64,000 nt of DNA from Streptomyces adustus (GTDB taxonomy: Bacteria; Actinomycetota; Actinomycetes; Streptomycetales; Streptomycetaceae), in NCBI RefSeq assembly GCF_009377175.1, contig NZ_VJZD01000004.1, forward strand, positions 44,964-108,963. Direction: 5' to 3'. Below, in pieces: positions 1 to 64,000 of the stretch (its first letter is position 1; each line of letters starts with the position of its first letter). The notes beneath the pieces are model-generated. The model was not told where the DNA came from and did not search any database. It saw nothing but the letters and a program-made list of their open reading frames with translations. Position numbers and translations under genes: made by a program.

Positions 1-825
1 GCCGAGGACGACTCGCTCTTCGCGCTGCTCGACGGCTGGTGGGGTGAGCCCGGCAGCTACGCCGAGTACGAGGCGCGGCGCCCGCGCAGCGGTGGCATCG
101 TCGCGGTCGCCAAGGTCATCGAACTGGTACGGCGTCACGGGACCAAGGCGCACATCCTGCACCTGTCCAGCCGTGAGGAGGCGGACCTGGTCTGCGCCGC
201 GCAGAACGCCGGTCTTCCGGTCACCTTCGAGGTGACCGGGCATCACCTGTCCTTCACCGACGAGGACACACACCGCCTCGGTGCCCGCACCCGGCTGTCG
301 CCCGCCATCCGCAGCCGCGCCGACCAGGACCGGCTGTGGGAGGCCGTGTGGGCCGGGCAGCCGACGGCCATCGGCAGCGACCACGCCCCGCACACGGTCG
401 AGGAGAAGACTCGTGGCGTGCGGCAGTCCCCGCCGGGTCTGCCCGGCGTGCAGGAACTCGCGGTCGCGGTGTGGACCGGGATGCGCCGCCGCCGGCCCGA
501 CGAACACCCGGACCGGGCCGCCGAGCGACTGGTCCGGCTGCTGGGGAGCGGCCCCACCGATCTCTTCGGCCTGACCGGCAAGGGCCGCATCGAGGCCGGC
601 TCCGACGCCGACCTGGCCTTCCTCAGACCCGATGACACCTGGATGCTGTCTGCCGCCGACGTCCGCTCCAAGTGCGGATGGTCGGCCTACGAGGGCTGGA
701 CGATGGCCGCACGCGTGACCCGCACCCTGCGGGCGGGACGGGTCGTCTGGGACGCCGAGGACGGCACCTTCGGAGAGCCCGACGGCCGGTGGCTGACTCC
801 TGCCGACAAGCACGGAGGTCTGTGA
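1..825 (+). CDS. Cyclic amidohydrolase (dihydroorotase/allantoinase-like), 5' end outside the window
   Basis: The reading frame is open from base 1, so only the C-terminal 274 residues are present. Seen: the metal-site block AHILHLSS near residue 50, and GSDHAPHTVEEK, the signature of dihydroorotase-type cyclic amidohydrolases, followed by a C-terminal beta-sandwich-like tail (GRIEAGSDADLAFL). Such enzymes use a binuclear metal site to hydrolyse cyclic amides (dihydroorotate, hydantoin, allantoin, dihydropyrimidines). The stop overlaps the next start by one base (TGATG), so it is translationally coupled to the FAD monooxygenase. With an acetyltransferase and a PLP beta-replacement enzyme downstream, a role in specialised metabolism rather than pyrimidine synthesis is inferred. 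The substrate is unknown. Confidence 0.88.
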   Translation, partial: AEDDSLFALLDGWWGEPGSYAEYEARRPRSGGIVAVAKVIELVRRHGTKAHILHLSSREEADLVCAAQNAGLPVTFEVTGHHLSFTDEDTHRLGARTRLSPAIRSRADQDRLWEAVWAGQPTAIGSDHAPHTVEEKTRGVRQSPPGLPGVQELAVAVWTGMRRRRPDEHPDRAAERLVRLLGSGPTDLFGLTGKGRIEAGSDADLAFLRPDDTWMLSAADVRSKCGWSAYEGWTMAARVTRTLRAGRVVWDAEDGTFGEPDGRWLTPADKHGGL

Positions 826-2060
826 TGTCCGACCAGCTCACGGCCGTGATCGCCGGCGGTGGCATCGGCGGACTGGCCACCGCGACCGCGCTGGCCCGGG
901 CCGGACTCGCCGTCACCGTGGTCGAACGCACCGAACGCCTCGCCGGTGCCGGGGCAGGCCTGGTCCTGTACCCCAACGGGGTGGCCGCCGCCGAAGCCGT
1001 CAGCCCCGGGCTCGGTGACCGCCTCCGCGAGTCCGGGCACATCGTCGGCCCCGGCGAGGTCCGGTTGCTCCTGGATCCCTCAGGACGTGTGCTGTCCCGC
1101 GAGCCCATCGGCGACGACAACGAGCGCTTCGGCAGGCCCCAGATCCCCATCCTGCGCAGCCACCTGCAGACGGCACTGGTGCAGGAGGCGACCGCGGCGG
1201 GGGCCCGGCTCATCCTGGGCACCGGCGTACAGGCGTACCGCGACGCCGTGGGACGGGTGTCGGTGCGACTGTCGGACGGCGGAACGCTGGAAGTCGATCT
1301 TCTGGTCGCCGCCGACGGCATCAACTCGGCGCTCCGCAGACAGATGCTGGGCGACGGCCCGCCGCTGTACCGGGGCTACACCTCGGTGCGCGGGCGCAGC
1401 TCCGGCTCGGGCCTTCCTCAGCAGGGCTTCGTGGTCAACGGGCGCGGCGTCCAGCTCTTCGTCGCTCCGGTGGGAGACGACACCCTGTACTGGACGGCGA
1501 AGATCACCGCGGCGCAGGGCGTCTGGCCGGCCAAGGGCCCGGCAGGAGCACGGCGCGCACTGGTGGAATCCCTCACCGCATGGCACGAACCGGTCGTCCG
1601 GATGATCGCCGGATCCGACGACATAGTGGTGAGCGACATCCACGACCGCGACCCCGTGCGGCGCTGGGTCGACGGCCGGGTCGTCCTGCTCGGCGACGCC
1701 GCGCACCCGATGGTGCCGGCACTGGGCCAGGGGGCGAACACCGCCCTGGAGGACGCGGCGGTGCTCGCCCACGAACTGCTGAAGCACCGCGTCGCGGCCG
1801 GCGGCGCGCTGACGGCGCCGCTGGCCGCGTACGAGCGGCAGCGCACCGAGCGGACCGCCCACGTGGTCCTGCGCTCACGACGGCAGGGCTCGCTGGACCA
1901 GGGCGCCGGGCGTCTGCGCTCGCTCGCCCGTGACGTCTCCATGCGGCTGCGCGGCCGCAAGGACGCGGCGATCCTCGACATCGCCGCCTGGACTCCCCCT
2001 GAACCCCCTCGCGGAACCCCCGACGCAGAACCACTGAGGAGACACCATCATGAGCGCTGA
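825..2060 (+). CDS. FAD-dependent aromatic/heterocycle monooxygenase
   Basis: 411 residues; the ATG overlaps the upstream stop by one base. The N-terminal Rossmann motif GGGIGGLA and the second FAD motif VLLGDAAHPMVPALGQGAN are both intact, placing it in the class A flavin monooxygenases (UbiH, salicylate hydroxylase, urate hydroxylase HpxO). The GLVLYPNGVAA stretch is reminiscent of HpxO-type enzymes, which hydroxylate a nitrogen heterocycle; this is suggestive only. Family members use NAD(P)H and O2 in the cytosol. The 3' end overlaps the next gene by 11 bases, consistent with one operon. Confidence 0.88.
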   Translation: MSDQLTAVIAGGGIGGLATATALARAGLAVTVVERTERLAGAGAGLVLYPNGVAAAEAVSPGLGDRLRESGHIVGPGEVRLLLDPSGRVLSREPIGDDNERFGRPQIPILRSHLQTALVQEATAAGARLILGTGVQAYRDAVGRVSVRLSDGGTLEVDLLVAADGINSALRRQMLGDGPPLYRGYTSVRGRSSGSGLPQQGFVVNGRGVQLFVAPVGDDTLYWTAKITAAQGVWPAKGPAGARRALVESLTAWHEPVVRMIAGSDDIVVSDIHDRDPVRRWVDGRVVLLGDAAHPMVPALGQGANTALEDAAVLAHELLKHRVAAGGALTAPLAAYERQRTERTAHVVLRSRRQGSLDQGAGRLRSLARDVSMRLRGRKDAAILDIAAWTPPEPPRGTPDAEPLRRHHHER

Positions 2061-2361
2061 GCAGCAGGAGATCGCGACCTTCCGCGCGGGCCCCATCTGG
2101 CGGGACGCCAATGTGCGCACAGGCCCGTCCTTGGACAGTCCCGTCATCGAGTTGCTGCTGCCCGACGACGGCGCCGACTACCGGGCAGAGGTGTGGACGG
2201 TCGGCGAAGAGGTCGTCGAGGGAGTCATCGTCAGCGACATCTGGCTGCGGTTGTCCGCCGGTGGCTGGTGCAGCGCGGTCAACTTCGACCAGGAGACCAT
2301 GGCGAGGATCCCGCGGGAGGCCGAACTCCCGCCCGGTGAGACCGGACGGGTCGACCGGTGA
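2050..2361 (+). CDS. Small SH3-like domain protein
   Basis: 103 residues. The start ATG has GAGGAG upstream and overlaps the end of the monooxygenase gene by 11 bases; the stop overlaps the GTG start of the acetyltransferase gene (GTGA). Seen: the pattern WRDANVRTGPSLDSPVI, typical of bacterial SH3-type beta-barrels (VRxGPSxxSxVI), and a tryptophan/glycine-rich second half. There is no signal peptide or membrane segment, so it is probably cytosolic. Its tight place between two enzymes suggests a partner or scaffold role in the same pathway. No enzymatic motif is visible and the function is unknown. Confidence 0.8.
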   Translation: MSAEQQEIATFRAGPIWRDANVRTGPSLDSPVIELLLPDDGADYRAEVWTVGEEVVEGVIVSDIWLRLSAGGWCSAVNFDQETMARIPREAELPPGETGRVDR

Positions 2362-2954
2362 CCTCGCTGCCGCGCCTTCTCGCCGAGGACCTCCGCACGG
2401 TCGTCGAGCGCGATCCGTCGGTCCACGGCCGGGCAGAAGCGATGCTGCATCCGGCGCTGCCCGCGCTGTGGGGACACCGCGTCGCGCACCGTCTGCACCG
2501 CCGCGGCCGCCGACTGGCCGCCCGCCTGCTCATGGTCACCGCCCGCGCCGTCACCGGGGTGGAGATCCACCCCGGTGCGGTGCTCGGCCGCCGGGTCTTC
2601 ATCGACCACGGCGCCGGGGTGGTGATCGGGGAGACGGCGCGGGTCGGTGACGACGTCACCGTGTATCACCAGGTCACGCTGGGTGCTGTCGGCTGGTGGA
2701 AGGACAACCGCCGATCGCCGGGCGAGCGACGGCATCCGGTGGTCGGCAACGGGGTGATCCTGGGCACGGGCGCCACGGTGCTGGGTCCGGTGACGGTCGG
2801 AGACCGCGCGATCGTCGGGGCAAGGGCTCTGGTCGTCAAGGACGTCCCGGCCGGAGCCCGGGCACTGGCCCCCGCCGCGGTGATCGACTGCCGCACGGAC
2901 AGTACTCAGGCCGTCGAGATGCCGCGGCACACCGCCTCCGCGGGTTCGCGGTGA
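2358..2954 (+). CDS. cysE: Serine O-acetyltransferase
   Basis: 198 residues from GTG. Seen: the left-handed beta-helix of hexapeptide repeats with the CysE/EpsC active-site stretch (GVEIHPGAVLGRRVFIDHGAG, then GETARVGDDVTVYHQVTLG and GNGVILGTGATVLGPVTVG). It should transfer acetyl from acetyl-CoA to L-serine, giving O-acetyl-L-serine in the cytosol. It overlaps the upstream gene by 4 bases and is followed by a cysteine-synthase-like gene, the natural consumer of O-acetylserine. The C-terminus after the helix is short and Ala-rich and lacks the classic CysK-binding Ile end. In this setting it probably feeds a specialised amino acid, as in D-cycloserine clusters (inference). Confidence 0.9.
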   Translation: MTSLPRLLAEDLRTVVERDPSVHGRAEAMLHPALPALWGHRVAHRLHRRGRRLAARLLMVTARAVTGVEIHPGAVLGRRVFIDHGAGVVIGETARVGDDVTVYHQVTLGAVGWWKDNRRSPGERRHPVVGNGVILGTGATVLGPVTVGDRAIVGARALVVKDVPAGARALAPAAVIDCRTDSTQAVEMPRHTASAGSR

Positions 2955-3075
2955 GGAGGTAGGGCCGGGTCCGGTGCGCGCCGCCCACCCGCGCTCACCC
3001 ATCGACCGCAGTCCCGTCAGAGAACGCCGACGCCGACGCCGACGCCCACGCCGCCCCCCGATCAGGAGACCCCGC

Positions 3076-4047
3076 ATGTCCATCCCCACCGAGTCCGCCG
3101 TGTCAGCGGCGGCCGTGCCCCGCATCGCCGACGGCATTGACCAGTTGATAGGCGGTACGCCCCTGTTGCGGCTGCCCCTCGACGGCGACGCCGCCCCCGG
3201 CGTCCAGGTCCTGGCCAAGCTGGAGTCGGCCAATCCACTGGCCAGCATCAAGGACCGGCCGGCGCTGTGGATGCTTCGGGCGGCCGAGGCGGCCGGGGAA
3301 CTGGTGCCTGGCCACGGAACCGTGATCGAGGCGACGTCCGGGAACACCGGTATCGCGCTGGCGGCCCTGGCCGCCGCCCGCGGCTACCGCTGCGTGATCG
3401 TGATGCCGGACAGCGCTACCCGGGAGCGGGTCAGCCTGTTGGGCGCCCTGGGCGCCGAAGTCGTCCTCACGCCACGGGAACTGCGCTTCCAGGGCTGCAT
3501 AGACAAAGCCGAGGAGATCCATCGCGGCACCCCGGGCTCCTGGTACGCCCGACAGCATGAGAACCCGGAGAACGTACGCGCGCACCGGGAGACGACCGGC
3601 CCCGAGATCTGGGCGGACACCGGGGGCAGGGTGGACGTGCTGGTCTGCGGGATCGGCACGGGAGGCACACTGTGCGGGTCCGCCGGTTTCCTCAAGGAGC
3701 ACAACGCGAGCCTGAAAGCCGTGGCAGTGGAGCCGGCCTCCTCGCCCCTGCTGTCGAAGGGATTCGCCGGTCAGCACGCGATCCCCGGACTCACCGGCGG
3801 CTTCGTGGCCCCGGTCACCGACCTCTCGCTGATCGACGAGGTGCTGACCGTCTCCGACGATGAGGCTCTGGAGACCGCGCGATGGCTGGCCCGGCGCGCG
3901 GGTGTCCTGGTCGGGATCTCCTCGGGCGCGGCCGTCCACGCGGCGCTGCGTCTTGCGCGGCTGCCGGAGCAGGCGGGCCGGACCATCGTCACGATTCTTC
4001 CGGACACCGGCGAACGCTATCTCTCAGTGTGGTCTACGACGGAATGA
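3076..4047 (+). CDS. Cysteine synthase-like PLP beta-replacement enzyme
   Basis: 323 residues. Of the possible starts, ATG 3076 has AGGAG eight bases upstream and gives a normal family N-terminus. Fold-type II PLP enzyme: PLP lysine in ASIKDR (Lys59), substrate/PLP loop TSGNTG (87-92), phosphate cup GIGTGGT, and C-terminal GISSGAA. The family replaces the beta-substituent of O-acetylserine with a nucleophile: sulfide in CysK, hydroxyurea in DcsD, others in plant-type beta-substituted alanines. The acetyltransferase lies 121 bases upstream. Next to an amidohydrolase and a monooxygenase, a non-sulfur nucleophile is plausible, but CysK/CysM function cannot be excluded. Confidence 0.9.
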   Translation: MSIPTESAVSAAAVPRIADGIDQLIGGTPLLRLPLDGDAAPGVQVLAKLESANPLASIKDRPALWMLRAAEAAGELVPGHGTVIEATSGNTGIALAALAAARGYRCVIVMPDSATRERVSLLGALGAEVVLTPRELRFQGCIDKAEEIHRGTPGSWYARQHENPENVRAHRETTGPEIWADTGGRVDVLVCGIGTGGTLCGSAGFLKEHNASLKAVAVEPASSPLLSKGFAGQHAIPGLTGGFVAPVTDLSLIDEVLTVSDDEALETARWLARRAGVLVGISSGAAVHAALRLARLPEQAGRTIVTILPDTGERYLSVWSTTE

Positions 4048-4273
4048 TTCCTGACAGATCTGCGTGAATCCGCTGTGCGGGCGCCTGGGATCCGTCTTGA
4101 CAGATCATCGAGTGGCGGATCATGACGGGTTGATAGGCCGCCATGAACTCATCGCTCAGGATCGGAAGTTACTCGACTCTCGCGGTTTTCCCAGGGTCGC
4201 CCGGGTGGGTGTGACTGCTGGCGTTCGGCGCCTGGGTGCTTGGCGTTGGCCGTAGGGTGCGGCTGCGGATGAG
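4048..4273 (+). other. Spacer after the acetyltransferase/PLP enzyme set
   Basis: 226 bases with lower GC than the neighbours. No convincing gene, hairpin terminator or repeat was recognised. It separates an intact operon from decayed DNA. Confidence 0.4.
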
Positions 4274-4830
4274 TTGCTTGTTGCGCGGGTGCGGATGCTC
4301 GATCAGCAGGGCCGGTCGGCGAAGGCGATCGCCAAGGCGACGGGGATGGGCGCTGGAGAGATCGTCGGGGTGCTGAATGGCGCCGTCGCGGTCTCAGGGC
4401 CGGGGCGCGGCGAGCCTCGTTGCTGGGTGAACGCCGACTGGAGCCACAGTGTGGATCTTGAGGGTGCGCCGCAGTGGGCGGGCTTTGATCCTGGGGCTTC
4501 CGATGCCGAGGCCGTGCGTGGTTTGGTCGCGGTATTCGTCGCCGCGGCCAGCACGCGCTCCACGAAGGCGCAGGTTGCGGGGTTTCTGCTGGACGTGTGG
4601 TGTCTTGGCGTGAAGAACGCGCTCGCGCCGGAGCCGATGAGCGAGAGTCAGCTGGCCAGCCACCGGGGGCTCCACTTCAGCGCTTTCGAGATGCATGTAC
4701 AGGTTCCGGCCGACCTCGTCCGCGCTCTGGTATTCGAGACCGCCGCCTACGGGCGCGGCTTCGGATTCGAACCCGAGGGGGAGCTTGCCGAGGAGACCAG
4801 GGCGAGGTGTTCGAGCCGGTGGCTTCCACG
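4274..4830 (+). pseudogene. Remnant of a conserved actinobacterial hypothetical gene
   Basis: The first roughly 180 residues look like a real protein (helix-turn-helix-like N-terminus, then WVNADWSHSVDLEG and LLDVWCLGVKNALAPEPM). This recalls a widespread actinobacterial family of unknown function whose members carry a 'YLVDTxCLGVKxAL' block. The frame stays open past 4830, but codon use there turns Arg/Pro-rich and unlike coding sequence, so the family's C-terminal part appears to be lost. No good ribosome site precedes the start. Interpreted as a 3'-truncated gene; the family link is from memory. Confidence 0.45.
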
Positions 4831-5000
4831 CCCACGACCTGGCGGCTGCGGCAGTCGCCGCCCGGCTTACCCGCGGCGGCCGCCGCCTCCACTTGAGGAT
4901 CTCGGCGACCTGGCCCTGGCGACACGAACTCACCACCGCGTTCCACCGCCTCAGTGCCCTGCCCCCCAGCCAGCTGACCTACAGGTCCCTGTCCGCCCAC
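4830..5000 (+). mobile_element. C-terminal scrap of an IS1380-like transposase
   Basis: In another frame the sequence reads GRRLHLRISATWPWRHELTTAFHRLSALP, resembling the end of IS1380-family transposases (a 'LRLPxxWPWxxxxxxAxxRxxAL' tail). Nothing upstream in this frame continues the transposase, so only the last 40-50 codons survive. It abuts the truncated hypothetical gene, so an insertion followed by decay may explain both. Confidence 0.4.
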
Positions 5001-5219
5001 GACCCGAAAGACCTCGACGAACCAGGCCACAGCGCCGGGACCTCGACATGCCAGCAGCTGAAACCGACCAGACCACTACCAAGTTGGCTGCGCACCACAC
5101 CTCGCCAGCCGCAACCGAAATGGCGAGGCTAGCCGCACGCACATGCCATCGACCGGTCGTGCGGGAGCCCCCTCTCGTCACCGGGGCCAGTGCAGAGGCG
5201 GGAGCGAGGGCTCACCCTG

Positions 5220-5263
5220 CCGGGGGCTGGTGTCGTGCTCGCGAGCGCGACACCAGCCCCCGG
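5220..5263 (-). terminator. Strong hairpin terminator of the subtilase gene
   Basis: Two perfectly complementary 16-base arms (5220-5235 and 5248-5263) flank a 12-base loop, ending 8 bases beyond the subtilase stop codon on the minus strand. There is no U-tract, as is usual in Streptomyces. Confidence 0.85.
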
Positions 5264-5271
5264 CACAAGGG

Positions 5272-8200
5272 TCACTTGAGGCCGAAGGCCCGTATGACCG
5301 TCTGGGTGACGCCGCCGCCGTTGCGCTGCTTGACGGTGACGCGGATGGACACGTACCTGGACCGGTGCGGTGCACTCAGCTTCGCCAGCCAGGAGCCCGT
5401 GCTGCCCTTCAGGCTCTGACGCGTCCAGGTTCGCCCATCGTCGTAGGAGACCTCGAGTCCCAGTGACGAGACCGCGTCCTTGGCGGAGGAACTGCCCAGT
5501 ACGCCGGGTGTGATGGACAGGTCCGTCTTGCGTCCGGCTCGGCCGTCGGCGTCCAGGTCCGTACTGTAGTCCAGCTGGACCAGCGGAACGGCCTGTATGT
5601 CGGTGGCAGCCCCGGAGGTGAAGTTCCACTCCGTGCGGGTCGTCTCGGAGTACGGGCTGACGGCGGTGTTGCCCTTCGTCTCCACGACCATCCGGTACGG
5701 CAGTTGCCGCGGGTCCAGCTCGCCGGTGCCGATCTGCGGGCCGCCCTCGAACCGGGACAGCAGGTTGTCTCCCTGATAGAGCGAGACCGTCTGGGACGCG
5801 CCGGCCATACCGCCGCTGTGCGCGGCTCCGGCATCGCCGAACGCCTCGACATAGCCGCTGAAGCCCACCGAACCGCGGTAGAGAATGTTCCTGTCGAGCA
5901 GGCGTGGCCTCGTGATGGGTCCGAACCAGCGGTCCTTCTGGACCGTACCCGGCTGATAGGCCACCGGGTCGGTGGACGCGTTGCTGATCCCCACGAGAGC
6001 CCCGTACTGCTGCCATTTGAGGCCGTTTCCAGTGGAGACCCAGTCGATGCGCCGGCCGGGAGCGACCGGCTCGGCGGACAGCGCGGGCGCCGCGGTTCCC
6101 GGCCATTCGTACGGAGGGAAGTCCACCCGCTTCTCGACGGCCTGCGTGCCCGCGGGCGAAGCGAAGGCGAGGTCGATCCGGGCGAGCTTGCGAGGGTCCG
6201 TGTTCGCCGAGGGGTCATCGGGGATTCCGCCGACGTGATAGTCGGCCAGGTCGTACAGGTACTTGGCCGAGGGGTGGGCCTCGACCGCCAGCCGTACCCC
6301 GTCGTGGCCCGCCGCGGCGAGCTTCTTGACCAGTGCCTCGCCCTCGTCCAGGGCCAGCGAAGCGACCGGAAGCGACCCGGTGGTCACCATGTCGGGGTCG
6401 CCGTACCAGTCACTCTTCCGGCCGAGACCTTCGTTGACCACCAGGAGCACGGCCGCGCCGGCCGCCTTCGCCGCCGCCGCCTGATCCATGGGAGCCACGG
6501 TGTCGCTGCTGCGCACCACCACGGCCTTGCCACGGGCGGAGACGCGGGCGTACTCGGCGGCTGAGCCGGTACCGGCGAAGACGGTACCCAGGTGGGTGGT
6601 GCCGTCCGGCAGCGCCTTGGAACCAGGCTGCGCGAGTACGTCGTCCAGGCGGTGACCGCCGTAGGTGACCGCCAGCGGCGTCTGCTCCGCGCGAATCCTG
6701 GTGCTGAAGACGAAACTGCCCTTCCTCACCTTGCCCTTGGTCGGCACGGCCCACAGGCTGTCGTATTGGGCGGAGGGGAACTCGACGTCGAACAGGGCCC
6801 CCCAGTCGGGTGTGGGCTCGGTCGACGTCCAGTTGCGGTAGAGGTCGATCCGGCTGCTCACGACGCTGGTCGGCTTGGGTGTCGCAACCTTCACCTGGCG
6901 TGCCCTCGAGGCATCGAGTTCCACGGTCCGGTCGGCCGCCAGCTCGACTTCGGGCGCGGTCAGCACCGCGTAGCCCAGGGAGTGGGGGCCATGCAGACCT
7001 TCCACGTCGGCGAAGGAGTAGAGCATGTAGGAGCCGGGAGCCAGCCGGCGGGTGGCCGTTCCGTCCGAGGGGACGTCCACGAACACGTCGTTCCCGTCGG
7101 AACTCCTGATGTCGACGTACCCCGTCATGGGCCGGCCGGCACGATCCTTGAGGTGGATCGTGAGCGCGTATTTCTCCGACTCGACGGAGAACCCCGCGGC
7201 CGTGTGTATCTGGCCTCCGTCGAAACCGGCCGTGACCTGTGCGGAGTACTGGCCCGCAGCGAGCTCCCCCGGGTCCGCCACCAAGTCGGCCTGCGCGGTT
7301 CCGTTCGCGGGTACGGTGAGGTGGTCGGTGCCGAGGGTGAATGCCTTCGCGGGCGAGCCGCCCGGGTCGACGGACAGGTGCAGGACGACCGGGGTGTCCG
7401 TGGTGTTGGTGTACGTGATCTGCCGCCGTATCGGCTGCCGTTGCGTCGTGGGCGACCACGTGACGAGCCCCGCGTCGACCGATCCGGTCGCGAACACCTT
7501 CGCGTAGTACGCACTGGCCACGTTCACCCGGCCGGCGCCCGCCTGGTAGGGGGTGTAGTCCGGGGTCGGATTGCTGGTGCTCATCAGAGCGTCCTTCAGC
7601 TGCTGAGCGGTCCAGTCCGGGTGTCTCTGGGCCAGCAGGACGGCCGCACCCGCCACGTGGGGTGTCGCCATGGAGGTACCGCTGTCCACGCGGTAGTAGC
7701 CTTCCCCGTCGCTCATGTACTGCGAGCGCGCCGCCAGTACGTCGACACCGGGAGCGGTGACGTCCGGCTTGAGACCGTCGTCACCCGCCCGCGGACCGAC
7801 GCTGGAGAACGAGGCGAGGTGGTCGGAGCCGTCCACCGCCCCGACGGTGAGCGCGGCTTCCGCGGTCCCCGGCGCGCCGAGGGTGTAGGGGCCCTGATTC
7901 CCATCGTTGCCCGCGGCGATGACGAAGAGCGCGCCCGTCTCGGCGGTGAGCTGGTTGACTGCCTGGCTCAGCGGATTGTCCTGGCTGTTCCGGACCGAAC
8001 TGCCGAGGCTCATGCTGATCACCTTGGCGTGCTCGGTCCGGGCCGCCCACTCCATGCCGCTGATGATCCAGGAGTCCTGGCCGGAGTTCTGGTTGCTGAG
8101 GACCTTCCCCACCAGCAGGTCGGCCCCGGGAGCGACTCCCTTCTCCTTCCCGCCCGAGGCGGCGCCCGTACCCGCGATGGTGGAGGCGGTGTGTGTCCCG

Positions 8201-9087
8201 TGCCCGAACCGGTCGAGGATGTCCTCGCCGGGGACGAAGCTCTTGGACTCCACGATGCGGTCCTTGAGATCCGGATGGGTGGTGTCCACTCCGGTGTCAA
8301 GGATGGCGACCCGGACTCCGGCGCCCGTACCCCCGCTTGCCCAGGCAGCGGGAGCACCGATCTGCGCCGTGCTGTCGGTAAGGGTGCCCTTCGACTTGCC
8401 GTCGAGCCACACCTTGTCCACGCCGGCGGTGAAGGGGAGCGCCGGCGCGGCACGGGACGTGTCGTCGTTCCGAGCCGCCGGCCGGCCGCCGATGAGGGCC
8501 GACCAGAAGGAGGCGGACTTCGACCGCCGGGTACGGACCGCCTCACCGTGGATCACGGGAAGGCTCAGTACGGTCTCGGAGCCGGGCAGTGCGACGTTGG
8601 GATGCGGGGTGGACGAGCCGTTCACGACGGCGGGCCTGAGCGTGGCCGCACTCTTCTCGTGAGTGACGATCAGAGGCAGCGAACTCGCATGCTCGTCGTC
8701 GTAGCCCTGGGAGATCAGCTCGGTGACGTCGAACAGCTGCCTGTCGAGCCGGCCGTCGGCGATGTACGGCATCGCCTCGTCGGGGTACACGTAGGTGTCG
8801 CGGCCCTCAGTGGTGACGCGTATCGAGCCTGTGGCGCCCGGCGCGCGTTCCACGTCCACCGTCGGCGACGCTCCGGCTGGTCCTGGGGTGACCGTCACCT
8901 TGTCGCCGGTGATCAGCGTCACGGTCGTCGGTACACGATGCTTCGCCTCGGCCAAGGACGTTGCGGCGGCGGCCAGTTGGGAGGGGTGAGCGCTTTGGGT
9001 TCCTGAGGCGACCACCAGAGTGGCAACGACGGCGGTCGCGACAGCGAGTGAGGCCACGGCCGATCTTCGTGAATCAAAACTCCGCAC
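5272..9087 (-). CDS. Large secreted subtilisin-family (S8) protease with PA domain
   Basis: 1271 residues from GTG 9087, chosen because GGAG lies five bases upstream and it gives a compact signal peptide (RR followed by a 20-residue hydrophobic stretch). An ATG at 9150 would add 21 residues. After a propeptide of about 180 residues the subtilase domain shows Asp264 (VAILDTGVD), His296 (GHGTHTAS), the oxyanion Asn394 (AAGNDG) and Ser472 (GTSMATPHVAG). A beta-rich central region follows, then a PA-like segment (AAAAKAAGAAVLLVVNEG), then a long C-terminal region, as in other 1200-residue Streptomyces S8 proteases. It should be exported and act extracellularly. A strong terminator follows; no partner genes adjoin. 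Confidence 0.93.
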   Translation of the reverse strand: MRSFDSRRSAVASLAVATAVVATLVVASGTQSAHPSQLAAAATSLAEAKHRVPTTVTLITGDKVTVTPGPAGASPTVDVERAPGATGSIRVTTEGRDTYVYPDEAMPYIADGRLDRQLFDVTELISQGYDDEHASSLPLIVTHEKSAATLRPAVVNGSSTPHPNVALPGSETVLSLPVIHGEAVRTRRSKSASFWSALIGGRPAARNDDTSRAAPALPFTAGVDKVWLDGKSKGTLTDSTAQIGAPAAWASGGTGAGVRVAILDTGVDTTHPDLKDRIVESKSFVPGEDILDRFGHGTHTASTIAGTGAASGGKEKGVAPGADLLVGKVLSNQNSGQDSWIISGMEWAARTEHAKVISMSLGSSVRNSQDNPLSQAVNQLTAETGALFVIAAGNDGNQGPYTLGAPGTAEAALTVGAVDGSDHLASFSSVGPRAGDDGLKPDVTAPGVDVLAARSQYMSDGEGYYRVDSGTSMATPHVAGAAVLLAQRHPDWTAQQLKDALMSTSNPTPDYTPYQAGAGRVNVASAYYAKVFATGSVDAGLVTWSPTTQRQPIRRQITYTNTTDTPVVLHLSVDPGGSPAKAFTLGTDHLTVPANGTAQADLVADPGELAAGQYSAQVTAGFDGGQIHTAAGFSVESEKYALTIHLKDRAGRPMTGYVDIRSSDGNDVFVDVPSDGTATRRLAPGSYMLYSFADVEGLHGPHSLGYAVLTAPEVELAADRTVELDASRARQVKVATPKPTSVVSSRIDLYRNWTSTEPTPDWGALFDVEFPSAQYDSLWAVPTKGKVRKGSFVFSTRIRAEQTPLAVTYGGHRLDDVLAQPGSKALPDGTTHLGTVFAGTGSAAEYARVSARGKAVVVRSSDTVAPMDQAAAAKAAGAAVLLVVNEGLGRKSDWYGDPDMVTTGSLPVASLALDEGEALVKKLAAAGHDGVRLAVEAHPSAKYLYDLADYHVGGIPDDPSANTDPRKLARIDLAFASPAGTQAVEKRVDFPPYEWPGTAAPALSAEPVAPGRRIDWVSTGNGLKWQQYGALVGISNASTDPVAYQPGTVQKDRWFGPITRPRLLDRNILYRGSVGFSGYVEAFGDAGAAHSGGMAGASQTVSLYQGDNLLSRFEGGPQIGTGELDPRQLPYRMVVETKGNTAVSPYSETTRTEWNFTSGAATDIQAVPLVQLDYSTDLDADGRAGRKTDLSITPGVLGSSSAKDAVSSLGLEVSYDDGRTWTRQSLKGSTGSWLAKLSAPHRSRYVSIRVTVKQRNGGGVTQTVIRAFGLK

Positions 9088-10132
9088 ATTATCTCCGGAG
9101 CCGGGGATTATCTGAATCTGAATCACCTTTGAGGCATCATGGAAAGGCAACGCGTTTTGCCGATCGGGGTCCGTAGAATTCGTTGGTCAACTACGGTGAA
9201 GGGCACACTAAGAAGGCCTCGTTGCCGGGATGTAACATCCGCGATTCCAATCAACACCCTTGGCACGCATAAGCAGAGGCATCGTCAGTTTCGAAATATT
9301 TCGACGAATTGTGCCAGCTGTTCTCCGCGTCGGGCTTCTCCGTGCCGCGCGAGTTTTGTTCCGCAGCGAAGACCGCGGTCCCCCAGACGATGGGGAGCAG
9401 GCGGACCAGAGTGCGCAGCGTCATGCCGCGGGCCAATTCACCTTTTCTGCAGGCCGATCGGCCAAGTTTCCGCTGCTCCAGCACGAAGCCGGTGCCGTCG
9501 AGGGTCAGCACATCCCACGGCATGCCGAGTTGGTCTGCGACGTACGCAGGGGAGCGTCACGCAGGCCGTCAGTGTCACGTCGACCGTGGGCGGGCAGGCG
9601 CTCCAGGCCGCAGGGACCGCGCCGTGTTCGGACTGTCAACGCGGCCGCCACCGGCGCTCCAGAGTGCGGGACGATATCGGTCAAGGTCACCGACGACGCG
9701 GATGAGCTGGTCGATGGGCTCACCGCGTGGACACCCGTGCGCCTATGGATCCTGTGGGCCGAACACGTCCCGCTGTGCCCGACCGACCCAGCCAGGAACC
9801 GCACCCACTGCACACGGCGGCGGCCGGCTGATCCGGCATCCCCGTCTCCTCAGTGTCCCGCTCTGCGCCCAGGCCGGGTACGCCCTGTCCCGACTCACGA
9901 TCCGATTCCCCGATATATGCGATAAGACGCTAGTTGGCCCGGTACGTTGAGTAGCAGTCTCCCTGGACGCCACGTCCCCCCGTGCGCTGCGTCCAGGGGC
10001 ATACTCCCCCCGGTCCGACCTGATCACCGGCCGCCGCCCGTCCCGCCACGACATACACGGCCCTCGACCGCGCGCTTCGCCAGAACGACTCACCTTCCGC
10101 GAGATGGCCATCGGCGGATACGACTCCACGTC
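9088..10132. other. Long non-coding or decayed stretch upstream of the subtilase
   Basis: About 1 kb including the subtilase promoter region. A perfect 14-base palindrome lies at 9291-9304. On the minus strand 9330-9560 reads as a plausible protein fragment (VADQLGMPWDVLTLDGTGF, then RGMTLRTLVRLLPIVWG), but I do not recognise the family and the frame is short. The rest shows no convincing gene. Confidence 0.4.
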
Positions 10133-10453
10133 ATGGTCCGGCCACTATCCTGGTGGCCAGCGGGATTGAGCGAGCCACATGAAACGAACGCGCCTGTCGA
10201 ACTGGTTGACGCGATGCTTCACCGGTTCGACCTGGAACTGTCCTCGGCCTCGGTGTCCCCACTGTTCGCCAAGGAGCCCTCGCAGGTGAAAATGACCACG
10301 CCGGCCGCGTTGTGCACCACGCTGGAATGCACCCCCAACGACCTGATCGACGTCGACACCACCCCTGTCGCACGACCGATCGCCCCCTCTCGCCCGGTCG
10401 CCGACCTCCCGCAGGCTGCCTCCGCTCGGGGCCGGTCGATGCCGCCCCTGTGA
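10133..10453 (+). CDS. Small XRE-like helix-turn-helix regulator
   Basis: 106 residues from ATG 10133. Seen: the tail of a Cro/C1-type HTH with PAALCTTLECTPNDLIDVD, matching the 'LAALCDxLxCTPNDLI' block of short Streptomyces XRE regulators, and an ending RGRSMPPL typical of that group. Such genes often sit beside a CxxC-rich protein and a tyrosine recombinase on mobile DNA. The CxxC-rich partner follows but is broken, and no recombinase is present. The N-terminal helices are degenerate compared with what I remember of the family, so it may no longer be functional. Confidence 0.5.
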   Translation: MVRPLSWWPAGLSEPHETNAPVELVDAMLHRFDLELSSASVSPLFAKEPSQVKMTTPAALCTTLECTPNDLIDVDTTPVARPIAPSRPVADLPQAASARGRSMPPL

Positions 10454-10465
10454 CGGCAGGTCACG

Positions 10466-11082
10466 ATGGACACGGAGCAACGGGCCTGCGTCACCCGCGG
10501 CAGGCCGGTCGGACATCATTACCGCCAGCACTGCTGCCTGTGCTGGCGCCGCATGGAGGAGCAGGCCGCCAGGGCCCCTTGTCCCTCCTGCGGTCGCGAC
10601 CGAGTGCTGCAAGACGACACCGGCCGGTGCGCCATCTGCTCGCTCGTCTGCACGGAGTGCGGTCATCCGGTCCGCTCACCACAGAACCAGCTGTGCCGGG
10701 ACTGCCGACACAGGGTCGGCCAGCTGGCCGGACAGCGGACGTGTCCGCGCTGCCAAAGGCCCGGCTATCTGCGCGAGGCGACCGGCTGGTGCGGTCACTG
10801 TCCACGCCCCGGCAGGGGAAGAACCCGCCGAGAATCCGCCGCGAGTGCGGGCAGCTGCGGCGGCACGCCGGCCTCCGCCTGTGCTCGGCTTGCCGGGCGG
10901 TCGTCGAGCAGGACGAAACCCTGTGGAGCGCCATCGTGCGGTTCTACCGCACCGCCAGTCCCTGGAAGAACGGGTGTCCTTTCAATGACCCCTCCCTGAG
11001 GGCCGCTTACCGCAGGGCGCTGGACGACTGCATCGCCGAGCGGCAGGAGTTCACCACCGCCGCCCAGGCCGATCTGGGCTGA
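10466..11082 (+). pseudogene. CxxC-rich zinc-ribbon protein, frameshifted
   Basis: The first frame (to about 10810) carries repeated Cys pairs: CCLCWRR, CPSCGRD, CAICSLVCTEC, CRDC, CPRCQRP and CGHC, which look like several zinc ribbons. After REATGWCGHC the homologous continuation (PPRI..ECGQLRRHAGLRLCSAC) is found only in the +2 frame, running to 11082. A single-base indel near 10800-10815 therefore splits the gene. The last 60 residues do not match the usual ending I recall, so the 3' end may be recombined. Together with the upstream regulator it is probably a remnant of an integrative element. Confidence 0.55.
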
Positions 11083-11127
11083 GCCGGGATGAAGATCGTC
11101 CGGCCTCAGCACACCTCGAACGGAGGC

Positions 11128-11158
11128 CGCTGGGCTATTACGCCGTAATAGCCCAGCG
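11128..11158. repeat. Perfect 31-base palindrome
   Basis: Two 15-base arms flank a single central C (left arm CGCTGGGCTATTACG). Its core is AT-rich compared with its surroundings. It lies 46 bases after the broken zinc-ribbon gene and 253 bases before the MbtH gene. It could be a terminator, an operator for a dimeric regulator, or an element end. Confidence 0.8.
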
Positions 11159-11410
11159 ATGCCTGTGCGTACGCATGCCTCGACGATCGAGGCTGCGGCC
11201 GACGCTGTCAGGACGGGGTTCTTGGGGTTGGCCCCTGGGAGGAACGAAGGATGCACAGCCATGACGCGGTCGAGGGCCCACTGTCGTTCGTGGAGAAGCG
11301 CGAGCCGAACTGGACCGCATCCTGACCGTAACGGCGGTCATCACCGAAGCGAGCGCCGCACCGCGTGCGGAGACTGGTCCTGTCCCCCCGACCCCGAGGA
11401 GAGAATCGCC

Positions 11411-11617
11411 ATGAACCCCTTCGACGACTCCGACGGCGAGTTCATGGTGTTGGCCAACCCTGAGGGCCAGCACTCGCTGTGGCCGCACTTCTGCGAGCTT
11501 CCAGCCGGCTGGGAGGTGGTGTACGGACAGGACAGCCGCGAGGCCTGCCTGGACTTCGTCGAGCGGAACTGGACCGACATGCGCCCCAAGAGCCTCGTGG
11601 AAGCCATGGGCGAGTAG
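11411..11617 (+). CDS. MbtH-like protein
   Basis: 68 residues; ATG 11411 is preceded by GAGGAGAG. It matches the MbtH family end to end: NPFDDSDGEF, NPEGQHSLWPHF, PAGWEVVYG, SREACLDFVERNWTDMRP, including the conserved tryptophans. MbtH proteins bind and activate NRPS adenylation domains in the cytosol. No NRPS module lies in this window, so this is an orphan copy. A DpgC-like gene 0.8 kb downstream suggests both derive from a peptide antibiotic cluster. It may act in trans on NRPSs elsewhere. Confidence 0.93.
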   Translation: MNPFDDSDGEFMVLANPEGQHSLWPHFCELPAGWEVVYGQDSREACLDFVERNWTDMRPKSLVEAMGE

Positions 11618-12441
11618 CCATCGGCACAGGCTCGCGTCGGCCGGAACATACCGGGGAAAGGGCGCCGTAGCCTTTGCCGCGACTGCAGTGCCCAGCGGAC
11701 CGGCACGGCACGCGGGTCTGTCCCTGAGCGCACATGACCACGCTGCACGGCCGCGCGGACGCCCGCCGCAGGTGAGCGCGCAGGCCGCGACCACCCGATC
11801 GCTGACCGTCATCGGGGAGCCCGGCGATCGGCAGGATCCGACTGGCCATGGAGCTGCTGAAGGAGCTGTCCCAGGAGGGCAACTTTCCGGTGTCCCATGT
11901 GGACGTGGCACTCCTGGACGGCGACGGGTCGTTTCAGGAACGCCCTGTCGGGCGAACCGTGGGCGTCACTGCTGCGAAGCTCTGCCACCGACGCTGCTGT
12001 CGCAGTGCTCGTGGCCTGCGGTACCGGCACGAGCAGGGAGACACTGCGACGGCCCGGTGAGGGTGTCACCTCGGCGTGGCCGGAGCGCTGATCGACGCGT
12101 TGGGCGAGACCGGAGGCGAGGCGCGTCACCGTGGTGCCGCCCCCACCATGGCAGCCACTCCGGCCGCCCGAACCGGCGCTGGCGTCCTCGCGGCAGAGTT
12201 CGCGGAACAAGGCACTCGGATGTCCACCCGCCCTGCGGCGGCCGAGCGGCGCCCCTGGACGGCAGGCGGTCGGCCGATCTCGAAGCGTCCACCGCTTGAC
12301 CTGCCAGGCCTGCCCGTCGGCGCCGACTGTCGGACGGGCGCGCCGACCGGGTGGGGAATTCCTTGCGGCCCGTCGACGTCTCCCGGCTCCGGGACCGCCC
12401 GCAGACACCGAACTCATTCCTCCAGAACGGAGAAACCGCTC
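11618..12441. other. Decayed stretch between the MbtH and DpgC-like genes
   Basis: About 820 bases without a convincing gene. At 11848-11950 (+) a short coding-like segment (MELLKELSQEGNFP, then VSHVDVALLDGDG) is not recognised and soon breaks up. If the flanking genes were once in one operon, this may be deletion debris. Confidence 0.35.
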
Positions 12442-13785
12442 ATGAACCCCGCTGCGGCATGGTCCGACACGTTCGAGACCGACCGGCACGTTGCCGCCCA
12501 CCGTCTGACCGACACCGAGCGTCAGCTGGCGGCTCTGCCGATCCGGCCCCTGCGGGATGCCGGGCAGGAACAGCGGGCGGCCGCACTGCACGCGACCACC
12601 CGTCGGCTGCGCACGGAATTCCTGAGCCGGCACGCCGAGCGCGTGTACGACGTCCTGACGGACAACCGCACGTCGCGGCCGCGACTGGCCGAGCTGGCAC
12701 GATCGGCTGCCGAGGCCTTTCCCGGCCTGGTGCCCTCACCGGAACAGCTCGCGCAGGAGGCTCGGCTGGCCCAGCCGGACAAGGAGGGCCGCGAGATCGA
12801 CCAGGGCATCCTGTTCGGCGCCCTGCTGGCGGCACCGCGGGCAGGCATCCATCTCATGGAGTCCATGCGCCTGCCGACTCCCCGCGCGCTCGAACTGCTC
12901 GCAGAGTTCCGGCGTACGGGCGAGATCGTGCTCGACGCGGCTCGCCTCGAACGGCGTGCCGCGGCCGGACACGTGACCATCACCAACGGTCACTGCCTCA
13001 ACGCCGAGGACAATCAGCACGTCGCGGACATGGAGACACTCGTCGACCTGGTCCTGCTCGACCCACAGGTACGGGTCGGTGTGCTCAGAGGCGGTGTGAT
13101 GACCCATCCACGCTACGCCGGACGCCGCGTGTTCAGCGCCGGCATCAATCTCAAGGCGTTCAAGGCAGGCGCCATCTCGTTCGTCGACTTTCTGCTCACC
13201 AGGGGACTCGGCTACATCAGCAAGCTCATGCGCGGGCTCGCGGCCACGGACGCGATGTGGCCCGCAAGCCCCGTGCAAAAGCCCTGGCTCGCGGCCGTGG
13301 ACACATTCGCCATCGGCGGCGGCGCCCAGATCCTGCTGGCCTGTGACCAGGTCGTCGCCGCCGCCGACGCCTATTTCAGCCTGCCCGCGGCCAACGAGGG
13401 CATCGTGCCGGGCGTGGCCAACCTGCGACTGACCCGTTACCTCGGCGCACGTCCTGCCCGCCAGGTCATCCTGGGCGGACGCGCGATCCGGGCGGAGGAG
13501 CCGGACGCGCGGCTGCTGTTCGACGACGTGGTCGACCCCACCGGGATGGACCTCGCCGTCGAAGCGGCGGCGGAGCGGCTGGACAACCCGGCCGTGATCG
13601 CGAACCGCCATATGCTCAATCTGGCCGACGAGCCTGAGGACAGCTTCCGCCGCTACCTCGCGGAGTTCGCGGTGCAGCAGGCGATGCGGGCCTACAGCCC
13701 CGACGTGCTGGCGAAGATGGCGGCGCCCGCCGATGCAGCGTCCGGCCCCGGGGAGGAACGTGATGGACGTACGTCCGTACAGTGA
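12442..13785 (+). CDS. dpgC: DpgC-like (3,5-dihydroxyphenyl)acetyl-CoA 1,2-dioxygenase
   Basis: 447 residues from ATG 12442, close to the 430-440 usual for DpgC. After a helical N-terminal domain comes a crotonase fold with the blocks that set DpgC apart from ordinary enoyl-CoA hydratases: LRGGVMTHPRYAGRRVFSAG, INLKAFKAGAISFVDFLLTR, FAIGGGAQILLACD and PAANEGIVPGVANLRL. Characterised DpgC is a cofactor-free dioxygenase turning dihydroxyphenylacetyl-CoA into dihydroxyphenylglyoxylate for dihydroxyphenylglycine of vancomycin-type peptides. DpgA, DpgB, DpgD and the transaminase are absent here, so the actual substrate is open. The orphan setting with MbtH suggests a relic cluster or use in trans. 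Confidence 0.85.
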   Translation: MNPAAAWSDTFETDRHVAAHRLTDTERQLAALPIRPLRDAGQEQRAAALHATTRRLRTEFLSRHAERVYDVLTDNRTSRPRLAELARSAAEAFPGLVPSPEQLAQEARLAQPDKEGREIDQGILFGALLAAPRAGIHLMESMRLPTPRALELLAEFRRTGEIVLDAARLERRAAAGHVTITNGHCLNAEDNQHVADMETLVDLVLLDPQVRVGVLRGGVMTHPRYAGRRVFSAGINLKAFKAGAISFVDFLLTRGLGYISKLMRGLAATDAMWPASPVQKPWLAAVDTFAIGGGAQILLACDQVVAAADAYFSLPAANEGIVPGVANLRLTRYLGARPARQVILGGRAIRAEEPDARLLFDDVVDPTGMDLAVEAAAERLDNPAVIANRHMLNLADEPEDSFRRYLAEFAVQQAMRAYSPDVLAKMAAPADAASGPGEERDGRTSVQ

Positions 13786-13800
13786 GATGAATCGGCGCTG
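13753..13800 (+). other. Possible truncated start of a downstream gene
   Basis: Overlapping the end of the dpgC-like gene, GGGGAGGAAC precedes an ATG that opens only 12 codons (MDVRPYSEMNRR). The good ribosome site with almost no gene looks like the 5' stub of a deleted partner gene. A tiny functional peptide is less likely. Confidence 0.3.
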
Positions 13801-14041
13801 ATCACCGTGCCCCTGGGCGGGAGTTGGATCTGGGGCAGAACCGCACCGCCAACCGCTCTCCCCGCGACGCCGGTATGTCTGTCTTCTTCGCGGAATTCAG
13901 CACGAGGGTCTGGAACGGCCTGACGCCGACCTGCCGGGAGTCTGCCTGATATCAGCGCATTCGGCGTGGGGTATGTGTTCGCCCTACTACGGTCGAGGCG
14001 TTGGGCTCGGCTATGTCGTGGGGGATGCAGTGGTGAGAGGA

Positions 14042-15035
14042 ATGGATCGGGAAGAGGTTGAGGGCGGGCGCGGGGACCACATCGATTTCCGCGGCGGCCA
14101 CTTCCACGGCCCGGTTGTCGGCGTCCAGCGCAGCCAGCAGGCCGCGCCTGTGCGGCCGCCCGCCGAGGTGGACGCGCCCGTTGGCCTGGACGATCTGCCG
14201 TACCGGCCGGGGTACTTCGTCGGTCGCAGCGAAGAGATGGACTGTCTGGACGCCGCTTTGAATGTTCCCGGGGTAGTGCTGGTGCAGGCGGTGCACGGGC
14301 TGGGAGGGATCGGCAAGAGCACCCTGGCCGCGCACTGGGCGGCCACCCGCTCCCACGGCCGGGCCCCGGTCCGGTGGATCACCGCCGACACTCCCGCCGG
14401 TATCCAGCAGGGCTTGGCCGGCCTGGCCACCGCGCTGCAACCCGACCTGGACCGGACACTGACCGCCGAGGCCCTAGCCGAGTACGGTCTGCAGTGGCTG
14501 GCCAGTCACACCGGCTGGCTGATCATCCTGGACAACGTCAACGACCCCGCCGACATCGCCCCGCTGATCGCCCGGGCCCGAAACGGCCGGTTCCTGATCA
14601 CCAGCCGTCTCGCCACCGCATGGACCGACGGCAATACCCTCATCCGCCTCGACACCCTCGACCCGGCCGAATCCCTCGCCCTACTCACCCGCACCATCAC
14701 CGCAGCCGGCCCCCGCGACCTCGACGGCGCAGCCGAACTCTGCGAAGAACTAGGTCACCTGCCCCTGGCCGTCGAACAGGTTGCTGCCTACCTCTCACAA
14801 AACCTGTTCACCAGCCCTCGCGCCTACCTCGCCCTGCTCGCCGAATACCCAGCGGGCATGTACCGCGCGGGCGCGGTCACCACCCCCGCCGAGCGCACCA
14901 TCGCCCGGGTCTGGACCATCACCCTCGACCGCATCACGGCCCTCCAGCCTCAGGCCGTGGACCTGCTGCGTACCCTGGCCTGGTACGCCCCGGACAGCAT
15001 CCCCCTCGCCCCGGTCGACGTCGAACGTACGCGGC
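14042..15035 (+). pseudogene. STAND (NB-ARC) ATPase, truncated before its repeats
   Basis: About 330 good residues. The N-terminal tag DFRGGHFHGPVVGVQ is a typical leader of Streptomyces NB-ARC/TPR proteins. Then come P-loop GLGGIGKS (86-93), Walker B LIILDNVND (about 160-168), sensor FLITSR and the GLPL-like LGHLPLAVEQ. Family members continue with winged-helix and TPR repeats and act as signal or defence switches. Here homology stops near 15035 and the frame runs on into sequence belonging to the opposite-strand genes. The start is uncertain; GTG or ATG codons at 13973-14042 are possible. Interpreted as a 3'-deleted gene. Confidence 0.65.
14084..14210 (+). repeat. Copy A of a duplicated NB-ARC leader segment
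   Basis: This 127-base segment, coding for the FRGG(H)F-GPVVGVQ leader and the PPAEVDAP-GLDDLPYRP linker, recurs at 25530-25659 with high identity by eye and one 3-base insertion. Confidence 0.75.
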
Positions 15036-15128
15036 CCTTGTTGGCACGCGGTCCGGGTCGGAGGCACAGGGAACGGGATGCTCGGAGCGTGGTGGCCGGC
15101 GGGGCTCATAGGGTCTCCAGTCCGGGTG

Positions 15129-15407
15129 TCAGGCATGGTCGTCGTTGCTGTCGCGCTTGGGCTGGATGTCGGGGGCGAACCGTCCGAGGCGGGCCTCGGT
15201 CGGGTGGGCGGTGATCCAGTTCTCCGCGCAGGCTTTGTGGGCGGGCTCGCCGCGGTGGGAGCGCATCGGCGTAGGCCTGGCGCAGAGCGCGCATGGTCGG
15301 TCTTGCCGGTGGTCGAAGTGGCGGCCGTCGCGCCAGTCCATGAGAGCGCCGGCTGCCGGGATCTCGCCCGGCTCCCATAACGGCTTCTTGCGGGCCCGGC
15401 TGGTCAT
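15129..15407 (-). CDS. Small conserved protein with a Cys/His zinc-like motif
   Basis: 92 residues. The ATG at 15407 overlaps the stop of the GGDEF reading frame (ATGA), so the two were translationally coupled. Seen: LWEPGEIPAAGALMDWRDGRHFDHR, then CALCARPTPMRSHRGEPAHKACAENW, a Cys-x2-Cys...His...Cys arrangement suggesting a structural metal. I recall similar short proteins beside GGDEF genes in Streptomyces. The reading frame is intact even though its upstream partner carries a stop. The function is unknown. Confidence 0.65.
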   Translation of the reverse strand: MTSRARKKPLWEPGEIPAAGALMDWRDGRHFDHRQDRPCALCARPTPMRSHRGEPAHKACAENWITAHPTEARLGRFAPDIQPKRDSNDDHA

Positions 15408-16033
15408 GCGAGGGGCAGGTGGGTGCCGGGCCGTCCGGGGCGGCGCCCGTGGACCGAGGGCGTGTAAGCGTCGTGACGGGTGGCCAGGTAACCGGGCTGC
15501 TGCTCGCGGGTCTTGACGCGGTACATGGCCATGTCCGCGCCACGCAGAAGCCGGGCGGGTCCGGCTGTGTCGGGCAGGTCGGCGGCGCGTGCGGTGCCGA
15601 TGGACACGGCCGGGCGCAGGGTCTACCCGTCGTGGTCGGCGGGCTGTTCCAGCAGCTCGTGTAGCCCGGCGAGCTCCTGGGTGGTCTCGGCCGGGGGCAG
15701 CAGCAGGACGGCGCCGAATTCGTCGCCTCCGAGGCGTGCGGCGAGTCCACTGCGGGCGGTGGCCCATGCCCCAAGGCGGTGGCCGATGGCGGCAATGAGG
15801 GTGTCGCCGGCGGCGTGCCCGAGGGTGTCGTTGACCCTCTTCAGTCCGTCGGCGTCGGCGACCAGGACGTGCAGCTGCTCGCGGCGGGTGCGGGCGAGCC
15901 GGTCGGTGCGGGCCATGAGGGCGTCGCGGCCGGGCAGTCCGGTCAGGGGGTCGCGGCGGGCGGTGTCGAGCCGGCGGCGCACCCGCAGGTCGTCGGCCGC
16001 GAGGGCGGCCAGGGCGAGCGGCCCAGCCTCCAC
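15404..16033 (-). pseudogene. GGDEF-domain protein interrupted by an in-frame TAG
   Basis: The N-terminal part (from GTG 16033) reads RDPLTGLPGRDALM, then VADADGLKRVNDTLGHAAGD and ARLGGDEFGAVL: a diguanylate-cyclase domain with an intact GGDEF signature and I-site-like surroundings. At 15623-15625 the same frame meets TAG right after ADHDG. It then continues with the normal domain end (VSIGTA, ADMAMYRVK) to 15404. One amber codon therefore splits an otherwise intact 209-codon gene. Either the gene is dead or only the truncated product is made; a sequencing error is possible. Confidence 0.75.
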
Positions 16034-16121
16034 GCCTTCGTCAAGGGGCTCGAAAGCGAACGCGGCGGTGCTGTGAAGAACCCGTTGGCGGCGGACGCCG
16101 GGGACGGGTCCAGGTCTGTCG

Positions 16122-16156
16122 CCGGGGCCTGGTGCCGGATCGGAGCCAGGCCCCGG
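16122..16156 (-). terminator. Hairpin terminator of the beta-glucosidase gene
   Basis: Arms CCGGGGCCTGG (16122-16132) and CCAGGCCCCGG (16146-16156) are perfectly complementary and lie just past the stop codon of the minus-strand glucosidase gene. Confidence 0.75.
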
Positions 16157-16162
16157 GCGTTG

Positions 16163-17611
16163 TCAGACTGCGTCCGGCAGTGCGTTGTTGCGGATCACGT
16201 CCGAGTACCAGTGGGCGCTGGCCTTGGGGATGCGGCGCTGCGTCAGGTAGTCGACGTAGACGGCGCCGAAGCGCTTCGAGTAGCCGTAGGACCATTCGAA
16301 GTTGTCCAGCAGCGACCACAGGAAGTAGCCGCGGACATCGGCGCCGTCGGCGATGGCCCGGCGCACCGCGTCCAGATGGGCGTGGAGGTAGGCGACGCGC
16401 TGCGGGTCGTTGACCTTGCCCTCGGGCGAGACGTAGTCGTCGAAGGCGGCGCCGTTCTCGGTGACCATCAGGGGCAGCCGGGGGTGGGAGGCCGCGAGGT
16501 CCGTCAGCAGTGTGTGCAGACCGCTCGGGTCGATGGCCCAGTTCATGGCGGTGAGGTTGTCGTTGGCGAGGTGGAAGGCCACGTGGTCCGAACCCGTCCA
16601 CGGCGAGTGGTCGCTCGCGCCGTGGCCGTCGTTCTTGGTGGTGCCGGCACCTTCGGCGGGGTGGGAGACCACGGTGGGCGAGTAGTAGTTGACGCCCAGC
16701 ACGTCGATGGGGCGGGAGATCTCCGCCAGGTCGCCGTCGTGGACCAGCTCGTTCCAGTCGACGATGTGCGCGGTGTCCTGGAGGAGGTCGGCGGGGTAGG
16801 CGCCGTCGAGGATCGGACCGGTGAAGACCCTGTTGCCCACGGCATCGATGCGACGCGCGGCATCGGCGTCCTGCGCGCTCGAGGTGAGCGGTCGCACCTG
16901 GTGCAGGTTGAGGGTGATGGAGGTCTGCGCGGACGACGGGAGCGCCGCACGCAGTGCGCCGATCGCCAGGCCGTGGCCCAGGTTGAGGTGGTGGGCCGCG
17001 CGCAGGGTGGCTGCCGGTTCGGTGCGCCCCGGGGCGTGCACGCCGGATCCGTAGCCGAGGAAGGCCGAGCACCACGGCTCGTTCAGGGTGGTCCACACGC
17101 CGACGCGGTCGCCCAGGGCGTGGGCCATGATGTCGGCGTAGTCGGCGAAGCGCTGCGCGGTCTCGCGGTGCGGCCACCCGCCCGCGTCCTCGAGCTCCTG
17201 GGGCAGGTCCCAGTGGTAGAGGGTGGCGACGGGGGTGATCCCCGCCTCCAGCAGCTCGTCGGTGAGACGGCGGTAGAAGTCCAGACCGCGCTCGACGGCG
17301 GGGCCGCGTCCGGTGGGCTGGACCCGCGACCAGGAGATGGAGAACCGGTATGCCTTGAGACCGAGGTCCTTCATCAGGGCGACGTCGTCGCGGTACAGGT
17401 GGTAATGGTCGGCGGCGATGTCACCGGTGTCCCCGTTGCGGACCTTTCCGGGGGTGTGGCTGAAGGTGTCCCAGATCGACGGGGTGCGCCCGTCCACGGC
17501 GGCGGCACCCTCCACCTGGTAGGCGGCTGTGGCCGCGCCCCAGACGAAGTCCGTGGGGAAAGCGGTGACCGAAGCCGGGTCGGTGTGGGTCTCGGGCTGT
17601 ACGGCGGTCAT
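16163..17611 (-). CDS. bglC: GH1 beta-glucosidase
   Basis: 482 residues. ATG 17611 is preferred over an upstream TTG because GGAG lies 8 bases before it. Glycoside hydrolase family 1 throughout: [18 protein letters not shown] near the N-terminus, acid/base Glu178 in TLNEPW, nucleophile Glu385 in VTENGAAF, and [21 protein letters not shown] at the C-terminus. There is no signal peptide, so it should hydrolyse imported cellobiose or cello-oligosaccharides to glucose in the cytosol. It is the last gene after binding protein and permease genes, the same order as the Streptomyces cebEFG-bglC locus. Substrate range is inferred from context. Confidence 0.92.
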
Positions 17612-17672
17612 GGTGAACGGCTCCAAAAAAGGTACGGATGGTGGACCGAGGGTTCGGTCGATGGCCCCGGTG

Positions 17673-18593
17673 TCAGCCCTTGACGGCGCCGGCCATGATG
17701 CCCCCGACGATCTGCTTGCCGAAGATCACGAAGACCAGGAGCAGCGGCAGCGTGCTGATCAGCGCGCCAGCCATGACGATGCTCTGGTCGGGGGTGTACG
17801 AGGCACTGAGCTGGCCGAGCGCCACCTGGATGGTGGGGTTCTCCTGGTTGAGGGCGAGGAAGGGCCAGAAGAAGTCGTTCCATGCCTGCACGAAGGTGAG
17901 CATGCCCAGCACCATCATCGCGGGCCGGGCCACCGGCAGGACGACGCTCCACACGATGCGGAAGTTGTTGGCGCCGTCCACCTTGGCCGCTTCGATGAGC
18001 TCGTAGGGCAGGGCTTCCAGCAGGTACTGGCGCATGAAGAAGACGCCGAAGGCCCCGACGAGCGTCGGGAAGATCACCGACTCCAGCCTTCCGCCCCAGC
18101 CGATGTTCGACATCATCATGAACAGCGGTACCACGCTGAGCTGCGGCGGGATGGTCAGGGTCGCGATGACCGCGGTCATCAGGAAACCGCGTCCCCTGAA
18201 GCGCATCTTGGCGAAGGCGTAGCCGGCGAGCGTGCAGAAGAACAGCGTCGCGACGGTGATGCAGCCCGCCACGACGGCGGTGTTGACGATGGCCTTGCCC
18301 AGGTGCGCCTGTTCCCACGCCGCCTGGAGGTTGCTCCACAGACGGCCGCCCGGGACGAGCGGGGGTGGGTTGTCGAGGACTCTTTGCTGGTCGTGCGAGG
18401 CGGCGACCAGGGTCCAGTACAGCGGGAGCACCGATCCCAGACCCACGATGATCAGAGAGACGTAGGTGAAAGGACCGCCCTTGAGATGCTGGCCGGCGCC
18501 GAGCCTGAGACGACGGCCGCGTCCCGTGCCGCCGTGTGTGGGCGAGGAGGACGGTGCAAGGCCGAGGTCGCTGGTGAGACTTGTCGTGGTCAT
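17673..18593 (-). CDS. cebG: ABC sugar transporter permease, CebG/MalG type
   Basis: 306 residues. ATG 18593 follows GGGAG at good spacing and lies 14 bases from the upstream stop. Six hydrophobic segments are visible. The MalG-type coupling motif [25 protein letters not shown] is near residue 200, and the protein ends with a short cytosolic tail. It forms the membrane channel with the second permease gene; no ATPase gene is present, consistent with the shared MsiK ATPase used by Streptomyces sugar importers. The intergenic distance to bglC is 61 bases. Confidence 0.9.
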
Positions 18594-18607
18594 CGAATTC
18601 ACTCCCA

Positions 18608-19606
18608 TCAGACCGCGCTCTTGCGCATGAACCGGCCGATGATCCAGTTGATCAAGGCGATGAGCAGTAGCAGCGCGAGCATCGTCCAGGCCACGGCTGC
18701 GGCCGGACCCAGGTGCCCGAGCTTCCAGCCGTAGTTGTAGAGGTAGATGCTCAACGTCTCGTACTGGTGCTCGCTGCCTCCGATGGAGCCGAGCGTTCCG
18801 CCCTGCAGCAGCAGCGGTTCACCGAACAGCTGCATGGACCCGATGGTGGAGATGACGATGGTGAACAGGATCGTGGGCCGCAGCGAGGGAATGGTCACCT
18901 TGCGGAACTGCTGCCACCGCGTCGCTCCGTCGATCGAGGCCGCCTCGTACAACTCGGTCGGCACGGACTGCATGGCTGCCAGGTAGATGAGCGCGTTGTA
19001 TCCGGTCCACCGCCAGATCACGATCACCGAGATGGCGATCTTCGACGTCCATTCCCCGTTGCCCCAGTCGGTGTTGCCGAAGCCGACGAAGTGCAGCACC
19101 CAGTTCAGCAGGCCGCCGTCGGCCCGGAAGACCAGGGCGAACACCAGAGCTGCGGTCGCCACCGAGGTGGCGTACGGGGTGAGGATCAGCGTTCGCCAGA
19201 ACGTGCTGGCGCGCAGCTTGTAGTTGAGCAGATGCGCCAGCCCCAGGGCCACCAGCAGCTGCGGCACGGTCGAGATCACACCGATCACGAACGTGTTGAA
19301 GACGGCCGTCCAGAACTCGGAGTCCTGGAGGATCTTCGAGAAGTTCTCCCAACCCACCCACTCGGACTGGTCGAGGCCTGTCATCTCCACCCGGTGCAGG
19401 GCGATCCAGCCCGTGTAGAGGAGTGGATAGAGCCCGAAGGCGCCGAAGATGAGGAAGAAGGGGGCGATGTACGCGTACGGCGATGCCATGTCGTCGAAGC
19501 GCCACAACCGGGAACGCCAGGCCGAGCGACCCTGTCCCGTCGGTGTCGAGCCGGAGCCACCGGTTGCGGAGGCGTAGACACCCGGTGAGGAGGGCGTTGT
19601 TGCCAC
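18608..19606 (-). CDS. cebF: ABC sugar transporter permease, CebF/MalF type
   Basis: 332 residues from GTG 19606, which has AAGGA eight bases upstream; the upstream open frame is not needed. After a 40-residue hydrophilic N-terminus come six membrane segments (the first in YAYIAPFFLIFGAFGLYPLL) and the coupling loop YEAASIDGATRWQQFRKVTIP. It partners the MalG-type permease in cello-oligosaccharide import. The gene is separated from the binding-protein gene by 327 bases containing a hairpin, so its expression relative to that gene is probably reduced by attenuation. Confidence 0.9.
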   Translation of the reverse strand: MATTPSSPGVYASATGGSGSTPTGQGRSAWRSRLWRFDDMASPYAYIAPFFLIFGAFGLYPLLYTGWIALHRVEMTGLDQSEWVGWENFSKILQDSEFWTAVFNTFVIGVISTVPQLLVALGLAHLLNYKLRASTFWRTLILTPYATSVATAALVFALVFRADGGLLNWVLHFVGFGNTDWGNGEWTSKIAISVIVIWRWTGYNALIYLAAMQSVPTELYEAASIDGATRWQQFRKVTIPSLRPTILFTIVISTIGSMQLFGEPLLLQGGTLGSIGGSEHQYETLSIYLYNYGWKLGHLGPAAAVAWTMLALLLLIALINWIIGRFMRKSAV

Positions 19607-19933
19607 AGGGGGAGTCCTTCCCTGGAGGTTAAGCCAAGTGCGGAGCACGGGCGGGCGGTCGGCCCGGGCACCTGCTGTGTGGAGTCGTCGGACGATCGGG
19701 CCCGTGCTGCGGACCTCGCGGTCCGCGGCGCGGGGTGGCCTGCGGCCGGCGCCGGGCTGCGCGGCCCGGCCGCTCACTCGGATGCGGGCCGGACACGGGC
19801 CGGAACCAACCGTCAGCGCCTGGCGTCGGATGCGCGGAGCGCCTGACGCCGTCTCAGAGATGACCGGTGTCGGGCCGGCCGTGGACGGTCTCCCGTCTGC
19901 GGCCGGCCCGGGGCACCGGGGCCGCGGCGAGGG
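19607..19933 (-). other. Spacer between the sugar-binding protein and permease genes
   Basis: Contains the hairpin at 19872-19909 and otherwise GC-rich sequence with no recognised gene. Confidence 0.5.
19872..19909 (-). terminator. Intercistronic hairpin after the binding-protein gene
   Basis: Arms GGGCCGGCCG (19872-19881) and CGGCCGGCCC (19900-19909), starting about 25 bases past the binding-protein stop. It probably acts as a partial terminator or 3'-end stabiliser so that binding protein exceeds permease. Confidence 0.7.
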
Positions 19934-21256
19934 TCAGCCGATGGCCTTGTCGATCGTCTCGGTCGCGGCCTTCCACGCGTCGGCGGACTTGGTGCCGCGC
20001 TGCTCCATGTTGTTGATCTGCGTGGAGATCGTGTCCTTGATCACGCCGTCCTTCGCGCCCAGCACGGCCTGAGGGATGGCCTTGGCCTCCTCGGCGTAGA
20101 TCTGGCCGATCGGGGCGTCGTTGAAGTACGGAAGCTTCGCGTCCTTCACGTCGGTGAGCTGGTAGGCACCCTGGTTGGACGGGAAGACACCGATCGCCTT
20201 GAAGACGGCCGCCTGCTGCTCGGGCGCCGTCAGCCACTTGACGAGGTCGGCGGCCTCCTTGACGTGCTGGCCGTTCTTGGGGACGGACAGGAACGAGCCT
20301 CCCCAGTTGGCCGCGGTCGACCCCGGCGCGTGGGCGATGTCCCACTTGCCCTTGTAGGCGTCACCGGAGTTGGTGGAGATCTGGCCGGCCATCCACGCCG
20401 GGCACGCCACGGTGGCGACGGTGCCCTTGCGCAGTGCCGCCGTCCAGGCGTCGGTGAACTGGGGCAGGCCCTGGGTCAGCTTCTTCGACGCCGCCTCGGC
20501 GGCCAGGTCCCAGCCCTGCTTCACCGCGGGGCTGTTCTTGTAGATCGCGTCGCCCTTGGCGTCGTAATACTGCTGCGAGCCGGAACTGACGACTGCGTTG
20601 AACATGGCACTCGCGGAGTCCATGAAGTAGGTGTCCGAAGGGGCACTCTTCTTGTACTTCTCGCCGAGCTTGAGGTAGTCCTCCCAGCCGCCGGCGACAG
20701 CCTTGGCTACAGCGTCACGTTCCGTGGGCAGTCCTGCCTTCTGGAACAGGTCCTTGCGGTAGCACAGCGACATGGGGCCGATGTCGGTGCCGGCGCCGAT
20801 GACCGTGCCGTCCTTGGCCGTGGCCTGCTTCTCCTTCCACGGCACCCAGTCGGCGACATTGATCGTCTTGCTCAGGTCGGCGAACTTGCCCGCCTGGGTG
20901 TCGACGACCTCCTTGATGCGGCCGACCTCGATACCGGTCACGTCCGCGAGACCGCTGCCCGTGTTCAACTGCTGAAGGAGCTTGGGGTAGTAGTCCTGCT
21001 CGTTGGCAGTGACTTCTTCCTTCACCGTGATGTTCGGGTGGAGTTCGTGGTACTTGGCGAACAGGCCGGCCTCCTTGTAGCCGAACTGCCCGTAGTCGGC
21101 CACCGTGAGGGTGATCTTCCCGTCGCTGCCCGAGGCGTTCGAGCTGCCACCGCCGTTGCCGCAGGCCGTGAGCAACAGGGCCGAGGTGGCCAGGACCGTG
21201 ATGGCCAGCGGGGCGGTTATGCGGCCGCGGCCGTCAGCAGTGCTGGTGATGCGCAT
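19934..21256 (-). CDS. cebE: Cello-oligosaccharide-binding lipoprotein, CebE-like
   Basis: 440 residues from ATG 21256, with AAGGAG seven bases upstream. The signal peptide ends in lipobox LLTAC with Cys about 33 residues in, so the mature protein is lipid-anchored outside the cell. It is a family 1 solute-binding protein; the stretch YGQFGYKEAGLFAKYHELHP and SGLADVTGIEVGRIKE recall Streptomyces CebE (cellobiose/cellotriose binding). It heads the operon with two permeases and a beta-glucosidase, divergent from a LacI regulator with a CebR-like operator between them. Sugar specificity is inferred. Confidence 0.85.
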   Translation of the reverse strand: MRITSTADGRGRITAPLAITVLATSALLLTACGNGGGSSNASGSDGKITLTVADYGQFGYKEAGLFAKYHELHPNITVKEEVTANEQDYYPKLLQQLNTGSGLADVTGIEVGRIKEVVDTQAGKFADLSKTINVADWVPWKEKQATAKDGTVIGAGTDIGPMSLCYRKDLFQKAGLPTERDAVAKAVAGGWEDYLKLGEKYKKSAPSDTYFMDSASAMFNAVVSSGSQQYYDAKGDAIYKNSPAVKQGWDLAAEAASKKLTQGLPQFTDAWTAALRKGTVATVACPAWMAGQISTNSGDAYKGKWDIAHAPGSTAANWGGSFLSVPKNGQHVKEAADLVKWLTAPEQQAAVFKAIGVFPSNQGAYQLTDVKDAKLPYFNDAPIGQIYAEEAKAIPQAVLGAKDGVIKDTISTQINNMEQRGTKSADAWKAATETIDKAIG

Positions 21257-21468
21257 TCCACTACTCCTTGTCCCAGTTTGTACAGGCCTCGGGCAGCAGG
21301 TCGCCATGGTTTGCGACCCGGACTGCCCTCCGGGTGCGGGCAGGCGGACAGCGCTCTGTCCAGCACGAGGCGTGCGGGGAGAACGTGTCGGCCGCAGACG
21401 TGCCGCACGACGCGGAGGGAAAGGCCGTTGATGCTCTTGAGTCGCCGGGGAAGAGTTCCGGCGAAGCG

Positions 21469-21482
21469 TGGAACCGCTCCCA
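21469..21482. promoter_or_regulatory. CebR-type operator
   Basis: TGGAACCGCTCCCA matches the published CebR box TGGGAGCGCTCCCA at 12 of 14 positions. It sits 213 bases upstream of the binding-protein start in the divergent intergenic region, a plausible place for cellobiose-responsive repression. Confidence 0.6.
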
Positions 21483-21697
21483 TGCGGCCTGGCGGAAGAC
21501 TTCCCTCCGTTACGCTCAGATGTCAAGACTTGAAGTCTCCGCCGTTGCCTCAATGTGTCCGAGGCCACGCCCAGCTGCCCCGGCAAGGCCCGTCACCCGG
21601 CGGGCATCTGCTGTCCATGTGGAGTATTTACGCAGTTCAGAGGCGTGGCATCGCGGCTGGAGCCCGCGCCCGACGGATTAGTCAACGGCGTTGCTAA

Positions 21698-21713
21698 ATT
21701 GTTGCGCCACAAT
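21698..21713. promoter_or_regulatory. Inverted repeat before the LacI gene, candidate operator
   Basis: ATTGTTGCGCCACAAT is symmetric at 14 of 16 positions with a central CG, as in LacI-family operators. It lies 35 bases before the regulator's start codon, so autoregulation is likely. A second imperfect repeat (CAACGGCGTTG) lies just upstream at 21683-21693. Confidence 0.5.
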
Positions 21714-21747
21714 GAATCGTCATCCATTAGCATCCGGAAGGTGAACG

Positions 21748-22791
21748 ATGCCCGCTGCCGAATCTCCGTCCCGAGCCGCCGCCGGGCGGCGTCCGACGCT
21801 GACGGAAGTCGCGGCACGGGCCGGCGTCGGACGGGGCACGGTTTCACGGGTCATCAACGGCTCGCCCAATGTCAGCGATCACTCGCGCACCGTCGTCGAG
21901 AGGGCGATAGCCGAGCTCGGCTATGTCCCCAACCTCGCGGCCCGCTCACTGGTCACCCGACGCACCGACTCGGTCGCCCTGGTCGTGCCCGAGGCGGAGA
22001 CCCGCCTGTTCTCCGAGCCGTACTTCTCGGCGATCATCCGGGGCGTCTCAGCCAGGCTCACCGCCGCCGGCATGCAGCTGCTGCTGGTACTGGTACGTGA
22101 GGACGAAGACCACGCAAAGCTCGCGTCGTACCTGACCTCACACCGCGTGGACGGCGTCCTGATGGTCGCGGTCCATTCCGGCGACACGCTTCCCGACCTG
22201 CTCGAAGACCTCTCCGTACCGACCGTGCTGGCCGGTCGGCGCAACGACATCGAGCATGTCGGACACGTCCGCGCCGACAACAGCGGCGGAGCCCGGCTCG
22301 CGGTCCGCCACCTTCTGGACAAGGGCCGCCGCACCATCGCCACCATCACCGGGCCTCTGGACATGGACGTCGCCCGCGCCCGCCTCGACGGCTACCGCGA
22401 AGCGCTGGACAGCGCAGGCGTCACCGTGGATGAGGACCTCATCGCGTACGGCGACTTCACCGAAGAGGGCGGGCGCGCGGCTATGCGCGGTCTCCTCCAG
22501 CGCCATCCCCACCTCGACGCGGTCTTCGCCGCTTCCGACGTGACAGCCTCGGGAGCCGTGCTCGAACTGCGCGCCCACGGACGGCGGGTACCCGACGACG
22601 TCGCGGTCGTCGGCTTCGACGACTCGATCGTGGCCCGGCACACCGATCCTCCGCTCACCAGCGTCCGTCAGCCGATCGAGGAGATGGGCCACACCATGGC
22701 AGGCCTTCTACTGGACGAGATCGATCGACGAGGGAAGGGCCATCGGGAAGTGATCCTGCCGACCGAGCTGGTCGTGCGCGAGTCGGCCTGA
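21748..22791 (+). CDS. cebR: LacI-family regulator, CebR-like
   Basis: 347 residues from ATG 21748, with GGAAGG upstream. The N-terminal HTH is intact (TLTEVAARAGVGRGTVSRVINGS, then YVPNLAARSL at the hinge). A periplasmic-binding-protein fold follows, with the family end VGFDDSIVARHTDPPLTSVRQP. Such repressors release their operators on binding a sugar; for CebR this is cellobiose. Its divergence from the uptake operon and the CebR-like box between them make control of that operon the obvious role. Assignment as CebR rests on context and operator similarity. Confidence 0.88.
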   Translation: MPAAESPSRAAAGRRPTLTEVAARAGVGRGTVSRVINGSPNVSDHSRTVVERAIAELGYVPNLAARSLVTRRTDSVALVVPEAETRLFSEPYFSAIIRGVSARLTAAGMQLLLVLVREDEDHAKLASYLTSHRVDGVLMVAVHSGDTLPDLLEDLSVPTVLAGRRNDIEHVGHVRADNSGGARLAVRHLLDKGRRTIATITGPLDMDVARARLDGYREALDSAGVTVDEDLIAYGDFTEEGGRAAMRGLLQRHPHLDAVFAASDVTASGAVLELRAHGRRVPDDVAVVGFDDSIVARHTDPPLTSVRQPIEEMGHTMAGLLLDEIDRRGKGHREVILPTELVVRESA

Positions 22792-23830
22792 CCGGGATGC
22801 CGAGCCCGAGCGGCTGAGCAGCCGCGTCCGGCCCCCGGCGGGCCGCATGCGTCGGCACAGCCGGGCGGCGGGACGGCGCCGACCTGGATCGCGATCGGCC
22901 GTGGCCGGCTGGCCGGCCCGGTACTGGAACGGCGGTAGCGCGCGGAGAGCCCTGGCACTTGCTCGATGGACGTCGTGCGGGTACGGCTTCTTCCAAGAAG
23001 AAGCGGACGACGATCGCGGACAGGACCGCGCCGCTCTCACCGGACCTGATCATGCGCGACTTCACCGCGGACACGTCCGCACGAGATCTTCCGTACGGCG
23101 CTCTCCACGGTTGACGGCGCTCGCATGCAGGAAGTCCGCCCGCCCCTGACCGGCCGACCGTGATCGACCTCCAGGACGTGCCGAAGGCGGACCGGGAACA
23201 CGTACCGACGAAGCCCCCCGACTGTCGGCGTGTTGAGTGAGATCACCACACCGACGACGAGGGGCTTCGCCACGCCGCCACCATGCCGGCCGGCCTGGAT
23301 CAGCCCTCAGGAGCGCGCGGAGTGCTGACACGGGCACGAGCTCTCCACCTCCTCGGCCAGATGCTGGCCAGGGTCGGAGCCGGGCTCACCCGCCCAGCGC
23401 CCGCCGGGCAGTGACGCCCCGCCGACGCTGCTGATTCTCGTGAGCATTCACGGGCCTCAAGATCCGCAACTGCTGCCCGAACCCGCGGACAAACGCTGCT
23501 TCTGGAAGTGGACAAAGCCAGCCGTGGCGGGGGAATGCGGAGCGCTCTGTCTCCGTTGTGGAGGGTGTGGTTGTGGAAGGGACAGCTCACGACCACACGC
23601 ACGTCTGCGGCTCCGGCGCTGGCTTCGTGGCCTTGGCCTTCCGGCCGGGGCCGCACGTGTGTCTGCTGTCGTGCACCCGCCGTCAGATCCCGAAGACTCG
23701 CGAAGCGGTCCGGAGAGACGGTGAATTGCGCGAGGAGGACGCGGGAGAGTCCGGCGGACTCAGGAAGTCCGCCGAACCCGGCGCGTCGCCCGACGCGCGG
23801 GGAGTCCCGTGAGGCACGGCCGCTGTCACG
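22792..23830. other. Gene-free stretch downstream of the LacI regulator
   Basis: About 1 kb. A weak hairpin (GCGGCTG/CAGCCGC, 22810-22825) may end the regulator transcript. An imperfect long stem runs 23209-23269 (outer arms CGAAGCCCC/GGGGCTTCG), with protein-like debris on the minus strand at 23040-23270 that may be an old insertion sequence. Nothing else is recognised. Confidence 0.4.
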
Positions 23831-24850
23831 TCAGTGGCCGCAGCCGGCGTCCGACCGGCGTCGCCGGCCGAGAACGACGAGGGCGGAGCCTACGGCCATC
23901 GAGCCGACCGCCGCGCCGCCGCCGACGAGGGCCTGCCGGACCTGCCGTCCGGAACCGGTGCTTGCCAGACCCGGGGCGGAGGAGTCGGCGGAGGAATCGG
24001 CAGAGGCGGCCGTCCCGGTGGTCGCCCGGGCCGCCTGTTCGACCAGTCGGGCGACCGCGCCGGGCTGGGACACCGCGACGGCGTGCGACGCCTTGATCTC
24101 GACGGCATTCGCGTGGGCGCGCTGGGCCATGAAGCGTTGCGAGGCCGGCGGGATGTTGCGGTCCTCCGTGGTGATCAGGGCCCAGGAGGGGATGGTCTTC
24201 CAGGCGGCCTTCGTGGCCTTCTCCTGCAGGGCAGAGGCTGCCACGGGACGCTGGGTGGCGGCCATCTGGTCCGTCACCGACATGGGCACGTCGGCGGCGA
24301 ACTGGTCGTGGAACTTATCGACCTTGATGTACTCGTCGGTCCCGGTGCCACCTCCCGGAAGCGGGAACGACACGCTGCGCAGGGTGGGGCCGAGCGTGCT
24401 CCCGGGGAACTTGTTGGAGAGGTCCAGAGCGCTCTCCCCCGCCGCGGGAGCGAACGCAGCGACGTAGACCAGAGCCTTGACCTGGGGGTCACCGACCGCG
24501 GCCTCGCTGATCACGGCGCCGCCGTACGAGTGGCCGACGAGCACGACAGGCCCCTGGATGCTCTCCAGCACGCTGTGGATGTACTCGGCGTCACTGGCCA
24601 GCCCCCGCAGCGGATTGGCCGGAGCGATCACCGGATAGCCCGCCTGCCGCAGCCGCGTGACCACACCGTTCCAGCTGGATCCGTCGGCGAACGCGCCGTG
24701 CACCAGCACGACGGTGGGCTTGCCGCTGCGCGTGTCGCCGTCGGCCGCGGCCGACGAGGCCGGGACCCCGCACAAGGCGACGACGGCACATCCCGCGGCC
24801 GCGATACGGAGCCGCCGAGTGCGGGGACGTATGCCGTGTAGCGCTCTCAT
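23831..24850 (-). CDS. Secreted alpha/beta hydrolase with LAxTG sortase signal
   Basis: 339 residues; ATG 24850 (or GTG 24853) follows AAAGGCGAG. Signal peptide with twin Arg-rich start and cleavage near ASSAAA (about residue 36). The hydrolase domain shows VLVHGAFADGSSW, nucleophile Ser108 in GHSYGG and a late His in IKASHAVAVSQP. The C-terminus after a Ser/Ala linker carries LASTG (295-299), then a hydrophobic segment and RRRRSD: a complete sorting signal of the LAxTG type used by class E sortases of Streptomyces. It should be covalently anchored to the cell wall. The substrate is unknown; it resembles the methyl-esterase-like hydrolase at 60404. No sortase gene is in view. Confidence 0.88.
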   Translation of the reverse strand: MRALHGIRPRTRRLRIAAAGCAVVALCGVPASSAAADGDTRSGKPTVVLVHGAFADGSSWNGVVTRLRQAGYPVIAPANPLRGLASDAEYIHSVLESIQGPVVLVGHSYGGAVISEAAVGDPQVKALVYVAAFAPAAGESALDLSNKFPGSTLGPTLRSVSFPLPGGGTGTDEYIKVDKFHDQFAADVPMSVTDQMAATQRPVAASALQEKATKAAWKTIPSWALITTEDRNIPPASQRFMAQRAHANAVEIKASHAVAVSQPGAVARLVEQAARATTGTAASADSSADSSAPGLASTGSGRQVRQALVGGGAAVGSMAVGSALVVLGRRRRSDAGCGH

Positions 24851-25090
24851 CACATTCTCGCCTTTCGTCGGGCCATACCCCATTCAGCCTCACCCGGTCG
24901 TGGCGACCGACCACCCCGGCCAGGGCAAACGGGTGAATCCGGTACGGCAGACGGGGCAACTGCCGCCACATCAGGCGTGACAAGCGCAACGGGGGGACCG
25001 TAGGACGGTCGGCTCTTCCAAGATTTTCGTAGCTGTTGATCCTTCCGGTGATCCGGATCCGGTGATGCGGCGAGGGCGTCGGCGGCAGGC

Positions 25091-25440
25091 TTGGGTTGTG
25101 CTGTCGTACTTGGCGAGCTGTTCCCGCAGCTGGCCTCGGTACAGGTTGAACAGGTGGAGGCCAGCGGGGGCATAGTGCGTATTACGGCTCTGACCAGGGA
25201 TGACGCGCCCAAAATGTGTCCGGGGTGCCGGCAGGTGTCGGACCGGGTGCACTCCCGGTATGTGCGGCACGTTGCGGACGAGGCAGTGGGCGGCCGCCCT
25301 GTGGTGATCGATTTGTCGGTGCGGCGCCTGTACTGCGAGTGGCCGGACTGCCCGAAGACGACGTCTGTCGAGCAGGTCGAGGGACTGACGGAGCGATACC
25401 AACGGCGCACCCCGGCGCTGCGGCGGGTGGTCAGGGCCGT
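25091..25440 (+). mobile_element. N-terminal fragment of an ISL3-family transposase
   Basis: About 115 residues match ISL3 transposases: a zinc-binding start (MCPGCRQVS, then YVRHVADEAVGGRPVVIDLSV and RRLYCEWPDCPKTTSVE) followed by the first HTH helix (LTERYQRRTPALRRVVRAVG). Homology ends near 25440, and the DDE catalytic domain is missing. The following bases belong to an NB-ARC gene fragment, so the element was cut by recombination. Confidence 0.75.
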
Positions 25441-25529
25441 TGGCGAGTTCGGCCGGAGCTCGTCTTCTCTCCTTCCTGCACTACACGTTGTCCTGGGCGA
25501 CCGTGCTGAACTGCCTGATGCGTGTCCCC

Positions 25530-25659
25530 GATTTCCGCGGCGGACACTTCAACGGCCCGGTTGTCGGCGTCCAGCACAACCACGCGGCGCCCGTGCGTGT
25601 GCGGCCTCCTGCCGAGGTGGACGCGCCCGCCGGCCTGGACGATCTGCCGTACCGGCCGG
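25530..25659 (+). repeat. Copy B of the NB-ARC leader segment
   Basis: Matches 14084-14210 with only scattered changes and one 3-base insertion; it encodes PDFRGGHFNGPVVGVQ and the PAGLDDLPYRP linker. No P-loop follows, so this is only the 5' end of a second STAND ATPase gene, fused to the ISL3 fragment. Confidence 0.75.
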
Positions 25660-25755
25660 TCGAGGGCCGTCTGGTTTGTAGTGATCTCTTGTCTGGAGAT
25701 CCTCAATCTTGGGGGGGTGTCGGATGACTGAGGCTTGGGCACTCTGCCAGCGGCG

Positions 25756-26721
25756 CTACGGAGAGGTGGTGCCCAACAGATGGGTCGCTCGTTCCGTGCG
25801 TAGGTGGAGCGCGGTGCGGCCATTGCGTTGTGTCGCTACCAGGCCGGCGCCTCGTAGCGCGCGCAGGTGTTGCGAGACCGCGCTGGGGGTGACGCCCAGG
25901 CGTGTGGCCAGGGCCGCGGTCGTCAAGGGTTCGGCCAAAGCGGCCAGCAGCGCCGTCCTCGTGTGGCCCAGCACTGGGGCCAGGCCCGCCAGTGGGGGCG
26001 GGGACGGCTCCCAGAGGAGTCCGACGCCCGTGACCGGATAGCGGATCGACGCGGCGGCGACCGGGGACTTGTCGACACCCACGTTCGGCCAGTTGAAGAC
26101 GCTGGGCAGCACGACCAGGCCATGTCTGCCGGTGTCCACCGTGTAGACGGAGCGCGGGGTCCGTCGGCCGTGCACCACCAGCTGGCCACCGTCCCAAGCG
26201 ATATCCCGGTGCAACGCGCCAAACAGTGCCTGCACCCCGCCGTCCACCAGGGTCAGCGCTCGCCTGCCGATGTCGGCCTCCAGCACCGCGAACATCCGGC
26301 CCCAGTGCGGAGCGATCATCAGCTCGTAGCAGCGGAGGAGCGCCTCCGCCAGCCGCGGCAGCACCGCCGCCGGCTCAGGGGCCTCCTCGGCCGGTACACG
26401 CAGGACCGCGCCGTACTCACGCCGGAAGAAGTCCTCCTCTGTCTCCCGCAGCAGGTCCAACTCCGCCGCCATCGACGGCAGCCGCTCTCCCGGTACCGGG
26501 AAGAGGAACGACGGCAACGGTCCCGCGATCAGTGCACGCAGCAGCGGCAGTTCTCGTTCGTCCGCCAGCAGCGGCCGCGCCTGGCGCACCCATGGCTGGT
26601 GGACCGCGTGCCCGCCGGTGCCCAGCAGGATCCGCAGTGCCAGTACCGTCTCGCCCAGCGGTGAGATGGCGAACCGCACCTTGGCGACGGACGCCGCGGT
26701 GAACCTGATCTCGACCGCCAT
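25756..26721 (-). CDS. ArsR-like winged-helix regulator (DUF5937-type)
   Basis: 321 residues from ATG 26721. The C-terminal 75 residues form an ArsR-type winged helix (LAALAEPLTTAALATRLGVT, then PSAVSQHLRALRGAGLV), preceded by a long N-terminal domain starting IRFTAASVAKVRFAISPLGETVLALR, the hallmark of Streptomyces DUF5937 regulators. It diverges from an alpha/beta hydrolase gene; the 71-base gap holds a near-perfect palindrome starting 10 bases from this start codon, so it very probably represses both genes. No metal-binding cysteine pair is evident, so the ligand is likely organic. Confidence 0.85.
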   Translation of the reverse strand: MAVEIRFTAASVAKVRFAISPLGETVLALRILLGTGGHAVHQPWVRQARPLLADERELPLLRALIAGPLPSFLFPVPGERLPSMAAELDLLRETEEDFFRREYGAVLRVPAEEAPEPAAVLPRLAEALLRCYELMIAPHWGRMFAVLEADIGRRALTLVDGGVQALFGALHRDIAWDGGQLVVHGRRTPRSVYTVDTGRHGLVVLPSVFNWPNVGVDKSPVAAASIRYPVTGVGLLWEPSPPPLAGLAPVLGHTRTALLAALAEPLTTAALATRLGVTPSAVSQHLRALRGAGLVATQRNGRTALHLRTERATHLLGTTSP

Positions 26722-26731
26722 TCGGGCGCCC

Positions 26732-26759
26732 CTATCGTGTAGCTGTGGCTAAACGATAG
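26732..26759. promoter_or_regulatory. Operator between the ArsR-like regulator and hydrolase genes
   Basis: 28-base palindrome with CTATCGT and ACGATAG outer arms and TAGC/GCTA inner arms around a 4-base centre; 22 of 28 positions are symmetric. It fills the centre of the divergent intergenic region, fitting a dimeric winged-helix repressor. Confidence 0.7.
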
Positions 26760-26792
26760 CCAACGCTCATCGCCTCCCCCAGGCTGCCGGGC

Positions 26793-27629
26793 ATGGACTT
26801 CTTCACCGCGCACGACGGCACCAAGCTCGCCTACCACGTAGTCGGCGACGGCCCGCCTGTGGTCTGTTTGCCAGGAGGGCCGACGGCCTCCGCCTACCTC
26901 GGCGACCTCGGCGGGCTGTCCGCGCACCGGCAGTTGATCAGGCTGGATCTGCGCGGCACCGGTCAGTCCGCGGTGCCGGAGGACGCCGCCAGCTACCGCT
27001 GCGATCGCCTGGTCGATGACGTGGAGGCCCTGCGTGCGCACCTGCGCCTGGAGCGGATGGATCTGCTCGCGCATTGCGCTGGCGCGAATCTTGCTGCGCT
27101 GTATGCGGCCCGCCATGCGGAGCACGTGAGCACGCTTTCGCTGATCACGGCGAGCGTCCGAGCCGTCGGTATCGCGATCCCGGGCGAGCTCCGGCGCGAG
27201 ACCGCACAGCTGCGCCGGGACGAGCCGTGGTTCCCGGTGGCGTTCGCGGCTCTGGAGGCAATCGTCGCGGGCCAGGCGACCGCCGAGAGCTGGCAGGCCA
27301 TCGCGCCTTTCTCCTACGGGCGTTGGGACGCGGCGGCACAGGCACATCAGGCGGCTGACCAAGAGCAGCAGGACCTGGAGGTCGTGGCGGCCTATAGCGC
27401 CGAAGGCGCTTTCGATCAGGACGCGACTCGTGCCGCTCTCGCCCGGTTTGCACCGCCGGTGCTCGTGCTGGCCGGTGAGGTCGACCTCGGTGCCCCGCCG
27501 CGCACCATGGCCGAGCTCGCCAGACTGTTCCCGAACGCCCGGCTCGTTGTCCAGCCCGGAGCCGGGCACTTCCCCTGGCTCGACGACGCGGACCGGTTCG
27601 TGGCCACCACCGCGGCGTTCCTTGGATAG
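26793..27629 (+). CDS. Alpha/beta hydrolase with Cys at the nucleophile position
   Basis: 278 residues from ATG 26793. Proline-iminopeptidase/haloperoxidase-like fold: oxyanion loop LPGGPTASAYL, LDLRGTGQSA after strand 4, acid in GEVDLGAPP and His in GAGHFPWLD. The nucleophile elbow reads LLAHCAGANLA, so Cys95 replaces the usual Ser of GxSxG. Cysteine nucleophiles occur in dienelactone hydrolase and a few relatives, so activity is possible with altered specificity. It is controlled by the divergent ArsR-like gene through the palindrome upstream. The substrate is unknown; detoxification of an ester or lactone antibiotic is one guess. Confidence 0.87.
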   Translation: MDFFTAHDGTKLAYHVVGDGPPVVCLPGGPTASAYLGDLGGLSAHRQLIRLDLRGTGQSAVPEDAASYRCDRLVDDVEALRAHLRLERMDLLAHCAGANLAALYAARHAEHVSTLSLITASVRAVGIAIPGELRRETAQLRRDEPWFPVAFAALEAIVAGQATAESWQAIAPFSYGRWDAAAQAHQAADQEQQDLEVVAAYSAEGAFDQDATRAALARFAPPVLVLAGEVDLGAPPRTMAELARLFPNARLVVQPGAGHFPWLDDADRFVATTAAFLG

Positions 27630-28038
27630 GTGACAGCCCCGCTGTTCCTCAGCCGTTGAAGAGCTGTGGCGGCGCCTGGAAGTGTGACAGGCACGGGCTT
27701 CCAAGATCATGGAGTTCTCGACGCCCCGTGATTCGAGTGGAAGACCGTGCCTGTTGACGCTTCATCGCTGATCCCGCCTGCTGGGGAGCGGTCGCAGTCT
27801 GGACACGCCGCGCTGGCCGTTCGGCCTCTCGCTACCACCCGGAATGAGCGTACGCGTCTCGGACGGACCCGGACCTCCGCATTCGAACATCACGCCAGCC
27901 CGGCGTGACGGCTCCCCAATGCTGGAATCCCCTTGAGACCGACGCAGTTGTCCCCCTTCTCCCCTGAATCGGCGTCTGGGCCGGTGATCGTACGCCTCGG
28001 GGCGGCGCACAGACGCTGGCGGGGTGTCCGCCCTCAGC
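27630..28038. other. Intergenic stretch with insertion-sequence debris
   Basis: Contains the inverted repeat at 27687-27754 and, from about 27748 (+), the reading VPVDASSLIPPAGERSQSGH, which resembles the start of an ISAs1/DDE_Tnp_1-type transposase but stops after about 50 codons. Probably the left end of a decayed element. Confidence 0.4.
27687..27754. repeat. Inverted repeat, insertion-sequence end or mini-element
   Basis: 17-base arms (27687-27703 and 27738-27754) match at 16 positions around a 34-base centre; each arm carries GGCACGG/CCGTGCC. It begins 58 bases after the hydrolase stop. It could be a non-autonomous element of 68 bases or an element's subterminal repeat. Confidence 0.6.
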
Positions 28039-28603
28039 TCAGCGGCTCTCCGGGGCGGTGATCTGACGTTTGAGGATCTTGCCGGTGGGGCCCTTGGGTA
28101 GAGCGTCGACGAGCCAGACCTCACGCGGGTACTTGTAGGCCGCCACCCGCTCGCGGACGAACTCCCGCAGCTCGTCCGGGCCGGCCGCGCTGCCGTGGCG
28201 CAGCGCGACCACGGCGGCGACCTCCTCGCCGAGCGTGACGTGTGGTAGGCCGATCACTGCGGCCTCCGCCACGGCGGGGTGCTCGTACAGCACCTCCTCG
28301 ATCTCGCGCGGGTAGACGTTGTAGCCGCCGCGGATGATGAGATCCTTCTTACGGTCGACGATGAAGTAGTAGCCGTCCTCGTCGACGCGGGCGAGGTCGC
28401 CGGTGCGCAGCCAGCCGTGGACGATGGTCTCGGCGGTCGCCTCGGGGCGGTTCCAGTAGCCGGCCATCACGTTGTGGCCGCGGACACAGAGCTCGCCGAC
28501 GCCGTCCTGCGGGTCGAGGATGCGCATCTCGACGCCCTCGATGGGCGTGCCGACGGAGCCGGCCCGGCGGGGCCGGTCGGGGTGATTGAAGGAGGCTGCC
28601 GTC
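28039..28603 (-). pseudogene. C-terminal fragment of an acyl-CoA synthetase
   Basis: About 185 residues of the C-terminal third of an AMP-forming acyl-CoA ligase: [39 protein letters not shown], the ATP motif [21 protein letters not shown], and the catalytic C-terminal domain [11 protein letters not shown]. The frame has no start and similarity stops abruptly at about 28603, so the N-terminal two thirds are deleted. The surviving part is undamaged, suggesting a recent event. Confidence 0.82.
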
Positions 28604-29493
28604 GTGATCGCCGGGGACGGGGATCACGACGGCGCCGGCGTGATCGGAGACCGCCGGGGTGGACGGCGCCGATGGTCCAAGAGGAACCAGGCACGCGTGG
28701 CTTCCGAGCCCGTTCTCTTGGGCTTGGCGGTCCTGGCCGCCTGCAACCGCGTCAAACGCCGACCCAGCACTCGCACGGCCGGCAGCGGCCGCAACAACCG
28801 CCCAACGCTGAAACAACCGGCGTGCCCCGAACCGCCACGCACGGAAGACTCCGTCGAGCCGCTCGCATCGTTCAAGGGTGGCCTGGCTGGCCTGGTCGGA
28901 GACGGTCGTGGCCAATCGGGCGGTGTTGGCACATCGGCTGTTCACGGGGCTCTGCCGGCATCATCTCGCGGAATCGGTGCAGGAGCTGGCCGTACCGTGG
29001 CAGGCCGGGTTCGAGGGTTGCCGCCATGCTGCGCGAGGTGATGTCCGGAAGAGGGCCGAAGGTGCTGGCGCCCGCCATCAGCTGGTTAGCGTCGACCGAC
29101 TGGTGGCCCCGCTGATCCATCTGCGGCACGACCTGCCGCACTCACCTACGGCGCCGACGTCCGGCTGATCGGCACCGAGTACGCAGAGGCGCCGACGGCG
29201 TGTGAGTCCTTCGTCGCCGACAGCGGTGCCTTCGGCGGCCGCCGACTCCCTGGGCGCCCGTCGTACTTCTGCCATGGCGGTGCATGCCGCCCAACAATAC
29301 GGCGCGCGCTCGGTACTTGTGCCCGATGCTGAGATCGTCCGAGCCCGCCGCGCGTTGTGCGGGGCCAACGCCGACCCCGGTGACCTGGTGCACGACAGGC
29401 CGGACCTTGGGTAGGGGGTCAGGCCTGTCGTTGTGGTCGACGTCGGTTTCGCGGGCCGATCAGGTGGATCGCTGCACGGCAGGTGCGGCGGCT
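28604..29493. other. Fragment graveyard between the synthetase and oxidoreductase genes
   Basis: No intact gene. Apart from the dehydratase fragment at 29145-29373, the stretch 28620-29140 reads as coding-like scraps in several frames that I cannot assign. Probably the product of repeated insertions and deletions. Confidence 0.4.
29145..29373 (+). pseudogene. Fragment of a threonine/serine dehydratase-like gene
   Basis: In one frame VRLIGTEYAEAPTACESFVAD recalls the 'V-VEP--APT' segment of PLP threonine dehydratases. After a shift near 29220 another frame continues with AAADSLGARRTSAMAVHAAQ, then YGARSVLVPDAEIVRARRAL, matching the following 'ADSLGARR...VRSVLVxDxxIxxARRAL' block. Both ends are cut. 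Recognition is by pattern memory only. Confidence 0.45.
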
Positions 29494-30480
29494 CTAGTGG
29501 TTGATGGTGACGACGACCTTGCCGGTGGCGCTGCCGTCGGCCACTGCCGTGTGTGCCTGCGCGATCTCGGCGAGAGTGAAGTGGCGGGGGTCCAGCGTCG
29601 GCTTCACCTTGCCGGTGTCGACCAGGCCGGCGATATTGCGCAGGATGTCGCCGTGGTGCTCGCGACCGCGACCGGTGAGCATGGGGGCCAGGGTGAACAC
29701 ACCCGAGTAGGTTGCACCGCGGAAGGACAGCGGAGCGATGCTGTGGGTCCCCCAGCCCAGGGAGCTGAGCACATGACCGGTGTAGGTCCGGGCGATGGCG
29801 AAGGACGCGTCGAGGACCGGGCCGCCCACCGTGTCGTAGACGACATCGAATCCTTCACCGTCAGTGAGACGGCCGACGTAGTCCTCCGGAGTCTCGGAGG
29901 TGTAGTCGATCGCGGTCGCCCCGAGAGCCTCGACAGCCTTGAGGCGGTGCGGGGCGTCGGTCGCGAAGACCTCGGCGCCACGCGCACGCGCTATCTGGAT
30001 ACTCACGTGACCGACACCGCCGGCGCCGCCGTGGATCAGGACCTTCTGGCCGCTGCGCACCTGCGCCCTGTCGACGAGGCCCTCCCATGCCGTGATCGTG
30101 ACGAGCGGCAGCGCGGCCGCCTCGCGCATGTCCAAGGTCTTGGGCTTGTGCGCCAGCAGACGGGCGTCGACCGACGCGTACTGAGCCAGTGAGCCCTGCA
30201 GATCGCCGACACCGCCGGTCATTCCGTAGACCTCGTCGCCCGGGGCGAACTCACTGACTCCCTGGCCCACTTCCTCGACCACGCCGGCCATGTCCAGACC
30301 GAGCACCGCCGGAGGGACGCGCTTGGCGTGCGCTGCCTGGCCTGCAGCGATCTTGATGTCGAGCGGATTGACACCGCTTGCCTCGATCCGCACCAGTACC
30401 TGACCGGCGCCGACGGCGGGCTTCTCGATCTCCTTCAGCACCATGGGGGCGCCGAACTGTTCCAGGACTACTGCATGCAT
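29494..30480 (-). CDS. NADP-dependent quinone oxidoreductase-like MDR enzyme
   Basis: 328 residues from ATG 30480, preceded by GAAGG. Zinc-free medium-chain reductase: N-terminal GroES-like domain (ASGVNPLDIKI, VLGLDMAGVVEEVG, FAPGDEVYGMTGG) and Rossmann motif VLIHGGAGGVGHVSIQIA. It should reduce quinones or enones with NADPH in the cytosol. It is close in sequence and length to the gene at 55281, so the two are paralogues. A 30-base palindrome lies 65 bases upstream and a related half-matching site precedes the TetR gene next door, so that regulator probably controls both. Confidence 0.88.
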   Translation of the reverse strand: MHAVVLEQFGAPMVLKEIEKPAVGAGQVLVRIEASGVNPLDIKIAAGQAAHAKRVPPAVLGLDMAGVVEEVGQGVSEFAPGDEVYGMTGGVGDLQGSLAQYASVDARLLAHKPKTLDMREAAALPLVTITAWEGLVDRAQVRSGQKVLIHGGAGGVGHVSIQIARARGAEVFATDAPHRLKAVEALGATAIDYTSETPEDYVGRLTDGEGFDVVYDTVGGPVLDASFAIARTYTGHVLSSLGWGTHSIAPLSFRGATYSGVFTLAPMLTGRGREHHGDILRNIAGLVDTGKVKPTLDPRHFTLAEIAQAHTAVADGSATGKVVVTINH

Positions 30481-30544
30481 GGTGCCACCTTCGGATGTGC
30501 GTTGTTGAACCACGTAGGCATGGGTCCAGTACGACCGAACCCGC

Positions 30545-30574
30545 TTAATCAAACAGACTAGTCCGTTCGATTAA
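30545..30574. promoter_or_regulatory. TetR-type operator before the oxidoreductase gene
   Basis: 30-base palindrome centred on ACTAGT with outer arms TTAATC/GATTAA; 26 of 30 positions are symmetric. It lies 65-94 bases upstream of the oxidoreductase start, at the expected promoter position. Confidence 0.75.
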
Positions 30575-30783
30575 GAGCGGCAAGCGGAGCGCGACACGGG
30601 GAGCGAGGCGCCGTGCGGGGAGCTGAATCGCTCGTTGCCGCCAGCCTGACCTGCCCACTTCCTGTAATGTTAGGTACATGACAAATCAATGTCACGGATA
30701 GCGACGCGGGATCCGCCGACGGGTTGTTCGCGCTCGCTCATGCCCCGTGTCGGACAGCACGAGCACGGTCTCGGCCGGAGCGG

Positions 30784-31368
30784 TCAGGCGGCCGTACCGG
30801 TATGCGCAGCGACCAGAAGCCTTGCCGCGGCCTTGGCTTCGGCCACGACGCCGCCGTCCTGCAGCAGTCGCCCTGATGTCAGAGCGCCGTCGATCAGGAG
30901 CCCGAGGTGCCGGGCGAGTGCCGCGGCGTCCGCCGCCCCTGCCCGTCGGCAGAGTTCCGTCAGCCATGTCTGCCGCCGCAACGCGTGCTCCACGGTCACG
31001 GCGTGCGCCTCCGAGTCGGCTTCGGCCTCCACCGCTGCGCTCACGAACGGGCAGCCGAAGAAGCCGTGGCGGTCAAAGGCGTCCGACAGGGCGTCGAACA
31101 TGCCCACCAGTTGCTCGCGAGGATCGTCGCCCGCCTGCTCGGCGGCTGCCGACAACTGCGCCCTCCAGGAGGTGTCCGTCCTGCGGAGGTATTCCGCCAC
31201 GAGCTGTTCCTTCGTGCGGAAATGCGCGTAGAGGGTGGACTTCGCGACCCCGGACCTCTCGATGACCTGGTCGATCCCGACCCCACGCAGGCCGTGGGTG
31301 TAGAACAAGTCCGCCGCCGCGGTGAGAATCCTGTCCTCGGACTTCGTTCTGCGGAACTTCGTAGCCAT
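30784..31368 (-). CDS. TetR-family regulator
   Basis: 194 residues from ATG 31368. N-terminal HTH: DRILTAAADLFYTHGLRGVG, then VIERSGVAKSTLYAHFRTKEQLV; the C-terminal ligand domain is of the AcrR/TetR_C type. It lies on the same strand and upstream of the quinone oxidoreductase gene, 303 bases away. The ACTAGT-centred palindromes before each gene argue for autoregulation plus repression of the oxidoreductase. The inducer is presumably a quinone or other electrophile (inference). Confidence 0.9.
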   Translation of the reverse strand: MATKFRRTKSEDRILTAAADLFYTHGLRGVGIDQVIERSGVAKSTLYAHFRTKEQLVAEYLRRTDTSWRAQLSAAAEQAGDDPREQLVGMFDALSDAFDRHGFFGCPFVSAAVEAEADSEAHAVTVEHALRRQTWLTELCRRAGAADAAALARHLGLLIDGALTSGRLLQDGGVVAEAKAAARLLVAAHTGTAA

Positions 31369-31382
31369 GGCCGGCCCTCCCT

Positions 31383-31408
31383 AATCGGACAGACTAGTAC
31401 GTCTTTTC
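31383..31408. promoter_or_regulatory. Second ACTAGT-centred TetR site
   Basis: Shares AATC...ACAGACTAGT...CGT with the operator at 30545-30574 and lies 15-40 bases before the TetR start codon; less symmetric, so probably the weaker autoregulatory site. Confidence 0.6.
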
Positions 31409-31549
31409 CCTGGGAGGCAATCAGGATGCCGGTCGGGTGATCCGTGCGGTGCGGCGCCGAACCCTACCCGTCGCGGACGGCGGGGTCCGCGACCCCAGGC
31501 CCGCGCCGAACGGCTCACAGCAGTCTCCAATGCTCTGCCGGCGGGAGGT

Positions 31550-32179
31550 TCAGCCTTCGAGGCCGATACGGACGGCCAGCCCGGCGAGCATCACGCCGGT
31601 CACGCTGTCGATGTACCGGCGCGCACGGCGGTATGCCGCCGCGATCTTCGGGAGGGAGAAGACTCGGGCGACCACGACGGAGAACCAGACACCCGCAATG
31701 AAGACGAGGGCGAGACCTGCGCCTGTGCGCTGCCCCCAGCCGAGGTGGGCGGGCAGTATCGCCGCGAAGACACTCGTGAAGAAGACCGCAACCTTGGGGT
31801 TGCCCAGGTTGGTCAGGGCCCCGATGCGCCAGGCTGCCACCCGTGAACGGGACTCGGCCTTGACCACGGCGACCTGCGCGGATTCCCCCGGCTGCCTGAT
31901 CGAGCGCAGCATCTGGAAACTCAGGTAGAGCAGGTAGAGAGCACCGGCGATGCGGATGGTGTCGTAGACGACCTGCACCCGCGTCAGGAGCACGGTGACG
32001 CCTGCGAGGCTGGAGAAGATCCATAGGGCGTTCGCAGTCGTCACGCCCAGGCCCACCCACATGGCGTCCCGCCGCGACCTGGCCATCGCCGAGTGCGTGA
32101 CCGCCAGAAAGTCAGGTCCCGGGCTGGCGAGCGCTAGGAGCCATACAGCCAGAAGAGCAATCATCGATGACACAGGCAT
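31550..32179 (-). CDS. LysE/RhtB-family amino-acid exporter
   Basis: 209 residues from ATG 32179. Five to six hydrophobic segments; the family signature LLALASPGPDFLAVTHSAMARSR (PGPxxL near residue 20) and TNLGNPKVAVFFTSVFAAILP after the third segment are both present. Members export amino acids or small neutral metabolites across the cytoplasmic membrane. The ribosome site is weak. No biosynthetic gene adjoins; the cupin gene lies 168 bases upstream on the same strand with a terminator between, so it is transcribed separately. Confidence 0.88.
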   Translation of the reverse strand: MPVSSMIALLAVWLLALASPGPDFLAVTHSAMARSRRDAMWVGLGVTTANALWIFSSLAGVTVLLTRVQVVYDTIRIAGALYLLYLSFQMLRSIRQPGESAQVAVVKAESRSRVAAWRIGALTNLGNPKVAVFFTSVFAAILPAHLGWGQRTGAGLALVFIAGVWFSVVVARVFSLPKIAAAYRRARRYIDSVTGVMLAGLAVRIGLEG

Positions 32180-32259
32180 GCCTGCCTGAGCACCTGGGTG
32201 CCGGGCGTTGTTCCCGGCGTCGGCGACGTGATGTGGCAGAAGGGCGGCCCTGCTCACAC

Positions 32260-32310
32260 GGGGCCGCGGCGGTGACCCGGCCGAAGGGGCCCACCGCCGC
32301 GGAAGGCCCC
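32260..32310 (-). terminator. Hairpin terminator after the cupin gene
   Basis: Arms CCGCGGCGGTG (32264-32274) and CACCGCCGCGG (32292-32302), extended by GGGG/CCCC outside, about 40 bases past the cupin stop. Confidence 0.7.
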
Positions 32311-32347
32311 TTCTCATGTGCTCGTTGACGCGCCTGCTCGTCCCCGT

Positions 32348-32857
32348 TCAGGCAGTCGGTGGCGGGCCGAGGATCTCGATGCCGAACGAGGCCGCTGCCT
32401 TGGCCAGCTCGGCGGGATCCAGCGGAGGAAGGTCGCTGGGCATGACGAGGTACGGGGGCGCGGCAGGGGAGCCGGCCTGAAGGGTGAAGGTGTCGAAACC
32501 GCCGGGAGTGTGCAGGGTGAGGAAGCGTGCGGTCGGACTCGTCACGACGAAGGCGTGAGGCAGGGCCTTCGGCAGGACGACAATGCTGCCCGGGCCCGCG
32601 CTGCGCTTCTCTCCACCGACCTCCACCCGCAGCTCGCCGTCCAGGACGAGGAAGGTCTCGTCGTCATCGTCATGCCGGTGCAGGGGGCTGCTGTAGCCGC
32701 GCTCGCCGCGATGCTCCAGGACCGCGAGGGCACCGCCCGTGCTTTCGGAGGACACGCGCTGCGTGACCAGAGCTCCCAGGAACCACACGGCCTTCTGCTC
32801 CTCAGGGGCCAGTACGGTCGGCGAAATGAATTCGGCCGGCGTGGAGAACGCTGTCAT
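32348..32857 (-). CDS. Cupin-domain protein
   Basis: 169 residues; ATG 32857 has GGAGG six bases upstream. Single beta-barrel with both cupin motifs: GYSSPLHRHDDDDETFLVLDGELRV (HxH...E) and SIVVLPKALPHAFVVT with the second His. The residues needed to hold a metal are therefore present, as in quercetin-dioxygenase-like bicupin relatives. No substrate is suggested by neighbours. The gene stands alone with its own terminator. Confidence 0.85.
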   Translation of the reverse strand: MTAFSTPAEFISPTVLAPEEQKAVWFLGALVTQRVSSESTGGALAVLEHRGERGYSSPLHRHDDDDETFLVLDGELRVEVGGEKRSAGPGSIVVLPKALPHAFVVTSPTARFLTLHTPGGFDTFTLQAGSPAAPPYLVMPSDLPPLDPAELAKAAASFGIEILGPPPTA

Positions 32858-33340
32858 GAAGAACCTCCATAGGGGAATACCAAGGATGGGGGTGGGTCTC
32901 AACGGGCTATTCCCTGTTGCGCTAGCAGTGCTGTATCGTGCGGCCCCGGTCCGGTTCGTAGAATACGGTGGAAGATTTAACGGGAAACCATTCTTGGACT
33001 CTCGCGCAAGAAGAGAGGATCCCGAATAAATGGAGAGCGGCCTGCCCGAAGTCCGAGCTGCCGCGGTTCAAGTCCGTGAGCGAATCCGTTGTGCCGCTCT
33101 GAGCTGCTCGAACAGCTGCTCTGCCGCACGAGGACGCGCATCGGCGAACGGAGTGCTGTGGAGGTGGCGGAGGTCACACAGGACGAGAGCGGTCGGCGTC
33201 CTCGGGAGTTCTGTCTCGCAGAGAGCATTCCGCAGGAGCAGGTACTAGCTAGTACAGTGCGAAGGCGTAGGGTATGTCGTTTCGGCATTCTCTGATGTGT
33301 CACAGAAAATTATCCGGGGCCTCTCCTGGCCTCCTGCCGG
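32858..33340. other. Intergenic stretch upstream of the cupin gene
   Basis: About 480 bases with lower GC just before the cupin gene (its promoter region). A perfect 14-base palindrome (GTACTAGCTAGTAC) lies at 33242-33255. No gene is supported. Confidence 0.45.
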
Positions 33341-35599
33341 TCAGGGCGGGCCGGATCCCGTGTCTTTGCCGTCCTCTCTGTCTGCTTCTTTTCTCGGGTT
33401 CTGCAGTTCCATCCATACGGTCTTCCCGCGGCCATGAGGCGAACTGCCCCATGTCGTGGCCAGACTGTCGACGATCTGCAGCCCGCGACCGTGCTCGGCC
33501 TGGCTCTGCTCGGCCTCGTCGGTGACCGACATGGCCGACGGCAAGGGGGGGTGGGCGTCGGAGTCCCGTACCTCCAGCCGGATGTGGTCCTCGTACTCAC
33601 GCATACGGATGTCGACGGCGCTGTCTGCGTGGGTGAGGGCGTTGGTCACCGCTTCCGAGGCGATCACTTCCAGTGTGTCCGTGAGTTCCGCGGCGTCCCA
33701 CCGCCGCAGGCATCCGCGGACGAAGCGACGTGCCGCTGCCACGCCCGCGAGGTCATGCCGCGGTATCTCGAAACGCTCGATGCGCCGGCTGGCCCCCGCG
33801 ACGCCGCCCTCGAAGCGGGCCAGCAGCAGACTCAGGTCGTCGTGGCCATCGGCAGCGGCTTCCGTCAACTGGTCCGCGAGTTCCTCCAGGTCCCCGTCCG
33901 CCTCCGTCAGAAGTTTGAGGACGGACGGCGACAACTCTCCGGTCTTCGCTGCGTACATGCCGTCGGTGTAGAGCATCAGCGTGGATCCGGGCGGGACGAT
34001 GGTGGACGTGTTCGTCACCGCGCTCTCGCCGACGCCCAGCGGTACGCCGACCACGGTGTCCAGGTGGTGGAGCTGTCCGTCCGGACGGCGCAGCAGGGGA
34101 GCGGGGTGACCTGCGCGGGCGACTTCGACCACCCCGTCCGAGAGACTGAGAAAGGCGATGCAGCAGGTGGCGATGAGCTCGGTGTCCAGTTCGGACAACA
34201 GTCGCCCGGTCCGGTTGAGGACTGCCGCAGGATCATGGCCCTCTCTGGCGTAGGCCATCACTGCGCTGCGCAGCTGGCCCATGACGATGGCGCTGTCCGT
34301 GCTGTGGCCCTCCACATCGCCGACGATCAGCGCGACACGCCCATCCGGAAGCTGCAGCACGTCGTACCAGTCGCCGCCCAGACCGGCTTCTCCTCGCGCG
34401 GGGACATAGCGCGCAGTGGTGATCACTCCCGGCAGCGCGGTCAGTGAACGTGGCAGCAGTGTCCGCTGAAGGCTCTCGGCCAGAGTGTGCTCGTAGGCCG
34501 AGAGCCTCGCCCGCTCCACCGCCGAGGCGAGCAGGTCCGCGAGCATCATCAGCGCGGCCCGTTCCTCGGTGGTGAGGACCCGTTCGTCGTCGAAGGTGAG
34601 ACAGCACACCCCCACGTGACGGCTGCCCACCCCGAGAGGCAGGAAGGCCCAGCTGCGTACCGTGTCGTCGGCCTCGTAGACGTCGGGATAGTGGCTCTGG
34701 AGCCCGGAGGGACTGTCGAAGAAATAAGGGAAGTGCGCCAGAACCGCGTCGGCCCAAGGACTGCCCGGCGTGAGGTTCGTGGCATGCATCCCCCTGATCA
34801 GGGCCGCGCTCACGCCGCTGCTGCCCACGATCCACAGCCGGTCGTCCTTGACGTGTCCCATCATGATCCCGCTCGCGCCGAACGGGACCATCATGTGGGC
34901 CCGTGCCGCAGGAAGGATTTCGTCGAGGCTCGTGAGCTGCGTCAGCCGGGTGCTCAGATGGTGCACGTGGTACATGAGCGACAGGCCCGCGGATTCCGGC
35001 GCGCCCGGCGCGCCCCACCTGGAAACGTCATGGCCGCCCTGGTCGCCCGGGCTCGGCACCAGAATCGCGCTCGGACCGGGCGCCACGGTCACCCCCCGCG
35101 CCGACAGCACGGCAAGTTCCGCCGAGAGACGGCTTGCGACGCCCGACAGCACGTCCCGCTCGTCGGCGTCGAACGCCCAGGCAGGGCCCTGCATCAGTGG
35201 ACGCACCAGAGTCAAAGCGCCGAACCGTGTGCCGTCCTCGGCCACCAGCGGCACAGAGGCCGCGGAGTAAGGAAAGGGAATCAAGCGGAACGCCTCTTCG
35301 GAGCCCGGCCGTGGAGCGGGTGCGCTGGCGACCGTGAAAGCGCCCGTCCGCCACGCCCTCGCGGATGCGTGGTCGGCGTCGACGGATATGACGTCGGGCA
35401 TGCCGAAGAGGAAGGGAACCGAGCCCTGGATCACTGCCGCCCGCAACCGTGACCGGTCCGCATCGATCAGAAAGAGGATGCCGGCGGGGGCCTCACGGGT
35501 GGCCAACGCTTCGGCCAAGGACGACACCAGCACCTTGCGGAGCTCAATGGCGTCGGCTGTGTCCGGCCGGGCTTCCTGCTTCTTCGGAAGGTTTTCCAT
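33341..35599 (-). CDS. RsbU/SpoIIE-like PP2C phosphatase with GAF and ATPase domains
   Basis: 752 residues from ATG 35599, chosen for GGAAGG just upstream; an extra 33 N-terminal residues are possible. In order: a GAF-like domain (about 20-190), a second GAF domain (about 215-395; LTSLDEILPAARAHM through RAALMMLADLLASAVERA), a PP2C/SpoIIE phosphatase (LPGVITTARYVPARGEAGLGG, GDWYDVLQLPDGRVALIVGDV, AGHPAPLLRRPDG, YTDGMYA) and a C-terminal HATPase of the RsbW type (EVIASEAVTNALTHAD, HGRGLQIVDSLATTWG). Such proteins set anti-sigma/anti-anti-sigma phosphorylation in stress or developmental signalling. No sigma factor gene is nearby, so it acts in trans. No membrane segment is seen. Confidence 0.9.
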   Translation of the reverse strand: MENLPKKQEARPDTADAIELRKVLVSSLAEALATREAPAGILFLIDADRSRLRAAVIQGSVPFLFGMPDVISVDADHASARAWRTGAFTVASAPAPRPGSEEAFRLIPFPYSAASVPLVAEDGTRFGALTLVRPLMQGPAWAFDADERDVLSGVASRLSAELAVLSARGVTVAPGPSAILVPSPGDQGGHDVSRWGAPGAPESAGLSLMYHVHHLSTRLTQLTSLDEILPAARAHMMVPFGASGIMMGHVKDDRLWIVGSSGVSAALIRGMHATNLTPGSPWADAVLAHFPYFFDSPSGLQSHYPDVYEADDTVRSWAFLPLGVGSRHVGVCCLTFDDERVLTTEERAALMMLADLLASAVERARLSAYEHTLAESLQRTLLPRSLTALPGVITTARYVPARGEAGLGGDWYDVLQLPDGRVALIVGDVEGHSTDSAIVMGQLRSAVMAYAREGHDPAAVLNRTGRLLSELDTELIATCCIAFLSLSDGVVEVARAGHPAPLLRRPDGQLHHLDTVVGVPLGVGESAVTNTSTIVPPGSTLMLYTDGMYAAKTGELSPSVLKLLTEADGDLEELADQLTEAAADGHDDLSLLLARFEGGVAGASRRIERFEIPRHDLAGVAAARRFVRGCLRRWDAAELTDTLEVIASEAVTNALTHADSAVDIRMREYEDHIRLEVRDSDAHPPLPSAMSVTDEAEQSQAEHGRGLQIVDSLATTWGSSPHGRGKTVWMELQNPRKEADREDGKDTGSGPP

Positions 35600-35782
35600 G
35601 ACGCCTTCCGCCCTGTCGACACGCCCACGCGGCTGCGACCGCCAGCGAGCCGCTTGCGCTGGGCGGGCGCTCATGCCATCGACACTACCTCCGGCCACCC
35701 TGCCCCGCCGTGCGGAAGCGGAGTGGCCTCTGAGGACGGATCCGGAGACTCACCGAATGCCGGACGCCCACTCACGGCTGGC

Positions 35783-36513
35783 TCAGACCGGTCGGGCGCC
35801 GCCGTCCACGTGCACCACGGTGCCGGTCACGAACGGGTTGGTGATGGTGAACGGCACGGCCTGCACCAGGTCGTCGACGGCGCCCACGCGCCGTGTCAGG
35901 TTGCTCTCGGCCACGTCACGGAGAAATGCCTGCTCGTTGTCGAGCTTGTCCCAGGCACCGCTGTCGACGATGCCCGGGGAGATCGCGTTGACCCGCACCG
36001 GGGCGATCTCCACGGCGAGGGCCTGCACCAGATGGGCCAGCGCTCCGTTGGCCGTGGCCATCACCGTGCGCCCAGGAGCGGGACGCCATCCGACGAAGCC
36101 CGAGAAGAAGGTGAACGAACCGCCGTCCCGTACCTGATCCGCGATGTGCTTGGCCAGCAGCAGCGGACCGATCACCTTGGCCGCGAAAGCGCGCTGGACG
36201 GCGCCGAGCTCCAGTTCGGCCAGCGGACCGTTGGCGGGTACGGCGGCAGTGGAGACCAGATGATCGAAAGCACCGGCCCGTTCGGCGAGAGCCGCGATCG
36301 ACTCCTCGTCGGTGATGTCCAGCGGAACGACCTCCGCGGGGCCGGTCAGGCTTTCCGCGGTGCGTTCGACCTTCTGCGGGTCGGGGCCCGCAGAAGGAGC
36401 TCGGCGCCGGCGGAGGACGCTGTCCGGGCCAGTTGCCGACCGGTGTGCGAACCGGCCCCGATGACGACCAGACGCTGGCCATCGAATGCTCGGGCCGCGG
36501 ACGCGACAGACAT
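35783..36513 (-). pseudogene. SDR-family oxidoreductase with a frameshift
   Basis: From ATG 36513 the frame gives a normal Rossmann start (FDGQRLVVIGAGSHTGRQLA, then SSAGAELLLR) but soon ends. From about 36380 the +1-shifted frame continues perfectly (DPQKVERTAESLTGPAEVV, AFDHLVSTAAVPANGP, VRVNAISPGIVDSGAW, VTGTVVHVDGGARPV). One base is therefore lost or gained at 36382-36390, within GGGGCCC. The YxxxK position is not typical (TVMATANGAL), so it may belong to the 'SDR d' group without the classic Tyr. It diverges from an AraC gene. A sequencing slip is possible, since the rest is intact. Confidence 0.75.
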
Positions 36514-36970
36514 GAGAAACCCTCCGAAAGAATGTCAGACGGCAGGCCGACGCCTGATTGTGTGCGGCCGCACCTCAGCGTCCACGCTGAATCATCATGA
36601 CATCTGCATTTACTTGATGCCGTCAGATCCATATATGCCTCCCGGGTGTTCTGTTTCAGGCCTTCGGGAGGCGGCACGCCTACGAGGCTTGAATCGGGAT
36701 GAACGAACTCGGACGATGGCGCACACATCGTGGAGCCCCGCGCATTGTTCGGAGAGTTTTTCCCGATCAGAATACGAACGGTACGGTTGAGGGGTGTGAT
36801 TTCCAGGAGGGACTTACGCGGCCGTAAGGATCCGGCCTCGCATCGGCGTGCCCACGCATCCTCCCCCGGATCGCCTGGAGCCGCTACTGGCATATCCTGT
36901 CCGACTGTCACTGTTCACTTCGTCCGAAGTCTCACCGTCGAGGCTCCGCCTCAAGCTGACAAGGGAGCCG
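36514..36970. other. Divergent intergenic region between the SDR and AraC genes
   Basis: 457 bases, AT-richer near 36600-36640, as expected for two divergent promoters. The open frame beginning at 36848 in line with the AraC gene lacks a ribosome site and is treated as leader. Confidence 0.45.
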
Positions 36971-37909
36971 ATGGATCCCCTCAACGATGTTCTCGCTCTT
37001 CTGGACATGCGCAGCGCCAATTTCGCGCGCCTGGAAGGGGTAGGTGCGTGGGCGATCTCCTTTGCCGGATATCAGCACATCAAGCTGGGTGCCGTTCTTG
37101 AGGGCGAGTGCTGGGTGGAGACCGAAGGTGCTGCACCCGTCCGGGCCGTGGCGGGCGACTGCTATCTGCTGGGCAATGGCCGTCCGTACCGGCTTTCCAG
37201 TGATCCAAGGGTCCCCGCCCAGCCCAGCAGTGAGATCTTCACGGGCTTCGTCGAAGGCGGCACCGTCCGTGTCGGACCCTCAGACGGGCCTGTGGACTCG
37301 GTCGTTGTCGGCTGCGGGTTCCACCTCGACACCGCGAACGCCGCAGTCCTCCTCGATGTGCTGCCCCCACTGGTGCACGTTCCCGCGGGCTCGGACGAGG
37401 CCGGCGCCATCCGCACCGCGCTGAACATGCTGCGCCAGGAGACTGCCACCCCTGAGATCGGCAGTGGCCTGATCGTCGAGCGGCTGGCACACATCGTTCT
37501 GGTCCAGGTGCTGCGCAGCTACGTCGCTGCCCAGGGTTCCACCGGACATGCCTGGTTGACCGCCCTGGCCGATCCCGCCATCGGCACCGCGCTCTCCCTC
37601 ATGCACCAGTTCCCCGCCCACGTGTGGACGGTGGCCGAACTGGCCGCCAAATCCGGTATGTCCCGGTCGCACTTCGCGGCTCGTTTCAACGAGCTCGTCG
37701 GCACCCCGCCCCTCGAATACCTCGCCACCTGGAGGATCCGCTCGGCCGCACGAGAGCTGCGCACGGGAAACCGGACGATCTCCTCCATCGCCACGCAGTA
37801 CGGCTACGGCTCGGAGAGCGCCTTCAGCCACGCCTTCAAGCGGGTCATCGGGCTCGCCCCGGGCCGCTACCGCAGGCAGTCGCGGTCTGCCGTGACTTCC
37901 GATCGGTGA
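36971..37909 (+). CDS. AraC-family regulator
   Basis: 312 residues; ATG 36971 has AAGGGAG upstream. N-terminal cupin-like AraC_binding_2 domain (GAVLEGECWVETEGAAPVRA, AGDCYLLGNGRPYRLSSD) and a C-terminal double HTH (WTVAELAAKSGMSRSHFAAR, FNELVGTPPLEYLATWRI, ISSIATQYGYGSESAFSHAF). Of the 'AraC with cupin' type frequently divergent from SDR genes in Streptomyces, so its likely target is the divergent SDR gene, now frameshifted. Confidence 0.9.
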   Translation: MDPLNDVLALLDMRSANFARLEGVGAWAISFAGYQHIKLGAVLEGECWVETEGAAPVRAVAGDCYLLGNGRPYRLSSDPRVPAQPSSEIFTGFVEGGTVRVGPSDGPVDSVVVGCGFHLDTANAAVLLDVLPPLVHVPAGSDEAGAIRTALNMLRQETATPEIGSGLIVERLAHIVLVQVLRSYVAAQGSTGHAWLTALADPAIGTALSLMHQFPAHVWTVAELAAKSGMSRSHFAARFNELVGTPPLEYLATWRIRSAARELRTGNRTISSIATQYGYGSESAFSHAFKRVIGLAPGRYRRQSRSAVTSDR

Positions 37910-37975
37910 CGTCACGACGGGTCGGCACGGATCGCCCGCTCGTGCCACGACGGACGGCGTCGGACTCGTAGCGCC

Positions 37976-38002
37976 CGGCCCGGCAGGGCTGTCACCGGGC
38001 CC
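37976..38002. terminator. Short bidirectional hairpin between convergent genes
   Basis: GGCCCGG (37977-37983) pairs with CCGGGCC (37995-38001) between the AraC gene and the convergent methyltransferase gene. Confidence 0.5.
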
Positions 38003-38024
38003 GTTGTGCCGGCGGGGGACGCGG

Positions 38025-38678
38025 TCAGCGGCGATGCCCGTGGCGGGCCAGGATCTGGATTCCTTCTGCCTCGTGTCCGTTCATGGTGGCGACGGCGATG
38101 CGGCGCGCGCCGGTGATCTCGAAGTCCGCGAGCAGGGAGGTGAACCAGTCGATCGGGTGGTGGCGGCAGACTGCGCCGTCGCCGGTCTCGAAGACTCCGT
38201 AGGTGCCATAACGTTCCGCGAATCTGGCGTAGCGGTCACGGTTGCGCTCGTCGTTCTGGAGCAACAGGTCGCTGAGGTAGAGGATTCCGCCCGGTCTGAG
38301 AACGCGGCTCAGCTCGCTGGCCAGCCGCCGCTGTGCGTCGTCGCCGGGTATGCAGGTCAGCACCGCGAAGAGGATGACCATGTCGATGCTCGCGTCCGGG
38401 TGGGCCAGTGTCGGCGGTGAGTCCAGCACGGTGAAGCGCATCGTGGGATGCAGGGCGCGTGCCCGGGAGATCATTCCCGGTGAGGTGTCGACGCCGCAGA
38501 CACTGGTGAAGCCCTGCTGTCGCAGGGCGTGCATGGTCCGGCCGTATCCGCAGCCGTAGTCCAGGACTGCGGCCTGCCGGTCGACGTCGTCCAGCCACGG
38601 CAAGTGCAGTGGATGCGTGAACGTCTTGGTGGTAGCAGCGGCGTCCCAGTAGGCGGGCTGGCTGTCGAGGTGGGGCAT
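38025..38678 (-). CDS. Class I SAM-dependent methyltransferase
   Basis: 217 residues. ATG 38678 is preferred because GGAG lies nine bases upstream; an ATG at 38687 is too close to it. Seen: SAM motif I VLDYGCGYGRTMHAL, acidic motif GVDTSPGMISRA and post-I ASIDMVILFAVL, then LRPGGILYLSD. It resembles the Methyltransf_11/UbiE-like group. Its substrate cannot be inferred. The gene stands alone between the AraC gene and the partition operon. Confidence 0.87.
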   Translation of the reverse strand: MPHLDSQPAYWDAAATTKTFTHPLHLPWLDDVDRQAAVLDYGCGYGRTMHALRQQGFTSVCGVDTSPGMISRARALHPTMRFTVLDSPPTLAHPDASIDMVILFAVLTCIPGDDAQRRLASELSRVLRPGGILYLSDLLLQNDERNRDRYARFAERYGTYGVFETGDGAVCRHHPIDWFTSLLADFEITGARRIAVATMNGHEAEGIQILARHGHRR

Positions 38679-39011
38679 GGCGGACATCTCCAGCGCGTTC
38701 GGGAACAGCGGTCGCGCCACCAGGATCTCGGATCCCGTGGCAGACCCGTCGCGTCTGAGTCGACTTCGGACAGGGTGGCGCCCGGTCCTCACCGAACCGG
38801 TTTGTGAGTGCCCGGAGTTCGGCGGGCCTGATGGACGGCTCGCTGCGCGCAGCGAGTCCGACCGTCTCGATGGGAACCCCTGGCTGTCGGTGGTGCGAAG
38901 GCCCGTTCCCGGCACTGAACGGGACAACTAGTGTCGTTGAGACAGGAAACAACTCTGTCAAACTAACGTGTCAATACGGCGATTGATCATGGACGTTAGT
39001 AAGGTGTCCTC
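38679..39011. other. Region upstream of the partition operon with repeats
   Basis: About 330 bases. The last 85 hold several symmetric elements: GACA-ACTAG-TGTC (38927-38939), an imperfect GTTGAGACAG...CTGTCAAAC pair (38936-38964) and an 8-base inverted repeat at 38962-39000. These probably form the promoter and the centromere-like or autoregulatory site of parAB. Confidence 0.5.
38962..39000. promoter_or_regulatory. Inverted repeat before parA, candidate Par operator
   Basis: ACTAACGT (38962-38969) and ACGTTAGT (38993-39000) are exact inverses with starts 31 bases (three helical turns) apart, immediately upstream of the parA ribosome site. Confidence 0.55.
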
Positions 39012-40283
39012 ATGAGTTCTCCAGCTACTTCCGGCGACCGCGAGAAGGTCGTCTCCAAGCTGCCGGGATGGCTCCGGCAGAACCTGAAAATCAGGGCAGC
39101 CCAGCACGGTATCGAGATCCAGGCAGCCGTCGAGCAGGGCATCACCGCCTGGTGCAGGCTGGCTTCGGCAACGGCCGACGTCGACACGGCCGGCGCCGAC
39201 TCCTTCTCCACCTTCCTTCCTCCCGGCCAGTGGGAGGAGTTCCGCCGCACCGCGAGCGACCGGCGCGCCTCCCTCATCCAGGGACTGGCCCAGTCCGTAC
39301 AGCTCTGGCTGGACACCAACCCGGCACCGGACATCGAACGCCCCACCGTCACGCGGCGCATCATCGTCTGCAACCAGAAGGGCGGCGTGGGCAAGACCGC
39401 GATCACTGCCGGCGTGGGCGAGGCACTCGCCGAAGACCCCAACAGGCTCCACGCCGTGCGTGTCGCCAAGGCACTGACGAAGGCCCTGCGCGCCAGCGAA
39501 ACCCATGCCGGCGACGACGAACCGAACGAGCAGAACGACCCCCTGGACATCGAGAACCTGCCCGGCCTCGGCCTGCGTGTCCTCCTTGTCGATTTCGACC
39601 CCCAGTGCCACCTCACCAACCAACTGGGCGCCTCCCCGCTGGCGATGAACGGTGACAGCCTCACCAACCACATGGCAGGCGACCCGAAGGGCGACCTGCG
39701 CGACCTCATCGTGTCCGTCGACGACGACACCTTCGACGGCCGCCTGCACCTCCTGCCCGCCTGCAACGACGCCTTCCTCCTCGACGTCCGCCTGTCCGCC
39801 GTGCGAGCCCGCGAAGCCGCTCTCGAACGAGCCCTGACCCCCCTCGAAGCGGACTACGACGTCATCCTGGTCGACTGCCCGCCCAGCCTCGGTCTCAGCA
39901 TGGACGCAGCCGCCTACTACGGCCGCCGCCGTGACGGGGAGAAGCCCGGCCAGTCCGGCGCCCTGGTCGTCGTGCAGGCCGAGGACAGCTCCGCCGACGC
40001 CTACGAACTGCTCACCACGCAGATCGAAGACCTGCGCAACGACCTGCAGGTCGACATCGACTACCTCGGCATCGTCGTCAACCTCTACGACTCGCGCCGC
40101 GGGTTCATCGCCACCTCCTCACTACAGGGGTGGGTCGACATAAAGGATCCGCGAGTCGTCGGCCTCATCGGCGACCTCAAGGAACAGAAGGAAGCCGTCC
40201 GGATGAAGGAGCCGCTGCTGTCCTACGCCCCCAAATCGCAGCAGGCGATCGGCATGCGCGCGCTCGCACGGGAGATCGCATGA
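39012..40283 (+). CDS. parA: ParA-family partition ATPase
   Basis: 423 residues from ATG 39012, with AAGGTG upstream. A roughly 110-residue N-terminal region (KLPGWLRQNLKIRAAQHGIE), possibly DNA-binding, precedes a ParA/MinD ATPase: deviant Walker A CNQKGGVGKTAIT (Lys123, Lys128), Walker A' VLLVDFDPQCHLTNQLG and Walker B YDVILVDCPPSLGLSMDAA. There is a longer than usual insert between Walker A and A'. ParA works on the nucleoid to segregate a replicon. It overlaps parB by four bases. The size and N-terminal extension fit plasmid (type Ia) rather than chromosomal ParA. Confidence 0.92.
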   Translation: MSSPATSGDREKVVSKLPGWLRQNLKIRAAQHGIEIQAAVEQGITAWCRLASATADVDTAGADSFSTFLPPGQWEEFRRTASDRRASLIQGLAQSVQLWLDTNPAPDIERPTVTRRIIVCNQKGGVGKTAITAGVGEALAEDPNRLHAVRVAKALTKALRASETHAGDDEPNEQNDPLDIENLPGLGLRVLLVDFDPQCHLTNQLGASPLAMNGDSLTNHMAGDPKGDLRDLIVSVDDDTFDGRLHLLPACNDAFLLDVRLSAVRAREAALERALTPLEADYDVILVDCPPSLGLSMDAAAYYGRRRDGEKPGQSGALVVVQAEDSSADAYELLTTQIEDLRNDLQVDIDYLGIVVNLYDSRRGFIATSSLQGWVDIKDPRVVGLIGDLKEQKEAVRMKEPLLSYAPKSQQAIGMRALAREIA

Positions 40284-41416
40284 GCAAGGCCCATCAACTG
40301 GGTGCCGGCCGTTTCGGCGGGGGAGCGCGCCCCGTCAGCGCCCGCCGTCAGGCCGTAGCCGCGGCCACCGGGGTCCCTACCGACGGTGTCGCCCCGCCCG
40401 GCGAACTGTCCCCGGACAGCGTCAGTCTCAACCCGGACAATCCCCGCTCAAGCCTGGGCGACCTCACCGATCTGGCGGGCAGCCTGAAAACGCACGGCCA
40501 GAAAGTGGCGATCACGGTCATGAACCGCGACGCGTACATCAAGGCCAACCCGGACCGCGAAGCGGATCTCGAGCCCGACACCACCCACGTCGTCATCGAC
40601 GGCAGCAGCCGGCTTGCCGCGTCGCGCGAAGCCGGGCTCCCCACGATCAAGATCATGGTCAGCGACGACCAGGGCACCACGTCCGAGGAACTCCTCGAGT
40701 CCGCCCTTGTCGCCAACATCCATCGCCAGGACCTCGAGGAGCTCGACGAAGCCCGCGCCCTGCAACGTCTCCTCGCCCTCTACGGCAGTCAGACGGCTCT
40801 CGCCAAGAGGCTCCACCGTTCCCAGGGCTGGGTGTCGCAACGCCTGGCTCTGCTCAACCTCACCCCGGAACTTCAGGCCCGGATCGGTGAGGACCCCATC
40901 GATCTGCTGCGCGCCGTGGGCAACAAGCCGGCGGAACAGCAAGAGTCGGTTCTGGAACAGCTCAAGGCCGAGCGTGCCAGGAAGGGAGAGAAGAAGCAGC
41001 AGCGCACGAGCGAACAGGATCAGCCGGGCCTGCCCACGCCCGCACCCACTCCGGTCGGTTCGCCTCAGCCGGCGGCCGACAGTCAAGGCAGCACGGCCGA
41101 GGGCGGGATCACGCCCGGTCTCCCAGCCGTCGAGACCGCAGCGGTGGCAGATCACGACGAGGGCGGCTTCGAACAGGCCGTGCCGGAACCGCGGGCCGCG
41201 AGCGAGGCACCCGCTCCGCAGGGAGTGACCAGGCCGGCACCCAAACTGCCCTATGACGATCCGACCTTCATCGCCATGCATCTCCAGGTGAAGATGACCG
41301 AACCGGATTTCTTCACGCTGTTTCGTCTGATCAGTGACATGGCCTTCGACCGCAACCCGGCGGAGTTCAACAAGATCGTGCAACGGCAGACCGATTCGGA
41401 AGCCCCGGCAAGCTGA
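40280..41416 (+). CDS. parB: ParB-family partition protein
   Basis: 378 residues; ATG 40280 overlaps the parA stop (ATGA). The N-terminal ParB/Sulfiredoxin domain shows SLNPDNPRSSLGDLTDLAGSL and VIDGSSRLAASREAGL, then ESALVANIHRQDLEELDEA in place of the usual 'NIxRxDLxxxE'. An HTH follows (QTALAKRLHRSQGWVSQRLA, then LLNLTPELQARIG), a Pro/Gln-rich linker (about 250-320), and a C-terminal segment for dimerisation. It should bind centromere-like sites, probably those upstream of parA, and load ParA. Confidence 0.92.
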   Translation: MSKAHQLGAGRFGGGARPVSARRQAVAAATGVPTDGVAPPGELSPDSVSLNPDNPRSSLGDLTDLAGSLKTHGQKVAITVMNRDAYIKANPDREADLEPDTTHVVIDGSSRLAASREAGLPTIKIMVSDDQGTTSEELLESALVANIHRQDLEELDEARALQRLLALYGSQTALAKRLHRSQGWVSQRLALLNLTPELQARIGEDPIDLLRAVGNKPAEQQESVLEQLKAERARKGEKKQQRTSEQDQPGLPTPAPTPVGSPQPAADSQGSTAEGGITPGLPAVETAAVADHDEGGFEQAVPEPRAASEAPAPQGVTRPAPKLPYDDPTFIAMHLQVKMTEPDFFTLFRLISDMAFDRNPAEFNKIVQRQTDSEAPAS

Positions 41417-41846
41417 GCCGCCCGCTTCATCGTCCAGGCGAGTCGCACTCGCACTCAGCCCCGTGCGACCGCAGGCCGCAGGTCACCAACCTTGGGCCCG
41501 CGACCTTGTCCGGCTGCCTTCCGCCGACGAACAGCCCTGGGCGAGGCAGCTGGAGACTGCGTGTTTCACCGTCGAGCCCGGTTACCGCTTCTGACGTACG
41601 GCGGGTTCGGTGTCACCACGGCACCGGACCCGCTGGACACGGTGGATTGCGACAGATGCGACGGACTCACACCGGGGACACACCGGCAAGGGGCTGTCGG
41701 CGCCGTTCTCGAACTCCACCGTGGTGAACACCGAGGTGGTGGTTCCGATGTTCTCCAGATCGTGCAGGAGATACTGCCCACTGCCGAACGTGTAGTGGCG
41801 GGCTGCGTGAGCCGTCCGTCCTCAACGTCCGCCGGACATGCGGCCA
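41417..41846. other. Gene-free stretch after parB
   Basis: About 430 bases with no supported gene or strong hairpin. Short open frames here have atypical composition. Confidence 0.4.
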
Positions 41847-42734
41847 TCACTCCGTCGGGGCGGGGTTGGCAGGTGAGAATTCCGGCTCGGCCCAGCGCAG
41901 CGGCACGGCGCCGGACGTCTCCACGGCGTGTTCGACGCTGAAGCGGACCGTGCGTGTGCCGTCGGCGGCGGACTCTGTCCGGGCACGGCCGGTGAGCTGC
42001 AGGATCGTGCCGTCCGCCCAGTCGAGGAACAGCAGTCCTGCCCGGGGATCGAGGGCCAGGTTGCCGAGGCTGAGGAACATGGCGTTGCCCGGGTAGTCGG
42101 GCCAGCTCAGTTCAGTGGGTGACATGACCTGCACGAAACCCGGGTTGCCGCCACGATGGCTGGCTTCGACACCCGAAGGGCCTGCGGTGGCGAGGAAGAA
42201 GGTGTCCGCTCCGGCGACGAACGCTGCCTGCCTGCCGCTGAGTTCGTGGCCATGACGGGACGGACCGGGCCGGCGGTGCGGATCCCACCAGTACTCCGCC
42301 CGGCGCTGGATGTACTTGGGGCAGTTGGCGAACACCCGCTCCGCTGTGACCGAGAAGCCCCCGCGGGTGGGGCCCGACCTGCCGTTGAGGCGCATCCGGC
42401 GGCGGGTGCGGGGATCGAGGGCGATCGTGGCGACCGGCACGTCCGGCCGGGCCAGGGCGCCCGCGAGCGGGTCACCGGGGGCGGGCCCGCCGGTGACGGA
42501 GATCTGCCGGGGGCCGGTGGCGCGGACGAACCCCGGCTCCCCGCTCAGCGGTGACGCCCATATCCGGCCGGTCGCGGGATCGGCGGCGCCGATCACCAGG
42601 AGCGGCTGGAGTTCCAGAAAGGCCGCGGCCACCGGTTTGATGCCGTCGCCGACGGCCCGGCCCACATGGTCTGCGGCCTCGCGCAACCCGGCCTGCTCCT
42701 GCAGGGCCCGTGAACCGGCGTGGTAGACACTCAT
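41847..42734 (-). CDS. FMN-binding pyridoxamine 5'-phosphate oxidase-family protein
   Basis: 295 residues from ATG 42734. It has two split-barrel halves as in larger PNPOx-like flavoproteins: LLVIGAADPATGRIWASPLSG in the first and ADTFFLATAGPSGVEASHRGGNPGFVQV, then FLSLGNLALDPRAGLLFLDW in the second. The family includes flavin reductases and heme-degrading relatives; no heme-specific feature is obvious. The VOC gene lies 110 bases upstream on the same strand, so the two may be co-transcribed. Function unknown beyond the fold. Confidence 0.83.
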   Translation of the reverse strand: MSVYHAGSRALQEQAGLREAADHVGRAVGDGIKPVAAAFLELQPLLVIGAADPATGRIWASPLSGEPGFVRATGPRQISVTGGPAPGDPLAGALARPDVPVATIALDPRTRRRMRLNGRSGPTRGGFSVTAERVFANCPKYIQRRAEYWWDPHRRPGPSRHGHELSGRQAAFVAGADTFFLATAGPSGVEASHRGGNPGFVQVMSPTELSWPDYPGNAMFLSLGNLALDPRAGLLFLDWADGTILQLTGRARTESAADGTRTVRFSVEHAVETSGAVPLRWAEPEFSPANPAPTE

Positions 42735-42844
42735 GATCAAGGACTTTCTTCCCGGTGGGGCGGGTGGCGGATGGCGGTGCCTTCTCGTCGGCCCGGGCAG
42801 GGTCCGCCGCGGCCGTGGGGCGATTCCTGGCCGCAGCGCGATTC

Positions 42845-43303
42845 CTAGAAGAAACCGCAGGTCGGCGCGGACTCGTGAGGAGCAGGCGCGCCCTTGACGC
42901 CGTGACCGACGAAGATCTCCAGGCGCGTGCCGTCCGGGTCGTGGAAGAACAGGCCGCCCGAGTCTGCGCCCTCACTGTGGGCCACCACGCCTTCGTGGGC
43001 GAAGGTGACGCCGTGCGCGCGCAGGGCCGACTCGTACTCCCGGACCCGCTCGACGGAGTCGGAGCTGAACGCAAGGTGGTGCAGTCCGGCAGCCGCTTCT
43101 TCGTACGACTGCCCGGCCTGCTGCCAGAGGGTGAGGACCGGGCGGTCGCTGTCACCGTCCCCGAGGAAGGCGTACCGCCGTTCGTCCTGCATGCCCTGGG
43201 CGAGGAGCGCGAAGCCGAGGACGTCCCGGTAGAAGGCGAGCGAACGGTCGAGGTCGGTGACGTTCAGACCGACATGGCCGGTGCGCAGGGTCGTGGTCGG
43301 CAT
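42845..43303 (-). CDS. VOC-family (glyoxalase/dioxygenase fold) protein
   Basis: 152 residues; ATG 43303 is preceded by AAGGAG. Two beta-alpha-beta-beta-beta modules: GHVGLNVTDLDRSLAFYRDV and HHLAFSSDSVERVREYESAL, then FFHDPDGTRLEIFVGHG. The metal ligands His (GHVGLN), His (GLHHLAF) and Glu (RLEIF) are present. Typical roles are glyoxalase, extradiol dioxygenase or antibiotic-binding/resistance. It is divergent from a CGNR regulator, which probably controls it. Confidence 0.87.
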   Translation of the reverse strand: MPTTTLRTGHVGLNVTDLDRSLAFYRDVLGFALLAQGMQDERRYAFLGDGDSDRPVLTLWQQAGQSYEEAAAGLHHLAFSSDSVERVREYESALRAHGVTFAHEGVVAHSEGADSGGLFFHDPDGTRLEIFVGHGVKGAPAPHESAPTCGFF

Positions 43304-43411
43304 GATTGCTCCTTCGAGGGTGTCTAACTTCCTTAATCGACTTTAAAGGTTAGATTTGATCGAGTCAACCTGTCACGTAAGCTTCAGTGGTTAGCAGTGA
43401 AGGAGCCGCAC

Positions 43412-43948
43412 ATGTCTGCCGACCCCCGCCCCCTCACCGGCGAGCCGCTCGCCCTCGACCTGCTCAATACACGCTGGATGCAGGACGGGGCGGAGCAGGA
43501 TCTGCTCACCGGGACCGGCGGCCTCGCCGTCTGGCTGGCCGAGACCGGGCTGGACCGGCGGTTCACGGCCGACGCGCCGACCCTGCGGCACACCCTTGAG
43601 GCCCGCGACGCCCTGGCAGCGGCTGTGGACGGGCCGCCAGGCGCGGGCGTGGCACCGGTCGACGCCGTACTCGCGCACGGCCGCATCCGCGCCACCCTGA
43701 CCGCCGAGGGTCCCGGCGAGCGGCCGGAGTTCGACGATTCCTCCTGGGGTCCCGCCTGGCTTGCCGCCCGTGACTACCTGGGCCTGCTCGCCGCGGCTCC
43801 CGACCGGATCCGGGGCTGCGCACACGAGTCGTGCGTCCTGCACTTCTTCGACACCTCGCGCAACGGCACCCGCCGCTGGTGCTCGATGGCGTCCTGCGGC
43901 AACCGGGCCAAGGCGTCCCGCCATTACGCCCGTTCGAAGGAGAACTGA
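43412..43948 (+). CDS. CGNR zinc-finger / ABATE-domain regulator
   Basis: 178 residues; ATG 43412 follows GAAGGAG. N-terminal ABATE domain (PLTGEPLALDLLNTRW) and C-terminal zinc finger: RGCAHESCVLHFFDTSRNGTR, then RWCSMASCGNRAKASRHYAR, with the CGNR motif and all four cysteines. Members are thought to be transcription regulators. It faces the VOC gene across a 108-base AT-rich gap, a likely shared control region. Confidence 0.87.
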   Translation: MSADPRPLTGEPLALDLLNTRWMQDGAEQDLLTGTGGLAVWLAETGLDRRFTADAPTLRHTLEARDALAAAVDGPPGAGVAPVDAVLAHGRIRATLTAEGPGERPEFDDSSWGPAWLAARDYLGLLAAAPDRIRGCAHESCVLHFFDTSRNGTRRWCSMASCGNRAKASRHYARSKEN

Positions 43949-43995
43949 GCACTTCGCTCGCGCGGCCCGTGCCACGCTCCTCCTGAGCAGATCGC

Positions 43996-44160
43996 ATGAG
44001 CCGACGCCCTCCGCTGCCGCCTTTCACACGGGAGACAGCCCTGGAGAAGGTCCGCATGGCCGAGGACGGGTGGAACACCCGGGATCCGGAGAAGGTGTCC
44101 CTGGCGCACACCGAGGACTCCCGCCGGCGAGACCGAGCCGAATTCGTCATGGAAGCGTGA
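43996..44160 (+). pseudogene. Truncated DUF1348 (NTF2-like) gene
   Basis: 54 codons from ATG 43996 read [20 protein letters not shown], then [20 protein letters not shown] and [11 protein letters not shown]. This is the first third of the DUF1348/SnoaL-like family, which normally has about 150 residues. A stop follows at 44158, and the downstream bases carry no continuation. Probably a 3' deletion. Confidence 0.65.
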
Positions 44161-44652
44161 GCGCGGCGATCACGACGTGCGGAGGCCTTCCAGGAGGCCG
44201 GCACCGAGAATCACCACGAAGTCCACGTCACGCCGGACGGGCAGCCTTCCGCGCAGGCACGCGCAGCCGAGGAGGCGGAGAGACAGGAATTGGCCGCGCT
44301 CCGTCCATTCCTGTCCTGCTGTCCGACGTCCATGGGGTCGGCTCTGCTCTGTACTTGCCGGGTGCCGGCCCGGGAATCGCGGCTGCCCGGCGGAGTGGTT
44401 GCCGCCACGGTCGTGACAACTTTCGTATTTCGCCCACTCTCCCTCGCCGGGCGTCGCCCGCGAAGGCGCCCGCCAATAGCACCCCGCTCATTTGGTCATG
44501 GCCTGTCGCAGGGCTGTCGGTTCCCCGCTCGGGGACACATGGCATTCAGGCCCGCCGGAACCGCCCCCGCACTCGTTGCGGCCGGGGCGGCCGGTTCGGG
44601 CGCAGTGCGCCGGTCGGCGGGCCCCGCCGAATCCTCCGGCACATCCGGCGGG
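44161..44652. other. Stretch between the DUF1348 fragment and the TetR gene
   Basis: About 490 bases. At 44190-44310 (+) the frame NHHEVHVTPDGQPSAQARAA, then EEAERQELAAL looks like the C-terminal end of an unrelated protein. No intact gene is seen. Confidence 0.35.
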
Positions 44653-45297
44653 TCAAGCCGAGGGGAGACGGTCCGCGGGCAGTGCCTGCCGCAGTACGTC
44701 GAGCGCCATCCGTCTGGCCCGTGCGACAGGTTCGGCCGAGCGGACACTCTTGCATCCGGCGAGGCCACCGTCGTACAAAAGTTCGAGCTTTGCGGAGGTT
44801 GTCTCGGGATCGGCGGCTCCCGCGGCGGCCAGTTCGTCGCGCCAGATGCCCGTGAGCCAGGTCCGGTGCCGCTCGACGGCCGCGCGCGCCGGGTGCCGGG
44901 TCTCGGGGAACTCGGTGAGGGCTTTGAGGAAGAGACAGCCGCGGAAACCGCGGCGCCGCGCGTCCTTCGCCGACAGGTCGAAGGGCGCCAGGATGCGCTC
45001 CACGGGGTCGGTCAGCCGGGCCGTGGCGCGAGCATGGCCGGCGCGAACGGTCTCGTGCTGCCGGTCCAGATATGCGGCGACGAGAGCGTCCTTCGACCCG
45101 AAATTCTGATACAGGCTCGCCCTAGCGACATCCGCCTCGGTCAGGATCCGCTCGATCCCGACCGCGCGAATCCCTTCCTTGGCGAAGAGGACGGATGCGG
45201 TGTCCAGGAGACGCTGGGCCGGTGAAGTGGTGCTCTTGGAGGACCAAGCGCGCGGGCATCGCTCCGCGGATCTCTCCGGCGGTCCGGCGGGCGTCAT
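44653..45297 (-). CDS. TetR-family regulator
   Basis: 214 residues if started at ATG 45297, the only start codon in frame before the HTH; the first 25 residues are unusual, so the true start is uncertain. HTH: QRLLDTASVLFAKEGIRAVG, then LTEADVARASLYQNFGSKDALVA. The C-terminal domain matches the TetR_C group with FRGCLFLKALTEFPE. Only 34 bases separate it from the divergent flavoprotein gene, so the two promoters must overlap this gene's 5' end; repression of the flavoprotein is inferred. Confidence 0.85.
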   Translation of the reverse strand: MTPAGPPERSAERCPRAWSSKSTTSPAQRLLDTASVLFAKEGIRAVGIERILTEADVARASLYQNFGSKDALVAAYLDRQHETVRAGHARATARLTDPVERILAPFDLSAKDARRRGFRGCLFLKALTEFPETRHPARAAVERHRTWLTGIWRDELAAAGAADPETTSAKLELLYDGGLAGCKSVRSAEPVARARRMALDVLRQALPADRLPSA

Positions 45298-45331
45298 CCG
45301 TTCGACTGGAGCCACTGATGGGAGCAACGAC

Positions 45332-46714
45332 ATGAGCGACAGGGCCGAGGAATACGACCTTCTGGTCGTCGGTGGAGGCAAGGCGGGCAAGACCCTCGCC
45401 ATGGACTGGGCGAAGGCCGGCAAACGCGTCGCCATGGTCGAACGGGGCATGATCGGCGGCACCTGCATCAACGTCGCCTGCATCCCCACGAAGGCCCTCG
45501 TCACCAGTGCCCGCGCGGTGAAGACCCTGCGCCGGGCTCAGCAGCTCGGACTCGTCTCCGACGCACCGCAGGTGGATGTCGATCTGCTGCGGACGCACAA
45601 GTCGGACGTGGTCGACGGTATGTCCGCCGGCAACCAAAAGCAGTTCCTCGACTCCGGCATGGACCTGGTGCTCGGGCAGGCGCGCTTCGTCGCCGAACGC
45701 ACGGTGGAAGTGATGCTCAGCGGCGGTGGCACGCGAGTCATCCGCGGCGCCGAGACAGTCATCAACACCGGTACCCAGCCGCTCGTCCCGGACATCCCCG
45801 GACTGGCCGACTCCGGAGCTCTCACCAGCGACAGCCTGCTGCAGCTGGAGCGGCTGCCGGAGCGGCTCACCGTCGTCGGCGGTGGGGTCGTGGGGCTTGA
45901 ATTCGCGCACATGTTCGCGGCCTTCGGAAGTCGCGTCACCCTGATCGAATCCCACTCACGGCTCCTGCCACGTGAGGACGAGGACATCGCGAAGGCCGTC
46001 ACCGACCTTCTGATCGCGGACGGCGTCGAGGTCGTCATCGGCTCCTCGGCCACCGCGGTGCGGCGCGAAGCCGATGGAGCGATCACCACTGTTCTCGCCG
46101 ACGGGACCCGCATCGTCGGCGACGACGTCCTCGTCGCAGTCGGCAGAAAGCCCGTGACCTCCGAGCTGGACCTGGACAAGGCGGGCGTGAAGACCGACCG
46201 GGCGGGCTTCGTCGTCGTCGACGAGCACCTCGCCACGTCCGCGCCGCACACCTGGGCGGCGGGCGACGTGGCGGGGAGCCCTCAGTTCACGCACGTGTCA
46301 CTGGACGACTACCGCATCCTCAAGGCCAACCTCGCCGGTGGCCGGCGCTCGACCCGTGACCGCCTCATCCCCTACACCATCTTCCTCACCCCGGAGCTGG
46401 CCCGGGTGGGTCTGACCGAGCGGCAGGCGCGCGCTGCCGGACACCAGGTGCGCGTGGCCAAGCTGCCGGTCGCCGCCATTCCGCGCGCCCGCACCATGCG
46501 TGAGACGGAGGGAGTCTTCAAGGCCGTCGTCGATGCCACGAACGACCGCATCCTGGGTGTCTCGCTGCTGGGACCGGAGGCAGGAGAGGTGGTCACCGTC
46601 GTGCAGAGTGCCATGCTGGCCGATCAGCCGTACACGGCGCTCCGGGACATGATCATCACGCACCCCTCCATGGGGGAGGCGCTCAACCTGCTGTTCGCCG
46701 CATTCCAGGACTGA
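45332..46714 (+). CDS. Pyridine nucleotide-disulfide oxidoreductase (mercuric reductase-like)
   Basis: 460 residues; ATG 45332 follows GGGAG. FAD motif YDLLVVGGGKAGKTLA, redox-active disulfide GGTCINVACIPTK (Cys45, Cys50), NAD(P)H motif LTVVGGGVVGLEFAHMFAAF, second FAD motif THTWAAGDVAG-like (APHTWAAGDVAG) and the C-terminal dimerisation domain. The catalytic C-terminal His-x4-Glu of lipoamide dehydrogenase is replaced by ITHPSMGEALN, so the acid/base pair is partly kept. It lacks the mercury-binding N-terminal HMA domain and C-terminal Cys pair, so it is more likely a general quinone or disulfide reductase. Divergent TetR control. Confidence 0.88.
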   Translation: MSDRAEEYDLLVVGGGKAGKTLAMDWAKAGKRVAMVERGMIGGTCINVACIPTKALVTSARAVKTLRRAQQLGLVSDAPQVDVDLLRTHKSDVVDGMSAGNQKQFLDSGMDLVLGQARFVAERTVEVMLSGGGTRVIRGAETVINTGTQPLVPDIPGLADSGALTSDSLLQLERLPERLTVVGGGVVGLEFAHMFAAFGSRVTLIESHSRLLPREDEDIAKAVTDLLIADGVEVVIGSSATAVRREADGAITTVLADGTRIVGDDVLVAVGRKPVTSELDLDKAGVKTDRAGFVVVDEHLATSAPHTWAAGDVAGSPQFTHVSLDDYRILKANLAGGRRSTRDRLIPYTIFLTPELARVGLTERQARAAGHQVRVAKLPVAAIPRARTMRETEGVFKAVVDATNDRILGVSLLGPEAGEVVTVVQSAMLADQPYTALRDMIITHPSMGEALNLLFAAFQD

Positions 46715-46956
46715 CCGGCCCCCGGTCCCTGACCCGAGCGCGACCGCGCCCGAAGGACCGAGCATCTCAACGGTGGAAGCGGGCGAGGTGCGACAGCGCG
46801 ACCCAGCGATCCTGGGCCATCGGGCCATCGGGCCATCGGGGCAACGGGCCCCACGCTTCTGGCCGGTTCGACCGGCGGAGGCATGCGGCGTGGGCACTGC
46901 GGGCCGCGCCACCGATGCGGCCCGCAGCACTTCCCCGGCGGACCGGGCGGACGGGG
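46715..46956. other. Convergent intergenic spacer with a short tandem repeat
   Basis: Contains three tandem copies of GGGCCATC (46814-46837). No gene is supported. Confidence 0.45.
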
Positions 46957-47319
46957 TCAGGGAGCGATGACCAGTCGGCTGATCAGGCCGCCGTCGAGTG
47001 TGAAGGCGTAGCGCAGGTCGATCGTGCCGCCCGGGAAGTCGCCGTCGAGCCGCTGGGTGACGGTCCAGCGGTCCGGTCCGTCCTGCGCGGCTCCCAGACA
47101 GGTGGTCGCGTACGTGTACTCCGACGCCGCACGATCGAGCCACCGCTCGATGGCAGGCAGGCCGCCGTACGTCTTGCCGTCGTCGGTGACATGGGCGTCC
47201 GGTGTCATGAGCGACGCCGACGCCGAGGCGTCCCCCCTGTTGTGCACCGTGAGGTAGCGGCGGATCACCTCGGGCAGGCCGTCGTGCTCGACCGGGGTCG
47301 AGGAGGACGATTCGGACAT
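46957..47319 (-). CDS. SnoaL/NTF2-like small protein
   Basis: 120 residues from ATG 47319. NTF2-like fold with VIRRYLTVHNRGDASASASL, AHVTDDGKTYGGLPAIERWL and FPGGTIDLRYAFTLDGGLIS. Family members are polyketide cyclases, isomerases or simple ligand-binding proteins. It sits 39 bases downstream of an SDR gene on the same strand, so the two form an operon under the divergent HxlR regulator. Confidence 0.85.
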   Translation of the reverse strand: MSESSSSTPVEHDGLPEVIRRYLTVHNRGDASASASLMTPDAHVTDDGKTYGGLPAIERWLDRAASEYTYATTCLGAAQDGPDRWTVTQRLDGDFPGGTIDLRYAFTLDGGLISRLVIAP

Positions 47320-47358
47320 GGCTGTCTCGCTTTCCACGGATCAGAAGCGTTGCAGGGG

Positions 47359-48141
47359 TCAGAGGGTGGGGATGGTGCCGCCGTCCACGACGTGCTCCGC
47401 GCCGACGATGGCCGATGCGCGATCGGAGACGAGGAACGCCACCAACTCCGCCACCTCCTCGGGCTGGTTGGGGCGGCCGAGGGGGATGCCACCGAGGGAG
47501 TCCATCAGGGACGCCAGGGCGGAGTCGCGGTCGCCGGTCCGCTCGGCGATGCGGTCGATGAGGTGGTCCGCCGCCTCGGTGCGGATGAAGCCGGGCGAAA
47601 CCGTGTTGACGCGCACGCCGTGCGGTGCGACCTGGGTGGCCAGGCCCTTGCTGTAGGTGGTCAGTGCGCCCTTGGCCGCCGCGTAGCCCAGGGTCCCGTC
47701 CCACAACGGCATGCGGCGCTGGATGGAGGAGATGTGGACGACGGCCCCACGGCCCTGCTCGAGCATGCCGGGGATCAAGGCCCGGTCCAGGCGGACCGCG
47801 GCGAGCAGGTTCCAGTTGAGCTCCTGTTGCCAGACCTCTTCCGTCAGCACCTGGAACCCGCCGGAGGGCGCGGCCGAGCCGCCCAGCGTGTGCACCAGGA
47901 TGTCCACGCCGCCCAGTCGCCGCTGCGTCTCGGCAGCGACCAGTTCGCTGCCGTCGGGTGTGGTCAGGTCGGCGCCGACGAAGTCCTCCTCGGCCAGATC
48001 GGTCGGCTTGGTGCGGGCCGTGACCAGCACTGTCGCCCCGGCTGCGCGCAGGCGCGCGGCGATCGCCGCGCCCGTGCCTTTGCTGCCGCCGGTGACCAGG
48101 GCGCGGCGGCCTTCGAGTGACGCGTCGATGACAGAGGGCAT
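47359..48141 (-). CDS. SDR-family oxidoreductase
   Basis: 260 residues from ATG 48141 (an ATG at 48162 is also possible). Classical SDR: cofactor motif [13 protein letters not shown], active-site Ser in [10 protein letters not shown], Tyr-x3-Lys in GYAAAKGAL and the C-terminal VVDGG. The Arg after strand beta-2 (TARTKP) suggests NADPH. It is divergent from an HxlR regulator across a repeat-rich gap and followed by the NTF2-like gene. HxlR-SDR pairs typically respond to electrophiles. Confidence 0.9.
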
Positions 48142-48176
48142 GGTGCGTCCGTTCCGGGGCATGCCGATGGCACACC

Positions 48177-48229
48177 CCTAGTTACTGCTAAAATAGAACC
48201 TAGTAACTTTCACTTTAGCAGTGACTAGG
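48177..48229. promoter_or_regulatory. HxlR operator: inverted repeat with a third half-site
   Basis: Arms 48177-48192 and 48214-48229 (CCTAGT-ACTGCTAAA type) match at 15 of 16 positions as inverted repeats. A further half-site CCTAGTAACTTT lies between at 48199. The cluster fills the gap between the divergent SDR and HxlR genes. Confidence 0.75.
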
Positions 48230-48241
48230 GAGGGTGCCGTC

Positions 48242-48766
48242 ATGGCGAGCCGGATCAGGCTGGAAGACAGGGAGTGCCCGCTGTCGACGACGGTGCAGCA
48301 CGCCGGCGAGTGGTGGACCCTGTTGATCCTCCACGACGCCTTCGACGGATACACGCGGTTCGACCAGTTCCAGCAGAGCCTCAACATCTCCACGAGCATG
48401 CTCACCGCACGGCTGAAGACCCTGGTGACGGACGGCCTGCTGGAGCGGCGGCCCTACCAGACGAACCCGTTGCGTCACGAGTACGTGCTCACCGAGCGCG
48501 GACGCTCCCTGCGCCCGGTGATCGTGGCTCTGGCCGCCTGGGGCAACCAGCACCTGGCGCCGGAGGAGCGGTCGATGGTCCTGGTCGACGCCGCGACCGG
48601 TGAGGAGGCCGAACCGGTCGTCGTCGACGCGCGCACCGGTCGGCGACTGGACGACAGCGACGCCTTCGTCTTCGCGGCGGGCCCGGCCGCAGGGCCGGAG
48701 ATGCGCGCCCGCTACACCGAACTCGGGCGCGACCGGCACGAGCGGGCGACGACGCCGCGCGCCTGA
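48242..48766 (+). CDS. HxlR-family regulator
   Basis: 174 residues; ATG 48242 follows AGGGAGG. Winged-helix HxlR signature: ECPLSTTVQHAGEWWTLLIL, FDQFQQSLNISTSMLTARLK, then RRPYQTNPLRHEYVLTERG. The starting Cys-Pro is typical of redox- or aldehyde-sensing members. A 50-residue C-terminal extension (DAATGEEAEPVVVDARTGR) is frequent in actinobacterial HxlR proteins. It likely represses the divergent SDR/NTF2 operon and itself. Confidence 0.9.
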   Translation: MASRIRLEDRECPLSTTVQHAGEWWTLLILHDAFDGYTRFDQFQQSLNISTSMLTARLKTLVTDGLLERRPYQTNPLRHEYVLTERGRSLRPVIVALAAWGNQHLAPEERSMVLVDAATGEEAEPVVVDARTGRRLDDSDAFVFAAGPAAGPEMRARYTELGRDRHERATTPRA

Positions 48767-48899
48767 ACCACGGCGTGGAGTCCGCCCTTGGTGTGCACCG
48801 ACGCCCGGAACATGAAGGACCCCAGTGCGTGGTTCGGGCATTCGGACTGAAGTGACCTCCGGGTCCGACACGGACCGCAGCGCCGCGGAGCTCTTCAGG

Positions 48900-48931
48900 G
48901 GGGCCGAACCGCACCCGTGCGGTTCGGCCCC
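48900..48931 (+). terminator. Strong hairpin after the HxlR gene
   Basis: Perfect 15-base arms (48900-48914 and 48917-48931) with a 2-base loop, 134 bases past the HxlR stop; T-rich sequence follows. Confidence 0.75.
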
Positions 48932-49030
48932 ACTGGCTCTTCGCTGTTGTGCGCAGGGACGGCGGCGCGTCATGTGCCTTCATGGCCGCGACGAAGACGT
49001 GTCGAAGAGAGTCATGAGAACACCGCGCAC

Positions 49031-49060
49031 ATGTGGCCCACCGATGTCGGTGGGCCACAT
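49031..49060 (-). terminator. Hairpin terminator of the small secreted protein gene
   Basis: Perfect 14-base arms (49031-49044 and 49047-49060), 24 bases beyond the stop of the minus-strand gene at 49085. Confidence 0.75.
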
Positions 49061-49084
49061 TCCTGAACGGATGGAACGCTCTGA

Positions 49085-49417
49085 CTATCCCTCGTGCCAG
49101 AAGTTGCTCTCGGTTCCGTACGTCGAGACCGTGAAGGTGCCGGTGTTGTATTCGGTACCGATTTCCTTGACTCCGTCCCAGAAGGCGGCGTACACGGTCA
49201 CAGTGGTGTGCGCGGCCGACGAGGAGGCGCACTTTCCGGGCTCGGCCCAGATGTACGTGCTCGAATTGACCCGAATGCCGGATGTATAGTCCCCGCGCGC
49301 ACAGATCGTGACGGTGCCACTGGCCGTGCTCGCGGACGCAGCACCTCCACCCGCGACAACGAGAGCAGCGGCGATTCCCGCGCCCGCCACGGTCTTCTTG
49401 ATTCGTGCCGACAACAT
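49085..49417 (-). CDS. Small secreted protein of unknown function
   Basis: 110 residues from ATG 49417, with AGGAG upstream. A clear signal peptide (KK, then AGAGIAAALVVAGGGAASAS) cleaved near residue 30 leaves an 80-residue mature domain, Thr/Ser/Tyr-rich, with two cysteines (CARG and GKCASS) that could form a disulfide. Predicted beta-rich. No family recognised. It has its own promoter region and a strong terminator, so it is probably expressed alone. Confidence 0.75.
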   Translation of the reverse strand: MLSARIKKTVAGAGIAAALVVAGGGAASASTASGTVTICARGDYTSGIRVNSSTYIWAEPGKCASSSAAHTTVTVYAAFWDGVKEIGTEYNTGTFTVSTYGTESNFWHEG

Positions 49418-49910
49418 GAGGTGAAACTCTCCTAATGTACGTGATGTGCGAGCCGGCCGTCATGAGACGTGCCCTGCCTGGCGCGGAAATCGGAAACGAT
49501 GAAATCGCCATTTCGGAATGGTAGATGCATCGTTGCGCACCAATTCCCGGTGGGGCGCCACCCGGCCTGCCCGGAATTTGCGACGATTAATGATCACCAT
49601 GGTGTGTCGTGGGATGTCAAGCCAGAGAACAAGCCACCTCAAATTGCGCCACCCGCGTGCCAGAAATGTGTTGCAGGGTCTTCGGAGATTGTTCGAGGGT
49701 ACAGTTGTGCAGTGCAATTCACGTTCACTTCACTCTCTCTGCGCATCTGCCCGTCTGCGTGATTTCCCCCTGTCGAGACATCCGTGTCTCCCCTGGTCAC
49801 TGACGGCCTTCAGTCCGCTGGGCTGCGGCCTTCTCGTCCAGTCCTGCCTTCAAGAGGAATGATCAACAAGGGTGGATCCTGGGGCATCAACATTCGGAGG
49901 ATCCTTCGAG

Positions 49911-50003
49911 ATGCTCAAGGTTTTTGGCGAAAGACGAGCCTGGTGGCAATGTGTAAAGACTTCACCGAATCGAAGTAGCCCCTTGACGGGCGGGCCGGCG
50001 TGA
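49911..50003 (+). CDS. Possible 30-residue peptide upstream of the RiPP-like precursor
   Basis: GGAGG nine bases before ATG opens 30 codons: MLKVFGERRAWWQC, then VKTSPNRSSPLTGGPA. It has adjacent tryptophans near the middle but shares no leader with the 50095 peptide. It may be a chance frame or a regulatory leader peptide. Nothing shows that it is made. Confidence 0.25.
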   Translation: MLKVFGERRAWWQCVKTSPNRSSPLTGGPA

Positions 50004-50012
50004 AGATTGAAT
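49983..50012 (+). promoter_or_regulatory. Likely promoter of the peptide-P450 pair
   Basis: TTGACG (49983-49988) with an 18-base spacer to TTGAAT (50007-50012), about 85 bases before the peptide start. It fits a vegetative-type promoter; approximate only. Confidence 0.4.
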
Positions 50013-50094
50013 CCCTTCTTGTCACGGGGTGGCCGAGAAGAATCGGTTCGACATCCGTGAGAGTTTTCAATCCCGTTGCAATGGAGGTGCACAG

Positions 50095-50172
50095 ATGGCT
50101 CTCGTCCGTCTCGTCAAGAAGGCCATGCCCGAGAAGAGCCTCAAGGCTTACGCCTGGTACGGCTGGATCTGA
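50095..50172 (+). CDS. Atropopeptide-like RiPP precursor peptide
   Basis: 25 codons. ATG 50095 has GGAGG seven bases upstream, one of the best ribosome sites in the window. The leader MALVRLVKKAMPEKSLKAY is basic and amphipathic; the C-terminus is AWYGWI, directly before the stop, so no follower. As I recall it, tryptorubin A, the founding atropopeptide, is Ala-Trp-Tyr-Ile-Trp-Tyr, cross-linked between Trp/Tyr residues by one P450. This core keeps Ala-Trp-Tyr-x-Trp, with Gly for Ile and Ile for the last Tyr. A P450 gene starts 7 bases after the stop, the minimal atropopeptide pair. The product should be a P450-cross-linked short peptide; maturation and export genes are not adjacent. Confidence 0.8.
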   Translation: MALVRLVKKAMPEKSLKAYAWYGWI

Positions 50173-50179
50173 TTTCGGT

Positions 50180-51295
50180 ATGACTCGTGGCCCGCGTTCG
50201 ACTCGGAATACCGAGGTCGGCGCGGGCCGCCTCATTGATGGAGTTCACGTGACGGTGGTTCATACGGACGGCAGGAAGCGGTTCACGCAGTTCGCCCCGC
50301 GCATGGCCAACCTGCTGCAGGAGCACACAGGTGACGCGCTATTCCGGCTGGAATCCGACACGATCGGCGTTGCCGACCCCGAGCTGCTCGACGCTCTGCT
50401 GCGCGCCAGGCCGGCGAACGCCGAGGAACGACCGACGTTCAAGCCGGTGCGCGGCAGAACGGTTCCCAGGTCGGACGCCTCGACCTATATGCAGGCGGTC
50501 GGGGCGGACGTGCGCACCGCGTTGAAGAAGCCCGTCGACGACACCGTCGACCTGACGGGAATCTGGCCGAAGGTGCCGCACGACTACCTGCACCGCCTCG
50601 TGTTCGGCGACATGCAACTGCGCTTCAGGACCCTGGTCGACCGCCGGCTGGAGCTCACCCCCAAGCTCACGTGGTCCGCGGTGACCGCCGGAGCCGCTCT
50701 CCTGGGGAAGCCGCGCAAGGACACGTCCATGTCCAGCCTGGCGAATCTCGTGCTGAGCGCCGAGTCGTACGACGACAGGCGCTATGCGATGTATCTGTAC
50801 CGGCGCGTCGCCGCACCTGTCTGTTTCACCGTCGCCGCGCTCGTCACGAACGCTGTTTGGCTCGGCGCCCCGTTCCGTGAGGACGTGTCCAACCGGGAGA
50901 TCATCTGGGAGTCCCTGCGGCTGCTGCCGGTGTCCTGGAACATCCTGCGCATGGCCTCTCCGGAATTCGGTGCGGTCGACCGGCGGATTGGAGATGGCGA
51001 CGACGTTCTGCTGCTGCCCATCCTCAGCCACCGCGACCCCAAGCTCTGGGACGATCCGAACGAGTTTATCCCCGAACGCTGGCGGGAGCTCGACCCGGAG
51101 AGTCATCCCGGGTACCTGCCCTTCGGGCATTCCGACGAGCGCTGCTGGGGACGCCACATGGTTCTCCCTCTCGCCGAGCGCCTGCTGGACGTCGTGCGCC
51201 GGGACGGCCTGACCGTGAGCCCCGAGCAGACCGTCGGCCGCGTCGAGTTGGACGGTCTCCTCGAGATCGCCCGGGTGCGCGTGACCCGTGCTTGA
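50180..51295 (+). CDS. Cytochrome P450, predicted peptide cross-linking enzyme
   Basis: 371 residues from ATG 50180, 7 bases after the precursor stop, so co-translated. Seen: K-helix ExxR as ESLR (Glu244, Arg247), FIPERW before the heme loop, and the heme loop PFGHSDERCWG with the iron-ligand Cys322. The likely I-helix (VAAPVCFTVAALVTNA, about 210-225) lacks the usual acid-Thr pair: Cys215 and Phe216 stand where Glu/Asp-Thr is expected. Family knowledge: in atropopeptide clusters one P450 installs all C-C and C-N bridges. Its length is near the lower end for bacterial P450s. Redox partners are not encoded nearby. Confidence 0.85.
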   Translation: MTRGPRSTRNTEVGAGRLIDGVHVTVVHTDGRKRFTQFAPRMANLLQEHTGDALFRLESDTIGVADPELLDALLRARPANAEERPTFKPVRGRTVPRSDASTYMQAVGADVRTALKKPVDDTVDLTGIWPKVPHDYLHRLVFGDMQLRFRTLVDRRLELTPKLTWSAVTAGAALLGKPRKDTSMSSLANLVLSAESYDDRRYAMYLYRRVAAPVCFTVAALVTNAVWLGAPFREDVSNREIIWESLRLLPVSWNILRMASPEFGAVDRRIGDGDDVLLLPILSHRDPKLWDDPNEFIPERWRELDPESHPGYLPFGHSDERCWGRHMVLPLAERLLDVVRRDGLTVSPEQTVGRVELDGLLEIARVRVTRA

Positions 51296-51508
51296 GGGGC
51301 ACAAGTGAGCCAATCGCGGCGCGGAAGAAGGTGAGGTGTCCACCGGATGCCGACCGGTGCCTCGCCGACAGACCATGACTCGTGCCGAAGTCCCGCCGCT
51401 CACTGGAAGGCGTGCAGCGACAGTCACCACCTCGGCTGACGGGCTCCGCGCCAGTACGGACCCTGGCCCCCCGAGGGTCCGTACCGATGCGGGCGACTCT
51501 CGCCGAAC
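51296..51508. other. Spacer after the P450 gene
   Basis: 213 bases between convergent genes. An imperfect repeat around GGACCCT/AGGGTCC (51461-51482) may terminate transcription. No gene seen. Confidence 0.4.
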
Positions 51509-51667
51509 TCAACGGCCTTGGTTCCGCCGGACGTTGTTGTAGATGCGCAGAAGGTGCTTGGCGGCCGGGCAGGCGACGCCGTTGTGCCCACACTGTCGAC
51601 AGGTGCGCATGTGACTGTCGTAGGTGGCGCGCGCCTGCTCGATGGATGGGTCCTGCGAAGAGGTCAT
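51509..51667 (-). CDS. 52-residue protein with a Cys/His motif
   Basis: ATG 51667 has GAGGACC just upstream. The protein reads SIEQARATYDSHMRTCRQCG, then HNGVACPAAKHLLRIYNNV: a His-x3-Cys-x2-Cys-x5-Cys spacing that could bind a metal. Short proteins with this layout are common and uncharacterised in Streptomyces. It is convergent with the P450 gene; no functional link is shown. Confidence 0.6.
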   Translation of the reverse strand: MTSSQDPSIEQARATYDSHMRTCRQCGHNGVACPAAKHLLRIYNNVRRNQGR

Positions 51668-52462
51668 GACGGTCCTCGTGCTCGAGGGAAGGGGATACAA
51701 GAAAAGATGATGATCTTGTTACTTGCGGTAGTGGAAGCGCATTCCACAGGATCATGAGCGAGCGGAGGTTCGCGCCGCATCGGGCTGAGGAGCGGGCGGG
51801 CCCTGATGGTCCCTTCGGCAGTGGGCCGACAGGGGGTACGCGGGTGTCGAGTTGACCGGTTGAAAGCGGCGCACGACAGGTGGCTGGGCGAGTGAATGCG
51901 CAGCCTGCCCTGCGGATGGCCTCGCGCCGAGCGCCTCCCGCCGCGCAACTCGGGGCTGAGCCGCAGACAGCGGAGGAACTGCGCGCTGTTCACCCGGAAG
52001 AGGATCGCCGCCCGACACCGCACCGGCCCGCGGAGTTCAGGTCATCAAGGCTGCAGGCGCCCCCGGTGGCTGTTTACGGCTCCAGGTGCCCGGACGCCTC
52101 CGAGTGCCCCTCGGGCCTGTCCGCTCGACCCAGTTCCCTGAGCATGTGCACCGCAGCGGAGTTCCTTCCCACGGTCGACCTGTGGCCCGGGGTTGTGCCG
52201 CCGGTGCCGTAGCGGTCGGTGTGTGGAGGAGGCCGGGGGCGGGGGAGTCGGCATGGCGGGTCCTGTTCCGGGTGGCGCGTACCGGTCGCCCGTACAGGAT
52301 GCTCGAAAAATAGAACGCACATTCGAAATATGGCGTTGGGGAGCGCCGGGTACAAGGCGGGACGGGCGGCGGAAGATGTCCGCACCTATGCCCCGAGTCG
52401 GCGCAGCGCCTGTGGGCCCACTGGATCGGTGGGCCCCGCAGGCATGTCTCGGCGAGGTGCTG
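51668..52462. other. Gene-free stretch
   Basis: About 800 bases upstream of the 52-residue protein gene and downstream of the Gfo/Idh/MocA gene. An AT-rich patch at 52300-52335 may be a promoter. Nothing else is recognised. Confidence 0.4.
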
Positions 52463-53569
52463 TCAGCTGGTGAGCGACCGCCCGGCGCGGGACCGTGATG
52501 CCTGCTTGATGGTGTCGAGCAGGCGGTGCTGCGCGAGCGCGTGGTCGAAACCCGGCACTGTCCCGGTTCCCTCGCGGAGATCGATGGCGAGAGCGGCATA
52601 GACCTGCGCGACGTTGTGCGCGGGGCCCACGAGGTCGCGGGGCACCCCGTCGAAGTAGCGGCCGGGAATGTCGATCGGCGTGACGACGGCATCGCTGCCG
52701 CGCGCACCTTCCAGGCGCAGGTCGGCCACTTGCAGGTTGCCGTTGATGCCGGGAGCGGTCAGCACCAGATCGCCCTCGGTGCCGTTGATCTCCCAGCGCA
52801 GGTTGTCTCCGCGCGAGTGGGCTCCCCTGTAGAAGATCGAGGCGGCCGCGCCGCTGCGCAGTGTGCCGGTGACGGACACCTGGTCGGGCGCGGTGACCGG
52901 AATCGTGACGTTCTCGTCGGTGAGGCGGACTTCGGTACGGCCCCGGACCAGATGGGCAGACACTTCGTCGAATTCCCCGAGCACGGAGTTCACGGCGTCC
53001 AGGGCGTGCATGACCGGAACCTCGAGGGTGGCGGCGCCGCTGGCATCGTCGAAGATGTACGCGTGTGAGCGGTCCGTCTCACCGCCCCAGGCGACACCCG
53101 ATCCGACCAGTGTCGTGCCCAGCACCTTGCCCACGTAGCCGTCGGCGATCAGATGGGCGGCGTGACGGACGGCGGGAGCGAAGCGCCCCTGCAGTCCGAT
53201 GGTCGTGTGCACCCCGGCTGCGCGGGCAAGGTCCGCCAGAGCCGTGGCCTCGTCCATGTCGACTCCGAGCGGCCACTCGCTGTAGACGGCCTTTCCCGCC
53301 TCCAGGGCTGCGGACACCAGGGCGTTGTGGTGGCTGACCTTCACCGCCACGACCACCAGATCCACGCCGGGGTGGGCGATCAGGTCGTGGTGGTTGTCGA
53401 AGGCGTCCGCGACGCCGAACTTTCTGGCCGCTGCTTCTGCGGACTCGCGCCTGGTGGTGCTGATCGCACGGAGCTCGTAGTCGGACAATGCCTGAAGGGC
53501 GGGCACGTGACCGATCGCCGCCCAGCCGTGGGGGCTGGCTCCGATGATGCCGACGCCGATCTTTGTCAT
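52463..53569 (-). CDS. Gfo/Idh/MocA-family oxidoreductase
   Basis: 368 residues; ATG 53569 follows GAGGAGAA. N-terminal NAD(P)-binding domain (GVGIIGASPHGWAAIGHVPA, VVVAVKVSHHNALVSAAL) with EWPLGVDMDEA at the position of the conserved EKP (Glu-Trp-Pro, so the catalytic Lys is replaced by Trp). The C-terminal domain is normal, with AYIFDDASGAATLEVPVMHA. Loss of the EKP lysine occurs in the Gal80-like subgroup, some members of which are sensors rather than enzymes. Divergent from an HxlR gene, which probably regulates it. Confidence 0.87.
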   Translation of the reverse strand: MTKIGVGIIGASPHGWAAIGHVPALQALSDYELRAISTTRRESAEAAARKFGVADAFDNHHDLIAHPGVDLVVVAVKVSHHNALVSAALEAGKAVYSEWPLGVDMDEATALADLARAAGVHTTIGLQGRFAPAVRHAAHLIADGYVGKVLGTTLVGSGVAWGGETDRSHAYIFDDASGAATLEVPVMHALDAVNSVLGEFDEVSAHLVRGRTEVRLTDENVTIPVTAPDQVSVTGTLRSGAAASIFYRGAHSRGDNLRWEINGTEGDLVLTAPGINGNLQVADLRLEGARGSDAVVTPIDIPGRYFDGVPRDLVGPAHNVAQVYAALAIDLREGTGTVPGFDHALAQHRLLDTIKQASRSRAGRSLTS

Positions 53570-53750
53570 GGTTCTCCTCATGTGAGGGGGGGCAGTCCGC
53601 CACGCCTCCGATGCTCTCGCCGAGCTCATACAGTGGGGGGAGAGGCAGGTGATTCGCCTGGCACTCGCTGCAGGCGTTACCGAGCTTCACATAGGGGGAG
53701 AAGCCGTACAAGAAGGCACTTTCAGGTGCTCAGGTATCCCGGAGGGAACC

Positions 53751-54155
53751 GTGGCAGTGACGGTCGTGCAAGAGCCTCGTGTCCATGCGGCTGGGTCGCC
53801 GAACTGCCGAGAGGAATCCCGCCCCCTGATCCGCAGTGTGCTGGAACGGGTCGGTGACAAGTGGAGCGTCGCCGTGGTGTGCCAGTTGGGCGAATCGACC
53901 TACCGGTTCAACGAGTTGCGGCGGTTGGTCAGCCCCATCACTCAGCGGATGCTCAGCGCCACGCTGCGCGGTCTGGAGCGGGACGGACTGGTGAGCCGTA
54001 CCGTGCACCCCACCTCTCCGCCGCGCGTCGACTACGCGCTGACCGGGCGCGGGCGGTCGCTGCTGGTGGTGCTCCGCGATCTCGCAGGGTGGGCCGAAGC
54101 TCACGCGGAGGAGATCGGCTCGTCGCGTGCGGAGTTCGACCAGCGGGAGGCGTGA
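53751..54155 (+). CDS. HxlR-family regulator
   Basis: 134 residues from GTG 53751, chosen because GGAGGG lies just upstream. HxlR core: SVLERVGDKWSVAVVCQLGE, FNELRRLVSPITQRMLSATL, then RTVHPTSPPRVDYALTGRG. The leading Cys (NCREESRPLIRS) is a candidate redox sensor. It faces the Gfo/Idh/MocA gene across 181 bases and is the obvious candidate regulator of it. Confidence 0.87.
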   Translation: MAVTVVQEPRVHAAGSPNCREESRPLIRSVLERVGDKWSVAVVCQLGESTYRFNELRRLVSPITQRMLSATLRGLERDGLVSRTVHPTSPPRVDYALTGRGRSLLVVLRDLAGWAEAHAEEIGSSRAEFDQREA

Positions 54156-55280
54156 GCTGATCGGGAACTGCCTCGCCGGTACGCACGGGTGACTCCACGG
54201 AGCGGTCGGAACGGCTGTTCCTGAGGAGGAGACCGAGTCTCTGCATCCAGGTGCCCCCGTCGCCTTCGATGTTCGGGGCGGGGACCGGTACGCGGGCAAG
54301 CCCCGCAGATGGACCATCCCGACGAGCGCCCCGGTCGTCCGGGCGCACGGTGAATCGTCCGGCCACGGAGACTTCGGGCTCGCTGCCACTTCCCAGTCCC
54401 TCCCCACGGATGCATTGTCCGGACCTGGGGCGGACATGCTCGTACGGACGAACCCCCACGTGCGTGATGCGATCGAGTACGTCCGTGACGTCGTGACCGC
54501 CACGGACGTCGCCGCGGTCACGATGCCGCGATACGGAGTCCAGGAGGAGCCTGCCTTCGCCCAGGTGCGCCGCGCGCTGTTCGTGGGGCCGGCCTCACGC
54601 TGGTTCTCATCGGTACTGGCCTGCTTGTGTCGACTCCGGCGCAGTTGCGGTCGCTCGGTGCTTGCCTGGTCGGTGCTGTGGCAGACCGCGTGACGCTGCT
54701 CAGCCTGCCGGCGCTGTGGCGACTCACGCGGCCCGATGGTCTGCGCACCGGGTGATGGGACGCGGGAGGAGACCGGTTCGAGCCCTGGAGGACACGTGCA
54801 CCGAGTGAGCGCATGATCTTGAGAGCCTCGATCATTTGTATGGTCAGGGCGCAGGGATACCTTCCCTTCAGGGGCCGGCCCTGAGGTTCGCCGACGGATA
54901 ACTGTGCATTCGTCGGCGAGGCCATCCGCCGTGCTGCTGCGGCCTTTCCCCCGAAGGGTGCAGCAGATAGTGGATACGGGTGTCCTGGTCGGCAGACAGT
55001 CCAGGGCACCCCTCCGGCCACTTCAACATGGCGGCGAGTGCCATTCCGGTCGCCATCCTCTCGCACGCGGTGCGTCGCCGTGGCCGTACCTGCAGAGGCG
55101 CCGAAGATCGCGGGTGCGGCCGATGCGTCGACTCGCCGGTTTCGTAGTCGCTCGGCACACGGCCTGTTCCGGGCTATCCGAGGTGAAGAACAGCGACGAT
55201 GAGACGACAGTGGATTCCGATGCCGCCGATGGGGAGCCCGCTCCTGCGGCGGCCGTCACGTAGAGCGAGAAGGATCCGTG
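54156..55280. other. Long stretch with an unassigned coding-like fragment
   Basis: About 1.1 kb. In the + frame from 54193 to 54640 the translation looks protein-like (PVVRAHGESSGHGDFGLAAT, TNPHVRDAIEYVRDVVTATD) but has no start signal and degenerates at the end; I cannot assign it. The remainder, including 54900-55263, shows only atypical open frames. Confidence 0.4.
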
Positions 55281-56261
55281 ATGCGAGCGCTCGTCCTGAA
55301 GGAATACGACACGCCCCTGGAACTGACGGAGGTCGACACTCCGAAAGCCGGACCGGGACAGGTCCTGGTGAGAATCGCCGCCAGCGGCGTGAACCCGCTG
55401 GACATCAAGATCCGGACCGGTAACGCGGCCCATGCCGAGCGGATCCTGCCCGCCGTGCTGGGACTCGACCTCGCCGGTGTGGTCGAGGCGGTGGGGGAGG
55501 GCGTCACCGGATTCGCGCCCGGCGACGAAGTGTACGGACTCACGGGTGGCGTCGGCGATCTTCAAGGCTCTCTCGCGGAGTATGCGGCCGTGGACGCGCG
55601 GCTCCTGGCGCACAAGCCGTCCGCGCTCACCCTCCGTGAGGCGGCGGCCCTGCCTCTGGTCACCATCACCGCTTGGGAGGGCCTGGTCGACCGCGCCGAC
55701 GTCGGGGTCGGCGAAAAGGTTCTCGTGCACGGTGGCGCGGGTGGCATCGGCCACGTGGCGATCCAGATCGCCCGCTCCCGTGGCGCCGAGGTGTTCGCCA
55801 CCGGCTCGCCCTCGAAGCTCGACAGGATTCGGGAACTGGGGGCCACGCCGATCGACTACACAGCCGAAGACGTGCAGGAATACACCGCCTTGCACACTCA
55901 CGGGCAGGGCTTCGACGTCGTGTTCGACACAGCCGGTGGCGCGACGCTGGACGCCTCCTTCGCCGCGGTCCGTACCTACACGGGTCGGGTCGTGAGTGCG
56001 CTCGGCTGGGGCACTCACTCCCTGGCGCCCCTGTCGTTCCGCGGAGCCACGTACTCAGGCATCTTCAGCCTCCTGCCGCTGCTCACCGGCCGCGGACGGG
56101 CCCACCACGGGGAGATCATGGCGAAAGCCACGACTCTCGTCGACCAGGGCGTTCTGAAGCCGCTGGTAGATCCCCGCCGCTTCACTTTCGAGACGGTCGC
56201 CGACGCCCACGCTCTCGTGGCGAGTGGCAACGCCCAGGGCAAAGTGGTGGTCGACGTGTGA
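55281..56261 (+). CDS. NADP-dependent quinone oxidoreductase-like MDR enzyme, paralogue
   Basis: 326 residues; ATG 55281 (or GTG 55278) follows AGAAGG. Nearly collinear with the protein encoded at 29494: ASGVNPLDIKIRTGNAAHAE, VLGLDLAGVVEAVGEG, LTGGVGDLQGSLAEYAAVDA, HGGAGGIGHVAIQIARSRG and GWGTHSLAPLSFRGATYSGI are shared. Zinc ligands are absent. It should be a cytosolic NADPH-dependent quinone/enone reductase. Unlike its paralogue it has no adjacent TetR gene or ACTAGT palindrome, so its control differs. A strong terminator lies 208 bases downstream. Confidence 0.88.
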   Translation: MRALVLKEYDTPLELTEVDTPKAGPGQVLVRIAASGVNPLDIKIRTGNAAHAERILPAVLGLDLAGVVEAVGEGVTGFAPGDEVYGLTGGVGDLQGSLAEYAAVDARLLAHKPSALTLREAAALPLVTITAWEGLVDRADVGVGEKVLVHGGAGGIGHVAIQIARSRGAEVFATGSPSKLDRIRELGATPIDYTAEDVQEYTALHTHGQGFDVVFDTAGGATLDASFAAVRTYTGRVVSALGWGTHSLAPLSFRGATYSGIFSLLPLLTGRGRAHHGEIMAKATTLVDQGVLKPLVDPRRFTFETVADAHALVASGNAQGKVVVDV

Positions 56262-57137
56262 CAAGGCCGGTGAGCGCCTCGAACAGGAGACAGGACAGGT
56301 CACTGAGGCGCCGACGACCGCGCTGGGCAAGGTGATGTCGATCGACCTCGACCCCCGGGCCGGGCTCATCAGGCCCGACGAGCGACTGCTCGCAAGTGGT
56401 GATGAAGCCACCCGCTTCTGCGAGTTGACCCTCGGCGGGGATCCGAGCCACGTTGTGTGACGGTCGTCGTTCCGCGGCCCCGGCGCAGCGACGCCGGGGC
56501 CGCGGAATCGGCCGGGAACCTGGGTAACTGCCCTCGCTGTGCGGGAAACGGGATGGCGCGGACACGGTCCGGGAACCTCGGCTCACCAGCTGTCAGGGGC
56601 GTGTCATGGGAGCAGCGGACCCCTGAGGAAGAGGGCCACAATCGCGGAATGTCGGGGACGCCCTGGGGTGCCTTCGGTGCGGCGGAAAATTCAGTCCGGC
56701 CTTCCGCAGACGCTGGGGAGAGCGCCTCCGGAAGGTGTCCGAATTTCCCTGACTGAGTGCGTGGGGTTGCCAGAAAAATACCCGCGGGGCCGGGTCCCCG
56801 CAGTCAATTTGGCCATGTCTGGGATGCGGTAAACGATCGAGAGTCCAGAGAACGTGCGCAGACGTCGGCACGGGGACCGCCGACGTGACGGAGCGCCGTG
56901 CGTGGCGTCAGGTTGGTGTCCGCCGCAGGAGTGCCGTACCAGGCGGCGTGCCGATGGCTTGGCGTCGTGTTTTTTTGATGCGAATCTGTCCCTTGACGGT
57001 AGACGAAAGATCCTGTGAGCGCGGCATGCCTATGATTTTCGAGGTCTCGATCATATTTTCTGGACTCCATCACAATAGGTGACCGTCGTCACTTTTTAAC
57101 TGCGAATAAAGTTCTATCGAGTTTCGTTTCTCGCGGC
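56262..57137. other. Intergenic stretch with terminator, otherwise gene-free
   Basis: An open frame ending at 56460 (PDERLLASGDEATRFCELTL) may be a relic tail. The terminator at 56470-56507 follows. 56930-57137 is markedly AT-rich, and the SDR promoter probably lies there. Confidence 0.45.
56470..56507 (+). terminator. Strong hairpin terminator downstream of the oxidoreductase
   Basis: Perfect 16-base arms (56470-56485, 56492-56507) with loop CAGCGA. Confidence 0.8.
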
Positions 57138-58115
57138 ATGAAACTCATTTCCACGCCCTTCGGCGCGCGCGCCACGGCGGCAGAAGTTCTCGACGGAGTC
57201 GACCTGACCGGGCGCCGAATGATCGTCACGGGAGGGGCCTCGGGGCTGGGAGCGGAGACGGCCCGAGCCCTGGCCGGCGCCGGTGCGCATGTCACCATCG
57301 CCACACGCAACCCCGCCCTCGCGGCGCCCATCACGGATCAGTATGCGAACACCCGGGCTGTCGCTCTGGACCTCGCCGACCTGGGCTCGGTCCGGGCATT
57401 CTCTGAAAGCTGGGACGGCCCGGTCGACACGATCGTGGCCAACGCCGGAGTGATGATGCTCCCCATCCGCCAGATCAACGCGCAGGGCTGGGAATTGCAG
57501 CTCGCCACCAACTTCCTCGGACACTTCGCCCTGGTGACCGGCCTGCGTGCCGCACTCCGCGCGGCCGCCGATCCTCGCGTGGTCGTCGTCAGCTCCGGTG
57601 CCCAGCTGCGCGCAGGCTTCGACTTCGACGATCCGCAGTTCGAACGACGCCCCTACGACCCGTTCATCGCCTACGCCCAGTCCAAGACGGCCGACGTGCT
57701 GCTCGCCGTCGGGATAAGCCGCCACTGGGCCGAGGACGGTATAGCCGCCAACGCGTGCGCACCCGGGTGGATACACACCAATCTGGCGCGCCATCTGGAC
57801 GAGGACACCCTGCGGGCCATGGGCGTCATGGACGACGAGGGGCGCATTCTCACTCCCCTCCACTTCAAGACTCTGGAACAAGGAGCGGCAACCAGCAGCC
57901 TGCTCGCCGCGTCGCCCCTTCTCTCCGGTGTGAGCGGCCGCTACTTCGAGGACAACCAAGAGGCCGAGACCGTCGACGGTGGGCCCGACGTGCCCGCGGG
58001 GGTCGCCCGATGGGCCACCGACTCCGAGGCCGCGGACCGGCTGTGGGATTACGCGTTCCCCGTCGTGGACGAGGCCCTCAGGCCGGTCGCTGACAGCCTG
58101 CCGTCCCACTCCTGA
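57138..58115 (+). CDS. SDR-family oxidoreductase (retinol dehydrogenase-like)
   Basis: 325 residues from ATG 57138. Seen: VDLTGRRMIVTGGASGLGAE (cofactor site), NAGVMMLP, Ser in RVVVVSSGAQLRA, and Tyr-x3-Lys in FIAYAQSKTADVL. The length and the insertion after the active site fit the WW-oxidoreductase/retinol-dehydrogenase-like subgroup with substrate-binding C-terminal extension. TATRNP after strand 2 suggests NADPH. No ribosome site is visible, and the upstream 200 bases are AT-rich, so a leaderless transcript is possible. No regulator adjoins. Confidence 0.88.
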   Translation: MKLISTPFGARATAAEVLDGVDLTGRRMIVTGGASGLGAETARALAGAGAHVTIATRNPALAAPITDQYANTRAVALDLADLGSVRAFSESWDGPVDTIVANAGVMMLPIRQINAQGWELQLATNFLGHFALVTGLRAALRAAADPRVVVVSSGAQLRAGFDFDDPQFERRPYDPFIAYAQSKTADVLLAVGISRHWAEDGIAANACAPGWIHTNLARHLDEDTLRAMGVMDDEGRILTPLHFKTLEQGAATSSLLAASPLLSGVSGRYFEDNQEAETVDGGPDVPAGVARWATDSEAADRLWDYAFPVVDEALRPVADSLPSHS

Positions 58116-59047
58116 TTCCCATTCGACCTGGCGGTTCCTGATCACATGGCCCGCGGGCTGTTGCGTGATGGCGCACGGCCTGCAGGCCATGTGTGAACCC
58201 CCGTAGTGAAGCCCGTACTTCGGGCTTGCGTCGCCATCGACGACCGGGGGACATCTCATGACACGACGCCTGCACAAGCCCGTGCCTCCGTGAGGCCGGT
58301 CATGGGAACTGCCGCGCAAGCCCATAGGGGGATCTGTGTGCCACAACGCAGCTCGGTGAAGGTGTCGACGGGCCCCGCGGCGAGTCGGCCGGAGGAGACG
58401 AACAGGTGCTCGGTGGTGCCGGTCGTGTGCGGCACGCCGTCCAGGTGTGTCTCGGGGGTATCCGCAGGCGCCGGATCTCCTCTGTGCACCCACCGCGACC
58501 GCGGTGCTGCTCGCTGGCGGTCGCCGGACGGCGGGGCGTCATCACCGTTCCCGGTGTGCGGCGGTGTAGGAGACGCGGATACGGCCTCCTTGGACAGATC
58601 CCGTGCGATGACCTTGGCGACCTCCGTACGCGGTGCCTCCGTGGCCTCCCTCGGCCCTCCGGCGTGTCCAGCCGGACATCGGGATGCGGCGCGGTGAACT
58701 CGATCCGGGCCTGGCCGGCAAGTGACTCTTGGCGGCCAGGTCCCAGCCCTGAGCCCGGCCGGCGGCCTTCGATCAGGTGGCCCGCGGTGTGGAGGGCGGT
58801 ATGCGCGATGCGGGTCGGCAGATCTATGGACCTGGTCGAGCATGAGTCGGAAGGGTGAGGAACGGCCGCGGCCGCCGGAAGCCGGAGGTGGTGAGTGCTG
58901 GCAACGATCTTCCCGGACATGCTTGCCGCTCCGGTTCTCATGTCTGCGCGTCCAGATATTTGACTTTACGAATGGAATTGGTGAAGAAGGTATCGGCGGC
59001 GTGTGATGCTGACGCCGGAAGAGTCGATAAAAAGGGATGATCGCGAA
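58116..59047. other. Stretch with a decayed minus-strand gene
   Basis: On the minus strand 58260-58950 gives coding-like pieces in two frames: ARIEFTAPHPDVRLDTPEG, EVAKVIARDLSKEAVSAS and THLDGVPHTTGTTEHLFVSS. The last recalls the cupin part of XRE-cupin regulators ('PH..GTxEhvxV..G'). Frameshifts and missing HTH make it a relic at best. 58950-59047 is AT-rich and probably holds the promoter for the next gene. Confidence 0.4.
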
Positions 59048-60040
59048 ATGTATTCTGGTCGAGCATGGCGGCTGGTGAGGTTCGGTTCGCCGGTGGACTC
59101 CATCGAACTCCAGCAGATGATCTGGCCCGAGCCCGAACCAGGGCAGGTGCTGATCCGTGTGCGAGCGGCCGGGGCGGGATATCCGGACGCAATGATGGCC
59201 GCAGGCCATTTCCCGCTGCTGGGCGATCCGCCCTTCGGTCTCGGCGAGGAGGCCGCCGGTGAGGTTGTCGCCGTGCCGTCCGGCTCGCGGTTCTCCGTGG
59301 GGGATCAAGTGACCGGAATCACCGGATTTCTCGAGGGGTGGGGCGGCTACGCCGAATACACGTACCTGCGCGAGGAATCCACCATCCGGATCCCGGCGCG
59401 GATGACCACCGAGGAGGCCGGCGGATTCCCGATCGCGTTCCGCACGGCATACGCCGGTCTGATCGACCGCGCTCCGCTCGAAGCCGATCAGGTGCTCCTG
59501 GTGCTGGGAGCCGCCGGCAGCAGTGGTGGAGCCGCCGTGCAGCTCGGCAAGGCGCTCGGGGCAACAGTGATCGCCGTCGCCGGCAGCCGGGAGAAGCTGG
59601 ACTTCTGCACGCGTCATGGTGCCGACCACGTCGTGAATCACCGGTCCGACGATCTTCCCGTGCGCGTCAAGGAAATCACCAGTGACCGGGGAGCGGACGT
59701 CATCTTCGACCCGGTGGGCGGTGACACGGCCTCCACGGCGCTGCAAGCGATCGCGCGCAACGGGCGAGTGGTGCTCATCGGTGTAGCCAGCGGGAAGCCC
59801 GTGGCGCTGGACCCCATGGACATGCTGCTCCGCAACTACTCGGCCGTGGGCGTCCTGGCCACCCCCGGCAGCGCGGCAGCCGAAGCGGTCGTATGGGAGC
59901 GGCTGGCGGATCTGGCGGACAGAGGTGCGCTCAGCACACCGGTGGGCCGTGTCTACGAGTTCTGGGAGGTGCCCGAGATGATCGCTCAGCAGACGGCACC
60001 GGCCGCGGGAAAGTCCGTCGTGCGGATCACCTCGGAATGA
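59048..60040 (+). CDS. MDR-family NADPH:quinone reductase-like enzyme
   Basis: 330 residues from ATG 59048; an ATG at 59006 would add 14 residues. N-terminal GroES-like domain (VRAAGAGYPDAMMAAGHFPL, PFGLGEEAAGEVVAV) and Rossmann motif VLGAAGSSGGAAVQLGKALG, NHRSDD and PVGGDTAS; zinc ligands absent. Closer to the NADPH:quinone reductase/QorA-like group with DxxF-type substrate loop than to the two paralogues at 29494 and 55281. An unlinked stand-alone gene. Confidence 0.87.
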   Translation: MYSGRAWRLVRFGSPVDSIELQQMIWPEPEPGQVLIRVRAAGAGYPDAMMAAGHFPLLGDPPFGLGEEAAGEVVAVPSGSRFSVGDQVTGITGFLEGWGGYAEYTYLREESTIRIPARMTTEEAGGFPIAFRTAYAGLIDRAPLEADQVLLVLGAAGSSGGAAVQLGKALGATVIAVAGSREKLDFCTRHGADHVVNHRSDDLPVRVKEITSDRGADVIFDPVGGDTASTALQAIARNGRVVLIGVASGKPVALDPMDMLLRNYSAVGVLATPGSAAAEAVVWERLADLADRGALSTPVGRVYEFWEVPEMIAQQTAPAAGKSVVRITSE

Positions 60041-60403
60041 CGGAGTTCACTCGGTGGGCGTCGGGAAACCTGCGCCGTATTCCTTTGGTGATCTTTCCAC
60101 CCGCCATGCGGCGCCCGTCCGGTCGTCACGATCCTGTCGAGCCGACTTCTTCAGGCCAGCAGAACGGTAAGTCTGATCAGTGGATGCATTCGCCGAACCG
60201 GGCGGAACATGCACGCACGTTTCGTGGACTCCTGAGCATGTAATTTGCGCGTGTAACCCCCTAGCATGGTCAATGTTGGAAGGGTGCCCGACCGATATGG
60301 CGCAGCATTTACTCCGTGAAGCCTGCCGGACGATGACTGATGCGGATCCTTTCAGTCGAATTCATGGAATTCGTCAGGTAATGACGACGCGAGGGGAAGA
60401 CGC
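60041..60403. other. Spacer with promoter region of the next hydrolase
   Basis: 363 bases; AT-rich from about 60230, probably the hydrolase promoter. No gene seen. Confidence 0.45.
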
Positions 60404-61096
60404 ATGTCTGCTGACAAATACAGTCAGCCCACCATTCTGCTGGTTCATGGGGCCTGGCACGGTGCCTGGTGCTGGGACAAGCTGGTTCCGGAACTCAAGG
60501 CACGAGGGTGGGACGTGGCGACAGTGGACCTCCCGAGTGCTTCGGCGGAGGCCGAGCAGACCGCCGGCATGTACGACGATGCCCGCGTCATCCGCGAGAA
60601 GCTCGCCGCGATCCCCGGGCCCGTGGCCGTTGTCGCGCATTCCTACGGAGGAATCCCCGCGACGGAGGCGGCCGCCGGCGCGGACAACGTCTCCCGCCTG
60701 ATCTACCTGGCCGCGTTCCAGCTGGAGGAGGGCGACTCGCTGGCCAACCAGTCCGGCGGCGCCCTTCCGGTCGGTGACACCGGCACCCTGCCCCCGAACC
60801 CCGAGCACCGGGAGTACTTCTACAACGGGGTGACGGACGAGGACGCCGCCTGGGCGGCCGAGCGGCTCGTGCCGCAGAGCATCAAGTCCTTCAGCGAGCC
60901 GCTGACCGCCACGTCCTGGAAGAACGTGGAATCCAGCTACATCGCCTGCGAACTGGACAACGCACTCCCGCTGGCATTCCAGCAGGGGATGGCGGCGCGG
61001 TCGGGCAAGACCTACCAGCTGCCGTCGGGGCACTCGGCGTTCCTGTCGATGCCGGACGAGCTGGCGGAGACGATCGCCCTCGCCATCCTCGACTGA
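60404..61096 (+). CDS. Alpha/beta hydrolase (methylesterase/HNL-like)
   Basis: 230 residues; ATG 60404 follows GAGGGGAAG. Compact hydrolase of the plant methylesterase/hydroxynitrile-lyase-like group common in actinobacteria: LLVHGAWHGAWCWDKLVPEL, nucleophile Ser80 in AHSYGG, and the final His in LPSGHSAFLSMPDELAE. No signal peptide, so cytosolic. It lacks the anchoring tail of its relative at 23831. The substrate is unknown. It is closed by a very strong terminator. Confidence 0.9.
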   Translation: MSADKYSQPTILLVHGAWHGAWCWDKLVPELKARGWDVATVDLPSASAEAEQTAGMYDDARVIREKLAAIPGPVAVVAHSYGGIPATEAAAGADNVSRLIYLAAFQLEEGDSLANQSGGALPVGDTGTLPPNPEHREYFYNGVTDEDAAWAAERLVPQSIKSFSEPLTATSWKNVESSYIACELDNALPLAFQQGMAARSGKTYQLPSGHSAFLSMPDELAETIALAILD

Positions 61097-61100
61097 TCCG

Positions 61101-61163
61101 GCTGGAACGCCCCCTGCCGCCGACATCGAGAGAACCGTGTCCGGCGGCAGGGGGCGTTCCAGC
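61101..61163 (+). terminator. Very strong hairpin terminator
   Basis: Perfectly complementary 22-base arms (61101-61122, 61142-61163) with a 19-base loop, starting 4 bases after the hydrolase stop. Confidence 0.85.
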
Positions 61164-61460
61164 TTCCACGCAGCGCCGCTGCGGTGCGGTACCCATCCTG
61201 AGACGGCCAGTCTCTCCATGGTGGATGCGCCGCAGCAGCGCCGTATCAGCGCTGCGTGGTGACGCCGCGGCCCCAGGGACGATTCCCAGGCGTGTTCCAC
61301 ACCGAGCGCCTTCCCCGAGCATCAGCGAGATGATCCACTTCGGAGACGGCCGGACTCATCGAGCTGAGCAGGTCCACCGCGCCTGCCCACCGGACCCTCG
61401 CGCAGGAAGACCGGATTCCTGGATGTTTTCAGGACCGGCGGACTCTGGTGGGATCGATGC

Positions 61461-61961
61461 ATGCTGCAAGAGTCCCGGAAACCATCATCCCGGGTGAAGC
61501 GGGTTGTCCGGCGGCTCTCGCTGGACCTTGCGGTGGCCGGCTGCGGTGTGCTCGGGGCGGCAGCCGTCCTGGTCACCGATCATGCGAGGGACGCGTCGAG
61601 CCACGAGTGGCCGACCGTCCGAGTAGGGCAGACATGCCGCTCCACGTTCGACTTCGCCACAGAGGTGTCCTGTGAGTACCTGGGCATCGACGACGTGCGG
61701 TACAACTGCACCGCCGTCCGGTTGGGCCCCTGTCCGCCCACCGAGGAGATCGTCCTGAAGAACGTGGGCCGTGACACGGTAATCGTGGAATCCTTCAGCG
61801 GCCCGCCCACCGGCGGCAGGACACCGCACCTGTCATCGCCGGTGCACTCGGGAGAGTCGGTCGTCGTGCGTCCCGCCGCCGCGGGCCACCTGCTGGTCGA
61901 CATCGACATCCATGTCTCCGGCCGAGCCCCCGCCGCGCTGAAGATCACAAAGGTCGCCTGA
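61461..61961 (+). CDS. Small membrane-anchored or secreted hypothetical protein
   Basis: 166 residues from ATG 61461. A basic N-terminus (KRVVRR) precedes one hydrophobic segment (LSLDLAVAGCGVLGAAAVLV, about 19-38), so the rest faces outside. The outer part has four cysteines (TCRSTF, SCEYLG, NCTAVR, PCPPTE) and beta-strand-like blocks (EEIVLKNVGRDTVIVESFSG, SGESVVVRPAAAGHLLVDID), suggesting an Ig-like domain. No family recognised; the ribosome site is weak. Confidence 0.65.
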   Translation: MLQESRKPSSRVKRVVRRLSLDLAVAGCGVLGAAAVLVTDHARDASSHEWPTVRVGQTCRSTFDFATEVSCEYLGIDDVRYNCTAVRLGPCPPTEEIVLKNVGRDTVIVESFSGPPTGGRTPHLSSPVHSGESVVVRPAAAGHLLVDIDIHVSGRAPAALKITKVA

Positions 61962-62272
61962 GCCAGGCGAGACCGGCTCGCTGCTTCCTGAAGTGTTCCG
62001 GTTACGGCGGAGGCTGCAATGTGTCCAGAGGCTACGATCTGTCCAGACGCGGAGCGAAACCGCTGAGCGCCCGCGGGGACCCCGTCGCCGCGCCGGTCGC
62101 CGGCGTTGCGTGGCGCTGTGCGCGAGTCCCGGGCCGACGGTACCCGCATTCACTTGTGGTCCTGTGCCGGCACGGACAACCAGAAGTGGTCCACCGCATG
62201 AGCGGCGGGACCACCCGGCCGCCACGACAGGCCGAGCAAGACCGGTGTCCGTTGTGACTGCGAATGGCGCGG
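61962..62272. other. Gene-free stretch before the transposase remnants
   Basis: About 310 bases without a supported gene; probably insertion-sequence debris. Confidence 0.35.
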
Positions 62273-62966
62273 TCACTCCCGTGACTGGTGCGAGAGCATT
62301 TGTACGAGCACTGCGCGATGCACCGGCTGCGCCGCGCCGTACACCTCGCGTCCCTGAGCGGGTCTGTACAACGAGCGGTCCGCCTCGACCTGGACCGTGA
62401 TGGACGCGGCGCGCAGACTCCGTTGGATGTTGTCCCGGATGCCACGACCGATGTTCCGCGTGTGGCCCCGGTTCAGCGCCCGCTCGAGGGCGGCACCGAT
62501 GGACTTGGGCAGATACAGCTCGTGGTCCACCAGGGCGCATGCGCGGGTGGTGGCGTAGGCGGCGAAGACGCCGATCTGGCAGTTCTAGGTGCGGCCGGCG
62601 GTGCCGGAGTACTGGTGCTGCTGCACGCCTGCGGAGGTGGTGCCATTCCTGACGAAGCCGGTGTCGTCCAGGATGAGCACCCCGCCGTCCTCGCCGAGCT
62701 TCTCGGCGGCGTATGCCTGCAGGTCGTCGCGGACACTGTCGGCATCCCAGGTGGCCCTGTCCAACAGCCGCTGCAGGCCGTCGGGGGTGCGGTGGCCTGC
62801 GTATTCGGCCAGCTGCCAGCTGTTCTTGGCCGACTGGGCCGAGTAGGGCGCGGAGATAGTCACGCATGCGAAGTCGTAGGTCAGCACGGCCGAAACGGTG
62901 GACGATGCGCCGGAAGAGGTCGTCAAGTTCACGGTCCCAGGTCACGTCCGCAAGGTCGTCGATCAC
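62273..62966 (-). pseudogene. IS701-family transposase, decayed
   Basis: From 62966 one frame gives the family start ([33 protein letters not shown]). After a shift near 62840 another frame continues ([49 protein letters not shown]) until an in-frame TAG at 62585-62587. The same frame then resumes (NCQIGVFAAYATTRACALVD, HELYLPKS) and diverges at about 62490. So: one frameshift, one amber stop and loss of the C-terminal DDE part. Another IS701 fragment lies at the right edge of the window on the other strand. Confidence 0.8.
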
Positions 62967-63140
62967 GCCGAGACACTGCCCGGATCACCATTCAGACAGT
63001 TTTCGAGGCCACTCGTTGGAGGGGCGGTCCGGCAAGACCGCCCCTGCCGTGCCCTCCGCCAACTGCACTCCCGACGATGCCTCTGACCAGGCCAGATAGC
63101 GAAGCGCTGCTGGAGTACTAAGCGGAGGGAAGGTCCGTCT

Positions 63141-63866
63141 TTTCAATCCTGCAGCTGCGGAATCAAGCTCACCGGCGAGGGCGGGCTGCTGCAACAGCTG
63201 ACGAAGAGGATCCTCGAGGCCGCCCTCGAAGGCGAGATCACTGACCATCTCGGCCATGAGAAGCACGAGAAGACGGCCTCAAGCAACACCCGCAACGGCA
63301 TCCGTTCCAAGACCGTGGTGACCGAGGTCGGCCCGGTCCGACTCGATGTGCCCCTCGATCGCGAGGGCAGTTTCGAGCCGCAGATCGTGAAGAAGCGCCA
63401 GCGGCGGCTGACCAGGGTCGACGAGCTGGTGCTGTCGTTGTCCGCCCGCGGACTCACTCACGGCGAGATCTCCGCCCATCTGGCCGAGGTATATGGCGCC
63501 GAGGTCTCCAAGACCACCATCTCCACGATCACTGACAAGGTGCTCGAGGGCATGCACGAATGGCAGAACCGGCCTCTCGACTCGGTCTATCCGGTCTTGT
63601 TCATCGACTGCGTCCATGTGAAGCTGCGCGACGGCAAGGTTGCCGACAGACCGATCTACATCGTGCTCGCGGTCACGGTCGAAGGCACCCGGGAGATCCT
63701 CGGTCGGTGGGCCGGCGACGGCGGCGAAGGCGCCAAGTACCTGGCTCCAGGTGCTGACAGAGATCAAGAAACGCGGGACGGACGACGTCTGCATGGTCGT
63801 CTGCGACGGCCTCAAGGGCCTTCCCGACGCGATTGAGACGGTCTGGCCCCAAGCGATCACGCAGAC
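63141..63866 (+). pseudogene. IS256-family transposase, 5' truncated and frameshifted
   Basis: The frame opens in LTGEGGLLQQLTKRILEAAL, EGEITDHLGHEKHE, then PVRLDVPLDREGSFEPQIV and SVYPVLFIDCVHVKLRDGKV (first catalytic Asp of the DDE site). About 60-70 N-terminal residues are missing. A shift near 63735 moves the continuation (LQVLTEIKKRGTDDVCMVVC, DGLKGLPDAIETVWPQ, with the second catalytic Asp) to another frame. Similarity ends at about 63866, where an IS701-like segment begins. Nonfunctional. Confidence 0.82.
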
Positions 63867-64000
63867 CTGCGTGGCGAGGCCGGCCTGGCCTACGTGGTCG
63901 CGCTCAAGCCGCACCGCGGCACCTGGGCCCTGGCCGACCAGCCGCACACTCCTGTCGAAGCGGCCCGCGCCTTGACCTGGCGCGATGCCAAGCGTCCAGG
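63866..64000 (+). mobile_element. IS701-like transposase fragment running off the window
   Basis: The last 135 bases read EAGLAYVVALKPHRGTWALA, then DQPHTPVEAARALTWRDAKR, matching the middle of IS701-family transposases. It joins the IS256 remnant directly, so one element was inserted into or recombined with the other. It continues beyond the window. Confidence 0.65.

Follow-up and report, generated by a model that had tools for sequence, protein, structure and literature searches.

A two-gene atropopeptide locus with a widespread AWYGWI core in Streptomyces adustus

The precursor and P450 genes

The window, a stretch of 64,000 nucleotides from Streptomyces adustus, carries on its forward strand a short precursor gene and a cytochrome P450 gene with a predicted RNA hairpin between them. 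The precursor gene (50095..50172) has 25 codons, from the ATG at 50095 to the stop codon at 50170-50172, and its product, MALVRLVKKAMPEKSLKAYAWYGWI, bears a KSLK motif at residues 14-17 (50134-50145) and ends in the predicted core AWYGWI (50152-50169). A GGAGG ribosome-binding site lies at 50083..50087, 7 bases upstream of the ATG, and purine-rich sites, mostly GGAGG, stand at like spacing ahead of the precursor in the 25 loci with WYGW or WYQW cores. The coordinates, translation and spacing bear out a preliminary description of a 25-codon gene with a well-placed GGAGG.

The NCBIfam model for tryptorubin-family RiPP precursors, NF038372, matches MALVRLVKKAMPEKSLKAYAWYGWI over its whole length at 44.1 bits, with a curated cut-off of 33. 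The same model is over its cut-off in 42 of 392 sampled genomes of the genus (44 at E <=0.001), matches in 2 of 396 phylum-wide genomes, both from the window's genus and one of them the window's own, and matches in none of 14 control genomes; the window's own genome holds a single copy of the precursor. Since NCBIfam has this model and antiSMASH 8.0 names an atropopeptide rule, the expectation that such a gene is likely to be missing from public annotations finds no support. Across the last 12 precursor codons of 25 homologues (3600 codon comparisons), pairwise differences number 259, 72 and 710 at codon positions 1, 2 and 3, a pattern that reads as strongly protein-conserving, and KSLK is kept in 24 of the 25 WYGW/WYQW precursors, with RSLK in the remaining one.

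A contig scan with alignment A1 confirmed 122 loci, and the locus counts given here rest on the 80 of these that were listed. A single pattern picks out a KSLK-type precursor with a core Trp ahead of the P450 in 75 of the 80; four more have close variants, and the last, L027, is broken. Judged by its sequence and that of its relatives, the short precursor gene is real: the notion of a chance reading frame beside an unrelated P450, for which nothing speaks except that the gene is short, is already refuted by the family model, the 0 of 14 controls, the homologous precursors that precede the P450 at 79 of the 80 listed loci and the protein-conserving codon pattern.

The P450 gene (50249..51295) encodes 348 residues from a GTG, with a Pfam p450 match of 53.6 bits. 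Its ExxR (50909-50920), PxRW and haem Cys (Cys299, codon 51143-51145) are each invariant in all 86 P450 rows compared, and a GGAG at 50240..50243 is the likely ribosome-binding site, relatives having GGAG-like sites in the equivalent position. At the I-helix position where most P450s have an acid-alcohol pair, the window P450 has the stretch AAPVCFT. No other close P450 is encoded in the window's genome, where the next five matches reach only 27-38% identity over fewer than 100 residues. Fold searches returned general P450s (CYP51, CYP46A1, BM3, EryK and others) and no named RiPP P450 among the best 50 of each, a result that tells nothing against the class, and the best match of a PDB sequence search, among the best 60 of 191 matches, is 9ulw (53.5 bits), described only as a cytochrome P450.

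Where this gene starts bears on how the space between the two genes is read. The P450 had been described as beginning 7 bases past the precursor stop, and an ATG does exist there, at 50180, but alignment A1 and the gap lengths favour a GTG at 50249. The N-terminal stretch added by the ATG, giving a 371-residue form, is matched by nothing in 19 of the 20 other alignment A1 proteins (the exception, P0119, has two residues there), and the resulting gap falls outside the family range; this start was therefore rejected. With script-picked starts, the gap measures 58-86 bases in 23 of the 25 WYGW/WYQW loci, 136 in L012 and 135 in L017. For the window itself the scripted choice, by a tie-break, took the GTG at 50255, with a gap of 82 bases. 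The GTG at 50249, which leaves a gap of 76 bases after the precursor stop, appears from the alignment to be the most likely start because it lies 14 residues ahead of the conserved FAPR, the same length as in P0004 and P0022. The database copy of the window P450 (P0003, window 50255-51295) has 330 residues, and with that length its start was probably called too far downstream; from the length and a coverage of 89%, this version would begin at about Met42 of the 371-residue form and lose the conserved FAP, and it too was set aside.

Beyond these two genes, little recurs. ORFs of at least 90 residues were compared across the flanks of the 25 WYGW/WYQW loci, with 8-10 kb on each side for the window, mostly 6 kb for 22 loci and about 1.5 kb for two. 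The precursor and the P450 are the sole genes common to all 25; the widely recurring ORFs are the P450 frame and its shadow frames, and any flanking group is found in at most 7 loci. Published atropopeptide clusters are likewise two-gene, with release of the core by host peptidases proposed for tryptorubin (PMC11450843). The window neighbours, by Pfam, are a disulphide oxidoreductase, a SnoaL-like protein, a short-chain dehydrogenase, two HxlR regulators, a GFO/IDH/MocA protein and a zinc-type alcohol dehydrogenase, and a small neighbouring frame at 49085-49414 has no Pfam match.

Class membership and distribution of the core

Atropopeptides have been defined by a class P450, a KSLK leader motif and a Trp at core position 2 (PMC11450843). 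All three are found at the window locus, the class of the P450 being judged from its placement in a maximum-likelihood tree of 86 P450 rows. There it falls in a clade supported at 100/100 that comprises 26 rows: 24 WYGW rows, the window included, together with L027 and L016. Because it sits on a long terminal branch (0.37) and its closest grouping is supported at just 87/67, its exact position inside the clade is unsure. On contig NZ_JOBF01000044.1 the L016 precursor is calculated to lie at base 9377, within the published interval of the sva locus of Streptomyces varsoviensis, 9365-10577 (PMC11450843). L016 thus appears to be the sva locus, which would make SvaB the closest characterised enzyme to the window P450. 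The precursor model, KSLK, the core Trp2 and a P450 clade shared with SvaB together support the initial assignment to the atropopeptide, or tryptorubin-family, class. Two outcomes that would have spoken against that assignment did not appear, as the P450 groups in the 86-row tree with P450s of atropopeptide loci rather than with unrelated families and homologous leaders are present beside related P450s at the listed loci.

The core itself is widespread. AWYGWI occurs exactly in 19 of the 80 listed loci (of 122), with nine in Streptomyces, eight in Amycolatopsis and one each in Kitasatospora and Nocardia, and in 7 of the 392 sampled genus genomes, a sample that includes the window's own genome and overlaps the listed loci. 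These exact copies rule out the earlier proposal that the core is new. Variant cores include AWYGWV (L009), AWYGWL (L022, Saccharothrix) and SWYQWL (L016). With 684 putative atropopeptide clusters reported in PMC11450843, the class is already known, and since AWYGWI is paired with related P450s elsewhere among the actinomycetes, the locus counts as a well-founded further member with a widespread core and not as a new kind. A literature search covering running text found no paper printing AWYGWI, WYGWI, WYGW or WYGWL, and AWYGW and WYGW are absent from the main texts of PMC11450843 and PMC12352619.

Several further observations concern the relatives. In L027 (Amycolatopsis echigonensis), a TGA stop replaces the codon of the conserved core Trp2, which all others keep, while the P450 keeps an open frame of 347 codons and the hairpin persists, so that a broken precursor lies beside an open enzyme gene (P450 match at 6001). 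Two genomes each hold two atropopeptide loci of different clades, L011 and L032 in Streptomyces sp. A 4/2 and L127 and L107 in G358; in these, one locus has the core AWYGWI and the other AWYIWY with a leader variant KNLK. P450 relatives less than 60% identical are found on large plasmids (records H1-H18, 16 from Streptomyces clavuligerus and two from Embleya), 4 of the 18 records being typed as mobilizable, and for one plasmid record that carries a relative the gene table, which is incomplete, shows no precursor gene.

Comparison with characterised systems places the locus more closely. The sva locus (SvaA with core SWYQWL, SvaB, and varsorubins B1, B2a and B2b) shares the two-gene layout, the KSLK leader, a Trp-Tyr-x-Trp core without a terminal aromatic residue and a hairpin in the gap, and SvaB belongs to the same 100/100 clade and is 66% identical to the window P450 over the matched part. 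It differs in its core, in having Phe182 where the window has Tyr182, and in possessing a Crp-type palindrome that the window is without. Loci of the tryptorubin A/amyxirubin type (WYxWY and AWYIWW cores) have the same family, leader motif and layout, with a hairpin between the genes in most loci, but they have an aromatic residue 6, a larger residue 4 and Gly182 in their P450s, which lie on the other side of the tree from the window's save for a few Pseudonocardiaceae rows. Scabrirubin (ScaA/ScaB) and other single-bridge bitryptides share the xWxxW core and KSLK leader, whereas scabrirubin has one C-N bridge only; ScaB is not among the 80 listed loci and stands outside the 86-row tree. ApyO, the aminopyruvatide P450, likewise links the aromatic side chains of a ribosomally made peptide, and its model is the best NCBIfam match of the window P450, at 62.4 bits far under the cut-off of 525, but ApyO joins two Tyr in a YLY motif.

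The intergenic hairpin and upstream sites

The gap between the genes is predicted to fold into a hairpin (50187..50230) of -34.5 kcal/mol taken alone, with paired changes in relatives and a predicted effect on transcript balance, and the 83 bases at 50173-50255 fold with z = -3.43. Across the family, the 110 bases past the precursor stop were tested in the 80 listed loci (of 122), and z falls below -2 in 53 of 80 gaps, against 11 of 80 stretches upstream of the precursor, 1 of 80 inside the P450 and 13 of 80 after it. Ordinary same-strand gaps of 45-160 bases on the same contigs fold this well in 16 of 71 cases, compared with 41 of 66 atropopeptide gaps, and gaps before convergent genes do so in 6 of 21. 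Within the WYGW/WYQW set alone, 16 of 25 gaps have z below -2, and several G+C-rich members show the stem with an ordinary z. In a six-row alignment that includes the window, changes on both sides are seen in 7 of 18 pairs, and 87.0% of cells pair, against 79.1% when shuffled and at most 53.7% when slid. A seven-row alignment from another subclade has both-side changes in 6 of 14 pairs, with 97.9% pairing against 85.5%, and an Amycolatopsis group shows such a change in 1 of 12 pairs.

Stem-loops behind one gene of an operon have been reported to set transcript stoichiometry in Clostridium (PMC8219983), and by analogy the atropopeptide hairpin probably leaves more precursor RNA than P450 RNA. 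On another explanation the structure does no more than end transcription of the precursor gene, or simply reflects a high G+C content, and the P450 is expressed from its own promoter. The 16 of 71 and 6 of 21 control gaps that also fold with z below -2, and the nine of 25 WYGW/WYQW loci that fall short of that value, lend this explanation some weight. It is nevertheless rather unlikely, given the enrichment over every control, the compensatory changes in two alignments, and a window stem with no T run after it in a region (49500-51800) where a scan for terminator-like and sigma-70-like sites called neither. Rfam has no match in the same interval at E <=1. A hairpin, terminator or intergenic element of this kind is unmentioned in the main texts of PMC11450843 and PMC12352619, and a literature text search found atropopeptide and hairpin together only inside a reference list.

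Upstream of the precursor, TTGACG at 49983..49988, 112 bases before the ATG, is a candidate -35 element and TTGAAT at 50007-50012 a weak candidate -10, a pair not called by the sigma-70 scan. TTGAC is found upstream of the precursor in 43 of the 80 listed loci (of 122), compared with 16.55 in shuffles. In 18 of the 80 (L007, L008, L010-L017, L024, L038, L039, L042, L059, L102, L109 and L112) it is preceded by 0-2 bases by the palindrome GTG(N)6[GA]NCAC, for which shuffles give 0.0. With a G as the tenth base, 14 of the 18 agree with GTG(N)6GNCAC, which PMC10033298 quotes from Gao et al. 2012 as the strong Crp consensus in S. coelicolor. TTCACT follows exactly 17 bases on in 15 of the 18. The composite of palindrome and TTGAC is found 15 times before a precursor and once elsewhere in 1,911,364 strand-bases of the listed loci with a precursor.

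The WYGW/WYQW set divides by taxonomy, with the composite in 13 of 15 Streptomycetaceae loci, the window and L009 being without it, and in none of 10 loci from other families (Amycolatopsis, Nocardia, Saccharothrix). The best palindrome score in the window between 49501 and 50094 is 0.6 bits, compared with 15.6-21.4 for the sites of the 18 relatives. Because the window keeps TTGACG without the Crp-type palindrome, its regulation may differ from that of its relatives, and the long branch, weak grouping and lack of a Crp-type site suggest that the locus could be poorly expressed.

The predicted product and the choice of core

The best explanation of the locus, with a probability of roughly 0.72, is a minimal two-gene system in which a KSLK-leader AWYGWI precursor and a class P450 make a tryptorubin-like bicycle, with the RNA balance tuned by the hairpin. 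The two genes, their place in the family and the conserved core, hairpin and residue 182 are established by the sequence comparisons, and from these we infer the chemistry, the peptidase step and the role of the hairpin as follows. As in an AlphaFold model published for the tryptorubin enzyme and precursor, the leader probably docks on the P450 with KSLK as its anchor. Three bonds would follow, a C-N bond between Trp2 and Tyr3, a C-C bond between Trp2 and Trp5, and one from Trp5 to a backbone amide, matching those that SvaB makes on SWYQWL. Cleavage by host peptidases encoded outside the locus would free either a hexapeptide, AWYGWI minus 4 H, with a calculated m/z of 791.351, or a pentapeptide, WYGWI minus 4 H, at m/z 720.314, and a single-bridge form (minus 2 H) may accompany it, by analogy with varsorubin B2a. 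The hairpin would probably hold precursor RNA above P450 RNA.

The preliminary description had reasoned that losing the terminal Tyr forces a different pattern of bridges. According to PMC11450843, however, every core residue except the sixth belongs to the bicyclic system, so that loss of Tyr6 by itself leaves the bridges unchanged, and SvaB converts SWYQWL, which has no terminal aromatic residue, to varsorubin B1 with the usual three bonds (C-C Trp-Trp, C-N Trp-Tyr and C-N Trp-amide) as well as to the single-bridge B2a (PMC11450843). A change of pattern forced by the loss of Tyr6 was accordingly rejected. With Trp at core positions 2 and 5, AWYGWI has the second Trp that marks the bitryptides (the xWxxWx subfamily); its residue 4 is Gly where SvaA has Gln. 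The number of bonds follows the enzyme and cannot be read from the core, since ScaB makes only one bond on the SvaA and LauA cores (PMC12352619).

The locus might instead make a simpler bitryptide of the scabrirubin or varsorubin B2a kind, bridged once, between Trp2 and Trp5 (minus 2 H). SvaB itself yields a single-bridge product besides B1 (PMC11450843), 13 of 15 precursors tested with ScaB receive a single C-N bridge (PMC12352619), and residue 182 of the window P450 is unlike that of tryptorubin-type enzymes. This outcome is nonetheless improbable, for SvaB, the apparent closest characterised enzyme, makes the bicycle on the same Trp-Tyr-x-Trp frame (PMC11450843), and ScaB is described as lying near the family root, far from SvaB (PMC12352619).

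Differences among the P450s offer a further view of how enzyme and core may have changed together. Leaving the window aside, twelve P450 columns distinguish 24 WYGW/WYQW rows from the 61 others, with L027 counted among the 61. Residue 182 (codon 50792-50794 in the window) is Tyr in 25 of 25 WYGW rows, counting the broken core of L027, Phe in the sole WYQW row and Gly in all 60 others. It lies in a long helix, 174-206, of an AlphaFold2 model with a mean pLDDT of 87.3, and a bulky P450 side chain at this place accompanies a small core residue 4. As the pattern reflects a single split of the tree, it is a lead and not proof, and a simple size rule is disfavoured because L084 (AWYAWY, with a small residue 4) retains Gly182. 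The window P450 also departs from its clade at residue 122, with Met for Glu, and from two family-wide columns, with His115 and Ile258.

A wider proposal combines these patterns. In it, WYGW/WYQW loci would form a sublineage whose enzyme and core changed together (I-helix residue 182 Tyr with Gly4, Phe with WYQW), so that the pocket is reshaped and the cross-links follow a distinct pattern; the family hairpin would set the ratio of precursor to P450; and the Crp-type -35 site would put many clusters, although not the window's, under Crp control. Taken as a whole, this combination can be advanced only tentatively and is somewhat doubtful.

Several points give the locus a wider bearing. The product of the AWYGWI sublineage appears undescribed, because no paper printing the core was found in the text search, and two genes would suffice for it. 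AWYGWI minus 4 H is C42H46N8O8 (m/z 791.3511), a formula equal to that of varsorubin B1, so that mass alone would misassign the product, a dereplication trap for mass-based searching. The occurrence of Tyr, Phe or Gly at residue 182 provides a handle for a single-residue test of what sets the choice of core. Finally, addition of a ribosome-binding site before svaB brought a roughly 100-fold gain in yield (PMC11450843), and a hairpin that keeps the P450 scarce, if that is its role, would fit this gain.
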